Origin: an uncultured Oscillospiraceae bacterium
GTDB taxonomy: Bacteria > Bacillota > Clostridia > Oscillospirales > Oscillospiraceae
Reading direction: 5' to 3'
DNA length: 43,080 nt
Assembly (NCBI GenBank): GCA_947629795.1
Contig: CANRFC010000024.1
Location: 1-43,080 of the forward strand
Shown: positions 1-43,080 of the stretch, piece by piece
Numbering within the stretch: the stretch's first letter is position 1
Layout: each line of letters opens with the position of its first letter
Position numbers and translations under genes: made by a program
The notes under the pieces: model-generated
Databases searched by the model: none
The model's input: the letters and a program-made list of their open reading frames with translations, nothing else
What the model was told of the DNA's origin: nothing

Positions 1-458
1 CAGCGCAACTGTTCCTTGATGCGATTGAAATGCCAGTGTAGGCCCTTGCCCATCTGACTGGCCCCGTTGTCATAGATCATGCCGGGGGTGTACAGAGGGA
101 CGAGGACCTCTTTGCAAAGAGTCTTGTGGACTTGCCTGTCCGTGACGTGCGGGGCATCTATGGGGCGTATTTTTCCGCGCTCCCTGAGCATGAAGTGTAC
201 GCTTTTCTTTGGTCTCCAGGTCTTATTTAAGACCTTTCGCCGCCGCGCCGCCGTTCCTGAGAACAGATGAAGCCGGAAGTTCTGGACGGACTGCTTCCAG
301 TTTACACCGTTCCCACATCGCCATCCGTGGCGGAACATCTTGCGGAAAGAAAAAACGTCCTCAAGAGGACCCAGGGCATCGCATCGTGCCTGCTTCCTCT
401 CTTGACGTCTTTTCCTTCTTCGCTGATACCTTACCTCACGGCGTTCCTGACTGGTCAT
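1..458 (-). CDS. DGR reverse transcriptase, N-terminal part (cut by window edge)
   Basis: First 152 codons of a reverse transcriptase of the diversity-generating retroelement class; the gene continues past the left edge, so the catalytic YxDD palm is not visible. Read from the ATG at 458, the protein begins MTSQERREVRYQ, passes through a very basic stretch, then shows the blocks LEDVFSF, WKQSVQNF, GKIRPIDAPHV and, close to the edge, MIYDNGASQMGKGLHWH. The last matches the conserved IYDNGAS-GKG block that precedes the core of DGR enzymes. AAAGG lies about ten bases before the start. It follows the accessory gene and template repeat, the usual DGR order. The known role is to copy template-repeat RNA into cDNA with errors at adenines. 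The family is clear; whether the enzyme is intact cannot be judged here. Confidence 0.93.
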   Translation of the reverse strand, partial: MTSQERREVRYQRRRKRRQERKQARCDALGPLEDVFSFRKMFRHGWRCGNGVNWKQSVQNFRLHLFSGTAARRRKVLNKTWRPKKSVHFMLRERGKIRPIDAPHVTDRQVHKTLCKEVLVPLYTPGMIYDNGASQMGKGLHWHFNRIKEQLR

Positions 459-741
459 AAAGAGTTTTCGCCTTTCGTACAGATAAGTTGTAGGGTGTCC
501 TCTAATCTGCTTTGCCCCGGCACATGAAATGTGGGTAGACACATAGCCACACCATGCAAGAAGCGTCCGTGTAGGGGCATCAAAAGAAAGAGTATCGGCC
601 TATTTTGGAAATAGGGATATACTCTTTTCTGCTCTCCCAAGCAGAGCAGTTTTTGGGCTGACGCCCAGGGAAGTACCTCTCCTTTTACGAAGGTCGTCTT
701 TCGCTTTCGCTACTCCATTTGACCCCGTATCATCGTAAAAT
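459..741 (-). other. Spacer between template repeat and reverse transcriptase
   Basis: About 280 bases separate the template repeat from the reverse transcriptase start. Short open frames cross it, but none has a convincing ribosome binding site or family resemblance. In the well studied Bordetella phage DGR, RNA downstream of the template repeat is needed for priming and cDNA synthesis, so this stretch is probably part of the functional template RNA. That role is inferred by analogy only. Confidence 0.5.
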
Positions 742-876
742 CCGGCCACCAACGCCCACGAATTGTTTGCGTTGTTATTGTTGCGGGAGCCGTCCGTATT
801 GGTTTCGGTGAAGTTATTGTTGTTGTTGTAATTGGCCGAGCGCCCCCACCACACCACAGCGGACGACACGTTATCA
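742..876 (-). repeat. DGR template repeat (TR)
   Basis: 135-base near-copy of the 3' end of the tail-fibre gene (1588-1722), aligned without gaps at a constant offset of 846. The two copies differ at 14 positions. On the minus (coding) strand every difference is an A in this copy replaced in the gene: 5 A to T, 5 A to C and 4 A to G. The copy is rich in AAC and AAT codons where the gene has varied residues, which is the design that lets adenine mutagenesis reach many amino acids without making stop codons. It lies between the accessory gene and the reverse transcriptase. It is a non-coding RNA template; the open frame through it is incidental. Confidence 0.97.
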
Positions 877-896
877 GAGGCACACCTAATAGACCG

Positions 897-1358
897 TCAG
901 GGTTTCTTCTGGCCCAGCTTTTTGATTTGACCCTTCAAGAGTTCGTTCTCTTGGTCGATCATCTCGCCAAGACTCTGAGCCATCCTATCCAGCTTTTCTT
1001 CGGCATCCCTGGCCTTTACCTGGGCCCCTTTTGCGGTAGTGAAGCAGCCTTCCGGGTTCTGGTTCATCACCAGATAACAGTGCGTGAGCCGAACATCAAG
1101 AGCCATCAGCGACGCCCTGGCCTCCAGCAGATGCTTCATCCGAAGCTCTACCCTCTGTACATCAGAAGGGAAGATGCTATTCGCTTTCTCTGCGTTGTCA
1201 AGGACCTCTCCGGCCAGCTTCGCCACCGGCTCTGCCAGTAAACGGGAATACCGGGCCGACATTCTGGTCAAAAAGTTCAGCGTCTCGACGTAGATTTGAT
1301 TTGACGTGTTCACAAACTCCGCCTTGCTGACGGACCGTTTCTGCTTCAATACCGACAT
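897..1358 (-). CDS. avd: DGR accessory protein, Avd-like
   Basis: 153-aa helical protein starting at the ATG at 1358, preceded by AGAGGT at a six-base spacing; an earlier in-frame start at 1400 lacks such a site. It is mostly amphipathic helix (for example TLNFLTRMSARYSRLL, then HLLEARASLMALDVRL). This fits the four-helix-bundle Avd family, which is related to 23S rRNA intervening-sequence proteins, though it is somewhat longer than the roughly 128-aa Bordetella Avd. Known Avd forms a basic barrel-like pentamer that binds the reverse transcriptase and template RNA and is needed for mutagenic retrohoming. Its place between the target gene and the template repeat supports this call. The C-terminus is lysine-rich, consistent with RNA binding. 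Confidence 0.85.
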   Translation of the reverse strand: MSVLKQKRSVSKAEFVNTSNQIYVETLNFLTRMSARYSRLLAEPVAKLAGEVLDNAEKANSIFPSDVQRVELRMKHLLEARASLMALDVRLTHCYLVMNQNPEGCFTTAKGAQVKARDAEEKLDRMAQSLGEMIDQENELLKGQIKKLGQKKP

Positions 1359-1424
1359 GGTTCTACCTCTTTCGGAGCTGGATTGAAGATAGTATAACAC
1401 AAATGGTCATCTTGTCAAAGAGAC

Positions 1425-1461
1425 AAAAAATAAAAATTTGCGTCGGGCGCTTACGCGCCCG
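1425..1461 (-). terminator. Intrinsic terminator after the tail-fibre gene
   Basis: On the minus strand a 7-bp GC stem (arms 1455-1461 and 1444-1450) with a GTAA loop is followed within a few bases by AAATTTTTATTTTTT. This is a good rho-independent terminator ending the long late operon before the accessory gene. No separate promoter for the DGR genes was recognised, so they may depend on read-through. Confidence 0.7.
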
Positions 1462-1469
1462 AATAGTGT

Positions 1470-1489
1470 CCCGGCCCGTGAGGGCCGGG
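1470..1489. other. Stem-loop in the fibre-avd gap
   Basis: Perfect 8-bp GC stem (1470-1477 and 1482-1489) with a four-base GTGA/TCAC loop, between the terminator hairpin and the DGR hairpin. There is no T-tract, so it is not a terminator. It may be a secondary cruciform of the DGR or part of the mRNA 3' structure. Confidence 0.6.
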
Positions 1490-1526
1490 AGGTGCTGCCC
1501 TTCGGCTTGCCGTCCGGTCCGGGGGA

Positions 1527-1546
1527 CCGCCCCCTTCCGGGGGCGG
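1527..1546 (-). promoter_or_regulatory. DGR target-site hairpin/cruciform downstream of VR
   Basis: Perfect 8-bp GC stem (1527-1534 and 1539-1546) whose coding-strand loop is GGAA. DGR targets commonly carry a hairpin of 7-10 bp with a GRNA tetraloop just downstream of the variable repeat, where it stimulates retrohoming. Here it begins about 41 bases after the repeat and 28 bases after the stop codon. The match in stem length, loop sequence and position is good; the function is inferred from the Bordetella phage system. Confidence 0.8.
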
Positions 1547-1574
1547 GATTTGGTCGTGATAGCTCTGCGGAGGA

Positions 1575-4313
1575 TTAGGTTGTAAAGCCGGCCACCAACG
1601 CCCACGAATTGTTAGCGTGGTTAGCGCGGCGGGAGCCGTCCGTATAGGTATCGGCGAAGTTAAGGTTGGTGTTGTAATAGGCCGAGCGCCCCCACCACAC
1701 CACAGCGGACGACACGCTATCATGCCGGTAGGCAATCTTCTTGTTTCCCGCTATGAAGTAGGCATACTGCTTCTGCTGATTCTGCTCATACTGGTTTGCG
1801 TACTGCCGTTCGCCGTGAATCTCGAACTCAGACAAGAGGAACAGGTAATCGACGGAGACAGTAACATTCTCAGCCGAGTTACTACTGTTGCCCTTGTTGT
1901 CCGTGTATTTCGTGACCGTCTTCATCACTCTGCGAAGGTCCTGCGGCAGAGCGGCCATCAGCGTATTGGGGACCGGGTTTGTTGCGATGTCATAATTGTC
2001 GGGGTCATAGCCAACCCGATTCGTCTTCGGAGAGCTTCCGTAATCGCTGGGAGCTTTGTTGGTGCTGCCCAGAATATCGTAACGGAGGTCACAGCCTTGC
2101 CAGCCACCGTAGTTGTAGTTACCCCAGTGGTTCATGTTAAAGTATTTGTCGCCGTTCGTATAGTAGTTGTTGTAGCCCTTGTCACACAGGCCGACCATTG
2201 AACCGTTGATTTTGCCGATGGCCCAATGGATACGGTGGGTTCCTTCCTTTTCCGCATTGTGGTCAATGCCGAGCACAAAGACGTCGATTGCCTGACTTTT
2301 CAGCTCCAGCGTCCCCACAGTGCCGTTGAGGATGATGCTCTTGGTGTCGCCGATCTCAAAGAAGCTGGCGGCGGTCCCGGCATCGGAAATCGCCTTGATG
2401 TCATCCCAAGACGACTTCGCCACCGACGGCTTCTCTACGGTCACGTCGAGGACCGCGCTGGCCGCATTGAACTTGACCGTCTGAGGAACGGAGATGGTGA
2501 TTTTGGCACCGCCCTCCGTCGCGCCGGAAATCGTGACGATGTTTCCGGCGGCAGATGCGGTTGCAATACCGGGCTGATTGGAAATCGCAGAGACTTGGCC
2601 GTCGCTGTCCGTGGTGACGGTGATTTTCTTGCTACTACCGATCATCACAGTCTGAGCCGTGGAGGGGTCAATGCTGAAGGTCGGGGTCTTCCGGGCTACG
2701 CTCACACGGAGGACCTTGCTGGCATCTTCATAGTTCTGGCTCCCCTTGCTATGAACGGTGATATCTGCTTCGCCCTGCCCAGCGCCGGTGACCGTCACCT
2801 TCTTCTGAGCCGAATCGACAGAAATCGTGGCATAGGTCTGATTGCTGGTCTCAGCGGTGATGGTGGCATCGCTGTTGGTGGTCGCCTGAATCTCCACCTT
2901 GTCTCCGACCTTGATGCTCTGGCCCAGGCTGGGCTCGATGTTCAAGGTGTTCGCGGCCTTAGCGATGCTCCACTGGACGGACTTGGCGCCCGTCTCGCCT
3001 CCCGGCCACTGGTAGTTCGCCTTCGGCGTGAAAGAGGTGGAGTAGGTGCCGGCGTTGGTCTGCTGAGTCTCATCCTTGGTGAGCTGGTCCTCGTTGAAGT
3101 CCTTCCAGGTAGGAGTCTGAGGGCTGGTGTTGTAGGTGAGGCTATCGGTCTGGCTGGGCACCGTGGCGATGGTGGCCCTTCCGATGGTCCACTCGACCTC
3201 TTTCTCCTCCTTGGATTTGTCGCCCCAGGTATAGTCGCCCTTGGGAGTGAAGTACGCCTTGTAGGTGCCAGCATTGGTCTCACCGGCGAAATCCTCCTCA
3301 GAAGTCTTGTCCTGCCCGTACTTAACTTCCATCATCTCTTTGCTGAAGTTGTTCCAGACGGGTTTCTGGGCGCTCTTGTTGTAGGTGAGGCTTCCTGCCT
3401 GAGAAGGAATCACGGAGATGGTGTTCTGGACAGCAGCGATTGCCGCCGCCGCGCCGTCAGCCACAGCCTTCGCAGATGCCGCCAAGGTCTGAGCATCTTC
3501 CAGGGCCTTCCGCATGGATTTCTCCTCGGTGAACTTCTCCCAGGTGTAGACCTCCTCGGCATCGTTCACGCAGACGAACTCATTCCCGGTGTCCAGATTG
3601 ATGTAGTGCTGACCGATTTTGCCTACCGTCTCCACGGTGGGGTCGCCGTGGCCGGTCAAGGTCTCGCTTCCGTTGATGGAGACCTCAATACCGCGAATGC
3701 GGGCTCTCAGCGGCGGGTGCGCTTCCGTGTCCGCATTGTGAGCTGCGATTGCCTCGGGGTGGGCCTCCGGGTCATTGTTGTGCTCATCTAGGTCATCAAA
3801 CCGGACCATGGCGGCGGTGTTGATGACGGCGGTGACACTGGACGCACCGGCGACAATGGTCTGGATCTCGAAGGTGACGAAAGAGTTCACCGCGCTGCCT
3901 TGGGCTCGGATGAATACCGGGTGCTCATGGCAGTCCAGGTAGGCGTAGGCGGTCTTGAGCTGGGTATCGGGGTCTTCCACATAGAGCATGACGCCCTTGC
4001 AGAGAAAACCGACCTCGATGCCGATGCTGGTCGCCTGCACGACTACGGTCGCCTCACCTCTTCCGGTGTTCTTGACGCTGGCGATCTTGCCTTCCCCGGC
4101 GAACTGGATCGGCGCGGTCAGCTCCTCCACGGAAGTTCCCTCCGGCAGGTCGCCGCTGTCCAGCTCCGCAGCGGTATACTTGATACCGCCCTTCTGAGCC
4201 AGGACACGGCCCAACACATCATATCCGGAGAGAAGAAGGACAGCCCCGTCCGTGCCGGCGGGTTCGTCCATCTCCATAGCGATGCGCTGCATTTCGTCTC
4301 TGGAAACAGGCAT
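1575..4313 (-). CDS. Tail fibre/receptor-binding protein, DGR-diversified
   Basis: 912-aa protein, last gene of the tail module; the start at 4313 follows GGAGGTAAAGAATT. The N-terminal 290 or so residues look like a fibre base joined to the baseplate, including a His-rich segment (DEHNNDPEAHPEAI) near residue 180. Two repeats of about 75-85 residues follow (about 300-383 and 384-454, each with SLTYN and TNAGTY...FTPK). Then come two Ig-like (Big-2 type) domains (about 455-542 and 543-627). The last 280 residues match the DUF6273-like/C-type-lectin style of clostridial DGR targets, with WWGRSA, TDGSR and NNSWALVAGF. The protein probably sits at the tail tip and contacts the host surface, with the variable C-terminus choosing the receptor. 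The template-variable repeat relation is seen directly; receptor binding is inferred. Confidence 0.9.
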   Translation of the reverse strand: MPVSRDEMQRIAMEMDEPAGTDGAVLLLSGYDVLGRVLAQKGGIKYTAAELDSGDLPEGTSVEELTAPIQFAGEGKIASVKNTGRGEATVVVQATSIGIEVGFLCKGVMLYVEDPDTQLKTAYAYLDCHEHPVFIRAQGSAVNSFVTFEIQTIVAGASSVTAVINTAAMVRFDDLDEHNNDPEAHPEAIAAHNADTEAHPPLRARIRGIEVSINGSETLTGHGDPTVETVGKIGQHYINLDTGNEFVCVNDAEEVYTWEKFTEEKSMRKALEDAQTLAASAKAVADGAAAAIAAVQNTISVIPSQAGSLTYNKSAQKPVWNNFSKEMMEVKYGQDKTSEEDFAGETNAGTYKAYFTPKGDYTWGDKSKEEKEVEWTIGRATIATVPSQTDSLTYNTSPQTPTWKDFNEDQLTKDETQQTNAGTYSTSFTPKANYQWPGGETGAKSVQWSIAKAANTLNIEPSLGQSIKVGDKVEIQATTNSDATITAETSNQTYATISVDSAQKKVTVTGAGQGEADITVHSKGSQNYEDASKVLRVSVARKTPTFSIDPSTAQTVMIGSSKKITVTTDSDGQVSAISNQPGIATASAAGNIVTISGATEGGAKITISVPQTVKFNAASAVLDVTVEKPSVAKSSWDDIKAISDAGTAASFFEIGDTKSIILNGTVGTLELKSQAIDVFVLGIDHNAEKEGTHRIHWAIGKINGSMVGLCDKGYNNYYTNGDKYFNMNHWGNYNYGGWQGCDLRYDILGSTNKAPSDYGSSPKTNRVGYDPDNYDIATNPVPNTLMAALPQDLRRVMKTVTKYTDNKGNSSNSAENVTVSVDYLFLLSEFEIHGERQYANQYEQNQQKQYAYFIAGNKKIAYRHDSVSSAVVWWGRSAYYNTNLNFADTYTDGSRRANHANNSWALVAGFTT
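1588..1722 (-). repeat. DGR variable repeat (VR)
   Basis: Last 135 bases but ten of the tail-fibre coding sequence, homologous to the template repeat at 742-876. It covers roughly residues 864-909. The adenine-derived changes alter ten residues (about 866, 879, 882, 884, 887, 888, 890, 896, 897 and 899) and one silently. The unchanged end, coding NNSWALVAGF, is the expected initiation-of-homology region. The block fits the ligand-binding face of the C-type-lectin-like fold used by DGR targets. Confidence 0.96.
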
Positions 4314-4319
4314 AATTCT

Positions 4320-5264
4320 TTACCTCCTTATGTTTGCTTTGACGGTAATATCCTCCCATACGGTAGAGCCGGCGGCCGGGGAGATTGCGGCCATGCGTTT
4401 CTCTTGCTTCGGCGGCATACCGGCGATGATGGTGATTTCCTCCCACACTGTGGAGCCGGTCACCATGGAGATGCCGCCGCTGCGGTTCTCCGGCTTCAAC
4501 GGTATATCGGCATTGACCTCGGTGAACTCCCATGCGACGGTGACAGCGGAGAGCTTCACAGAGTCGCGGACGGTCACGTCCCTGGTCATCAAATCGCCCT
4601 TGATCGTGATGTCCTCGAAGGCGGTGGAGACCATATCCAGCTCCATCCTGGAAGTCCTTCCGGGGTCTGGCCGGAGGTCAGCCTCGATGTTGCGGCCCTC
4701 TATGGCGGCCATGCCGATGTAAAGGTCCTCACGAGCCGTGCGCTTGGTGCGGAGGAATATCCTCATACCAACGCCGGCGGCGATGATCCGCTTCATCAGC
4801 TCCGCTATCAGCTCTATTGACTCCATACGCTCGTTGTCGAGCATACTTTCCTCAATGAACATCCAGACTTTCGCAGGGAATATCTCCTGGAGCTCGATGT
4901 CGGAAATCTCCACGTTGAACAGACTGGCCGCGGCCTGAGTGACCGTATCAATATCTCCGCCGGACAGCAGGGCAATCATCTTCACCTTTATGACGAGACG
5001 GTAGAAGGTGTCGTTCGCCCCTCCGCGCCGGACTCCGAAGTTTGCCCCGTACCGGTCCAGGACCGCGCCTTTGGCGTTGTCCAGGTTGTCCCACTGTTTG
5101 ACGAGCTCGGCCTGTTCCTGCGCCATATCCAGGCCCCAGGCGAGGACAGAGAACAGCTTTCCGATGTTCGTCTCGATTGGGAGGAGCAGGCTGCGGCTGT
5201 CGTGGTCCTCATGGGTGTAGGCGCTGGTGAGCAGCTTCATCATTTCGTGGAGATGGTTTCTCAC
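4320..5264 (-). CDS. Baseplate/tail protein of the Mu gp48 / tail protein I group
   Basis: 314-aa protein directly after baseplate J; its ATG overlaps the J stop codon (ATGA at 5261-5264), so the two are translationally coupled. The N-terminus (LLTSAYTHEDHDSRSLLLPIETNIGKLFSVLAWGLDM) and the following segment KGAVLDRYGANFGVRRG are typical of the YmfQ/gp48-like proteins that follow gpJ/gp47 homologues in contractile tails and link the wedge to fibres. The C-terminal part has three short repeats with the pattern TVxWE(D/E/F)(I/T) (about residues 240-312), perhaps an adaptor for the fibre encoded next. Family assignment comes from order and N-terminal motifs; the C-terminal repeats are specific to this phage group. 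Confidence 0.75.
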   Translation of the reverse strand: MRNHLHEMMKLLTSAYTHEDHDSRSLLLPIETNIGKLFSVLAWGLDMAQEQAELVKQWDNLDNAKGAVLDRYGANFGVRRGGANDTFYRLVIKVKMIALLSGGDIDTVTQAAASLFNVEISDIELQEIFPAKVWMFIEESMLDNERMESIELIAELMKRIIAAGVGMRIFLRTKRTAREDLYIGMAAIEGRNIEADLRPDPGRTSRMELDMVSTAFEDITIKGDLMTRDVTVRDSVKLSAVTVAWEFTEVNADIPLKPENRSGGISMVTGSTVWEEITIIAGMPPKQEKRMAAISPAAGSTVWEDITVKANIRR

Positions 5265-6439
5265 GACACATCCACCTTGCTTTCCTCGGTGACGGCCTTC
5301 TCCCGGGTGGCGACCTCGACGTTATCCCACCCGTAGTTCTCACCGTCCGGGCTGATCTTCAGCTTGAAGTCCACGACGCCGGAGACGCTGAGAACGGGAG
5401 GGTACAGGGCTACCCGGATGACGTCCTGCCCGATGCCGAGTCCTCCGCGGACGCTGCCGCCGATGAACGAGACGACCTTCTCCTTTATCTGCTCGATGCC
5501 GTCCAGGGGGAAGTCGTCATTGGTCACAAGGTTCGTGATCTGCACCCATACGTTGACGGGAGCCGGCCGGCTGAACTTGATCTCATACATCTGCCCGGAC
5601 TGGCTGAGGACCGAGGATGAGGTGTTGCCGAAAGTCTGGATGCCGGCAGCCTTCCGGCGGAAGATGGCCTTGGCGATGTCATCATCCAGCCCGCCGTATG
5701 CGACGATCTCGATGGAGTGAGGGGGGAGCCCCCGCTCGTTCTGTTCGTCCGTGTCGTTCTCATCCCCGGCCACGGACAGGATGCCCTCCACGCTCTCGTA
5801 TATCTCCGCTACGATGGCGTCAATATTGACGCCGCCGGCGAAGTCCACGGAGAGGTAGTACCGTTCCCGGAACTCGGCAGGCGTCTCCGTGTTGCGGCCG
5901 CCCTCGAACGGGCGGGCATTCGTGACGGTCTTGACCCCCAGCTTGGGGTTGGTGATGTTTTTGACGGTCTCCTCCGCCGTGTTGCCGTCCGGCCCGGAGG
6001 ATACGGCCGACGCAGGCAGGGTAACGGAGCCGTCCGTGATGACGCCGGACTGGAGCGTGATATACTGCTCGCCGGCCATAGTCTCGGCCAGGAACCCCTC
6101 CGGCACATCCACGCCGTCGTCGCCGGTGAACGTCAGGTATCCGACGGCCCTCTGGGCCCCCAGGAGCCGCAGGCCGATGGCCCGGCCCAGGTTGTACAGG
6201 CTGTAACCGACCGCGGTGTCAACGAATCGGCTGTTGTAGACATCCTCCAGGGTACTGAACAGCAGATTCAGCATCCAGGCGAATATCCGCAGGAAGATTC
6301 CGAGGGGTGAGCGGACCGTCAGGTTGGCGTCGCGCCCGAAAAGCTCCCTGGCCTTTTGCTCTAGTGCATCCAGCAGCTCGGCATACGTCGGGCGTCTGAA
6401 GCCGGCGTCGGTCAGGCCCCAGTCAGTTTGCTTTGCCAC
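5261..6439 (-). CDS. Baseplate J / gp47-like wedge protein
   Basis: 392-aa baseplate J protein, a structural homologue of the core of T4 gp6, which forms the baseplate wedge ring. Typical segments are FRRPTYAELLDALEQKARELFG at the N-terminus, SPLGIFLRIFAWMLN, VPEGFLA, the central PAEFRERYY and the C-terminal domain with GGLGIGQDVIRVALYPP. Initiation is at GTG (6439), whose G is also the last base of the upstream TAG, with GGAGGTGACAGCGTA before it. It lies between the gp25-like wedge gene and the gp48-like gene, the standard order. Confidence 0.93.
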   Translation of the reverse strand: MAKQTDWGLTDAGFRRPTYAELLDALEQKARELFGRDANLTVRSPLGIFLRIFAWMLNLLFSTLEDVYNSRFVDTAVGYSLYNLGRAIGLRLLGAQRAVGYLTFTGDDGVDVPEGFLAETMAGEQYITLQSGVITDGSVTLPASAVSSGPDGNTAEETVKNITNPKLGVKTVTNARPFEGGRNTETPAEFRERYYLSVDFAGGVNIDAIVAEIYESVEGILSVAGDENDTDEQNERGLPPHSIEIVAYGGLDDDIAKAIFRRKAAGIQTFGNTSSSVLSQSGQMYEIKFSRPAPVNVWVQITNLVTNDDFPLDGIEQIKEKVVSFIGGSVRGGLGIGQDVIRVALYPPVLSVSGVVDFKLKISPDGENYGWDNVEVATREKAVTEESKVDVS

Positions 6440-6810
6440 TACGCTGTCACCTCCAGTCTGATCTTCTCACCGCTGGTCGTGGTCGCCACAATATCAACGG
6501 TGATATTCCGGTCCTTGATTTCAGTCGTTATCGAGTCAACGCTTGAGATGTCCGGCTCCTGGAACACCGCCTCGCGTATGACCTCCTCGACTTCCCCACG
6601 CTCCAGCTCGTTCTCGTTCACTCCCATGATGCGCTCGTAGTCAGTGCCGTGGGTCGTGTCGGCGAAGAACTCCGCCTTCCATGTCAGGAGGGCGTGGCGA
6701 ACATTCTGGACCGTGGTATCGGCGCCGTAGATTTTTTTGAGGAATCCGTTCTCATCGAACACAAGGTCCCTCGTGTCTGGGTCTATCAGCAGGGTCATGT
6801 TTTCTTCCAT
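6439..6810 (-). CDS. gp25/XkdS-like baseplate wedge protein (DUF2634)
   Basis: 123-aa protein with an ATG at 6810 preceded by GGAGGT; an upstream extension is open but has no binding site. The central text YGADTTVQNVRHALLTWKAEFFAD and the C-terminal IREAVFQEPDISSVDSI match DUF2634/gp25-like wedge proteins, which sit next to baseplate J and connect the wedge to sheath and tube. The lysozyme-like label attached to this family reflects fold similarity, not enzymatic activity. Confidence 0.85.
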   Translation of the reverse strand: MEENMTLLIDPDTRDLVFDENGFLKKIYGADTTVQNVRHALLTWKAEFFADTTHGTDYERIMGVNENELERGEVEEVIREAVFQEPDISSVDSITTEIKDRNITVDIVATTTSGEKIRLEVTA

Positions 6811-6853
6811 GCTGCCGCACCTCCTCTCACTTGAAATCGGATCTGCGATCTGC

Positions 6854-7144
6854 TCACCCGCCGATGATAACATTGTCGCTGCCGTCCCGGACGGTCCCAC
6901 CGATGGACACGGCATCGCCAACACGGGCAGCCTTCTTCCCATTGATGATGACCTTCTCGCTGCCGGCGGCGATCACATCCTGATGCACAGTATGAGAGAC
7001 ACAGCCGTGGTCGGAATAGTGGTCTCCCACCCTTCCGGCTCCACGGCTGTTGACAATGACATCGGGGCTGTACTCTATCAAGGGAACAGGTGGGCAGCCA
7101 TCGTGCCCGGTGCAGCAGTCATCTTTCCTGGTCGCTGATGGCAT
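6854..7144 (-). CDS. PAAR-type spike tip protein
   Basis: 96-aa protein built from PAAR-like turns: HDGCPPVPL near the N-terminus, RGAGRVGDHYSDHGC in the middle and NGKKAARVGDAVSIGGTV near the end, with spaced His and Cys residues able to hold the metal ion seen in PAAR cones. Such proteins cap the baseplate spike and form the piercing point of contractile tails. The start at 7144 follows GGAGG. It lies just downstream of the spike/hub genes across an unusually large gap. Confidence 0.88.
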   Translation of the reverse strand: MPSATRKDDCCTGHDGCPPVPLIEYSPDVIVNSRGAGRVGDHYSDHGCVSHTVHQDVIAAGSEKVIINGKKAARVGDAVSIGGTVRDGSDNVIIGG

Positions 7145-7508
7145 TTCAAACCTCCTATCCGACTTTCTTTTATTTAATTTTCTTTTATTACTATTATATA
7201 GGTTTAGGTTATGGTTATGGTTACGAGCGGATGTAGCGCGGCTTGTCCGCGTGACATCCTGCGGATGAAATGCGTGACGAAAATCAAAAAGCAGAGAAAA
7301 TCAGAGAAAAGCGGAGAAATCGAGAGATTTTTGAGATGCCGACTGTTTTGAACACGCCAAAATGGAATGAGGGGCTTTTCTACGGTTTGGGCCATTTGGG
7401 GATGGTGTATGTCGGAAATCGTGTTGGATGCTTTTCGGACAGCATCTGGAATATCCGCGTGACGTCACGCGGATTATCCGCGGACGAGAGTACGGACCGT
7501 CCATCGGA
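7145..7508. other. 364-bp non-coding gap in the baseplate operon
   Basis: No convincing gene. Reading left to right it contains an AT-rich stretch (7160-7200) with TATAAT on the minus strand at 7193-7198 but no good -35 box, a GGTTA-type short repeat (7204-7222), two CGCGTGAC motifs (about 7248 and 7456), a small inverted repeat CATCC-TGC-GGATG (about 7255-7267), a purine-rich tract (7280-7325) and a perfect 22-bp palindrome (7453-7474). An open frame on each strand crosses it, but neither has a binding site or family resemblance. It may hold a secondary promoter or mark a lost gene. Confidence 0.5.
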
Positions 7509-8102
7509 TTAGTTGAGGAATATCTTACCGCCGGTCTTCACGGTCATGTTCCCGTCAAGCGTGATGTTCATATCCACGGACTTCATGTCGATCTTCGTGG
7601 CGTAGAACTCGGCGGTGGTATCCTCGTTCTTTACGACAACTTTCTCCCCGGTGATGGCGACGTAGATTTTGCCGTCGTCCTTCGCCAAGGCGATGCTCTC
7701 CTCGGGCAGCCCCTTCACGGTGTAATCGCCGGACACGATGGCGCCCACGAATATGGCGTCGGTCGTGGCGTGGTTTCGCTCCGTAAGGGGCTTGGCCTCC
7801 TTGCCACCGGTGACGGTGGCATCCATATCGTGGTCCAGGTAGACCACAACGCCGGTGTCGCCCTCCTTGTACCACGGCCGGAAGATGAATCCTCCGCTGT
7901 GCGTGACGGCGACCGGGACCTTGAGGATGGGAGGCTGGCTCTCATACTTTCCGTTCTCCAACTGCTTGGAGAGGGGCTGCACATTGACCGTCATCTTGTC
8001 CGGGTCGAACTTGAGCACCTGGACGACGGCGGCGACACAGAGGGATTCCTTGAGCTTTGAATCGTGGATGCGCTGGAGCTTGAAACTGTCAAGCTGGGAC
8101 AT
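7509..8102 (-). CDS. Baseplate spike protein, Gp138/gpV-like OB-fold
   Basis: 197-aa protein from the ATG at 8102, eight bases after GAAGGAG; a GTG at 8111 overlaps that site and is less likely. The N-terminal half (about 25-110) has the pattern of Gp138/gp45-like spike proteins: VAAVVQVLKFDPDKMTVNVQPL, then PILKVPVAV and FRPWYKEGDTGVVVYLD, the OB-fold hub/spike interface. The C-terminal part is repetitive beta (KIDMKSVDMNITLDGNMTVKTGGKIFLN), like the needle helix of spike proteins. It would form the central spike below the hub and carry the PAAR tip encoded next. Confidence 0.82.
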   Translation of the reverse strand: MSQLDSFKLQRIHDSKLKESLCVAAVVQVLKFDPDKMTVNVQPLSKQLENGKYESQPPILKVPVAVTHSGGFIFRPWYKEGDTGVVVYLDHDMDATVTGGKEAKPLTERNHATTDAIFVGAIVSGDYTVKGLPEESIALAKDDGKIYVAITGEKVVVKNEDTTAEFYATKIDMKSVDMNITLDGNMTVKTGGKIFLN

Positions 8103-8120
8103 AGCTATCACTCCTTCATA

Positions 8121-8969
8121 TCAGGGCCACGGCTTCAGTTCCATGGAGGTCTTCCAGTCGCCGTTCCAGCTCCCGGTGTGCCTGCCCTTCGATACGATGA
8201 ACTGACCATTGAGGTCGTTCGACTGGACTCTGACCACCTCGGCGGTGGAGATGCCGTAGTTGAGTAGGCAGGACCGGGAAACGTGGTCGTCGTCATCCCG
8301 GTCCTCTCCGGTCTTCTGCGAGTTTGATTTCGTCTCCACCGCGATGGCGACCTTCTCCTCATCCGCCCGGAGCAGGCCATTGGCGGTGGACAGGACGATG
8401 CCGTTGTTGATACCGTCATCGGACTTCGTGATATACACCTGACCGGTTGGGCGGATGATGAGCCGACTCTTGCACTCGCTGACCACGATCTCGGTCAGGA
8501 TCTGCTTCAGGATGCCCCGGCAGACCCGACCGCGGGGGTAGGAGATGTTGTTCGAGAGCTCACACTTGCCCACCTCCACGCCGAAGATGTTCAGGAGGTC
8601 CTTCACGATGACCATGGCGGTGGTGTCTTCCTTGTAGGTCTTGTTTATCATCTTGCCAAGGATCTCCTCGGCACAGGGCTGAACGGTCAGGGTGCTGGTC
8701 CAGTCAACATTGTCCTGCTTATGCTTCAGGCCGGCCAGATTCCCGACCAGGATGCAGCCGACATCTCCACGATACCCTGCGTTCAGAATAACGGGGTCGT
8801 TCTTCTTCATGCCGGCCCGGGTGCTTTCGGACAGGTTCATCACCTTGACCGTAGCCACCGGCGGCTCGTCGCTGTCATCAAATGGAATATCGAAAGAGAA
8901 GTGGAGGCCGTCCAGCGTGTACTTGTTGCCGCCGATGACCAGCGTTGCATCTCTTATCCAGAATGCCAT
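8121..8969 (-). CDS. Baseplate hub protein (XkdQ/gpD-like)
   Basis: 282-aa protein upstream of the spike gene. It starts MAFWIRDATLVIGGNKYTLDG and contains VMNLSESTRAGMKKNDPVILNAGY, typical of hub proteins that describe a layer around the spike, and later EEILGKMINKTYKEDTTAMVIVKDLL, as in XkdQ/YqbQ-type hubs. There is an acidic loop (EDRDDDDH, near residue 230). It probably forms the trimeric hub on which the spike sits. The exact family is inferred from order and style. Confidence 0.7.
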   Translation of the reverse strand: MAFWIRDATLVIGGNKYTLDGLHFSFDIPFDDSDEPPVATVKVMNLSESTRAGMKKNDPVILNAGYRGDVGCILVGNLAGLKHKQDNVDWTSTLTVQPCAEEILGKMINKTYKEDTTAMVIVKDLLNIFGVEVGKCELSNNISYPRGRVCRGILKQILTEIVVSECKSRLIIRPTGQVYITKSDDGINNGIVLSTANGLLRADEEKVAIAVETKSNSQKTGEDRDDDDHVSRSCLLNYGISTAEVVRVQSNDLNGQFIVSKGRHTGSWNGDWKTSMELKPWP

Positions 8970-8970
8970 G

Positions 8971-9327
8971 CTACTCGCCCTTTCTATCGTGGAGGTACAG
9001 CTTCACATCCCGGCCGAAGTTCTCCGTCGTGATCTCCGAGATGCTGTCGCTGGTGATACAGTGCGGGATGATGACGGGTATCGGGAACCGTTCATCCTCG
9101 ACGACGTTGAAAAGCGGACGCCCATAGCGGACGATCTCGCCGAAGGCCAGGACGTTGCCGTTCACATCCAGCAGATCGACCGTGTAGAATCCGCCCTCAG
9201 CGTTGTATTTGAAGGTGAAGGTATAGGTGCGGTCTGTCAGCTTGATGGAGAATGAGTACGGGACCCGCGAGGCGTCCACGTCGATATACTGAACGTCGGT
9301 GTTCAGGTCGATCAGTTGCAGGGCCAT
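8971..9327 (-). CDS. Small baseplate protein, plug-like (DUF6983 type)
   Basis: 118-aa beta-rich protein (SFSIKLTDRTYTFTFKYNAEGGFYTVDLLDVNGNVLAFGEIVRYG) between the Dit-like and hub genes, a position and profile typical of the baseplate plug-like family in Mu-like clostridial phages. It ends two bases before the hub gene begins, so it is tightly coupled. The role is inferred from location and similarity. Confidence 0.6.
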   Translation of the reverse strand: MALQLIDLNTDVQYIDVDASRVPYSFSIKLTDRTYTFTFKYNAEGGFYTVDLLDVNGNVLAFGEIVRYGRPLFNVVEDERFPIPVIIPHCITSDSISEITTENFGRDVKLYLHDRKGE

Positions 9328-9340
9328 CTGCGCTCACCTC

Positions 9341-9934
9341 CTACATGGACAGGCCGCTGTATCCGCCGGTGATGCGGGTCAGCGGCGAAGTGCTGCTGGG
9401 CTGCGTGTACGCTTCCTCATACCGCTCATAGCTGGCGGAGCTGACGGACTCCAAGGCGATGGTGGTCTTGCCGGCGTTGGCTGTCTTCGCCAGTTGGGAG
9501 TCGTCGCTCTTGCCGGCATCCTGGCTGGTCATAGGAAGAGACTCCCCCGCCGGAGTGTACTCCGGCGAGGAAGTCTGAATCCGTTTGAATGTGGCTGAGA
9601 AGCTGGCCCCGTCCTTGTTCTTGTAGGAGCGGTCGAACTTGAGCGACGTGAAGACGAGGTTCGAGATACGGGTGACGCCTGCGTAGGTGATAACATCCCT
9701 GGAGTCTCGCATGGCCTTGAGCGCCGTGATAGCAGACTCGCCGCCGATGATGGTCCCTGAGATGGAGAATGTGCCGGCATCGTTGTTCACATGGTCGTTG
9801 ATGGACGAGCCATTCTCAATCGGGTTGGAGGTGACGGTGCTGCTGTAGCTCTCGCTCTCCTTTTCGACAAGGCCGTTCTGCATGGGGACAAAACGTACCG
9901 TGCCTCCCTTCTGGCCTGTAAGCGTGTATGCCAT
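9341..9934 (-). CDS. Dit-like baseplate/tail adaptor
   Basis: 197-aa protein following the tape measure gene. Segments SNPIENGSSINDHVNNDAGTFSISGTIIGG and VITYAGVTRISNLVFTSLKFDRS match the N-terminal domain of Dit-like proteins, which close the tail tube at its baseplate end. The C-terminal 70 residues are Ser/Thr-rich and probably flexible. The start at 9934 follows GGAGG closely. Confidence 0.72.
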   Translation of the reverse strand: MAYTLTGQKGGTVRFVPMQNGLVEKESESYSSTVTSNPIENGSSINDHVNNDAGTFSISGTIIGGESAITALKAMRDSRDVITYAGVTRISNLVFTSLKFDRSYKNKDGASFSATFKRIQTSSPEYTPAGESLPMTSQDAGKSDDSQLAKTANAGKTTIALESVSSASYERYEEAYTQPSSTSPLTRITGGYSGLSM

Positions 9935-9949
9935 ACTCTACCTCCTGCG

Positions 9950-12900
9950 TTAAAATGCGTACTGCTCTTTCAGAGCCGTGTGCTCAAGCTCCTCGTTGCG
10001 GAACTCCTCATACAGCTCACGGACGGCGTTCATCATCTCTTCCCGGAGCTGCGCGATCTTGTCATCATCCACATCGCCGTTGACGTTGATCGTGATGGTC
10101 GGCGAGAACGCGGGGACCGGGGCGCTGCCTCTGGGTGCTGGCGCGTCGGACGTGCCACCGCCTCTGTCGGTTTCTCCGACAACACCGGATACTGCGGAGC
10201 TGCTGGTGAGGTCCGGCGGCTCGAAGTCCTCAACTGCCGGGTGTACACCGTAGAGAACATCATCCACAGACATGGGGCCGATGCTATCCACGACCGGGTG
10301 GATGCCGAAGGACACGTCGGAGACTTCCGGGGCGTCCACAACATCAACTACGGGGTGGATGCCGAAGGTAACATCAGAGACTTCCGGCATATCCGGGATG
10401 CCCATGACTGGGGTGATGTTGTAGTCGGCAGGACCAGGAAGGTCGTAAGGCGGAGAGTAGCCGCTCCACGACACGGTGGGACCATCAGGGTCTGGAACAT
10501 CCGGATCTGGGACATCGGGGTCTGGAACATCCGGATCTGGGACATCGGGGTCTGGAACATCCGGATCTGGGACATCGGGGTCTGGGACATCAGGCTCCGG
10601 GACCTCCAGGTCGGTCGGCAGGGCGCCTTCGATGTCCTTGGTCACGGAGGCCATCGTATCAGCGAAGCCCTTGCCGATGCCGAGGGCCATGTTGTCGCCG
10701 ATCTCAGCAAACACGGTAGACGGGCTGTGGATGCCAAGGAAGCCCTTGATGCCGTCCACGATGCCGCCGGCGAACTCTTTGACCTTCTCGCCTATCCAGC
10801 TTGCCATGGAGGAGATGCCGTTCCACAGGCCCTCCACGATGTTCTTGCCTACATCCAGGACCAATCCGGGAATCTGGGCTAGGGCGCCTAGGATGGCGGT
10901 GCCGATTGCCGGGAGCTGGGCGACCAGTTCCGGGATGGTGGAGATGATGCCGTTGCCGAGCTCCTGGAGGATCAAGACGCCGGACGAGACGATGGATGGG
11001 AAGTTCTCCGCCAGGGTCCCGACGATTCCGGTGATGATGGCGGGCACCTGGGCTATCAGCTCAGGCAGAGCTCCGATAAGCCCGGTAGCCAGAGACGTGA
11101 GGATCTGGATGCCCTGCTCCGCCACGGTGGGAAGGTTCTCGGTGACGAACCCGCAGATAGACGTGATGATCTGCGGCAGCATCTCGACCAGAAGCGGGAT
11201 GGCCCCCATCAATCCCTCGCCTATAGACGTGAGGATGGTTGACCCCTGCTCCAGCAGCGTGGGCATACTCTCGGACAGGAACCCAACGATCTGGTCGATG
11301 AGCACAGGCAGTTGCTCTATCAGGACCGGGATAGCCCCGATGACACCTTCGGCCAGTCCGCTGATGAGCTGCATCCCGGCATCAATGAGCAGGGGTGCGT
11401 TTTCGATCAGAGCGCCAGCGATGAGCGTTACCGTTTCGACGATGGTCGGTATCAGCTCCGGCAGCATCCCGCTGACACCGGATGCCAACGAGGCCACGAT
11501 CTCCACGGCGGCCCCGGCCAGAACCGGCAGGCTTCCGAGGATACCGTCGCCCAGGATGGTGACTATCTGTATCGCGGTGTCGATCAGAGCCGGAGCATTG
11601 TCGAGCAGTCCTTGGCCCAGTGCGCCGAGCAACTGCATACCGGCGTCAACCACCGTGGGCAGCATTTCGGCGACCATGCCGAGGCCATCACTGATAATAC
11701 CTCCCAGTGCTCCCATCGCACCGGTGAATCCACCCTCCTGAAAAGCCCCTGAGAGTGTGGAGATTGCGTTAGTACCGAACTGAGTGAACTCCCTTAATGT
11801 TGGTGTTAGCTCATCGGAGATCGCAATTTTAGCGCCTTCTAGGGCGCTTTGGAAAAGGGTGATGTCACCGGCCAGATTGTCGAGCTGGGTGTCCGCCATG
11901 GCCTGGGCCGCGCCGGTGGTGTTGTCGAAGGCGGTTTGCAGGTTGCCGAGGTCACCGCCGAGAGCACTGATGACATCTTCCTGGGTGACTCCGGCATCGG
12001 CTGCCTCCAACAGAGCATCGGCAAATGCTTCAGCGTCACCGCCGCTGGAGGACAGGATGCTGGAGAAGGTGTCCTGGCTGATGCCGAGCTTTCCAAGGTT
12101 CGACTCCATTGTGGAGAGGTCGAGCCCGACATCGGTCAGCGAATCGGACAGGCTGCCCATGTTGACCCACGCACCGTCGATGGCCGAGCCAAGCTCTTCC
12201 CACCGCTCTGCGCTCGTGTCGAGCAGGGCGTTAACGGATTTCAGGTCGGCCTTGTTGAACAGCTCGCTCAACAGGTTCGTCCGTTCGCTCTGGGTCATGT
12301 CAGCCATGGCCGCGTTCAGATCCCCGAATGTCTCATTCAGCGGACGCATATTGCCCTCAGCGTCATAGACCTCTACGCCGAGGGACTTCAGGGCGGCGGC
12401 AGCCTTATCGGTCGGTGCTCCGAGGGATAGGATGATGTTACGGAGAGCGGTTCCGCCCTCCGCACCCTTGGTGCCGTTGTCAGCGAGGATGCCGAGTGCC
12501 GTACTCAGCTCGGTGGTTCCTCCGGCGAGGTTCTTTGCAGTACCGCCGACGGTGAGGATGGCGCTGCCGAGCTGTGCGACGCTTGTGTTGGACTGGCTGG
12601 ACGCCCGGGCCATCTTGTCAACGAGTTCGCTGGTCTCGTCAATCGAGAGGCCGAGGGCGCTCTGTGCATCCGTTATCATATCGGATGCACTCGCAAGCTC
12701 AATCCCACCGGCGGCCGCTAGGTTGAGCACGTTGGGCAGCATCGACATGGAGGTCTCCGCGTCGTAGCCAGCCAACGCCATGTAGTTCAAGGCGTCTGCC
12801 GACTGCTTGGCGGAGAAGGCGGTGCTCTCGCCCATCTCCATGGCAAACTCACGCAACTGGGTGAAGGTTTGGTTTGCTTCGGAGCCTGCGGTGTTGATGT

Positions 12901-14005
12901 CTGCGACGGAGTATCCCATCGTGGCAGCGACCTGGGACATCGAGCTGTCGAACGCCATGCCGGTGCTCACAGAGGAGGCAGCCAAACCTCCGACGGCAAC
13001 GGTTGCTGCGGTGACGGTGGCGACCGCCGCTTTTCCGAAGCCGGTAAGGATGTCACCAAGCGTTTCAAACTTTCCGCCCGACTCACCCGCCGCGTCGCCG
13101 AGACCCTTTACGGCAGGCTCTGCTCCCTTGGAGGAATCGCCAACGTCATCCGCTGCATCCGCGGCTTCTTCCGCGCCTCTGACAAAATCAACGAAGCGGC
13201 TCTTGGCGTGGTCTATCGCCCCGCCGAGGCCGCTCTTGATCGTCTCCACCGGATGGGCAAAGCCATTCCCGATTTTCGTGGCTGTCTGGACAACGTCATC
13301 ACGCAATTCTGCGGCCTTGCTTTTGACAGAATCAAAGACATTGGACGCCTTGTCCTTGGTGTAGTCGAAAGCCCCTCCCAATCCAGACTTGATAGAGGAA
13401 GCCAAGCTGTTCCCGCTGTCGATACTGGAGAGGAAGGATTTTCGGAAGGCAGAGCCGAGGCTGGATGCCTTGTCTTCAAGAGACTCAACATCATCTGACA
13501 GGTCCTCTACGTTCTGTTCCGCCTCGGACGTGTCCACCTCGATCTTTACATCACCTACATCATCAACGATGGAGCCGATGTCTACCGCCAGCTCATGCAG
13601 ACTGGACTCCGCCTGCGAGGTATCGGCATCAACGGAGATCTCGCCGTTCTGGAGGTTGCCGATCTCCTCGGACAGCCCGCCGATGTTTTCGTGAGCCTGC
13701 GAGGTATCGGCATCGACGACGATCTCACTAGACTGCAATCCTCCGAGGTCCCCGACGATCTCGCGTACATTTTCCTCCGCCTGCGAGGTGTCGGCGACTA
13801 TGCTGATTTCACCGGCGTCGATATTGCCGATCTCCTGGGTCAGGTCTCGGATACTGCCCGACGCAGACGCGGTGTCAGCCCTGATTTCGATGCTACCTGT
13901 AGCCTGATTGCCAAGGCTTCCGACAAAGTTTCGGATGTCATCCTGCGCCTTGTCGAGAATAGCCTTGACGTTGATGCTGTAGGTCAGGCTACGAGCTTCA
14001 TCCAC
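9950..14005 (-). CDS. Tail tape measure protein
   Basis: 1351-aa tape measure protein, the largest gene here. Residues about 45-160 hold six or so repeats around ADTSQA, each followed by a short helix. A TP901-type core follows (about 350-520: FDSSMSQVAATMGYS, LREFAMEMGESTAFSAKQSADALNYMALAGY). A hydrophobic region of repeated helices lies near residues 770-985 (IDAGMQLISGLAEGVIGAIPVLIEQLP and relatives) and may insert in the host membrane at DNA entry. A PDVPD linker repeat lies near 1137-1176. Tape measures set tail length and are stored inside the tube. It follows the tail assembly chaperone, as usual. Confidence 0.95.
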   Translation of the reverse strand: MDEARSLTYSINVKAILDKAQDDIRNFVGSLGNQATGSIEIRADTASASGSIRDLTQEIGNIDAGEISIVADTSQAEENVREIVGDLGGLQSSEIVVDADTSQAHENIGGLSEEIGNLQNGEISVDADTSQAESSLHELAVDIGSIVDDVGDVKIEVDTSEAEQNVEDLSDDVESLEDKASSLGSAFRKSFLSSIDSGNSLASSIKSGLGGAFDYTKDKASNVFDSVKSKAAELRDDVVQTATKIGNGFAHPVETIKSGLGGAIDHAKSRFVDFVRGAEEAADAADDVGDSSKGAEPAVKGLGDAAGESGGKFETLGDILTGFGKAAVATVTAATVAVGGLAASSVSTGMAFDSSMSQVAATMGYSVADINTAGSEANQTFTQLREFAMEMGESTAFSAKQSADALNYMALAGYDAETSMSMLPNVLNLAAAGGIELASASDMITDAQSALGLSIDETSELVDKMARASSQSNTSVAQLGSAILTVGGTAKNLAGGTTELSTALGILADNGTKGAEGGTALRNIILSLGAPTDKAAAALKSLGVEVYDAEGNMRPLNETFGDLNAAMADMTQSERTNLLSELFNKADLKSVNALLDTSAERWEELGSAIDGAWVNMGSLSDSLTDVGLDLSTMESNLGKLGISQDTFSSILSSSGGDAEAFADALLEAADAGVTQEDVISALGGDLGNLQTAFDNTTGAAQAMADTQLDNLAGDITLFQSALEGAKIAISDELTPTLREFTQFGTNAISTLSGAFQEGGFTGAMGALGGIISDGLGMVAEMLPTVVDAGMQLLGALGQGLLDNAPALIDTAIQIVTILGDGILGSLPVLAGAAVEIVASLASGVSGMLPELIPTIVETVTLIAGALIENAPLLIDAGMQLISGLAEGVIGAIPVLIEQLPVLIDQIVGFLSESMPTLLEQGSTILTSIGEGLMGAIPLLVEMLPQIITSICGFVTENLPTVAEQGIQILTSLATGLIGALPELIAQVPAIITGIVGTLAENFPSIVSSGVLILQELGNGIISTIPELVAQLPAIGTAILGALAQIPGLVLDVGKNIVEGLWNGISSMASWIGEKVKEFAGGIVDGIKGFLGIHSPSTVFAEIGDNMALGIGKGFADTMASVTKDIEGALPTDLEVPEPDVPDPDVPDPDVPDPDVPDPDVPDPDVPDPDVPDPDGPTVSWSGYSPPYDLPGPADYNITPVMGIPDMPEVSDVTFGIHPVVDVVDAPEVSDVSFGIHPVVDSIGPMSVDDVLYGVHPAVEDFEPPDLTSSSAVSGVVGETDRGGGTSDAPAPRGSAPVPAFSPTITINVNGDVDDDKIAQLREEMMNAVRELYEEFRNEELEHTALKEQYAF
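10491..10580 (-). repeat. 30-bp tandem repeat inside the tape measure gene
   Basis: Three exact 30-base copies in a row (10491-10520, 10521-10550, 10551-10580) flanked by degenerate half units, encoding PDVPD pentapeptides. The unit keeps the reading frame, so copy-number change by slippage would alter linker length without breaking the protein. Confidence 0.95.
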
Positions 14006-14020
14006 AAATCACCACCTCCT

Positions 14021-14218
14021 TCAGTCGGGCGTATTCCTCTTCTGGCTCCATTCGTTCTGCCATATCAGGCGGGCCTGTTCTGCCTCAGCGAACTCATACA
14101 GATCCATGGTGCTGAGTTCCGCGTAGTTCATGCCGCCCATGCAGAATACCATGCGCCAGAAGCGTTCATTACGCCTCGCTCGCCTTTCGGCCTCCGTTGG
14201 GCTGATCTCGCTCCGCAA
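14021..14218 (-). CDS. Tail assembly chaperone, second frame (frameshift partner)
   Basis: Open frame of about 65 codons (RSEISPTEAERRARRNERFWRMVFCMGGMNYAELSTMDLY and on) between the first chaperone gene and the tape measure. It overlaps the first gene in the +1 (= -2) frame. It has no ATG near its start; only a TTG at 14218, with AGGGAG too far upstream. By analogy with the G/GT arrangement of lambda and the gp41 shift of Mu it is more likely expressed as an extension of the upstream protein. The Trp/Met-rich helical text and conserved place before the tape measure support a real protein. A plausible slip site is AAATTTCTT at 14217-14225. Confidence 0.7.
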   Translation of the reverse strand: MRSEISPTEAERRARRNERFWRMVFCMGGMNYAELSTMDLYEFAEAEQARLIWQNEWSQKRNTPD

Positions 14219-14480
14219 GAAATTTCTCGATCTCCCTCACCAACTGAGTGGGAGTGGAGATGTCGTCCATATCCTCGAAATACTTGATGCCGCCCTTGGC
14301 GACATCGGCGGGAGCGGTGACGCAGCCCTTGATGAGCTTGTCGGCATACATGGAGGTGCGCTTGCGCCCGTTGCCGGCGGGGTTGATATACAGGTCGGTC
14401 AGGTTGGTGTACCAGGAGAAGGTGACGCTCTGGAGCGTGAACTCCATGTCATTCACGGTAACGGTTTTCTGTCTGGACAT
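14169..14480 (-). CDS. Tail assembly chaperone (XkdN/gpG-like)
   Basis: 103-aa protein from the ATG at 14480, seven bases after GGAGG. It matches the style of XkdN-like chaperones that coat the tape measure during tail assembly: TVNDMEFTLQSVTFSWYTNLTD, then YFEDMDDISTPTQLVREIEKFLAERDQP. It is immediately followed by an overlapping frame before the tape measure gene, the hallmark of chaperone pairs produced by programmed frameshifting. A shift at the TTT codon (residue 87) would give a fusion of about 152 residues. Confidence 0.78.
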   Translation of the reverse strand: MSRQKTVTVNDMEFTLQSVTFSWYTNLTDLYINPAGNGRKRTSMYADKLIKGCVTAPADVAKGGIKYFEDMDDISTPTQLVREIEKFLAERDQPNGGRKASEA

Positions 14481-14531
14481 ATCATTTCCTCCTTGCGCTA
14501 TGCGCATATTTGTTTATTGTTGGTGTGGAAG

Positions 14532-14573
14532 GATGCGGAAGGAGCGAAGACTGTGCCTAGCCCCTTCCGCATC
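14532..14573. other. Stem-loop between tail tube and chaperone genes
   Basis: Perfect 11-bp inverted repeat (14532-14542 and 14563-14573) with a 20-base loop in the gap between the tube gene and the chaperone gene. There is no T-tract downstream on the minus strand, so it is probably an mRNA stability or attenuation element that lets the abundant tube and sheath exceed the chaperone and tape measure. Confidence 0.6.
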
Positions 14574-14578
14574 GCTGG

Positions 14579-14974
14579 TCAGTTCATAATGAGGATGTCG
14601 GGAATCAGGAAGACGAACTGCACGTCCGGGGCATCCTTTCCGCGGGTGCGGTCGGGCAGCTTCTGGATCATGCAGTCCTGCGCGAAGAAGAGGATGCCGC
14701 TCTCGTTGGCATCGGTGATGGCGAGGGGGGCCTGCGTGAACGTCTCGGCGCACTGCTCCAGGAAGGGAATATCGGGGGACTCCTGCTGGAGCGTGACGGT
14801 CAGCTTGCCCGCCTTGTTGCGGTTGATGATATAGGTGCTGTCGCCCTTCACACCTTTCTTGAGGGTGACATTATCCTCATCTCGGGCCAGGGTGAACAGG
14901 TCATCACCGAACATACGGAGCTGCCGGCTGTTGTAGGTGATGTTCACCTTATCAGGGTCATAGGTTTTGAGCAT
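14579..14974 (-). CDS. Tail tube protein (DUF3277/FII-like)
   Basis: 131-aa protein after the sheath gene. KTYDPDKVNITYNSRQLRMFGDDLFTLARDEDNVTLKKGVKGDSTY and the following NKAGKLTVTLQQESPDIPFLEQ correspond to DUF3277-type tube proteins of myoviruses, which stack as hexamers within the sheath. GGAAGGAG precedes the ATG at 14974. Sheath-then-tube order is standard. Confidence 0.85.
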   Translation of the reverse strand: MLKTYDPDKVNITYNSRQLRMFGDDLFTLARDEDNVTLKKGVKGDSTYIINRNKAGKLTVTLQQESPDIPFLEQCAETFTQAPLAITDANESGILFFAQDCMIQKLPDRTRGKDAPDVQFVFLIPDILIMN

Positions 14975-14992
14975 AGTTCTTCAACTCCTTCC

Positions 14993-16489
14993 TTACAGGG
15001 ACACACGAAGGACGCCCTTGGTCTTGACGCTGTGGATGGCGCCGGCCAGCAGAGCCTCCCAGGTGATGTCGGGCATGACGCGGTTGCGACGCTGCTCATC
15101 CGTGCTGTCTGCGTACTTCGGGATGTTCACGTTGAAGACGCCGGCCCTGCTCTCCGGGTCACGGGAGACGATGTTGTGGTCATCATCCGACGCCTCAGCC
15201 AGAGCTTGCAGTACAGCCGTAGCGACCAGACCGAAGCCGCCGTCATCGTAGTTGATGTTGGCGTTGGACAGCAGGATGTCGTAGAGCAGATCGCGCATCC
15301 GCTTGGCGATCCAGTCGCCGCCCAGCACCACGTCGATGAACTCACCGTTGAGGCAGACACCTTCCTTGACGTACTGGCGCTTGTACTCCTCGGTCAGATA
15401 GTTGACGTGGTTCTCCTGGAGCTGGTTGCGGTCGCTGTCAGTCAGCTTCGGGAGGGTGATGAGCTTGATGCCCTCGCTGGTGGCGGCGTTGCCGTCCTGG
15501 GGACGCTTGAACTTCCAGGTCACGTTCTTCGGGTAGAACGGGCCCACGTTGCCGGTGTACGAGGCATCCGGCTCCTCGTTGATGTACTCCTTGTCGGAGT
15601 AGATGACGGCGGCGCGGGCGGTTTCGCACACGAAGTCCTTATTGGAGGTCTGTCCCATATAGAACTTCCGGTGGTCCTCCACGCCGGCGCCCAGCTCCGC
15701 CTCGCTGGGCTCGCTGGCCTCGGCGAATTTGGAGAGAGCCTTGACGTACTCGTCCTCATCCCGGTCGGTCATCAGGTAGTACCAGTCGTTATCGACGTCC
15801 TCCTGGAACTTCTTGATGGTTTCGATGAGGCTGTCGGGGGCACTCAGGGTGTCCCGGCCGTTGGTGAACGTGGCGGTCAGGGGGATAGTCAACTGGCTGA
15901 CAAAATCCTCGCTATCAGAGATAGCAACGATGTTCGGGATCGTGTCAGCCTCGCCGGTCTCGGAGGCGGTGAAGGTGACAGTATCCTCAACGACAGCGGC
16001 GTTGTAGGTCTTGCCGCCCTTCGTGAAGGTGATACCCTCAAAGAGCTTCGCCATGCCAGCGGCATCTTTGACTCCGCCCTCATCTTCCGGGGTTTTCAGG
16101 CTCTGCTGGGTATTCTCATCTCCGCCGAAGCGGACGTAGAGCTGCTTGCTCTGCTCGATGGTCGGTTCCGGGGCGCCGGTGAACTTGATGACGAACTTCG
16201 CCGCGAGAGCGGGGGTGGAGGAGGGGGGAGCAAATCCAACGATCTTGAACTTGTCCACCAGCGTCTCCGCCAGCGTCGTCTTCCCCTGATTGAGCAGGGT
16301 GCGGGCCTTGCGAACGATCTTCGAGTTGGGAGTCTTGCTCGCGTCTCCGAATACGGCCTCGACAGCGTTGATGTCCCGATACACAGCGACCGGCACTTCG
16401 CCGGTGGTGGAAACGAGAAGGATGTCGAGGCTTTCCTTGGTCGTAGGCAGCGCGTCACGCTGGACTACGACGATTACATCTTTTCCCAT
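14993..16489 (-). CDS. Contractile tail sheath protein
   Basis: 498-aa sheath protein, start at 16489 after GGAGG. The N-terminus (VIVVVQRDALPTTKESLDILLVST, VYRDINAVEAVFG) resembles DUF3383-like sheaths; the C-terminal domain contains DIRGAL-like core text (NGEFIDVVLGGDWIAKRMRDLLYDILLSNANINYDDGGFGLV), the part that holds adjacent subunits together through strand exchange. It polymerises around the tube and contracts on infection. Its presence identifies the phage as a myovirus. Confidence 0.92.
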   Translation of the reverse strand: MGKDVIVVVQRDALPTTKESLDILLVSTTGEVPVAVYRDINAVEAVFGDASKTPNSKIVRKARTLLNQGKTTLAETLVDKFKIVGFAPPSSTPALAAKFVIKFTGAPEPTIEQSKQLYVRFGGDENTQQSLKTPEDEGGVKDAAGMAKLFEGITFTKGGKTYNAAVVEDTVTFTASETGEADTIPNIVAISDSEDFVSQLTIPLTATFTNGRDTLSAPDSLIETIKKFQEDVDNDWYYLMTDRDEDEYVKALSKFAEASEPSEAELGAGVEDHRKFYMGQTSNKDFVCETARAAVIYSDKEYINEEPDASYTGNVGPFYPKNVTWKFKRPQDGNAATSEGIKLITLPKLTDSDRNQLQENHVNYLTEEYKRQYVKEGVCLNGEFIDVVLGGDWIAKRMRDLLYDILLSNANINYDDGGFGLVATAVLQALAEASDDDHNIVSRDPESRAGVFNVNIPKYADSTDEQRRNRVMPDITWEALLAGAIHSVKTKGVLRVSL

Positions 16490-16509
16490 TGAATATTTTC
16501 CTCCTTTTG

Positions 16510-17034
16510 TTAGCTGGGGTTCCCGATGAAATGAGCTTTTTCGATGGTCTCGGTAGGCATCTCGTCTGTGCGGATGTAGGATAGCTGCACATCGAAACCA
16601 TACCGGCGTATGGTGTCCACGACGACAAAGCCGGAGCGGTTGGATACCGCTCCGACCTGATGCACAACGATGTCACCGCGGTCCGTGCGGAGACAGTGGG
16701 CGTTCAGCAGGAAGAAGCCGTTGCCCTTCTCCGCTAAAGACAATGCCTCATCGTCTCCATAGACGAAGCCGCCATCTACATCGTGGTCCTGGCTGCAAAA
16801 TGTGAACGACATGGTGGCCTTCACCGGCTCGGAGCGTATTGCGATAAAGCCATCCGGCTTTTCCACAACCTCATGCAATCCGAAAGCGTGGTCGGATATT
16901 CTTGGAGCCAGGACGCTGTAGTAGCAGTACGGGAACTCCGACTGATGAGCGATCTGTTCTGACGGGACGACCGGACACCCGATGTGCTTTTCCAGGTTGA
17001 GCACAACCTCGTTGCGGACTTCCGTGAATGTCAC
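16510..17034 (-). CDS. Tail terminator/neck protein (LIC_12616-like)
   Basis: 174-aa protein starting at GTG 17034, which overlaps the stop of the preceding gene (GTGA). VTFTEVRNEVVLNLEKHIGCPVVPSEQ followed by FPYCYYSVLAPR resembles the terminator/joining proteins found between connector and sheath genes, which cap the sheath and tube at the neck. A longer upstream frame exists but would overlap the neighbour entirely. Confidence 0.65.
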   Translation of the reverse strand: MTFTEVRNEVVLNLEKHIGCPVVPSEQIAHQSEFPYCYYSVLAPRISDHAFGLHEVVEKPDGFIAIRSEPVKATMSFTFCSQDHDVDGGFVYGDDEALSLAEKGNGFFLLNAHCLRTDRGDIVVHQVGAVSNRSGFVVVDTIRRYGFDVQLSYIRTDEMPTETIEKAHFIGNPS

Positions 17035-17390
17035 CGCTTGACCACCCCTTCCACGATGTACCGGACCATGGGGTGGATGGAGTTGTGGCCCAGCTCGGTC
17101 TTCACGGTGTACCGCTGCCCATCGAACGTATCCTCGACGATCTGGCCGGGCTCGATCTCTATGCTGTCGTCCGTGTAGAGCTTCTGCGAGTTCTTGGTGT
17201 ATGTGCCCTCCGGCAGCCGCTCCCAATCCTTGTTGGACAGCGGCATCACGATACCCTTGAATTTGGCAACAGCCTTCTCGACCTTTCTGGATTGTCCGCC
17301 GTTGGCGGGGTCACGTTCAAAGACGTGCTCGTAGACCATCAGGTCATGCAGGAGCTGCCTGGGCAGCCTCGGCGTGTTGTAGAAGTTCAT
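17031..17390 (-). CDS. Head-tail joining protein
   Basis: 119-aa protein in the connector block, coupled to its neighbours by ATGA-type overlaps at both ends. It is beta-rich (FKGIVMPLSNKDWERLPEGTYTKNSQKLYTDD, GQIVEDTFDGQRYTVKTELGHN), as in small head-closure or stopper proteins. The family was not pinned down; the role is inferred from its place between the gp10-like neck protein and the terminator. Confidence 0.6.
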   Translation of the reverse strand: MNFYNTPRLPRQLLHDLMVYEHVFERDPANGGQSRKVEKAVAKFKGIVMPLSNKDWERLPEGTYTKNSQKLYTDDSIEIEPGQIVEDTFDGQRYTVKTELGHNSIHPMVRYIVEGVVKR

Positions 17391-17827
17391 TCCTTCACCA
17401 CCTCATAGGCTAAACGGTCTCGGATGTGAGTACCCGTCTCATACAGAGTGGTATGCTGGGTCTTCCTGCTGAAATCAGACTGTGGCTTGACCTTGTTCTC
17501 ATCAATGAAGTTCTGGACGAGCTGGGCCCCCTGAGCCCCGATAGAGTTGGCCGCGGCTTCAGGGGATATGTCGCCGTCCAGGGCCTTTAGCAGAGCGCCG
17601 GACACGATCTTCTGGATCTTATCCTGCTCCGTGTCAAAGCTCTTGCGGATGAAGGAACGCTCGGGCAATTTGCCCGGGACGCCGTACTCGTGAGCGTGGG
17701 CGACGACCATGACTTCGGAATCCACCTTGCCACCAACGATACCGACCAGAATTTTGTTGCGCTCCAGCTCGGTACATATATCTTTCAGGTGCTCGAAGTC
17801 TTCCAGGATCTTTTCAATGCCGTCCAT
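17387..17827 (-). CDS. Neck/tail completion protein, HK97 gp10-like
   Basis: 146-aa protein with ATG at 17827 six bases after GGAGGT. KILVGIVGGKVDSEVMVVAHAHEYGVPGKLPERSFIRKSF is the signature region of gp10/gpG-like tail completion proteins (His-Glu-Tyr-Gly and P-x-R-S/P-F). Members act at the neck in attaching the tail. It lies between the gp6-like connector and the joining protein. Confidence 0.72.
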   Translation of the reverse strand: MDGIEKILEDFEHLKDICTELERNKILVGIVGGKVDSEVMVVAHAHEYGVPGKLPERSFIRKSFDTEQDKIQKIVSGALLKALDGDISPEAAANSIGAQGAQLVQNFIDENKVKPQSDFSRKTQHTTLYETGTHIRDRLAYEVVKE

Positions 17828-17828
17828 A

Positions 17829-18449
17829 TCAGTACCTCCGATACAGGTTGATGAGCTGGGTCCAGGCATCCGGCGTGGACTTGTCGAAGTCCCACCGCAC
17901 ATCGGCAATAGAGAACGACTTCAGGCCCTGGGAGCCATTCTGCATGAGCGTGTACGCCTGGGCAACCATGTCCCAGATAAGGCCCTCCAGGTCCGCAGGG
18001 AGAGTCTGAGGGTCATCTTCGGTGGCATCCTTCGGCAGAACATACCCCGCCGTGTAGCTGACCTCAATGACCCTCTTGATGGCAACTATATCGTAGGAGA
18101 GGCCCCGACGGTATCCCGCCTTCATCCAGCCGTCATCCCGGTAGATGACGCCGATGTTAGCGGTCTGGCCGTAGTCATAGAGCCTGGGGTCCACGACCTT
18201 GCCTTCCTCCTTGACGTACTCCACATTGATGATGGGGTACTCAATCGTGACCAGCTCCTGCTGGCCGTCGGCGTCATACCACTGGTGGTATTTGTTCCTG
18301 CCGAGATGCCTGCCAGTCTGACGCTCCACCCAGGACGATGCCCTGTTGATAAGGAGCTCCACGATTTCGTTCGTCTTCTCGTCATCACCCTCGATGCCGA
18401 GCATGAGCTTCATCCGCTCCAGCGTGGTGAGTGCGTTATCTGCAAGCAT
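17829..18449 (-). CDS. Head-tail connector (gp6/DUF3199-like)
   Basis: 206-aa helical adaptor. LERMKLMLGIEGDDEKTNEIVELLINRASSWVERQTGRHLGR and the C-terminal LPADLEGLIWDMVAQAYTL match gp6-like connector proteins that bind beneath the portal. It is the first neck gene after the capsid region. Confidence 0.78.
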   Translation of the reverse strand: MLADNALTTLERMKLMLGIEGDDEKTNEIVELLINRASSWVERQTGRHLGRNKYHQWYDADGQQELVTIEYPIINVEYVKEEGKVVDPRLYDYGQTANIGVIYRDDGWMKAGYRRGLSYDIVAIKRVIEVSYTAGYVLPKDATEDDPQTLPADLEGLIWDMVAQAYTLMQNGSQGLKSFSIADVRWDFDKSTPDAWTQLINLYRRY

Positions 18450-18478
18450 AGAGACCTCCTATCGAGAGGGGCAGCGGC

Positions 18479-18634
18479 TTACTCGCCGCTGCCCTCCCCG
18501 GATTTCTTGGACTTGGAGCCTCTGGCCTTGCCAGCGTCCTGCTTGTTGTCAGGAGGCTGCTTGACCTCCTTCGGGCCGGACTCCTGCTTGTTGGAGGTGG
18601 GCCCGGGCGTGAAGCCGTGATAGATTCTCGCCAT
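18479..18634 (-). CDS. 51-aa basic phage protein
   Basis: Short gene with an ATG at 18634 well placed after GGAGGTAATCACT and a TAA at 18479-18481. The product, MARIYHGFTPGPTSNKQESG and on, is rich in Lys, Gly, Ser, Pro and Glu and probably disordered. It fills the gap between the connector gene and the 234-aa structural gene. Similar short basic proteins occur in head modules, but the function is unknown. It is supported by the binding site, spacing and full use of the gap. Confidence 0.7.
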   Translation of the reverse strand: MARIYHGFTPGPTSNKQESGPKEVKQPPDNKQDAGKARGSKSKKSGEGSGE

Positions 18635-18651
18635 AGTGATTACCTCCTAGG

Positions 18652-19356
18652 TCATCCCTTGGGTTCGAGCGTCAGGCCGGTCAGGTCCAGAACTGCAACA
18701 GCGGTATCGCCGTCCATGATGATGAGCGGGTCGTTGACATCCTTGATGTTGACGATCCAGTCAGTCTCACCCTGCGAGGTGTTGTTGCCGATCTTGACCG
18801 GGCGGTTCTGATCCTTGAACCACTGATTGAGGACGACGGGCAGATGGTGGCCTTCGACCTTGACCATCTGCCCGCTCCCGTCGTAGTGCTTGAGCTTGCC
18901 GCTCACCTTGCCGTTGATGCCGTCCCACTCGACGGTCAGCTCGCCGTCAACGTAGGTGCTGTACTCGCCGTACCGCCCAAAGTCGGTCTTCTCACCGAAC
19001 TTGTTGACAGCGTTCGCACCGACGGGAGGGCCGTTGGTCACCCCGGTGAAGTCCATGGTGAGGGTATCATCGACAAGCGCGACCGTGGCCTTGTTCTCGT
19101 TCAGGTTCTCCAGACGGATAACGAGAACACCGTCATCGTCCAGGGTAGCCGTGCGGTCGCCGCTCGACCTGCCCTTGACGGTGATCTCGGTATTCTTGTA
19201 CTTGTCTGCGAACTGCCACGGGAAGAAGTGCCCGGTGTTGTTTCCGTCCTTGGCGTACTCGGTCCACGGATTCGTGACTTCGTTCACAGTTCCGGTGACC
19301 TTGCAGGTGTGCCCGATCCAGGTGAGGCTGATGTCCTCTCCGATCAGCTCGGACAC
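18652..19356 (-). CDS. Unknown structural protein in head module
   Basis: 234-aa beta-rich protein, acidic, with repeated Asp/Gly turns (TATLDDDGVLVIRLENLNENKATVALVDDTLTMDF). Place and style suggest a capsid decoration or tail-related virion protein; no family was recognised. The GTG at 19356 has no clear binding site. The frame stays open upstream to about 19409 (text GQPVATDQTLSLGNKS), which reads like protein, but offers no ATG, GTG or TTG. The true start is therefore unsettled. Confidence 0.6.
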   Translation of the reverse strand: MSELIGEDISLTWIGHTCKVTGTVNEVTNPWTEYAKDGNNTGHFFPWQFADKYKNTEITVKGRSSGDRTATLDDDGVLVIRLENLNENKATVALVDDTLTMDFTGVTNGPPVGANAVNKFGEKTDFGRYGEYSTYVDGELTVEWDGINGKVSGKLKHYDGSGQMVKVEGHHLPVVLNQWFKDQNRPVKIGNNTSQGETDWIVNIKDVNDPLIIMDGDTAVAVLDLTGLTLEPKG

Positions 19357-19412
19357 GCTCTTGTTGCCGAGGGATAGGGTCTGGTCAGTAGCAACAGGCT
19401 GTCCAGACCCCT

Positions 19413-19790
19413 TTATTCCCCCGAGTCAGCATCCGCCTCCACGGGGTACACGCTGGTGTCGCCCAGCACCAGTGCAGAGGCACCCTCGCCAAGGCCGGAA
19501 CCGCTGACGGTGACCTTGATGAAACGCTTGCACCCGATCAGGTCCAGGTCGAAGAGGATCAGGTCGCCATCGGCAACGGTGGGTACGGAGTTGCCGTCGA
19601 TGAACAGGCCGGGGTCCTTGGCCTCGGTGAACGGGCCGGCCTTGGCGTCGCCATGCTCGATCTTCACGGACAGGTCGCCGCTGCTCTTGGGCTTTACAGC
19701 CAGCACAGCGGACAGGAAGCCGCCGCGGTCGATGACCTCATCGGCTACCAGGGGGATAGGCTTGACGTTCTGGAGCAGTTCACGCTTCAT
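19413..19790 (-). CDS. Putative capsid decoration protein
   Basis: 125-aa protein immediately downstream of the major capsid gene. It starts MKRELLQNVKPIPLVADEV and is beta-rich and acidic. Small genes in this position often encode capsid decoration or stabilisation proteins. No motif was recognised beyond the position. Confidence 0.55.
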   Translation of the reverse strand: MKRELLQNVKPIPLVADEVIDRGGFLSAVLAVKPKSSGDLSVKIEHGDAKAGPFTEAKDPGLFIDGNSVPTVADGDLILFDLDLIGCKRFIKVTVSGSGLGEGASALVLGDTSVYPVEADADSGE

Positions 19791-19808
19791 TGTTCTTTAC
19801 CTCCTTCA

Positions 19809-21368
19809 TTAGACGGGGACAGAGATTTCGGTCGCCACCACGAAGCTCTCCTCGTGACGGAGGCCGGTGTCCACATGGTTGATGGCCCGGATGATGGTCT
19901 GATCGTTCTCGAACGCAGACACGATGTTGCCGGCATCGTCGGTCCAGGCACCCTCACGGCTGGTCTCGATCTCCAGGGCGCCCTGCTCACCGATGATGAG
20001 GTCGTTCCAGTTTCCGAAGACCATCTTGGTCTTGCCCTTGTCGGTGGTCTCGAACAGGTTGGTGGTGCGGTAGGGGTAGCCAGCCAGGGTGTGGTTGTCG
20101 TTCATCTCATCAGCAAAGATGAAGCCGCCCACGTTGTCCCGCAGGGACTTGTAGAACTGCTCCACGCTGGTGTTGAACACAAAACCCAGGCCGTCGGCGA
20201 AGACGTTGTTCTTCAGGACGGAGGCGACCATGTAGTTGGGGAACATGGCGGTCAGCTTGCCGTCGGCGCTGGCGTACTCGGTGCCCAGCTTGGTCACGTC
20301 GATGTTCCTCACCCGCTTGTTGTTGAGGATGCCAAGGGGCTGGAACTCGTCGCCGGTGCCCATGAAGGCGCCCCAGTCAACGCCCAGAGCCATCTGACGG
20401 GTGACGTCCTGGCCGACGATGACATCGTTATCGAAGTTGGTGGACTTCAGAAGGTCGTTGCTCATGGGGATGAGGGCGGTCAGCTTCTTGGCAGAGAGCT
20501 TCAGATTGCCGAACTTGGGATCGGACTTGGGAATCTTCCGGTTCTCACCGACGTACATAGCGCGAGCGCCCGCTCTGATCTTGGGGATGTTGAGGTTGCC
20601 GTTCGCCATGCCCAGCCGACGGGCGCCCAGGTCGTAGATGACGGTGGCGGGGTACAGGAGCTCGATAACCTCGTCAGCGTACACCTCCGGGATGAGGTAG
20701 CCGCCGGCGGAGGGCACAGTCGCGGACAGGGCCTTGAACTCGCCGGCCATCTCGGAGTCACCGAATCTACGCTCGGCGATGAAGGATGCCTTCTCGGCCT
20801 CGCCGCCGGATGCGTGGATGCACTTGACAGCGCGACCGAACGCGCCGAAGACAGCCTTGCGGCGGTCCCTCTCGTTCATGGAGGCGATGCGGGACTTGAA
20901 CGCGGAACCGCCGGTGCCGGAGGCGCTGCCGCGGGAAGTACCCTTGGAGAGGAAGAGGTTGGAATACTTGCGCTGCGCGGGAGCGGGAGCAGCGGAGGCG
21001 GGAGCCGCCTGAGCCGGGGGCGCAGCGGGGGGAGCGACGGCAGACTTCTGGTCGCTGGGGCCATCGGCCCCCTTCATGCCGCTGGCATCATCGCACTTGT
21101 CGTCAGCGGAGGGATCATCGGCAGACTTCTGGCAGCTCTTCATGGCGTCCAGGACCTGCTTGATGAAGTCGGCGTTGATCTCGGGGAGCCCGGTGTCACC
21201 GCCGCCCTTGTCGTCTTCGACAGCATCGTCACCGCCGGTGGCGGCGAGGATACCGTCGAGCTCGGACATGATGTCCTCATTGGTGAAATTGTCGGTCTTG
21301 CCCTTCGCCACGAGGTTGGAATACACCTGCGCGATGAGGGCCGCGAGCTGTTCCTGGGTCAGTTTCAT
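19809..21368 (-). CDS. Major capsid protein, HK97 fold
   Basis: 519-aa capsid protein, start at 21368 after GGAGG. Residues 1-70 form a helical scaffold-like (delta) domain, followed by an Ala/Pro/Gly/Asp-rich linker (about 70-135). The HK97 core follows from about residue 215 (SAGGYLIPEVYADEVIELLYPATVIYDLGARRL, MYVGENRKIPKSDPKF, LKKSTNFDND-like text, and FVVATEISVPV at the end). The N-terminal part is expected to be removed by the protease encoded just upstream. It is the most abundant head protein. Confidence 0.94.
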   Translation of the reverse strand: MKLTQEQLAALIAQVYSNLVAKGKTDNFTNEDIMSELDGILAATGGDDAVEDDKGGGDTGLPEINADFIKQVLDAMKSCQKSADDPSADDKCDDASGMKGADGPSDQKSAVAPPAAPPAQAAPASAAPAPAQRKYSNLFLSKGTSRGSASGTGGSAFKSRIASMNERDRRKAVFGAFGRAVKCIHASGGEAEKASFIAERRFGDSEMAGEFKALSATVPSAGGYLIPEVYADEVIELLYPATVIYDLGARRLGMANGNLNIPKIRAGARAMYVGENRKIPKSDPKFGNLKLSAKKLTALIPMSNDLLKSTNFDNDVIVGQDVTRQMALGVDWGAFMGTGDEFQPLGILNNKRVRNIDVTKLGTEYASADGKLTAMFPNYMVASVLKNNVFADGLGFVFNTSVEQFYKSLRDNVGGFIFADEMNDNHTLAGYPYRTTNLFETTDKGKTKMVFGNWNDLIIGEQGALEIETSREGAWTDDAGNIVSAFENDQTIIRAINHVDTGLRHEESFVVATEISVPV

Positions 21369-21383
21369 GGGGTTTACCTCCTG

Positions 21384-22151
21384 TCATTTTCTGACAATCT
21401 CAAAGACTGTCTCTGCGGTTTTTTTCTGCTTCTGGTGGTCGTCATTCTTCCCGGCAGCCGGACCACCAGCCGGTTCTGTCGGGTCCGTGAGTTCCTGCGG
21501 TTCGCCCTGTTCCGCCGGGTCCAGGAATGAAGTGAGAAGTTCCGACATTTCCTTGACCACAGCGATGAACAACCTCAGCGCATCAAGACGGGAGCGGGTG
21601 TTCCTGCCAGACTTGACCTCGGCAGAGAGACCTTCCATCAGCGACTTGAAGCCTCCGATCTTGGCTTGGTCGTTCATTGCCCAGGTGACAATGCTGACCT
21701 CCCACAGCCTGATCTGCTTCAAGTGACGTACGCCGACGGAATCAAAGTCGAAGTCGATGGCATCGTAGCCAATGGACAGTTCGGCCAGAACGCCGTCTTT
21801 CAACAGCGTCTTGATGTCCCGCCCCGCTTGCGTGTCGCTGATCTTGCCCCGAATAAAGAGGCCCTTCTCGTCTTCCCGCAGCTCCAGCGGCTTTCCGATG
21901 GGCAGGTCGCAACTGTTGTGCTGGGACAGGATCTTGATGCGGTCGAAGTCATCCACGATGGTCTGAGCAAATGCGCCCTTCTCAATGACATCGCCGCCGC
22001 TGTCCACGTTTCCGAACACAGCGGCATAGCCAGAGAACTCACCGTCGTCGCCGGCAGATTCCAGCTCGAACCGGAACGACTTAAACTCTCTCGCCACACC
22101 GACCGGTTTCTTCAACGGGTCAGTGGCGGCTCCTTCCTTTCCGTTCGCCAT
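21384..22151 (-). CDS. Prohead protease (HK97 U35-type)
   Basis: 255-aa serine protease that cleaves capsid scaffold domains during maturation. EFSGYAAVFGNVDSGGDVIEKGAF is the family N-terminal signature; the catalytic His is H78 (KILSQHNSCDLPIGK) and the nucleophile S126 (VLAELSIGYD). The C-terminal Pro/Glu-rich extension after about residue 190 may be autoprocessed or serve as scaffold. It lies between portal and capsid genes, as in HK97. Confidence 0.93.
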   Translation of the reverse strand: MANGKEGAATDPLKKPVGVAREFKSFRFELESAGDDGEFSGYAAVFGNVDSGGDVIEKGAFAQTIVDDFDRIKILSQHNSCDLPIGKPLELREDEKGLFIRGKISDTQAGRDIKTLLKDGVLAELSIGYDAIDFDFDSVGVRHLKQIRLWEVSIVTWAMNDQAKIGGFKSLMEGLSAEVKSGRNTRSRLDALRLFIAVVKEMSELLTSFLDPAEQGEPQELTDPTEPAGGPAAGKNDDHQKQKKTAETVFEIVRK

Positions 22152-22187
22152 GCGGTTTACCTCCTTTCCTCGATAGTTGGGGCAATC

Positions 22188-24305
22188 TTAAAAACCGCCG
22201 TATGTCAGGTAACAACGGCAGTTGATAAGCTCTTCAGGACGGTCATCCTCCGGGTCCCTGGGGTATCTGAGCCCGTTGGAGAACCGCTCGTCGATACCGA
22301 CGGTCTCACCGTCCATAGCAACATGGTTCACCTTGCCATCCGAGCCATCCCGGGGATTCTTCTGGGGACGGTGATGCCACGTCTTGGTCTTGGCGCCGGC
22401 GGCCTTCATCATATCGAACTGGCCGGTAGCCAGGGCGGTGGATGTCTCCTGACGGGCGATCAGCTTGGCCCGGGTGGGCGTCGTGTCCATCTCATCCAGG
22501 ATGGAGTTCATCAACGTCTTCTGGCCCAGCCCGTTGGAGATGCCGTCTGCGATGATGTCGGCGATGCTGTCTCTGGTGGTCTGCTCAATACCTACGATCC
22601 GCTTGGCGCCGTTGACCTTGGCGGGGGTCAGGAACTCTGGCCGCTCGATGTTGATGATGCCGTAGACATCCTCACTCAGCTTTTCCCCGGCCTCGTATGC
22701 CCGTTTCCAGATGGGGGTGAACAGGATCGTCAGCTTCTTGGCCTCGTCCTTCCAGTCGAGAAGTCTGGCAGCCACAGCATCCGTGATGCGCAGCTTCTCA
22801 TCCTCATCCAGGGCGTTCCAGAGGTCCGTATCGTAGCTTCCATCCGGGAGGATGTAATCCTCCAGCTCATCGAAGACAGTGCCCTCTTCCGCCTTCTCTC
22901 CAATTCCAAGGGCTTTCTGGATAGCCCGCCGCTGCTCATCGAAGTGACGAGAAATAGCCGCCTCGAACGGACGGCTGTTCTCACGGATGGCCTGATCCTC
23001 TTTCCTGAGCATGGCGGATGCGTTGACCGGCAGGGACTTGGACCCTGATACCGTGTCCGCCGCTGGCTCCGTTTCGGATTGGATGATGGACTGGGATACC
23101 TTGGCCGGGTCGTCTGCCTGATTTATAAACAGGTCGCTCATGGATGTTTTGAAGACGTCCCCGCCATCCACGTCCGGCATATCCAGGAGCTGGCGCGCCT
23201 CGTTCTTCATCAGCAGTCCGGAGTTCCAGCCATCCAATGCTTTCGCCTTGTCGAAATCCTTGTCGTAGGGGATGACGGGGTCAAACCTCCAAACGAGGCT
23301 CCGGTCCCCGTACATGGACAGGAGCTGCATATTGATGGCCTGCCCACGGTTCTGGGCCCGCGGCGACAGCACGTTCTTGGCGTAGATGTATTGAGCGGAA
23401 TCTGCGGTCGCCCGGTTGCTGTTTTCGGTGATGCCCATGATCTCTCTAGGCATCCCGAAGTGCTCCAGTACAGCGTCCCGCATGGCAACACGGCTTTCGA
23501 TGAAGCCGAGGTTCTTCGTATCGGTCGAGCCGAGCAGCTTGACATCGACCGGGCCAGTCAGGGCCGCTGCCTTGTGGCTGTTCTCCACGCCGCGGTGTTT
23601 CTGGTTCCATCGGGCCATGAAGGCGTCCCTCTGCTCATTCGTGGCGTTGGGCATGAGGAACACCAGCGGGGGCGTTGCGTCGTTGTAGAAGAAGCGTTTC
23701 TGAAACTGAGCGGCGTACTCGTCGATCTCAACCTCGTCCGCGATGCTCTCGGCGATGCCGAGGCCCCGCATGAACGGGTCGAGCGGGTTGAGCTGCTTCA
23801 TAACGAACATATCGTCTACGGATACGCTCATGCACAGGCCGCCCGGGGAAATGATGTCGTAGAACGGGTATCCCATGTACGGGGTCTGCTTTACCCAATG
23901 CGGGGGAACATTCCACAGCTCAACGGGAAAGTCGTGCTCATCCCGCTCCACGAGCATGAAGCTCTCTCCGACCAGCATCAGGTAGACTTCGTGGAGCCTC
24001 CAGATGGCGGAGTTGGTCATCTCATAGAGGGGATTGGGGTTTTCCATGAGGGTGAGGAATGGGTGACTCGTGATCTCCTGCTCGGAGCCGTCCGGGTTGA
24101 TGCGGAGCAGCTTCCCTTGCAGATTTGCGAGGTCGCTTGCGATGCGGTCCACCACAGCCAGCCTGGGGCTCTTGGAAAACATCTCCAGCCATTGGGCGGT
24201 GTTCATGGTGGGGGGTCTGGTCCATCTGGATACGAAGCTGCTCTTGTCCCGGTCGTATTCCTGGCTGACCCGTCTTCTGCCGATTTCGATGTTGAATAAC
24301 TTCAT
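22188..24305 (-). CDS. Portal protein fused to a MuF-type head morphogenesis domain
   Basis: 705-aa protein from the ATG at 24305 after GAGGTGATAAGC. Residues about 1-400 are an HK97-type portal (LAVVDRIASDLANL, ESFMLVERDEHDFPVELW, GMPREIMGITENSNRATAD). The last 130 residues carry the phage Mu F / SPP1 gp7 head-morphogenesis domain, ending in LINCRCYLTYGGF with LIARQETSTALATGQF before it. Most phages encode these as two adjacent genes; here they are one reading frame with no stop or internal start signal seen. The portal forms the DNA channel; MuF proteins are minor capsid proteins that interact with portal and DNA. Confidence 0.92.
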   Translation of the reverse strand: MKLFNIEIGRRRVSQEYDRDKSSFVSRWTRPPTMNTAQWLEMFSKSPRLAVVDRIASDLANLQGKLLRINPDGSEQEITSHPFLTLMENPNPLYEMTNSAIWRLHEVYLMLVGESFMLVERDEHDFPVELWNVPPHWVKQTPYMGYPFYDIISPGGLCMSVSVDDMFVMKQLNPLDPFMRGLGIAESIADEVEIDEYAAQFQKRFFYNDATPPLVFLMPNATNEQRDAFMARWNQKHRGVENSHKAAALTGPVDVKLLGSTDTKNLGFIESRVAMRDAVLEHFGMPREIMGITENSNRATADSAQYIYAKNVLSPRAQNRGQAINMQLLSMYGDRSLVWRFDPVIPYDKDFDKAKALDGWNSGLLMKNEARQLLDMPDVDGGDVFKTSMSDLFINQADDPAKVSQSIIQSETEPAADTVSGSKSLPVNASAMLRKEDQAIRENSRPFEAAISRHFDEQRRAIQKALGIGEKAEEGTVFDELEDYILPDGSYDTDLWNALDEDEKLRITDAVAARLLDWKDEAKKLTILFTPIWKRAYEAGEKLSEDVYGIINIERPEFLTPAKVNGAKRIVGIEQTTRDSIADIIADGISNGLGQKTLMNSILDEMDTTPTRAKLIARQETSTALATGQFDMMKAAGAKTKTWHHRPQKNPRDGSDGKVNHVAMDGETVGIDERFSNGLRYPRDPEDDRPEELINCRCYLTYGGF

Positions 24306-24315
24306 GCTTATCACC

Positions 24316-25719
24316 TCAGAATGAGAAACCGAAGTCCCTGATACCGGTCTCCAGTTCCAAAAATCCGTTTGCTGATGCGTCAACCATGTCTTTGAACTTT
24401 CCGTCGGGGAAGTTCTCCATCTGTATCAGGTAGGGCTCGTTCCACTCACCGGCGAGTATATCGAAGTTCCCGGCCTGCCACTGGGCTGCCATCGGCTCTG
24501 CCCTGGATGATTTACTTCCCGACTCGATCTCGGTGGTGACGTTAAATCCAGAGAGGAATTTGATGTAGCTCTGAGCCTGCTCTTTCCCGGCCTGCCCAGG
24601 GTCCTGCGGCAGTCTGATACGGACGTTGCCAAAGCGGTTCTCATCCAGACGTGCCGTGGTGAGGATGGTCTTTCTGACATCTGACGCTGACATCTGGCGG
24701 TTCACCACGTCCGCGATGATGTACCGGCCGTTGCTGCGCTTTCCGATGAGGACTCCGGCGGTGTAAGCCGGGTCCCCCTTCTCGCTCTTCTCGGAGGCCG
24801 CCAAGTCCCAGCACCGTACCCAGCGGACAACATCGGATGGTATAGCTCCCAGGATGTCCCCGAGCTGAGTACGCTTGAAGAACAGGCCGGCGGCAGCCTT
24901 GATCTTCCAGTTCCCCTTCAGGAGCCGTTCCCGGTCTATCAGCGGCATAGCCATCAGGTTGGCGAGGTAGCTTGGGTCCACCTCCAGCAGAGCCTTGTTG
25001 TCGTAGATGGAGGAAGCGATGAACGTGGCCGACTTGGGCTTGCTCAGTTCCTCCGGCGTGGCGAGGTTGAACCTCTCGATCAGCTCCTCCTTCGTGTCTG
25101 CCCAGTAGATGGTCTCCTCCTGACGAATAAACCACCGTATCTTGCCGCTCCGTTCCTGGATGGGGTATCCGGTATCCTGGTCGATCCACCACTCAATGAA
25201 CTTTGCCACCCAGCTATCCGCGTCCGGGTTGCAGGTTCCCTTGACGTATGGCTTGACACCGCAGGTGGAGCGGTTGCGGGATAACATATAGAAGAACTGA
25301 CGCTCCGTGAAATGCGTCAGCTCATCGAAGCACAGCCCACAGATCTGGCTGCCCTGATAGTCGTAAACAGCATCGTCCCCTCCGATGTGCCTGAACAGGA
25401 CCTTGGACACGATGCGGTCCCTATTGTCTCTGAACAGCCACTCTCCCTTGGATATTCTGGGCTGGGCCCCGCGAATGTTGTGGTACATTTTGAGAGCTTC
25501 ATCCCACAGTCCTCCAGGGGAGAACACCTGTTTGTATGTGTGGCGGAATATCGTGCAGTTGTATCCTCGGACCCCCTTGTAGCGGAGGGCAGACAGGAGC
25601 AAACCGTAGGTCTTGCCACCACCGGCGGCACCACCGTAGATGGTCACATCGGCGCTGGACTCCATGAACTCCCACTGAGGTCCAGGCTGTGCTCTAAGCT
25701 CAATCCTGCCCACCGTCAT
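24316..25719 (-). CDS. terL: Terminase large subunit
   Basis: 467-aa packaging motor. The ATPase half has Walker A GGAAGGGKT (residues 29-37) and Walker B LCFDE (129-133); an RNase H-like nuclease half follows, with CWDLAASEKSEKGDPAYT as the first acidic motif and the text LPQDPGQAGKEQAQ further on. It translocates and cuts DNA at the portal. Its start overlaps the small-subunit gene by about 20 bases. Confidence 0.95.
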   Translation of the reverse strand: MTVGRIELRAQPGPQWEFMESSADVTIYGGAAGGGKTYGLLLSALRYKGVRGYNCTIFRHTYKQVFSPGGLWDEALKMYHNIRGAQPRISKGEWLFRDNRDRIVSKVLFRHIGGDDAVYDYQGSQICGLCFDELTHFTERQFFYMLSRNRSTCGVKPYVKGTCNPDADSWVAKFIEWWIDQDTGYPIQERSGKIRWFIRQEETIYWADTKEELIERFNLATPEELSKPKSATFIASSIYDNKALLEVDPSYLANLMAMPLIDRERLLKGNWKIKAAAGLFFKRTQLGDILGAIPSDVVRWVRCWDLAASEKSEKGDPAYTAGVLIGKRSNGRYIIADVVNRQMSASDVRKTILTTARLDENRFGNVRIRLPQDPGQAGKEQAQSYIKFLSGFNVTTEIESGSKSSRAEPMAAQWQAGNFDILAGEWNEPYLIQMENFPDGKFKDMVDASANGFLELETGIRDFGFSF

Positions 25720-26221
25720 TACCTCCGTCTACATGGTCGCTGCGTTGGCTATGTACGGGTTTTGGCCCGTCGCCCCTTCCGTTGTCCGGCAGAATGATAA
25801 GAACGTCATCTGGCTCTTCATCATCGTCATCCGAGTCAGCCGGATGATAGAAGCCCTCGTCCATCTTCCTGATGCGGGCGTCGCTCTCCTTGTCCCGCTG
25901 CTTCTTATCAGGATTGAATCCCCCGTAGTCAGCCAGGGCTTTGAATGCAGCAACGTCGCCTCTGGCAGCCTTCATAGCCAGTCCTACGATGATGCCCGTC
26001 AGGTTCGTCTGGTCTTTTTCGTCAATCCCGATGTTCGACAGGTTATTTGCCAGCGGGGTGACGGCAGGGGCATCGAACATCCACTTGATGGCCTGTTGCA
26101 AATCCCGCTTTCGCCTTCTGACAACCCCGCTTTTCCTGCCACCGGCGGCCCCACGCTTCTTTGCTTCTTCTTTGGTTTGGACCGGTCTCAGGTTCTCAGG
26201 GTTTCCGTTCGGGTTTGCCAC
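25700..26221 (-). CDS. Terminase small subunit-like protein
   Basis: 173-aa protein, GTG start at 26221 after GAGGGG; an in-frame ATG at 26260 has no binding site and lies inside a hairpin. The N-terminus is basic (EAKKRGAAGGRKSGVVRRRKRDLQQAIKWMF) and the C-terminus very acidic (DSDDDDEEPDD). Residues about 60-120 (IGIDEKDQTNLTGIIVGLAMKAARGDVAAFKALADYGG) match small packaging subunits of clostridial phages that recognise DNA for the large subunit. Place and overlap with terL support the call. Confidence 0.75.
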   Translation of the reverse strand: MANPNGNPENLRPVQTKEEAKKRGAAGGRKSGVVRRRKRDLQQAIKWMFDAPAVTPLANNLSNIGIDEKDQTNLTGIIVGLAMKAARGDVAAFKALADYGGFNPDKKQRDKESDARIRKMDEGFYHPADSDDDDEEPDDVLIILPDNGRGDGPKPVHSQRSDHVDGGNDGGQD

Positions 26222-26250
26222 ATCACCACCCCTCTTCCGCGGATATGAAA

Positions 26251-26278
26251 AGCCCCTCATGGTTGCCCATGAGAGGCT
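26251..26278 (-). terminator. Terminator/attenuator ahead of the terminase genes
   Basis: Stem of 11 pairs with one mismatch (26251-26262 and 26267-26278), GCAA loop, followed on the minus strand by TTTTC. It lies between the 78-aa gene and the small terminase gene. The T-tract is short, so it may only reduce transcription into the late operon or end an upstream transcript. Confidence 0.55.
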
Positions 26279-26311
26279 GTAGAAATGTCGTGTTCGTATG
26301 GTTGAATAGGA

Positions 26312-26548
26312 TTATTGGTACAGGTCTGTGACGACCGTGATGCCGTCCTGGATCGCCGTTGTGAGGTCGATTCCAATGGAGGTGTAGAAATTTGGATGGA
26401 CCATACATTCATAGGCCCGGGCCATCGTGCTCCGCTGTTCCTTCGTGATGCCGAGGCGGAAGTCCTTTGCGATGGACAGCGCCTTCTTCATGTCACCGGC
26501 GGCTACTGCCTCACGAACGACGTCTGTCTTCTTGACCATATCAGCCAT
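26312..26548 (-). CDS. 78-aa protein of unknown function
   Basis: Small helical protein starting at the ATG at 26548, seven bases after GGAGGT. Text such as VVREAVAAGDMKKALSIAKDFRLGITKEQRSTMARAYECMVHP gives two or three amphipathic helices. It follows the 219-codon gene at close spacing and may share its transcript. No family was recognised. Confidence 0.65.
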   Translation of the reverse strand: MADMVKKTDVVREAVAAGDMKKALSIAKDFRLGITKEQRSTMARAYECMVHPNFYTSIGIDLTTAIQDGITVVTDLYQ

Positions 26549-26564
26549 GTCAGGCACCTCCCGC

Positions 26565-27200
26565 TCAGTAGTACCGTTTCTTTCCGGCGGAGAAGGGCTT
26601 ATACAGTGCCTCTTCCCTGGCGGTGAAGTTCCCGGTCCTGCGCTCCTCCTCCACGAACTGCCCCCAGTCGCCATCATCGAAGAGGCTGACCTGATGAGGA
26701 GTGAGGGCGGCCTGCTCATCCCGGATCATGTCGATCTTGGTCTTGCCCATCATCTTACCCTTGCGGGTGTGGCAGTCATAGACGTAATCGGGAATTTCGA
26801 GGTTGGCGTGGAGCTCGTTGAAGTCGAACTCCTTGATCTCCTCCGGGCTGAGGTTGCGGTCGGGACACATGAAGTTGCAGGTAACATAGTCTGCATCCCT
26901 GTTCTTACGGGCCATACAGAGAAGCGTAACGGCCTTGGCGACGAAGAGCCAGTTGCCGTCCTCCTTCTTTCCGTTCACATACTCATCGGCCTGCTGCAAA
27001 GCCACGATCTCTTTCGTGATGATGCCGTAGCAATCCTCGGCGGAGACAGTCAGCAGCCGCTTCCACAGGTACTTGCGGAACCGCGGGTGCATCTCTGCGG
27101 CGGCGTATGCGGCGTGGTAAACATCTGCCCGGCGAATGGCCTTCTGAAGCATAGAAGAAATGTCGTATAAATTGTAGCCGTGGGTCGTTGTCAATTCCAT
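26565..27200 (-). CDS. Protein resembling the RarA/MgsA C-terminal region
   Basis: 211-aa protein, ATG at 27200 after GGAGG; it is the first gene of the late transcript. The N-terminal half (LQKAIRRADVYHAAYAAAEM, then KYLWKRLLTVSAEDCYG) recalls the C-terminal helical domain of RarA/MgsA clamp-loader-like ATPases, in which a related IRxxDxxAALYW...SEDVG pattern occurs. There is no ATPase domain here. The C-terminal part (FVEEERRTGNFTAREEALYKPFSAGK) is charged. It may modulate host replication or repair, but this is a weak inference. Confidence 0.6.
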   Translation of the reverse strand: MELTTTHGYNLYDISSMLQKAIRRADVYHAAYAAAEMHPRFRKYLWKRLLTVSAEDCYGIITKEIVALQQADEYVNGKKEDGNWLFVAKAVTLLCMARKNRDADYVTCNFMCPDRNLSPEEIKEFDFNELHANLEIPDYVYDCHTRKGKMMGKTKIDMIRDEQAALTPHQVSLFDDGDWGQFVEEERRTGNFTAREEALYKPFSAGKKRYY

Positions 27201-27240
27201 AACTTTCAGCCTCCAATTAAGCAATAATATGTACGGATTT

Positions 27241-27250
27241 GGAATATTCC
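27241..27250. promoter_or_regulatory. Palindrome at the late transcript start
   Basis: Perfect 10-bp palindrome GGAATATTCC located right at the predicted start of the late transcript, just downstream of the -10 box. Its position fits an operator for a repressor, but no protein is known to bind it and it may be fortuitous. Confidence 0.35.
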
Positions 27251-27258
27251 GTAACTTT

Positions 27259-27319
27259 ATTGTCTCACATATATCGGCCGGACGTCAATCGAATTGGAAC
27301 ATTTTAACAAATTGTTTAC
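27259..27319 (-). promoter_or_regulatory. Late operon promoter with upstream activator box
   Basis: Minus-strand promoter: TTGACG (27283-27288), an 18-base spacer, GACAAT (27259-27264). Fifteen bases upstream of the -35 box lies a 16-bp element GTAAACAATTTGTTAA (27304-27319) containing the inverted repeat AACAA-N-TTGTT, centred about 60 bases before the predicted start. The same arrangement, base-identical in the box, -35 and -10, occurs at 31730-31790. The downstream genes are the 211-aa protein, terminase and the virion operon. The box-to-start distance suits an activator site. Confidence 0.75.
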
Positions 27320-27321
27320 CT

Positions 27322-28524
27322 TTACCAATACTCGCCGAACATCGTCTCCATCGAGTCCCGATTCTTCACGAGGAAGAATCCTGCGCCCGGCTCGTACACC
27401 ATCATAGAGGGTGTGCCTCTGATGAACCTGGGGGACAGGACGTTCGAGTAGGCCCCGACGTTATCGAAAAGGACCTGATCGCCGACACTGAGCGGACCAG
27501 TGTACCCGTCCACCAGCCGGTCGGACTCCAGGCATGTGCAACCACACAGGGAGGCGTCCGCTACGCGGCCGCCTCCGTGGTTGATGACGTAGTACGGGAA
27601 CGTCTTCGTCGATTCTCCGATGACGGTGATGTCCAGCTTCTTGGCGTCGAGTGTGCATACCGTCTTTCCGCAGACGGTTTTGATGTCCACCACGGTGGTG
27701 AGCAAAGACTGAGCGTTGGAGATGAGGGTGGTCCCGGGCTCCACGATGATCGCGGGCATATCTGCGTCGCTGTAATAATCGGACAGGGCGTCGTAGATGC
27801 AGTCCGCGTAATCCTGGAACGTCGGTATCTCGCAATCGAACTGGGCGGCCAGCTCCGGGTTCATGGGCCCGTACATCCTTCCGCCGAGGTCGATGATGCC
27901 GGCGCCGAGCATCTTGGCGATCCGGGCCATTCTGTGCGTCTTCTCCGCCCAGGTGTCCAGTGACCGGCTGAACGCTACATGACAGTGTACGGATGACACC
28001 AAGATGTTGTCCAGCTCTTTGATGGCGGAGACGGTATCGGGGTTGATCTCGATACCGAACCTGGAGCGGTCCATACCGGTCATGGGAAGATTGACCCGGA
28101 TGCCGATGTTGCCGACCGTGTGCAATTCTCCGAGGCGGGAGTTGATGAGGCGGAGCTCGGTCATGTTTTCCACGTTCACGATACCGCCGTTCAGGGCGAC
28201 CTGGACCTTCCCGTTTACATCCTGGATGACGCCGTTGTAGATGATGTTGCTGTCGTGGACGAACTTCCTGGCGTAGGCCAGCTCCATGGGGGAGACGACC
28301 TCCGCATAAGCCCCCTTCCGGTGGACCATGCGGACGACGGCACTGGCGTAGTTGGTTTTGTAGGAGTATCCGACGATGAATCTGCGGAAGCGAGAGCGGA
28401 GGGCTTCTTGCAAGCTGGCGATGTTCTCCTCCAGGATGGGCTTGCTGACGATATAGGTCGGTGTGGGGAGGGAGCTACCTCTTAACACCGATTCTTGCAA
28501 CATTTTTTCGATAGTCATACTCAT
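27322..28524 (-). CDS. PLP-dependent amino-acid decarboxylase (fold type III, LysA-like)
   Basis: 400-aa enzyme of the diaminopimelate/ornithine decarboxylase superfamily (alanine-racemase fold). The PLP lysine is K56 (YSYKTNY, compared with YAVKAN in LysA); later landmarks are HCHVAFS (180-186), the glycine loop LGGRMYGP (213-220), EPGTTL (262-267), the catalytic CLESD (331-335, compared with CESxD) and GAYS (357-360). All catalytic landmarks are present, so activity is likely. Substrate cannot be read from sequence; such enzymes act on diaminopimelate, ornithine, arginine or lysine derivatives. It is the last gene of the cassette with ATP-grasp and glycosyltransferase genes and overlaps the latter by 50 bases. 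Confidence 0.88.
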   Translation of the reverse strand: MSMTIEKMLQESVLRGSSLPTPTYIVSKPILEENIASLQEALRSRFRRFIVGYSYKTNYASAVVRMVHRKGAYAEVVSPMELAYARKFVHDSNIIYNGVIQDVNGKVQVALNGGIVNVENMTELRLINSRLGELHTVGNIGIRVNLPMTGMDRSRFGIEINPDTVSAIKELDNILVSSVHCHVAFSRSLDTWAEKTHRMARIAKMLGAGIIDLGGRMYGPMNPELAAQFDCEIPTFQDYADCIYDALSDYYSDADMPAIIVEPGTTLISNAQSLLTTVVDIKTVCGKTVCTLDAKKLDITVIGESTKTFPYYVINHGGGRVADASLCGCTCLESDRLVDGYTGPLSVGDQVLFDNVGAYSNVLSPRFIRGTPSMMVYEPGAGFFLVKNRDSMETMFGEYW

Positions 28525-29218
28525 AATACACTCCCCATTTATTGTGCATGGCGATGGTCATGTCGATGTGGGCTTTTCTGGCGTCCCTCGTTCCGGCATT
28601 GGTATCCATGAGGGCCGTGGTGCAGTAATACTTCGGCAGCAGGATGATACGGTTCAGGAGAAGTTCCTGCATAGCCATGTCGATGTCACTGGTGGCCGGG
28701 TCATCCTCGTTCAGCTTGGCCTTGAATCCAGACTTGTTCACCCAGCGGATATGACCGGGCATACCCTTGAAGCCGAACTCCCGGTCATAGATGTAGGATG
28801 CGTAGTTGGGGTTGTCGAAGGCCAGCCCGAGGCCCAGGTCGGAGAGAAGCTGGCCGATGCGTTCACACTCCATGGTGGCCGTCTCTACATCCGGGTTCCC
28901 GTCGCTGTCCACGATGGGATACCGCTTATCATTCCGGTAGCACATGAACTTAACGTCGTCGTCCACGATGCAGATGACGTCCTCCGGGGTGTTCTCAATG
29001 ATCCAGTAGAAGGTGGTCATAAAGTTGTGGACGGCGCCGGCGGGGATGATGAGCATATCGTCTATGCCAGCCTCCCGGTATTTCTCAGCCTGTTCCTCCC
29101 TGACAACATAGGTGCAGTATTCAAACAGGTTCTTGGTCATAATGGCATCCCAGCGGCTCATCGACATACAGTAGATGTTGAAGTTCTCCGGCCGATCAGT
29201 GGTAGTAGTGGGCGTCAT
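28475..29218 (-). CDS. TET-associated-type glycosyltransferase (GT-A)
   Basis: 247-aa enzyme with the features of the glycosyltransferase family first noted beside TET/JBP DNA oxygenases in phages: NIYCMSMSRWDAI, YVVREEQAEKYREAGIDDMLIIPAGAVHNF, and the metal-binding DDD motif in VICIVDDDVKF (about residue 85), then YDREFGFKGMPGHIRWVNKSGF and SDIDMAMQELLLNRI. GT-A enzymes transfer a sugar from a nucleotide-sugar donor. Family relatives are linked to decoration of hydroxylated bases, but no TET/JBP gene is in this window. It overlaps the ATP-grasp gene by 23 bases, pointing to co-expression. Confidence 0.82.
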   Translation of the reverse strand: MTPTTTTDRPENFNIYCMSMSRWDAIMTKNLFEYCTYVVREEQAEKYREAGIDDMLIIPAGAVHNFMTTFYWIIENTPEDVICIVDDDVKFMCYRNDKRYPIVDSDGNPDVETATMECERIGQLLSDLGLGLAFDNPNYASYIYDREFGFKGMPGHIRWVNKSGFKAKLNEDDPATSDIDMAMQELLLNRIILLPKYYCTTALMDTNAGTRDARKAHIDMTIAMHNKWGVYYEYDYRKNVARIGVKR

Positions 29219-30218
29219 AGTATTTCACCATCTTCAGTCCGTAGTCGAAGGAGATGTTGGTGTCGATGGGCTCTCCCAGGAGCTGCTTGCAGCGGAGGTA
29301 CACCAGATTCGCTCCGGCCTTGTCGATGAAGGGGATGGAGGCGTTGATGCGGGGGTTGCACTCCAGCAGGAACGGGTGACCGTCCGGGCGGACGATGAAG
29401 TCGAAGCAGGCGTTCCCGTCCAGCTCAAGGACGTTGACGACCTCCTCGGCCATGAAGTAGGCCGGCTCGTTCTTCAGGATCTCCCCCTGGGTGACGGCGC
29501 CGTACTCCATGGCGTATCCGGCAAAGCCACACATGAGCTCTACCTTTCCGTGGTCCGCCAGGACGCAGACGCTATAATCGGTCCCGGGGATGTACTCCTG
29601 GAGGATGATCTCCACATCAACCTTGTCGGCGATCTCGCAGAGCTGGTCGATGCTGATGTACCGGTTGACGCCCAGCCTGTTGAAGAGGGAGATTTCCAGG
29701 TACTTCTTCTCATCCAGGACTGCAAAGCCGGTCCCACCACACTTGTCCGCCAGCTTGCAGCACAGCGGGGTGCCGGTGTAATAGCCGATGCTGCGGGCGA
29801 ACTCCCTGATCTGATCGGATGACCGGACTACCGTCTGCCTGGGCATATAGCCGCGGAACATGTGAGCCATCTCCACCTTGTCATTTGCGACCATGAGGGT
29901 GCGCTCGGAGGCCACGGAGACCTTGGTCCCGTTGGACTCCAGCCGCTCGCGGTTGGCGGCGATGATGGGCAGCTCGGCCGTGATGTACGGGAGGATGACA
30001 TCGACCTTCTCCTCGGTGCAGAGGTCCAGGAGCCAGTCGATATAGGATGGGTCGAAGCTGGACGGGGCGATGATGGCCTTGTCCACGTCGGACCGCAGGA
30101 TGTTGGAGGGGTTGTTATTGATGCCGATGACCTGGACCTCTCTGCCGTCGATGTTGTTCTTCAGGGACTGGACGAGGTTCTTGCTGTGTCGGCTACAGCC
30201 GGTAATCAAAACTTTCAT
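29196..30218 (-). CDS. ATP-grasp ligase (CarB/PylC-like)
   Basis: 340-aa ATP-grasp enzyme. Residues 1-110 form a Rossmann-like pre-ATP-grasp domain (MKVLITGCSRHSKNLVQSL, VQVIGINNNPSNIL). The ATP-grasp core has NDKVEMAHMF, the glycine loop CKLADKCGGTGF, LQEYIPGTDYSV and the metal-binding FDFIVRPDGHPFLLECNPRIN (E-x-N-P-R). Members use ATP to activate a carboxylate and join it to an amine or other nucleophile. In this cassette it could link an amino acid to another amino acid, a sugar or a base. GGAG precedes the ATG at 30218. The substrate is unknown. Confidence 0.87.
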   Translation of the reverse strand: MKVLITGCSRHSKNLVQSLKNNIDGREVQVIGINNNPSNILRSDVDKAIIAPSSFDPSYIDWLLDLCTEEKVDVILPYITAELPIIAANRERLESNGTKVSVASERTLMVANDKVEMAHMFRGYMPRQTVVRSSDQIREFARSIGYYTGTPLCCKLADKCGGTGFAVLDEKKYLEISLFNRLGVNRYISIDQLCEIADKVDVEIILQEYIPGTDYSVCVLADHGKVELMCGFAGYAMEYGAVTQGEILKNEPAYFMAEEVVNVLELDGNACFDFIVRPDGHPFLLECNPRINASIPFIDKAGANLVYLRCKQLLGEPIDTNISFDYGLKMVKYYDAHYYH

Positions 30219-30236
30219 CGTGGTGATTCTCCTTTT

Positions 30237-30836
30237 CTACACTTCGTCTTTGGGTACGATCTGGGCCTTGATGTCATCAAACCAGACGGCACGGGCCTGA
30301 ATCTTGCGCTTCTGGCAGACTATCATCTTGCGCTTCTCCAGGCCGAGAGCCCTCTGTAGGTCCTTGTAGTCGATCTCATTCCGGCACACGATGAGCACAT
30401 AGTCGTACTTCTCATAGCGGATGAGCTCCATGTCCTTGACGGTCATCTCCTCGGGGTTTTTCTTGGACTCCTTCGGGTCGATACCAAGGTCCATGGTCAG
30501 ATCGGACGTCCACTCTGCCAACAGGTCCAGGTCCCACTCGCCGGCATGAGTGTTGTCCTTGATGTTGATGGCCCGGAGCTCTGCCTCGCTGTATCCGATG
30601 AGCCTCTTGCAGTCGAGCTCCACGTCCGGGCCGTACTTGCGCAGGATGACCTTCAGGCGCTGGTTACCGGCGATCACGTTGTCCTGCTCGTCGATGAGGT
30701 AGATGCCGAAGTCTCCGAACATCTCGAAGCTCTGCTCCAGATCCTCCATCTTGTTCCTGGTTATCTTTCTGGGGTTGCCGAAACCGGTCTTGATGTCACC
30801 GGCCTTCATGGTACAGCGTTCGATGCGCTTCTCCAT
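30237..30836 (-). CDS. ParB-like domain protein
   Basis: 199-aa protein with a ParB/sulfiredoxin-type N-terminal domain: GDIKTGFGNPRKI (NPR motif), IYLIDEQDNVIAGNQRLKVI (GNQR in place of GERR) and a helical middle (YSEAELRAINIKDNTHAGEWDLDLLAEW). Such domains act as CTP/ATP-dependent switches or nucleases and often accompany DNA methylases and modification enzymes in phages. The C-terminal 70 residues (YEKYDYVLIVCRNEIDYKDLQRALGL) are distinct and not recognised. It opens the four-gene cassette, GGAGGAG before the ATG at 30836. It could target the modification machinery to DNA. Confidence 0.78.
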   Translation of the reverse strand: MEKRIERCTMKAGDIKTGFGNPRKITRNKMEDLEQSFEMFGDFGIYLIDEQDNVIAGNQRLKVILRKYGPDVELDCKRLIGYSEAELRAINIKDNTHAGEWDLDLLAEWTSDLTMDLGIDPKESKKNPEEMTVKDMELIRYEKYDYVLIVCRNEIDYKDLQRALGLEKRKMIVCQKRKIQARAVWFDDIKAQIVPKDEV

Positions 30837-30860
30837 CTGGACTCCTCCTATAAACGGCAG

Positions 30861-30886
30861 AGAGCCAGCCTTTCGGCTGGCCCTCT
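30861..30886. other. Stem-loop before the ParB-like gene
   Basis: Seven-bp stem (GCCAGCC/GGCTGGC around 30864-30881) with a TTTC loop, extended by an imperfect outer arm. It lies in the short gap between the 173-aa gene and the ParB-like gene. No T-tract follows on the minus strand, so attenuation or mRNA processing is likelier than termination. Confidence 0.5.
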
Positions 30887-30898
30887 ATGGGTGGGTAG

Positions 30899-31420
30899 TT
30901 ATGTTCCCGGAGCTGAGGATATGACCTGTTTCAGGGACAAGAGATCGACAATGATACGGTCGATCAGCTCCGAGGTGATATTCACGCCGCGGTTCGGCTT
31001 TACTTCCGGCGCCTTCTGCTCTTGATGCGCCGGAGAGGGTGATGATGATTCGGGATTGTCCTGCGGGATGGATCTAGGAAAATTTCGGATGGTATCGGCA
31101 TACCCGGTGAACCATCTTTTGAAACCGTCGTCCAGGGCCCGCTCCTTTACGAACTGTACGGCATCATCTACAGACAGGAACCACATCGGTGAGACTCTTC
31201 CGACCGTCCTCCCGTCAATGTGCCTGACATCCATCTTCACCTTTGGGACGTTGGTGCGGATGGCGAACTTGCCGCCGGCCTTATACCCACAGCACTTAGC
31301 GAGATCGGCCAGTGCTACGAAGTTCGAGCCATTCGCGGCAGCCGTTCGGAACGAGAATTTCCCGTCATAGGAGACAAGAAGGTTGGAGTTTCCGATATCC
31401 CGGACAGACACTTCACCCAT
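30899..31420 (-). CDS. Possible BRO/antirepressor-like regulator
   Basis: 173-aa protein, ATG at 31420 after AGGAG. The N-terminal 100 residues (VSYDGKFSFRTAAANGSNFVALADLAKCCGYKAGGKFAIRT, then VSPMWFLSVDDAVQFVKE) have the layout of BRO-N-type antirepressor domains, which read as a beta hairpin followed by a helix-turn-helix-like unit. A Pro/Ser/Glu linker follows and then a short helix. The similarity is loose. It follows the 55-aa gene by an eight-base overlap and precedes the ParB-like gene. Confidence 0.45.
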   Translation of the reverse strand: MGEVSVRDIGNSNLLVSYDGKFSFRTAAANGSNFVALADLAKCCGYKAGGKFAIRTNVPKVKMDVRHIDGRTVGRVSPMWFLSVDDAVQFVKERALDDGFKRWFTGYADTIRNFPRSIPQDNPESSSPSPAHQEQKAPEVKPNRGVNITSELIDRIIVDLLSLKQVISSAPGT

Positions 31421-31580
31421 TTCCTACATCTCCTTTCACTTGGGCAAGCAGCTCATCCTCCAGCATACCGAGGATGGCTACGATTCCTCCGAGCTCATCC
31501 GTATCCGGAGTCCCTACGGTATTATCTGCAAGGACGTTCGTTACGATGAGGATGACTTGTAAGATTTGTGCCACACTCAT
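31413..31580 (-). CDS. 55-aa small protein of unknown function
   Basis: Start at the ATG at 31580 after AAGGAG; an in-frame start at 31607 lacks a site. Sequence MSVAQILQVILIVTNVLADN then acidic. The N-terminal 16 residues are hydrophobic, so it may be a small membrane-associated or dimerising helix. First gene downstream of the promoter at 31730-31790, overlapping the next gene. Confidence 0.6.
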   Translation of the reverse strand: MSVAQILQVILIVTNVLADNTVGTPDTDELGGIVAILGMLEDELLAQVKGDVGNG

Positions 31581-31610
31581 TTCTAAGCTCCTTTCTTGTA
31601 ATTCCATCGG

Positions 31611-31638
31611 TTGACAAGGAGCCCGTTTGTGTTATAAT
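31611..31638 (+). promoter_or_regulatory. Consensus sigma-70 promoter of candidate small RNA 1
   Basis: TTGACA (31611-31616), 16-base spacer, TATAAT (31633-31638): perfect -35 and -10 hexamers on the plus strand. A 9-bp inverted repeat ATAATCGAG...CTCGATTAT (31634-31642 and 31654-31662) overlaps the -10 box and start, so a repressor may bind here. Confidence 0.75.
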
Positions 31639-31644
31639 CGAGAT

Positions 31645-31714
31645 ATGGTGAAGCTCGATTATCGGGCCCCGTATGCCGGTTCCCGCTGTTGGGGCAGCGG
31701 GGGCCGGTTTATTT
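31645..31714 (+). ncRNA. Candidate small RNA 1
   Basis: Predicted transcript of about 70 nt between a perfect promoter and a strong terminator (stem of 14 pairs, 31675-31688 and 31695-31708, followed by TTTATTTT). No open frame of note. It is antisense to most of the leader of the minus-strand operon that starts near 31723. It could be an antisense regulator of that leader or an attenuated leader for the plus-strand nuclease gene at 31805. The ends are predicted from sequence. Confidence 0.6.
31675..31714 (+). terminator. Intrinsic terminator of small RNA 1
   Basis: Long hairpin (CCCGCTG/CAGCGGG core with a GC-rich lower stem including two U-G pairs) followed on the plus strand by TTTATTTT. 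The minus strand has no T-tract after it, so the direction is plus. Confidence 0.8.
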
Positions 31715-31729
31715 TACCTCCCTGATTCC

Positions 31730-31790
31730 ATTGTCCCACAATGGTTCCGCCAACGTCAATCGAGTTTTGCTACCTTAACAAATTGTTTAC
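31730..31790 (-). promoter_or_regulatory. Cassette promoter with shared activator box
   Basis: Minus-strand promoter: TTGACG (31754-31759), 18-base spacer, GACAAT (31730-31735), and the 16-bp box GTAAACAATTTGTTAA (31775-31790) fifteen bases upstream of the -35 box. The box, -35 and -10 elements are identical in sequence and spacing to the late promoter at 27259-27319, while the sequence between them differs. It would start transcription near 31723 into the 55-aa gene and the downstream enzyme cassette. Confidence 0.75.
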
Positions 31791-31804
31791 GAAAGGAGTT
31801 TTTC

Positions 31805-32968
31805 ATGGGATCTAATCTGTACTTCGTGTCGGACGGACTGGCCTCTGCGATGGCTGAGTACCGATACGATACGGAGGATGAACTTCAAAAGCTCATTGCT
31901 GACAATCCCAGCCTGCTGTTGAGGGACGGCGACCGGGATGGAGCCAGACTCATGCTCGTAGCCAGGGAGTATGAGATGGCGGTGAGTGAGGACAGTACGG
32001 CGTCCTACTACCTGGACCACCTGATGGTCAATCAGGCGGGCGTACCTGTTTTGGTGGAAGTGAAGCGAAGCACAGACACCAGGACAAAGCGTGAAGTTGT
32101 GGCACAGATGATCGACTACGCCTCCAGGGTCTCAACCTGGGATGCTGGGGAACTGCGGGAACAGTTCCGCGAGAGCAACGCTGACAGTGAGCTGCTGGAG
32201 GAGTACGATACCGACGAGTTCTGGGAGCAGGTGGCGACCTGCCTCAAAGCCGAGCGGTTCCAGCTCGTATTCGCAGCCGACCGCATACCAGTTACGCTAA
32301 AGACGATGATCGAGTTTCTTGACAGGAGCATGAGCGACATAGGGGTATATGGAGTGGAGCTCCGTCAATACAAGGCGGGGAACGCTCATCTGCTATCCTC
32401 AAACGTGGTAGGCAATACCCTTGCCGAACAGAGGAAGGACCTATCTTCGGCCAAGCGAGTAAACCGGTTCTGGACCTTGGATGAGTGCCTGGAGAATATC
32501 CGCGGACGAGGAATGCCGGAGCTGGTTCCGGTGGTAGAAGACATCTGGAACTTTACGGTCAACGACTTGGCGCTGGTCTGCAAATTCCGCCATGGCAAGC
32601 GGCCATCTTTCAGGGCGTATCTAGGCGAATGGTCACTGTTCGAGGTCACTGCATGGTGGAGGAAACAGGAGCACGTCTGTACGCTGGACTTCTTCCTGCC
32701 AAACCACGTCAGTCATTTGGCTGGTACGGAATGGGATGAAGCGAAGCTGAGGGCGATGCTAACCGACCTTCCGGGAGCCGACAAGGCCAAATCCAAGGGA
32801 CTGATTTGGGAGACTCCAAAGTGCGTCTACTTCGACTTGCATATCCTGGGGGACCCAGAATTTTTTTACTCGTTCAAGCAGATGGTGATTAAATTACGGG
32901 ATTTAACTGCCACTGCACTAAATAGTCATAATAGTCAAAATTCCAAATCCGCATCCACTGGAATATAA
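31805..32968 (+). CDS. NucS/RecB-like PD-(D/E)XK nuclease, only plus-strand gene
   Basis: 387-aa protein, ATG at 31805 six bases after AAGGAG. The N-terminal domain carries a PD-(D/E)XK core: an early E26 (DELQKLIADNPSLL), D71 (YYLDHLMVN), VLVEVKRS with E85 and K87, and Q101-MIDYAS. The order is that of NucS/DUF91 and RecB-like nucleases. The remaining 270 residues form an unrecognised domain (QLVFAADRIPVTLKTMIEFL; FRAYLGEWSLFEVTAWW). It stands alone, opposite to all neighbours, with its own terminator; such isolated genes in phages are often morons such as defence or superinfection-exclusion genes. That role is inferred, not shown. The last 20 residues are low-complexity. Confidence 0.75.
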   Translation: MGSNLYFVSDGLASAMAEYRYDTEDELQKLIADNPSLLLRDGDRDGARLMLVAREYEMAVSEDSTASYYLDHLMVNQAGVPVLVEVKRSTDTRTKREVVAQMIDYASRVSTWDAGELREQFRESNADSELLEEYDTDEFWEQVATCLKAERFQLVFAADRIPVTLKTMIEFLDRSMSDIGVYGVELRQYKAGNAHLLSSNVVGNTLAEQRKDLSSAKRVNRFWTLDECLENIRGRGMPELVPVVEDIWNFTVNDLALVCKFRHGKRPSFRAYLGEWSLFEVTAWWRKQEHVCTLDFFLPNHVSHLAGTEWDEAKLRAMLTDLPGADKAKSKGLIWETPKCVYFDLHILGDPEFFYSFKQMVIKLRDLTATALNSHNSQNSKSASTGI

Positions 32969-33003
32969 CACTTGTGACTGATTGTACAAATCATGGAGGA
33001 GGG

Positions 33004-33036
33004 GGAGACCGCGTGGGGTTTACCCACGCGGTCTCC
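33004..33036 (+). terminator. Terminator after the plus-strand nuclease gene
   Basis: Perfect 14-bp hairpin (33004-33017 and 33023-33036) with a GTTTA loop followed by TTCGCTTTAC. It is strong in stem but weak in T-tract, and ends the single-gene plus-strand unit before the convergent ArpU-like gene. Confidence 0.7.
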
Positions 33037-33094
33037 TTCGCTTTACAGATTACCATATCGGAATTTCGCGTGTCAATGGTGCGTTTTTTGCAAT

Positions 33095-33661
33095 TCACTC
33101 AAAATAGCCAAAGATCAGTGCGCTCAGTTGGCGAATGGCGGATTTGTGGTCCCGGTATATGGTGCTCACGTCTACGTTCTCCTCATCGGCCAGTTGCTGG
33201 AATGATTTCTGCTTAGACTCTTCAGCGATGTACGAATAGAAGATGACGCGGTATCTGCGGGCATCTTCCGGCTTCTTGGAGTGTTCGCAGCAGTATTTGA
33301 AGTAATCCAGCATCTTGTCGATGTGGTGGACCAGGACGCGGGTACGGGCCGCGCTGTCTCGTACACTGGTGACGACCAGATCGTTGCATCCGGTCCCAGC
33401 CTCCATCAGGTCAAGAAGCTCATCCAGGTCATTGTCGTCCTCCACCTTGGATGCCAGGAAGACGGCGTTCTGGCTGTGGATGACAAAGCCCCGGTACTTC
33501 TTCAGCAGTAGCTCCGTGTTGTGGAGGCGTTTGTCCTTTGCGTCCTTCCTGGCCTTTTCTGCCGCCTTATGGTACTGCTCGATTGCCACCTTGGATGCTA
33601 TGCCGATGATCTCTTTTCGCTGTTCAGCGGTGAGCGTGGTACTGCCAGTTTTATTCTTCAT
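33095..33661 (-). CDS. ArpU-like late transcription regulator
   Basis: 188-aa protein, ATG at 33661 after GGAGG. The C-terminal 45 residues (SFQQLADEENVDVSTIYRDHKSAIRQLSALIFG) form a sigma region-4-like helix-turn-helix; the middle is helical (VRDSAARTRVLVHHIDKMLDYFKYCCE). This matches ArpU/RinA-type regulators that sit at the end of early regions in Gram-positive phages and activate late genes. It is a natural candidate for the activator acting on the two promoters with the shared 16-bp box. That link is an inference. Confidence 0.72.
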   Translation of the reverse strand: MKNKTGSTTLTAEQRKEIIGIASKVAIEQYHKAAEKARKDAKDKRLHNTELLLKKYRGFVIHSQNAVFLASKVEDDNDLDELLDLMEAGTGCNDLVVTSVRDSAARTRVLVHHIDKMLDYFKYCCEHSKKPEDARRYRVIFYSYIAEESKQKSFQQLADEENVDVSTIYRDHKSAIRQLSALIFGYFE

Positions 33662-33674
33662 GCCTTGCCTCCTA

Positions 33675-33702
33675 TTGACAAATCCGGGAAATTTGCTACA
33701 AT
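33675..33702 (+). promoter_or_regulatory. Promoter of candidate small RNA 2
   Basis: TTGACA (33675-33680), 16-base spacer, TACAAT (33697-33702) on the plus strand. It lies immediately upstream, in the opposite sense, of the ArpU-like gene's ribosome binding site (33666-33672). Confidence 0.7.
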
Positions 33703-33708
33703 GAAGTT

Positions 33709-33761
33709 GCAGATCATGTAGCGGCTTCGGCTCTTTCGGGAGGCGAGGCTGCTCTTTTTTT
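33709..33761 (+). ncRNA. Candidate small RNA 2
   Basis: Predicted transcript of about 53 nt from the promoter at 33675-33702 to a terminator hairpin (arms 33720-33729 and 33744-33753, with G-U pairs) followed by seven T residues (33755-33761). No plus-strand gene follows, so it is not a leader. It is complementary to the gap between the MazF-like stop codon (33760-33762) and the ArpU-like start. The ends are predicted from sequence. Confidence 0.6.
33720..33761 (+). terminator. Intrinsic terminator of small RNA 2
   Basis: Ten-pair stem with an inner CTC/GAG extension and a run of seven T on the plus strand. Its T-tract coincides with the stop codon of the MazF-like gene on the other strand, an economical use of sequence. 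Confidence 0.75.
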
Positions 33762-34116
33762 ACGTCTTCAGGCCGATGCTGACTGCGAGGGCGATGTCAA
33801 GGCTGATATATGCGCTGGTATTGACGACGGTCCCCTTGTACTCCAGCAGACAGTCCTTGTCTATGGTGATGATGTGTTCACAGAGGATGGTGCTCGGCCT
33901 CTTCACGCCATGGCGGGGAAAGATGTTGACGTGAGTGGGGAGATACTTTTTACGGCTGCCTGTCACGATGGCGGCGATCACGCTTCCGCTGTTCGCATTT
34001 CCCCGGTCGTTCTGGATGATGACCACAGGCCGAACACCGCTTTTCCTTGTCAGCGGGTCCCTGGTAAGATCGGCTATGAAGATGTCGCCCCTTCGGGGAT
34101 GCAAATTCTTAGTCAT
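33760..34116 (-). CDS. MazF/PemK-type endoribonuclease
   Basis: 118-aa protein with MazF family segments: RRGDIFIADL at the N-terminus, RPVVIIQNDRGNANSGSVIAAIV and the downstream THVNIFPRHGVKRPSTILCEHIITID. MazF toxins cleave mRNA at short motifs. No gene beside it looks like a MazE antitoxin; the gene overlapping its start encodes a MazG-like protein. It could act on host mRNA late in infection, or be neutralised by an unrecognised partner. Confidence 0.82.
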   Translation of the reverse strand: MTKNLHPRRGDIFIADLTRDPLTRKSGVRPVVIIQNDRGNANSGSVIAAIVTGSRKKYLPTHVNIFPRHGVKRPSTILCEHIITIDKDCLLEYKGTVVNTSAYISLDIALAVSIGLKT

Positions 34117-34411
34117 CGCCTGCCTCCAGTCTCCGTTCCAGCCGCCTCAGCTTCTCGTTGTAGAGGTCGGCCATGTAAGTGCGGAGGTACGGACCGACAA
34201 AATCCGCGCACCTCACTTGGTCTATCATCAGGGACACATCCGTGACCTCCTCCAGCAGATGCTCCACAGCCTCCTCCTCTGTCACAGGGGTGGGACTTTC
34301 GTTCCGCATGATCCTGGACAGTTTGAGGGAAGCATGAGAGAGCTCGGCGCACTCTTCGGCGAGCTGTTCGAGGGTAGCGGGAAGGCCGACCCTCTTCGAC
34401 ATATTAACCAT
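34109..34411 (-). CDS. MazG-like NTP pyrophosphohydrolase
   Basis: 100-aa all-alpha protein, ATG at 34411 after GGAGG (a second ATG follows at 34402). TLEQLAEECAELSHASLKLSR carries the EExxE type metal-binding motif, and LLEEVTDVSLMIDQV the second acidic motif (E...D). MazG-like enzymes cleave nucleoside triphosphates or alarmones; phage versions are thought to alter nucleotide pools or ppGpp levels. Its 3' end overlaps the MazF-like start by eight bases, so the two are probably translationally coupled. Confidence 0.75.
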   Translation of the reverse strand: MVNMSKRVGLPATLEQLAEECAELSHASLKLSRIMRNESPTPVTEEEAVEHLLEEVTDVSLMIDQVRCADFVGPYLRTYMADLYNEKLRRLERRLEAGDD

Positions 34412-34424
34412 CCGCAGCACCTCC

Positions 34425-34814
34425 TCAGAACGGGATGTCACCGGAGTCATCCTGCATATCCTGGAAGCCGGACGGTTGCTCAGGGGTATACCCGGACTCA
34501 TTGCCGTCTTCCGGATTCTTGTCTACAAGGTCAACGTGATTGCAGCAGACCTCGACCACCCTGCGCTTCTCGCCGTTCTTCTCATACGTCCTCGTGATAA
34601 GGACGCCGGACACCTCCACGAGCCTCCCCTTCTTGAAGTGATGGTAGATGAAGTCCGCTCTCTTATCCCAGGCCAAGCAACCGATGAAGTCCTCGACGCC
34701 GTTGGAGCCCGGGCGGTGAACGGCAAGCGAGAACACTGACACGGGTTTACCGTTCTTGGTACGCCTGAGCTCGGCATCCCGGATGACCCTGCCGGTCAAA
34801 GTGACAACATTCAT
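34425..34814 (-). CDS. ssb: Single-stranded DNA-binding protein
   Basis: 129-aa SSB. The OB-fold runs from VTLTGRVIRDAELRRTKNGKPVSVFSLAVHR through FIGCLAWDKRADFIYHHFKKGRLVEVSGVL; the acidic tail ends DDSGDIPF, the standard partner-binding tip. It coats single-stranded DNA during replication and recombination and would cooperate with the Bet, exonuclease and RusA proteins encoded upstream. Confidence 0.95.
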   Translation of the reverse strand: MNVVTLTGRVIRDAELRRTKNGKPVSVFSLAVHRPGSNGVEDFIGCLAWDKRADFIYHHFKKGRLVEVSGVLITRTYEKNGEKRRVVEVCCNHVDLVDKNPEDGNESGYTPEQPSGFQDMQDDSGDIPF

Positions 34815-34820
34815 AGGTCC

Positions 34821-35720
34821 TCACTCCTCCGGGTCCTGGTATTGATAGTCGTCCGGGGTGCTGTGCTCATCCGACTCAATGATGAACAGGACGTCGCCGC
34901 ACACCTGACATTCGATGGAGATGTTCTGGTGCTGGTCTTCGTTGTGCATCACGCACACCAGGGAGTGGCCGATGTGAGGCTTCAGCTTCTCCGGGGAGCA
35001 GTACATCCGGTTCGTGACCGGCAGAGCGGAGGAGAGGATGACGGTGTTATCTTCAGAGCGGACAGTGTAGATGCCCATAGACTCCATCACCCTCATGGCG
35101 TTGCCAACGTACTTGGACAGGAACTCGTAGGCGGTCTCAGTGACCGCAGGATCGCCGCCAGATTCGTCCTCAGAGCCGCCGGCGTCCGTATCGTCTGCGG
35201 CTCCGCCGCCGTCCTCTACGTCTGTGTAATCAGCATCAACGGCATCTTCGAACGGAGGAAGGGCGTGGTGGGTCCCGCCCTGGATGGACTGCTGGCTGTC
35301 GGGAGCATCGTCATCAATGACGGTGTAGGGAACATCGTTGACGACCGTGCCGCCGTCATTGAAAAGGGACTGCTGGCCGTTGTCGATCTCCTGCATCACA
35401 TACTGGCAGAGGTCGCGGTCCCAGACCATTTTCATGTTGCCGCCCAGGGAGCCGCCTATCTTGTTCTTGACCTGGATCGTGGTGCTGATGTCATGCTTGA
35501 AGGTGGGTTTTGTGATGTCCTTCATGGCGTCGATGCCGTTGGCCTCGAAGTCCCGCTCCTTGCCCTTCTCCAGGGTGACGGCAATCTTGATGCCGATGGT
35601 GGCCTCATCGCTGTCCAGGCGCTCCATATCGCTCAGGAGCTTGCGAAGCGTCTGGTCGAAGTCGGTCTTGAAGCCGTTGAAGGTGTCCGCGCTGAGGGTG
35701 AGGGGATATTTTTTGCTCAT
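34821..35720 (-). CDS. Unknown 299-aa early phage protein
   Basis: Start at 35720 after a GGAGG site. The N-terminal 130 residues (LSADTFNGFKTDFDQTLRKLLSDMERLDSDEATIGIKIAVTLEKGK, then SGLGGNMKMVWD-like text) are of a type common in clostridial phages without known function. A long acidic linker follows (about 165-200, rich in Asp, Glu and Gly). The C-terminal part has CQVCGDVLFI, possibly half of a zinc site. Between SSB and the zinc-ribbon gene, a DNA-metabolism role is likely but unproven. Confidence 0.75.
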   Translation of the reverse strand: MSKKYPLTLSADTFNGFKTDFDQTLRKLLSDMERLDSDEATIGIKIAVTLEKGKERDFEANGIDAMKDITKPTFKHDISTTIQVKNKIGGSLGGNMKMVWDRDLCQYVMQEIDNGQQSLFNDGGTVVNDVPYTVIDDDAPDSQQSIQGGTHHALPPFEDAVDADYTDVEDGGGAADDTDAGGSEDESGGDPAVTETAYEFLSKYVGNAMRVMESMGIYTVRSEDNTVILSSALPVTNRMYCSPEKLKPHIGHSLVCVMHNEDQHQNISIECQVCGDVLFIIESDEHSTPDDYQYQDPEE

Positions 35721-35730
35721 GGTCTACCTC

Positions 35731-35964
35731 CTATGTCGTGTGACGTTTGATGAAATTGTTCCGGCACGACTCGCAGCAGAAGTCGTACCACTGACCGTGA
35801 AATTTGGTGGACATCCAGCCGAGTCCTTCGATGAAGCTCTGGGCCTCCCTGTAATCAGGGTGGCCGTCATCAAACTCCAGCTCCTCGTCCGTACCGCAGT
35901 TGTCGCAGGTGCAGACAATGGTGCCCTCTCCGTGGATGATGCCCCATTCAACATCTTTGCTCAT
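35731..35964 (-). CDS. 77-aa zinc-ribbon protein
   Basis: Small protein with CTCDNCG near residue 20 and FCCESCRNNF near residue 65, two Cys pairs able to bind zinc. Its start overlaps the RusA stop by four bases (ATGA). It probably binds nucleic acid or a partner; no family was recognised. Confidence 0.75.
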   Translation of the reverse strand: MSKDVEWGIIHGEGTIVCTCDNCGTDEELEFDDGHPDYREAQSFIEGLGWMSTKFHGQWYDFCCESCRNNFIKRHTT

Positions 35965-36392
35965 ACCGATGTGCCTCCTGCCTCCGAGATATTGACGACG
36001 ACCCTGGGAACGTCGTCATAGAACTTACGAACCATGGAATCCACGACCTGAGCGTCATCGCGGTAAGCTATGCCGTTAAGCGAGTCCATGACGATCTTGC
36101 AGAGGTTGTCGGAATCAGGACGCTTAAGCGGTCTGATCTGGCGGGAAATCATCATCTCCCGACGTTTCTTGCTGACGCTCTTGGGGATGGAGTAAAATGC
36201 GAAGATGCGGACGTCTAGGGCAGCGTCATCCGGGAACCTGTGGCCTGCCTGACGTCGGTACTCGGTCTTCACCAGATTCTCATAGAGGATGGTCTCGTCC
36301 GGAGTTCTCGTATTGGACTTTCCACCGCCGGAAGAGAAGCGCGGCCTGCCCTTTCCCTTGGGCTCGCCATAAATGGTGAACTGTGCTGTCAT
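35961..36392 (-). CDS. rusA: RusA-type Holliday junction resolvase
   Basis: 143-aa homodimeric junction endonuclease. FTIYGEPKGKGRPRF is the N-terminal signature; the acidic metal site includes D93 and D95 of RPDSDN and D112/D113 of YRDDAQV, and KxxR/K residues lie between. It cuts recombination or replication junctions, in keeping with the Bet and exonuclease genes. GGAGG precedes the ATG at 36392, which overlaps the previous stop. Confidence 0.93.
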   Translation of the reverse strand: MTAQFTIYGEPKGKGRPRFSSGGGKSNTRTPDETILYENLVKTEYRRQAGHRFPDDAALDVRIFAFYSIPKSVSKKRREMMISRQIRPLKRPDSDNLCKIVMDSLNGIAYRDDAQVVDSMVRKFYDDVPRVVVNISEAGGTSV

Positions 36393-36709
36393 TGTGATTC
36401 CTCCTTCACCGGCGGCTCCGGCAGCGGCATCCAGTGTGTGATACCATTGCGCGGTGTCAGGCTATCTCTGAACCAGAAGTACCTACCGTTTTGCGGAGTA
36501 AAGAACGCATCATATACACCAACACCTGGCTCGTAGACTAGGAACCGTCCTCCACAGTCCGGGAATGCGTCCTTAACGCTCATCCACTTCTCTGCCTCCA
36601 TCTGCTTTCTCGCCGCATTGAGCACCGCGCCCAAAGCGGCCTGGTAACCCTCCAGACTGGCGCTGTTGTAGATCGGCGTCAAGTATTCGATTGCTTTCTC
36701 AATATCCAT
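36389..36709 (-). CDS. DUF551-containing protein
   Basis: 106-aa protein, ATG at 36709 after a GGAGG-like site. Residues about 42-100 are a DUF551 domain: EKWMSVKDAFPDCGGRFLVYEPG at the start and THWMPLPEPP at the end. The N-terminus is helical (MDIEKAIEYLTPIYNSASLEGYQAAL). DUF551 proteins are small phage and prophage proteins without known function. Confidence 0.85.
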   Translation of the reverse strand: MDIEKAIEYLTPIYNSASLEGYQAALGAVLNAARKQMEAEKWMSVKDAFPDCGGRFLVYEPGVGVYDAFFTPQNGRYFWFRDSLTPRNGITHWMPLPEPPVKEESQ

Positions 36710-37058
36710 GACTTTCCTCCTTTTCCGGCGGGCGGCGGTAGGCCAGCCAGACACGCCCATATTCGTGACAGGTAAAATCGTTCTTCAGGAACAATGCCTC
36801 TCCGTCCTCGCTGACGCCTTCCACGATCTCCCATCTGCCGTACTCCGGGACGCCCGGCGACTGGACCCAGACGGGCAGGCCGACCATCGTCCGCAGCACC
36901 TCAACGGACAAAGGCTCGTTCTTCTCGTCCTCCAGCTGGACCCGCAGGGCGGCGACTGCCATGTCCATCGCCGTCAGGTCCTTGCTCTCCGGCTCAACAA
37001 AAAAGCTCAGGAAGGTCTTGATATTCAACGCAGTTGTGATCGCTTCCTCGACTGTCAT
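36699..37058 (-). CDS. 119-aa unknown phage protein
   Basis: ATG at 37058 preceded by GGAGG; an earlier start at 37082 contains the binding site itself and is rejected. The N-terminal helix (TVEEAITTALNIKTFLSFF) recalls those of its neighbours. The second half (LPVWVQSPGVPEYGRWEIVEGVSEDGEALFLKND) is beta-rich, reading like a small barrel. Function unknown; overlaps the DUF551 gene by eleven bases. Confidence 0.7.
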   Translation of the reverse strand: MTVEEAITTALNIKTFLSFFVEPESKDLTAMDMAVAALRVQLEDEKNEPLSVEVLRTMVGLPVWVQSPGVPEYGRWEIVEGVSEDGEALFLKNDFTCHEYGRVWLAYRRPPEKEESHGY

Positions 37059-37065
37059 GCTGTAT

Positions 37066-37359
37066 TCACCTCCGAAAACCATGACTGCAGAAATCGTTAT
37101 CGGTTTCCCTGGGCATCTCCCTGCCGCTGATATACCATTGAAACCACATCGGGCAGTTTGGCGTGTTCCGCTTGACGCACTCTCTGCAATGAACGATCTT
37201 CGACTCGTTATTATTCGCCTCCTGCTGGGCGTGTAAAGCGGTTATGGCTGTCCATACAGCATCCTCATAGTCAATTTTCGCGGCGTTCTGATAGAGATTG
37301 TTTCTGCACGACTTGTCAAACGCCTGCTCCCAATACTCGATTGCTTCCTCAATCTTCAT
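37066..37359 (-). CDS. 97-aa Cys-rich phage protein
   Basis: ATG at 37359. The helical N-terminus (MKIEEAIEYWEQAFDKSCRNN) is like that of the DUF551 gene product, then a Cys cluster HCRECVKRNTPNCPMW...DFCSHG that may hold zinc. Such paralogous small proteins are typical of early regions of clostridial phages. Function unknown. Confidence 0.7.
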   Translation of the reverse strand: MKIEEAIEYWEQAFDKSCRNNLYQNAAKIDYEDAVWTAITALHAQQEANNNESKIVHCRECVKRNTPNCPMWFQWYISGREMPRETDNDFCSHGFRR

Positions 37360-37622
37360 GCCTTTACTCCTTTTCCGTATTTCCCGGACAAGGCGCACAT
37401 GGTACAGGCCCCCCGGAGCGTCGGGTCCTTTGCGATAAGTCCCCTTGCCATTGGCGTCTCCCAGCACTCAGCTCCGCAGAACGGGCATTTGGTGAGCTTC
37501 CATCCAGGTTTGCCAGTGTCAACAGCCGATTTCCTGGGGAAGCAGACGGTGCCACCGTCTCCGATCTTATACGGCTTCATGGAGAGGGGCTGCTCATTGG
37601 CGGTTTTTTCTTTCCGTCCCAT
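37356..37622 (-). CDS. 88-aa zinc-ribbon protein
   Basis: ATG at 37622 after GGAGG; four-base overlap with the next gene. Residues about 45-76 hold a zinc ribbon, KCPFCGAECWE...ACTMCAL. The N-terminal 40 residues are basic and extended. Function unknown. Confidence 0.72.
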   Translation of the reverse strand: MGRKEKTANEQPLSMKPYKIGDGGTVCFPRKSAVDTGKPGWKLTKCPFCGAECWETPMARGLIAKDPTLRGACTMCALSGKYGKGVKA

Positions 37623-37623
37623 G

Positions 37624-37965
37624 TCAAGCCTCCTCCGACTTGCTGCCGGCGGCCGGGTGCTCGGGGTTCGGATAATACTCCAGGTAGAAATACTCCCGGC
37701 AGTTCTTGCGCTGGTTGCTGAAACTGCGAACGGTGTACTTGTTCTTTACCAGGATGACGGCTACTGCAAGCTGGTCGGACTCCTCGTCAATGTAGAGCCT
37801 CCCGGAGCAATCCTTCTTCGTGCCCAGCTCAAATTCCAGGTAGTAATCATAGCTCCTCGTTCCGGAGCGCCGGCCGGACCCGCCTCTGACCATGTACCCG
37901 TTCTTTATGAGGATGCCCGCTACGGTCATACGGTCAGCCTCTGCGTTGATATAGAGCCTATCCAT
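37624..37965 (-). CDS. 113-aa protein with an internal duplication
   Basis: Two similar segments of about 28 residues: DRLYINAEADRMTVAGILIKNGYMVR (residues 2-27) and GRLYIDEESDQLAVAVILVKNKYTVR (about 56-81), each followed by a Tyr-rich strand (YDYYLEFE, YFYLEYY). This suggests a duplicated alpha/beta module of a DNA- or RNA-binding or dimeric type. It overlaps the helicase loader's 3' end. Not assigned to a family. Confidence 0.75.
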   Translation of the reverse strand: MDRLYINAEADRMTVAGILIKNGYMVRGGSGRRSGTRSYDYYLEFELGTKKDCSGRLYIDEESDQLAVAVILVKNKYTVRSFSNQRKNCREYFYLEYYPNPEHPAAGSKSEEA

Positions 37966-38839
37966 CGTTGCCCTCCAAAAAATTCTTCATTCTTGTGAGT
38001 TTGCGGGCCGCGCCTCCCTTTCGCCACGAGCCGCCGGTGAACTCAACCGGAAGCATCTCGGAGAGCCGGTCGTAGATGCGAGAATACCGCACACCGGTCT
38101 GTCCCCACAGTTCCTTGGTGTCAAGGTTGGTGGTGATGATGAGGGGACGTTTGGCCCGATACCTGCTGTCGATGATGTTGTAGACGTGCTCCTGGGCGAA
38201 GGCGGAGTCCCGCTCCGCTCCAAAATCGTCGATGATGAGCAGCTTGGCCCGGTTCAGGTCTGAGATCAGCCGCTCGTTGTCGTTTCCGTAGGTCTGCATG
38301 GTGCTCAACAGCTTCACGAAAGATGTCATCACTACTGAGATGCCGCGGGACAGCAGGTAGTTGGCTATGCAGGCTGCGGCAAAGCTCTTTCCGGTTCCGA
38401 CTTCTCCGTAGAAAATGAGGCCCTGGTTTTCCAGGAGCATCTTATCGAAGTGCTCCGCGTACCGGAGGCATACCCTGAAGTTGTACTCATTTTCTTCGTC
38501 CTTGCGGAAGTTCTCAAACGTGGCCTCCGCAAAACGTGGGCTCATCAAGCTCTCACGCCTGAGACGGTCCACGACCTCCATGTCCTTCTGCTTCTTGGCC
38601 CTGTTCTCTTCGGCCTCGAACGCTTCCTTCCGGCACTTGCACATGATCGGAAACCGGGACTTTTCCGGGTTGATGTCATCAGGGCCCCCGGGGAGAGGTA
38701 TCTCACACTCCTTCCTGGTATGGCACTTACCGCAGCACAGGAAGCCCTCGTCATCGTAATAGTCCCCGTCCGCCCTGGCATTGGCCTGAGCAGCTATGCG
38801 GATGATCGGGCCCAGCAGGTCGTCATTGATTCTATCCAC
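37958..38839 (-). CDS. DnaC/IstB-like helicase loader
   Basis: 293-aa AAA+ ATPase. The N-terminal region holds four Cys as CCGKC (35-39) and MCKC (66-69), a zinc site common in phage DnaC-like loaders. Walker A is GEVGTGKS (145-152), Walker B LLIIDD (200-205) with sensor text IITTNLD further on, and an Arg finger region RYSRIYDRL. It loads the replicative helicase together with the DnaD-like initiator encoded just upstream (eight-base overlap). Confidence 0.92.
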   Translation of the reverse strand: MDRINDDLLGPIIRIAAQANARADGDYYDDEGFLCCGKCHTRKECEIPLPGGPDDINPEKSRFPIMCKCRKEAFEAEENRAKKQKDMEVVDRLRRESLMSPRFAEATFENFRKDEENEYNFRVCLRYAEHFDKMLLENQGLIFYGEVGTGKSFAAACIANYLLSRGISVVMTSFVKLLSTMQTYGNDNERLISDLNRAKLLIIDDFGAERDSAFAQEHVYNIIDSRYRAKRPLIITTNLDTKELWGQTGVRYSRIYDRLSEMLPVEFTGGSWRKGGAARKLTRMKNFLEGNDG

Positions 38840-39632
38840 GCCTGATATTCCTCCATTCTTCCGGGACCGGGGAGCCAGTGCGCTCAGTTGAGGGCGGGCA
38901 GGCTGCCTTCGGCTTGATGATACCGGGCTCCTCTTCCTTGACCCGCTTAACCACCCAGTTGAGGATGGTCATGTAGTCGCTCTTGTATGTCTTTCCGGTG
39001 GACCCTTTATAGTTGTTCAGAATCTCTATCATTCGAGCGGCAGCCGACTCGCCGTAATCATCCACGAGCTTTCTGTGCTCTGATTCCGTCATGCTGACGA
39101 ACTCAGCGTACTTATTCTTGTTCGGCTTCGGCTTAGGAGACTTTTTGGGAGCCTCCTCTTCTTTTGGAGCCGGTGGAAGGGATGGTGGTTGGTCCTGCGC
39201 GGGTGGCAGTTCCGGGATGCTTGGGGCAGGCGGGCTGCCCGCAGCCTTCTCCGCTTCCCTGGCCCGCCGCTTTCTGGCGGTATCCTTTTCGCGCTTTTCA
39301 ATGAAGCGGTAATACATATCCTGCCATTCTTCCCAGTCATGCAGGTACAGGGAGCCGTCACGTTCATCTATCCATCCAGACTCCACCATGCTGTCTACCA
39401 CTTTCCCTGGGTTCACACCCTTGTGGAGGCCGGAGCCGGATGATATGACATCCGCGATGTCCTGCCTGTCGGTCTCTATCATAAGACCGTCTCTGCGGGC
39501 ATTATCGACACCCCAGGCCCATACTGAAAACAGCGTACCGACTGCCTCATTTCTGGACATCCCGGAGCTTTTCATCAGCCTTCTCAGCTTCGGGTGGGTC
39601 AAAATATCCCGGTACATACTTATCCACACCAT
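38832..39632 (-). CDS. DnaD-like replication initiator
   Basis: 266-aa replisome organiser. The N-terminal winged-helix-like domain (MYRDILTHPKLRRLMKSSGMSRNEAVGTLFSVWAWG) matches phage replisome organisers; a Pro/Lys linker (about 135-172) is followed by a C-terminal DnaD/DnaB-type domain with YKSDYMTILNWVVKRVKEE. Start at 39632 after AGGTGG. Partner of the DnaC-like loader. An origin may lie within or near it, but no iteron array was seen. Confidence 0.85.
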   Translation of the reverse strand: MVWISMYRDILTHPKLRRLMKSSGMSRNEAVGTLFSVWAWGVDNARRDGLMIETDRQDIADVISSGSGLHKGVNPGKVVDSMVESGWIDERDGSLYLHDWEEWQDMYYRFIEKREKDTARKRRAREAEKAAGSPPAPSIPELPPAQDQPPSLPPAPKEEEAPKKSPKPKPNKNKYAEFVSMTESEHRKLVDDYGESAAARMIEILNNYKGSTGKTYKSDYMTILNWVVKRVKEEEPGIIKPKAACPPSTERTGSPVPEEWRNIRRG

Positions 39633-39654
39633 TCAAACCACCTGCCTTTTCTGA

Positions 39655-39676
39655 GGGGGCGGGAGACCCCGCCCCC
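39655..39676. other. GC hairpin between bet and the initiator gene
   Basis: Nine-bp GC stem (39655-39663 and 39668-39676) with a four-base loop in the 52-base gap. No T-tract on either strand, so not a classical terminator; it may slow transcription or protect an mRNA end. Confidence 0.55.
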
Positions 39677-39684
39677 TTGGTCGA

Positions 39685-40584
39685 TCACCTACCGGATTGG
39701 GGACCTTGGTACGGATCATCGTCCCCGATACGTTCCTGCTCCCCGTCACTGGAGTCGTCGATGATCTCCTGTATCCGGGCCATGACCTTCTGGAAAACGC
39801 TTTCAGTCATGTCTTTGGTACTGCTGAAGCCGAACTCTTCGATGACGCTCCTCACAACATCGTTGACCACATCAGGGTCAAAGTTGTTGCGGACCAGATC
39901 GAAGAGCTGGCGGCGCTGGTCGGCGGTGATTATGGGGTCCGGCGGAGGTTCCGGGGTGGTGGTGTCATCAACTACCTTGTAGTCGGCGGGGATGGCGCCG
40001 GAGGCCACCATCTCGTCATCGGCGTATATCCCCTCGAAGTCGTTCGGGAAGGCATCCCGCAGGCACTGGCTGACAGCGACCTTCTCGATCATGGTGGCAG
40101 GCTTCGTCTTCCAGTTGGCCTGACCGCTGCTGTACTCAGCCAGGGCGACCTCCCGGTAGAACTCCTCCACGCCGTCGCAGCCCTCCCTCTGACGGAATAC
40201 CCGGCACCATCCTCCGATGAGGATTTCTTTCAGCACCTCATACACGCAGCAGCCTTCCTTCTGGATGACCTGCCCGTCTCTGACGATGACGATGCCGCTC
40301 TTCTTACCGCGGTACTCCGGGTTGCGGTCTGCGCGACGGAGATAGGCGTGTTTGCCAACAACGATCTGGGCGGGTTTCGTGTTGTCGTATTTGATGAGGT
40401 ACACCTCGCCGTTCTCCATAGGGTCGAGACGTTTGGCCTGACAGGTGCGGAGGAACAGGGCCACTTCCTGGTTCGTGATGTTGCCGTTGCCCCTGGTGCA
40501 ATACTTGATAACGGTTTCGGCGTCCAGGGAGACCGGAATGCCGGAGATGGATTGGTACTCAACTTTTGTGAGCAAATTTGACAT
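39685..40584 (-). CDS. bet: Recombinase Bet (RecT/Redbeta family)
   Basis: 299-aa single-strand annealing protein. Residues 1-210 contain the Bet core: YCTRGNGNITNQEVALFLRTCQAKRLDP, YLIKYDNTKPAQIVVGKHAYLRRADRNPEYRG, then WKTKPATMIEKVAVSQCLRDAFP and GIYADDEM. The C-terminal part is Pro/Asp-rich with a helical end. It anneals complementary strands generated by the exonuclease encoded upstream. GGAGG precedes the ATG at 40584. Confidence 0.94.
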   Translation of the reverse strand: MSNLLTKVEYQSISGIPVSLDAETVIKYCTRGNGNITNQEVALFLRTCQAKRLDPMENGEVYLIKYDNTKPAQIVVGKHAYLRRADRNPEYRGKKSGIVIVRDGQVIQKEGCCVYEVLKEILIGGWCRVFRQREGCDGVEEFYREVALAEYSSGQANWKTKPATMIEKVAVSQCLRDAFPNDFEGIYADDEMVASGAIPADYKVVDDTTTPEPPPDPIITADQRRQLFDLVRNNFDPDVVNDVVRSVIEEFGFSSTKDMTESVFQKVMARIQEIIDDSSDGEQERIGDDDPYQGPQSGR

Positions 40585-40585
40585 T

Positions 40586-41302
40586 TTACGACCTCCTGAC
40601 GCTCATACTGATCGTTTCCCTGTAGGTGATACCAGGGATGCGGATGGTTCCCTTACTGGACCGGATGAGGCGCATGACAATCCCTTTGTCTACGGGGCGG
40701 ATGACAGTTCCCGCAATATCCACGGGGACCTTGCTGTCGTTGATGCTGACGATATCCCAGTCTCTTCTGGAGCTGACGCCCTTTACTTTCTGGTTCTGGG
40801 AGGCAGGGATGCAGACCGTGGCGCTGTCGATAATCTCGGCCTCTTCCAGGGCCATCGCAGCCTCTTCCAGCTTTCCGCTGGACTCAAGGGCGCTTGCCTC
40901 GGCCAGCCGGCGTTCCGCCTCCTCCCTGGCTGCCCGGCGGGCCCGTTCCTCCGCTTCCCGGCGCTTGCGCTCCTGCTCATCCAGGTAGGCGGACGTCGCC
41001 TTCTTGATGACGGACTCCGCTTTTGTGAGCGGGTCCAGAAGCATCTTCTCCCGGTCACAGACCTCCTTGTGAGCCTTGTGGGCGGCATCCTTCAGAGGTT
41101 TGAAGAAGTCCTTTACCTTGGCGGACTGGTCCTTCAGGACCTTCAGGAACTCGGCCGCGTCCCGGAACTCCTCGTCGTTCGTGACGACCAGCGCGTCGGC
41201 CCGGACCTCCATGTCGATAATCTCGGCCTTCATGGTGTTCTCCTCGACCACCTGGGGCTTTGCGATTGTGGAGATTACGCGCTCGTTAACATTTTCAGGC
41301 AT
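40586..41302 (-). CDS. Coiled-coil recombination-associated protein
   Basis: 238-aa protein from the ATG at 41302, six bases after GGAGG; a start at 41308 touches the site and is less likely. Residues about 50-165 are a long coiled coil (LKDQSAKVKDFFKPLKDAAHKAHKEVC, then an Arg/Glu/Ala-rich helix). The C-terminal 70 residues are a small beta domain. It lies between exonuclease and Bet and is common in such modules; a Gam-like or accessory recombination role is a guess. Confidence 0.7.
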   Translation of the reverse strand: MPENVNERVISTIAKPQVVEENTMKAEIIDMEVRADALVVTNDEEFRDAAEFLKVLKDQSAKVKDFFKPLKDAAHKAHKEVCDREKMLLDPLTKAESVIKKATSAYLDEQERKRREAEERARRAAREEAERRLAEASALESSGKLEEAAMALEEAEIIDSATVCIPASQNQKVKGVSSRRDWDIVSINDSKVPVDIAGTVIRPVDKGIVMRLIRSSKGTIRIPGITYRETISMSVRRS

Positions 41303-41312
41303 ATTCATCCTC

Positions 41313-41924
41313 CTATTTATATTTTTTGATGAATCCAGACACATTCAGAAGGGAATTAAACACTCTCCAGCACTCGATTCTTGGGGGAAAATCATCGTGG
41401 CGGTGGTAGGAGCCGTCCTTCTTGAGCTGGATGATGACCCGGTTCTGGTACTTGATGCCGTGGCTCTCCTGAGCCCGGCAATACGCTTCGAGCTGAACAC
41501 CGCACAGCATAGGCGAGTATGAAGCCGTGGTTTTGAAATCGACCATGGTGTCAACACCACGCTCTGAACAGCTCATATCTACGGTCCCGGCATAAAGGAG
41601 GGCCCGGTTATACGTCCTCGTTTCCGTGGCGTATGGCTTTACATCGAAGTCCTTCGCCCACGACCGGAACGCCTCGAAGTAGCCTTCCAGATCCGGCTCC
41701 AGGTCGATGATTCCATATCGGGAATATGTGTCGATGGCGCTGTGGACCGCCGAGCCTCTGTCGGCCGCACGTTCCAGGAGCTTACTGTCGATGCCGCCGT
41801 AGTAGGCTTCCGACAATGGCTTCATCAGCGTGGTCACGCTGGGAATGATGAATCCGTCGAGCCGGTATGTATGGCTGGCCTCCTCGAATGTGAGCTCCGG
41901 GTAGTCTGGAATCGTCATGCTCAT
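41313..41924 (-). CDS. RecB/Cas4-like PD-(D/E)XK exonuclease
   Basis: 203-aa nuclease of the PDDEXK_1 group. SVTTLMKPLSE at the N-terminus, H61 after GSAVH, D116 (YAGTVDMS), D129 and K131 (MVDFKTTA) and Q144 (VQLEAYCRAQ) give the RecB-family active site in order. It would resect double-stranded ends for Bet. The start at 41924 follows GGAGG and overlaps the upstream stop. Confidence 0.88.
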   Translation of the reverse strand: MSMTIPDYPELTFEEASHTYRLDGFIIPSVTTLMKPLSEAYYGGIDSKLLERAADRGSAVHSAIDTYSRYGIIDLEPDLEGYFEAFRSWAKDFDVKPYATETRTYNRALLYAGTVDMSCSERGVDTMVDFKTTASYSPMLCGVQLEAYCRAQESHGIKYQNRVIIQLKKDGSYHRHDDFPPRIECWRVFNSLLNVSGFIKKYK

Positions 41925-42151
41925 GCGTCAACCTCCGCTGTCTGAAAGGAGAAACCAAGTTCATTCAGCAGCTCGTTGGTGGTCATGTTATCCAGACACC
42001 ACTCGCACAGGATGTCTCCGTCAGGTTCTTCTATGAACTTGTCCCCGGGGAGGATCGGGTCCCCACACCTGTCGCAGGTATGTACGGCCCTGGGTTCAGG
42101 AGCGTTGGGGCAGCCAGGATGACAGGGGTTCACGTGGCATAAAGAGCACAT
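41921..42151 (-). CDS. 76-aa zinc-binding protein
   Basis: Protein with many Cys and His: CSLCHVNPCHPGC at the N-terminus and TCDRCGD...LCEWCLDN further on, a LIM/treble-clef-like pattern. The C-terminal helix (TTNELLNELGF) may make contacts. Four-base overlap with the exonuclease gene suggests joint action. Function unknown. Confidence 0.75.
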   Translation of the reverse strand: MCSLCHVNPCHPGCPNAPEPRAVHTCDRCGDPILPGDKFIEEPDGDILCEWCLDNMTTNELLNELGFSFQTAEVDA

Positions 42152-42184
42152 TCTGAGCCACCTCCTTCACAGATTTTCAATTCC

Positions 42185-42928
42185 TCACCCATTTTCCATC
42201 ACCTCCAATCCGTCCATGATCTCTACCACCGCACGGCTGTACGCCGTGCTATGAACGCCTTCCGACCAGAGCCTTTTGGCCCCGCTCGGTCCGCAGTTGT
42301 AGAACATGAGGACCTTGTGTACATCCTCGCAGTCATTGAACTGGGAAAGCATATAGACGCCTGCCAGGATGTTCTGTTGCGGGTCAAACCAGTCCGTGAT
42401 ACCGAGGTCCCCCTCCAGCCATCCGTGGTTGACTCGGTTTATCTGCATGATGCCGTAATCGTTCGTGCTGCTGACCACATCCGGCTGAAACTCGGATTCC
42501 AACTGCATGATAGCGATGACCAGCGGGTAGCTGACACCATAGTCCTCACACAGGTCCTGCGTGTAGTTCTGGAGCTCTTCTGAGAGAGGAACGTCGTACA
42601 CCGTGTAGCGGGAGTCTTCCACCGGCTCCGGCTCTGGCTCCGGTTCCTTCGCGGGCTCCGGAACAGGTATGGATTCGACCTGGGGCGCCGGTGGCATCAT
42701 GCGGGCCCGCTGAGGAAATGCGGTTTCATGCAGGACAACATCCTGGCCCGGCCCGGTCTCTGCGTTCGCATACGAAGCTACGGCCAGTATGGATAGGATG
42801 CAGGCGACGGCAGCCAGCACAGCGAGGCGTACCAGATTCATCCGGCGGCGCCGGCGGCGATACCTTCTTCGGCAATCCCGTTCGGGATTATTTCTTTCAA
42901 AGATTCCGTTTTCGCAATTTCCGGGCAT
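42185..42928 (-). CDS. Membrane-anchored lytic transglycosylase (SLT)
   Basis: 247-aa protein, ATG at 42928 eight bases after GGAAGGAG. An Arg-rich cytoplasmic tip is followed by one membrane segment (residues about 31-55, LVRLAVLAAVACILSILAVA), a Pro/Glu-rich spacer (about 80-105) and a C-terminal SLT domain: IMQLESEFQPD with catalytic E144, then NDYGIMQIN and MFYNCGPSGA. It cleaves peptidoglycan glycan strands. An alternative start at 42841 would begin at the membrane segment and couple by ATGA with the upstream gene, but lacks a good binding site. Being in the early end, it could serve DNA entry or host-wall remodelling rather than lysis. Confidence 0.85.
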   Translation of the reverse strand: MPGNCENGIFERNNPERDCRRRYRRRRRRMNLVRLAVLAAVACILSILAVASYANAETGPGQDVVLHETAFPQRARMMPPAPQVESIPVPEPAKEPEPEPEPVEDSRYTVYDVPLSEELQNYTQDLCEDYGVSYPLVIAIMQLESEFQPDVVSSTNDYGIMQINRVNHGWLEGDLGITDWFDPQQNILAGVYMLSQFNDCEDVHKVLMFYNCGPSGAKRLWSEGVHSTAYSRAVVEIMDGLEVMENG

Positions 42929-43071
42929 AGTAAATACTCCTTCCTTTTTGGGGCGGATACGAAGATGGAAATATCCACCGCCGGGGATTCTTTCATGGCT
43001 GCCAAGAGTTCCGCTGCGTTGGATATTCCGAAGTCCTTTTTCAGGATCTCCTGGAGCATCTTGACCTTCAT
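42838..43071 (-). CDS. 77-aa unknown protein at the right edge
   Basis: MKVKMLQEILKKDFGISNAAELLAAMKESPAVDISIF and on: a small alpha/beta protein with protein-like composition. The start at 43071 follows GAGAAGG, but the frame stays open to the window end, so the real start may be further right; an ATG at 43059 is another option. The 3' end overlaps the transglycosylase by about 90 bases if that gene starts at 42928. Confidence 0.55.
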   Translation of the reverse strand: MKVKMLQEILKKDFGISNAAELLAAMKESPAVDISIFVSAPKRKEYLLCPEIAKTESLKEIIPNGIAEEGIAAGAAG

Positions 43072-43080
43072 GGCCTTCTC

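Follow-up and report, generated by a model that had tools for sequence, protein, structure and literature searches.

The prototype diversity-generating retroelement (DGR) is that of the Bordetella phage BPP-1, and the closest described relatives of the element analysed here are the DGRs of the phages Taranis, Pioen and Roos. Published DGRs are described as having a DNA stem-loop with a consensus 8 bp stem and a GRNA loop 4-34 bp from the variable repeat (VR) (PMC3240598), and variation between reads in the VR has been reported for the Faecalibacterium phages Roos and Pioen (PMC11792537). Where no Avd could be detected in a phage, Cornuault et al. 2018 accepted that the accessory protein might be an unrelated small one.

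We analysed a 43,080-nucleotide stretch of DNA from an uncultured Oscillospiraceae bacterium (the window). It makes up the whole of contig C24 in its genome, and its left end falls inside a reverse transcriptase (RT) gene. The window encodes sheath, tape measure, baseplate, terminase, portal and major head proteins, and the host phage of the element is a contractile-tail phage. At its left end lie the following features, together with one on a second contig:

1-458, minus strand: N-terminal piece of the RT, in an open frame that runs from an ATG at 458 to the contig end at base 1
450-727, minus strand: structured RNA RT-2 (Rfam RF03077), the spacer between template repeat (TR) and RT, with a score of 146 bits (gathering score 40)
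741, minus strand: adenine at the 3' edge of the TR, C in the VR (1587), a near-constant discriminator read as IMH*/IMH
742-876, minus strand: TR, with homology continuing to 738
897-1358, minus strand: accessory gene, 153 aa, PHROG 30516 (unknown function), a probable divergent Avd by profile matches and intermediates
1527-1546, minus strand: DNA stem-loop 3' of the VR, CCGCCCCC(GGAA)GGGGGCGG, with an 8 bp stem and a GRNA loop
1575-4313, minus strand: target gene, 912 aa, with a tail-fibre-like N-terminus, a weak Ig-like match and a DUF6273 C-terminus that holds the VR
1588-1722, minus strand: VR, inside the target gene at its 3' end, with homology continuing to 1584
End of contig G000:C40 of the same genome (L002, 780-1589), minus strand: remainder of the RT, with a YMDD palm

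On the minus (coding) strand, TR and VR align without gaps over 135 columns, 121 of which match, an ungapped identity beyond chance expectation in 43 kb. All 14 mismatches fall at a TR adenine (five to T, five to C and four to G), while none of the 98 non-adenine columns differ between the repeats; as adenines make up 37 of the 135 TR bases, the hypergeometric probability of such a pattern is 1.6e-9. Our recomputation therefore reproduced the gapless pair and the adenine-only changes of the original prediction. Homology runs on for four bases past this alignment and brings in a fifteenth adenine mismatch at 741/1587. This one should not be counted as hypermutation, because the position is nearly always A in the TR and C in the VR across relatives (in 45 or 46 of 50 pairs, depending on the placement used, with L061 as an exception). 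A hypermutation count that takes in all adenine mismatches up to the 3' edge of the TR can come out one too high.

The same bias was seen among relatives. Across 29 of 35 sequences scanned, a pool that includes several near-duplicates, 463 of 471 TR/VR differences were at TR adenines; L006, L009, L016 and L038 had no pair, L027 had no credible pair, and L008 was left out of the pool, with only 7 of its 18 differences at TR adenines. L008, which has a stop in the stretch aligned, was considered as a decayed control and rejected: its Avd frame is open, the stop precedes the Avd ATG, and its TR itself appears to have been adenine-mutated. Within groups sharing the same TR, where VR differences lie almost exclusively at TR adenines, the variable VR columns fell at adenines in 15/15, 22/25, 1/1, 20/20 and 11/12 cases. 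Between the window and the relative L028, 22 VR columns vary, 15 of them at adenines; the other seven are all within the first 14 columns, where the L028 VR does not yet match. Once these first 14 columns are skipped, the two TRs differ at 14 columns. At 12 of them each VR agrees with the TR of its own element, including all 11 that have no adenine in either TR.

The N-terminal RT piece, searched as 3-542, matches PHROG 1423, a reverse transcriptase family, at E 1.2e-25, and the piece on C40 matches both RVT_1 (9.1e-8) and PHROG 1423 (1.2e-40). The original prediction had called for a search for a YxDD palm beyond the contig's left end, and a YMDD was found in the matching remainder on C40; its expected order of accessory gene and RT start is likewise borne out, with the gene at 897-1358 followed on the minus strand by the RT ATG at 458. 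The two contigs overlap by 89 bases with one mismatch (window position 72), and the pieces, searched separately, match residues 1-151 and 124-392 of the L010 RT frame. Identity to the L028 RT is 80% for the N-terminal and 73% for the C-terminal piece, the latter with dN 0.20 and dS 0.89. Together the two pieces span the relatives' RTs; the overlap, along with these RTs, supports a putative placing of the pieces side by side.

Between TR and RT, the window carries a full-length match to RT-2 RNA, which has, compared with the Rfam family, an insertion of about 60 nt in one stem. RT-2 RNA was found in 12 of 12 relatives tested, and of the 23 above-cut-off matches fetched, among them the window's own, three are cut by contig ends and the other 20 lie next to a TR/VR pair. 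Rfam lists RF03077 only as "RT-2 RNA", and in the Rfam 15 paper it is an entry in a table of improved structures. We found no literature joining RT-2 RNA to a DGR, although the original RT-motif description or a 2025 paper in Nature about the spacer RNA of BPP-1 may state the link. The family gains a likely role as a TR spacer RNA. We also considered whether the 3' end of the TR pairs with the spacer RNA and dropped the idea, since own-versus-other duplex energies at 27 loci gave it no support (fractions of permutations at or below the observed value of 0.99, 0.55, 0.09 and 0.37 for four segments).

The original prediction of a diversified tail fibre also agrees with the target gene, whose N-terminus is of tail-fibre type (residues 22-185, PHROG 7037 tail fibre protein, 3.7e-30) and whose 3' end holds the VR, with homology ending two codons ahead of the stop codon. 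Its best match is PHROG 37900, of unknown function, over residues 552-911; in Pfam it matches DUF6273 (2.8e-7) and, below that family's cut-off, Big_2. A search of solved structures by sequence gave no match to the target domain. The stem-loop lies 38 nt from the VR, slightly outside the published range, and of the 35 loci examined, not all but 16 have a GRNA hairpin.

Taken together, the adenine-only TR/VR pattern, the tail-fibre-type target with its 3' VR, an RT with a YxDD motif, an Avd linked through intermediates, the IMH/IMH* difference and the GRNA stem-loop bear out the reading of this locus as a DGR, and it is very probably a complete phage element of the Taranis/Pioen/Roos type. In the mechanism that we propose, the avd-TR-RT transcript would fold its spacer as RT-2 RNA and bind the RT-Avd complex, cDNA synthesis would start at the TR 3' end (IMH*), and copying would put random bases opposite adenines. 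The VR at the 3' end of the tail-fibre-like gene would then be exchanged for the cDNA, with the adenine-free VR 3' end (IMH) and the GRNA stem-loop 38 nt beyond as guides. This would vary residues in the DUF6273 domain and therefore, we infer, the target that the phage binds. Priming, complex formation, the binding role and current activity are carried over by analogy from BPP-1 and the Faecalibacterium phages.

The accessory protein could be an unrelated small protein, a reading compatible with a DGR. In its favour, direct hhalign comparison of the window's family gave no match to the Avd set used (probability 2.6%) and 0.3% against the Avd of a second DGR; an NCBIfam search with the family returned no match, and a search of solved structures by sequence with the Avd alignment returned four matches, at E 0.11 or worse. 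Relatives nevertheless connect the two families. The L061 accessory protein matches both PHROG 30516 (1.5e-11) and PHROG 3206, "Avd protein of DGR" (1.4e-10), as does that of L059 (4.7e-7 and 8e-6). Alignments of intermediates reach 99.7% with the family of the window and 98.2% with the Avd set, against at most 1.82% for a column-shuffled Avd set. An unrelated protein is thus unlikely: by these sequence links the accessory protein is a divergent Avd, joined to the family via intermediates and not directly. Taranis-type DGRs would then seem to carry Avd after all, too diverged for a direct match, which addresses a point left open by the 2018 Faecalibacterium phage paper.

Ordinary gene duplication followed by adenine-biased mutation, with no reverse transcription, might also leave a pair of similar repeats, here separated by about 0.85 kb. 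This is vanishingly improbable given changes at adenines to all three other bases, the RT, RT-2 RNA, stem-loop and Avd-like gene that adjoin the repeats, and the recurrence of the pattern in 29 sequences. A cassette that diversified the fibre once and is now a frozen relic would fit the split of the RT over two contigs, and, among the DGR phages of PMC11792537, VR read variation is described only for Roos and Pioen. Against a relic, however, the frames of both RT pieces, the accessory gene and the target are open, the RT and accessory gene are constrained (the latter with dN 0.10 and dS 1.29 against L028), the non-adenine TR columns do not differ from the VR, and the VR follows its own TR in the comparison with L028; we therefore regard inactivity as quite improbable and do not favour it. 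The claim that the element was recently active has indirect support from these two TR/VR observations, from the near-confinement of VR differences to TR adenines among same-TR relatives and from the VR read variation reported for Roos and Pioen; its activity at present is presumed. The other 15 genomes of the genus contained no TR match and viral_contigs no exact match to one 27-base TR stretch, the nearest target domain in viral_contigs being 65% identical.

We think it probable that the element belongs to a distinct DGR subclass, which, judging by record titles, is seen mainly in Clostridia of the gut and in phages of these bacteria, with a co-inherited kit: the divergent Avd PHROG 30516, RT-2 RNA as TR spacer or priming RNA, and a near-constant A/C IMH*-IMH discriminator marking VR from TR. 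If so, above-cut-off RT-2 matches would offer an easy way to detect such DGRs, and the RT-2 covariance structure could be set beside the spacer RNA of BPP-1 as a second example.

The described group in any case gains a well-formed member. In Taranis, Pioen and Roos (PMC5883640, PMC11792537), the gene order is the same as in the window and the RT is related; the accessory genes are related too (74% over query residues 15-153), RT-2 RNA is common to the window and Taranis (L033), and all carry contractile-tail genes. Roos and Pioen also have a DUF6273 target with a C-terminal VR (PMC11792537). DNA identity to these elements is about 66% over 16-1359, whereas TR, phage and host differ. With BPP-1 the window shares the avd-TR-spacer-RT order (PMC12875486), adenine-specific differences, an IMH and a stem-loop whose stem of 8 bp is closed by a GRNA loop (PMC3240598). 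Unlike BPP-1, its target is DUF6273 rather than Mtd, its accessory protein has diverged too far to match Avd directly, and its stem-loop stands 38 nt from the VR against the 4-34 bp given in PMC3240598.

The template repeat (TR) and variable repeat (VR) of the diversity-generating retroelement (DGR) differ at 14 of 135 columns, and each difference falls at a TR adenine (five to T, five to C and four to G). Both the count and the assignment as a DGR made in the original prediction were borne out, with a further difference at 741/1587 set apart. The features are as follows.

742-876, minus strand: TR, gap-free alignment to the VR over 135 bases
1588-1722, minus strand: VR, gap-free alignment to the TR over 135 bases
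450-727, minus strand: RT-2 RNA (Rfam RF03077), end-to-end match at 146 bits (gathering cut-off 40)
1527-1546, minus strand: stem-loop 3' of the VR, CCGCCCCC(GGAA)GGGGGCGG
1-89, and 22852-22940 of contig C40 of the same genome: contig-end overlap of 89 bases, one mismatch (window 72) inside the reverse transcriptase (RT)
Contig C2 of the same genome, within 169838-173476: second, different DGR (locus L071; 10707 and 12776 of locus L089)

Since adenines make up 37 of the 135 TR bases, 14 of 14 differences at A has P = 1.6e-9. By codon position, 17 TR adenines lie at position 1, 18 at position 2 and only two at position 3; both of the latter differ in the VR and one of these changes is silent (GCA to GCT), so that selection on the protein does not account for every change.

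The window comprises all of contig C24 (43,080 bases) and starts within the RT. Its first 89 bases are identical to the final 89 bases of C40 save for the mismatch at 72, possibly because the sample contained two variants. The YxDD palm, which the original prediction had proposed to look for left of the contig, was found across this overlap: the end of C40 carries the remainder of an RT with YMDD (RVT_1, 9.1e-8; PHROG 1423 match). When searched alone, the N-terminal piece (152 aa) was 80% identical to residues 34-185 of the RT frame of L028, the nearest relative by accessory protein (83%), and the C-terminal piece 73% identical to residues 158-425. So far as the two contigs show, the DGR is complete. 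By pattern search, a YMDD or FMDD RT frame was present in 32 of 35 oriented sequences and not found in the window (cut), L012 or L027.

These 35 sequences, also scanned for TR/VR pairs, were the window, 28 loci from an accessory-protein scan (23 in viral_contigs, five in genome_contigs) and six loci fetched from a DNA search that returned seven phage records, two of them the same phage, Taranis. Pooled over 29 sequences, which include several near-duplicate contigs, 463 of 471 differences fell at TR adenines. There was no pair in L006, L009, L016 or L038 and no credible pair in L027; L008, where TR adenines accounted for just 7 of 18 differences, was kept out of the pool. Within groups whose TRs are identical or almost so, VR-variable columns lay at TR adenines in 15/15, 22/25, 1/1, 20/20 and 11/12 cases; Pioen (L034), which has the TR of the last group, was excluded because the scan split its repeat in two.

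For the window and L028 the figure was 15 of 22, the remaining seven columns lying within the first 14, before the match between the L028 VR and TR begins. Beyond the 14th column the two TRs differ at 14 columns. Because each VR follows its own TR in 12 of these, including all 11 without A in either TR, the window TR appears, from this comparison, to have been copied into its VR since the split from L028. The other two columns show an A-to-T change in the window and, in L028, T in TR and VR alike.

Two relatives carry peculiarities of their own. The L008 TR (6512-6640, IMGVR_UViG_3300035326_000430) differs from the L031 TR at 21 positions, 13 of them L031-TR adenines, and seems itself to be adenine-mutated, as though rewritten; this DGR-bearing phage contig also has a Twister-sister ribozyme match (11880-11959, minus strand). 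In L031 (about 5449-5580) TR and VR lose register towards the 3' end, which points to a small indel within the VR.

TR/VR homology in the window extends to 738/1584, and includes a 15th difference, A in the TR and C in the VR, at 741/1587. In a survey of 50 pairs, comprising the window, relatives and phage records (30) and further genomes (20), A/C stood at this edge in 45 by one placement, with L031, L058, L061, L070 and L071 unscored. By a second placement it stood there in 46, of which 41 were distinct; L037 and L059 were not placed, one pair (L061, by elimination) was read as C/G, and L071 was treated as a separate class. In the printed alignment A/C is visible for L037 and L059, and L061 lacks A there. 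At ordinary TR adenines in 40 distinct pairs (leaving out L008, L031, L058, L061, L071, duplicates and the last eight columns), 592 of 1,245 were changed, only 139 of them to C. Given this near-constant C, we rejected 741/1587 as a 15th hypermutated site. By position, it may be read as corresponding to the IMH*/IMH boundary of the BPP-1 DGR, and suggests that the 3' edge of the VR is kept while upstream sequence is replaced.

The accessory gene (897-1358, minus strand) is constrained (dN 0.10, dS 1.29 against L028; against L005 dS was not computable). For its 153-aa product, PHROG 30516 ('unknown function') was the sole match at E <=0.001 (1.7e-84), and NCBIfam gave no match. Cornuault et al. 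2018 (PMC5883640) detected Avd homologues in Mushu and Lagaffe alone and suggested that the other phages use a different small protein. A window-family profile matched accessory proteins of L057-L061 (E <=1.1e-4) and, marginally, L064 (0.0035), E-values that refer to a small frame set. In the L061 protein, matches to PHROG 30516 (1.5e-11) and to PHROG 3206, annotated 'Avd protein of DGR' (1.4e-10), covered overlapping residues; L059 matched both (4.7e-7 and 8e-6), and L057 PHROG 30516 alone, weakly (0.0056). L061 and L064 matched the NCBIfam Avd model under its cut-off. By hhalign, the intermediate proteins scored 99.7% against the window family, a comparison that had no shuffle, and 98.2% against an Avd set; window family and intermediates together scored 96.0% against that set and the window family alone 2.6%, with at most 1.82% when Avd-set columns were shuffled 20 times. 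The set comprised L074, L076, L077, L078 and L081, taken from 16 fetched Avd-model matches (only L074 over cut-off), and L064, included for its PHROG 3206 match (4.2e-41). From these profile comparisons we conclude that the accessory protein is a putative divergent Avd, linked via intermediates.

The RT-2 RNA fills the interval from just beyond the TR up to the start of the RT, and one of its stems holds an insertion of about 60 nt. Within this genome it was found only at C24. It was present in 12 of 12 relatives searched, and a host-family survey of 400 genomes gave 25 matches over cut-off in 22 genomes (control, 0 of 14). Among the 23 fetched as loci, the window's own included, 20 had a TR/VR pair directly 5' (TR adenines accounting for no less than 60% of differences; lowest 14/17); in L055, L057 and L062 the contig already ends 306, 621 and 521 bases 5' of RT-2, respectively. 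The TR-to-RT-2 gap was 4-39 bases in 18 loci (a list without L052 and L053) and 10-14 in the window. Seven below-cut-off matches (L063-L069) had no TR/VR pair, which counts against the tie below cut-off; five had an RT frame. As described in PMC12875486, the BPP-1 spacer RNA, whose place RT-2 occupies in the window, folds, recruits RT-Avd and contains the priming adenine.

The window is a contractile-tail phage, encoding tail sheath, tape measure, tail terminator, baseplate, major head protein, portal and terminase together with RecT-like, exonuclease and helicase-loader genes; four of 20 proteins lacked a PHROG match. A CHAP endolysin gene lies on C40. Because the phage occurs within a bacterial assembly, we infer an integrated prophage. 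A cassette at 27322-30218 (minus strand), with PLP-dependent decarboxylase-like and PylC-like ATP-grasp proteins and a weak, under-cut-off TET-associated glycosyltransferase match, is possibly for DNA or sugar modification. C40, which seems to continue the phage, has UDP-galactopyranose mutase-like and radical SAM genes at 4360-6186 (L039). The second DGR, on C2, has an Avd (PHROG 3206), TR, RT and a target with the VR inside the gene, with 11 of 11 differences at TR adenines over 95 bases (P 4.5e-9); its target matches Hoc-like head decoration, and contractile-tail genes adjoin.

The window element is an ordinary DGR from a described phage group. What it adds are the Avd identity, the RT-2 RNA/DGR tie and the A/C edge, each of which may already be in print. 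Its stem-loop starts 38 nt beyond the end of TR/VR homology; in phage DGRs, GC-rich stems of 7-10 bp capped by GRNA loops are described at 4-34 bp from the VR, a structure shown in BPP-1 to be important for homing (PMC3240598). With L031 and L071 excluded and short or repeated stretches dropped, 16 of 35 distinct loci had a GRNA hairpin of at least 7 bp no further than 150 nt away, against 0.01 expected from shuffled sequence; allowing any 3-8 nt loop, with a limit of 120 nt, gave 23 of 36 (1.34 expected). An additional GC-rich hairpin, TCCCGGCCC(TCAC)GGGCCGGGA, lies between VR and accessory gene (1441-1526). The N-terminus of the 912-aa target is of tail-fibre type (PHROG 7037); an Ig-like match is weak and under cut-off, and DUF6273 lies at the C-terminus with the VR at its end. 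The targets of Roos and Pioen are described as DUF6273 proteins with C-terminal variable regions, and these two alone among the DGR phages of that study are described as having VR read variation (PMC11792537).
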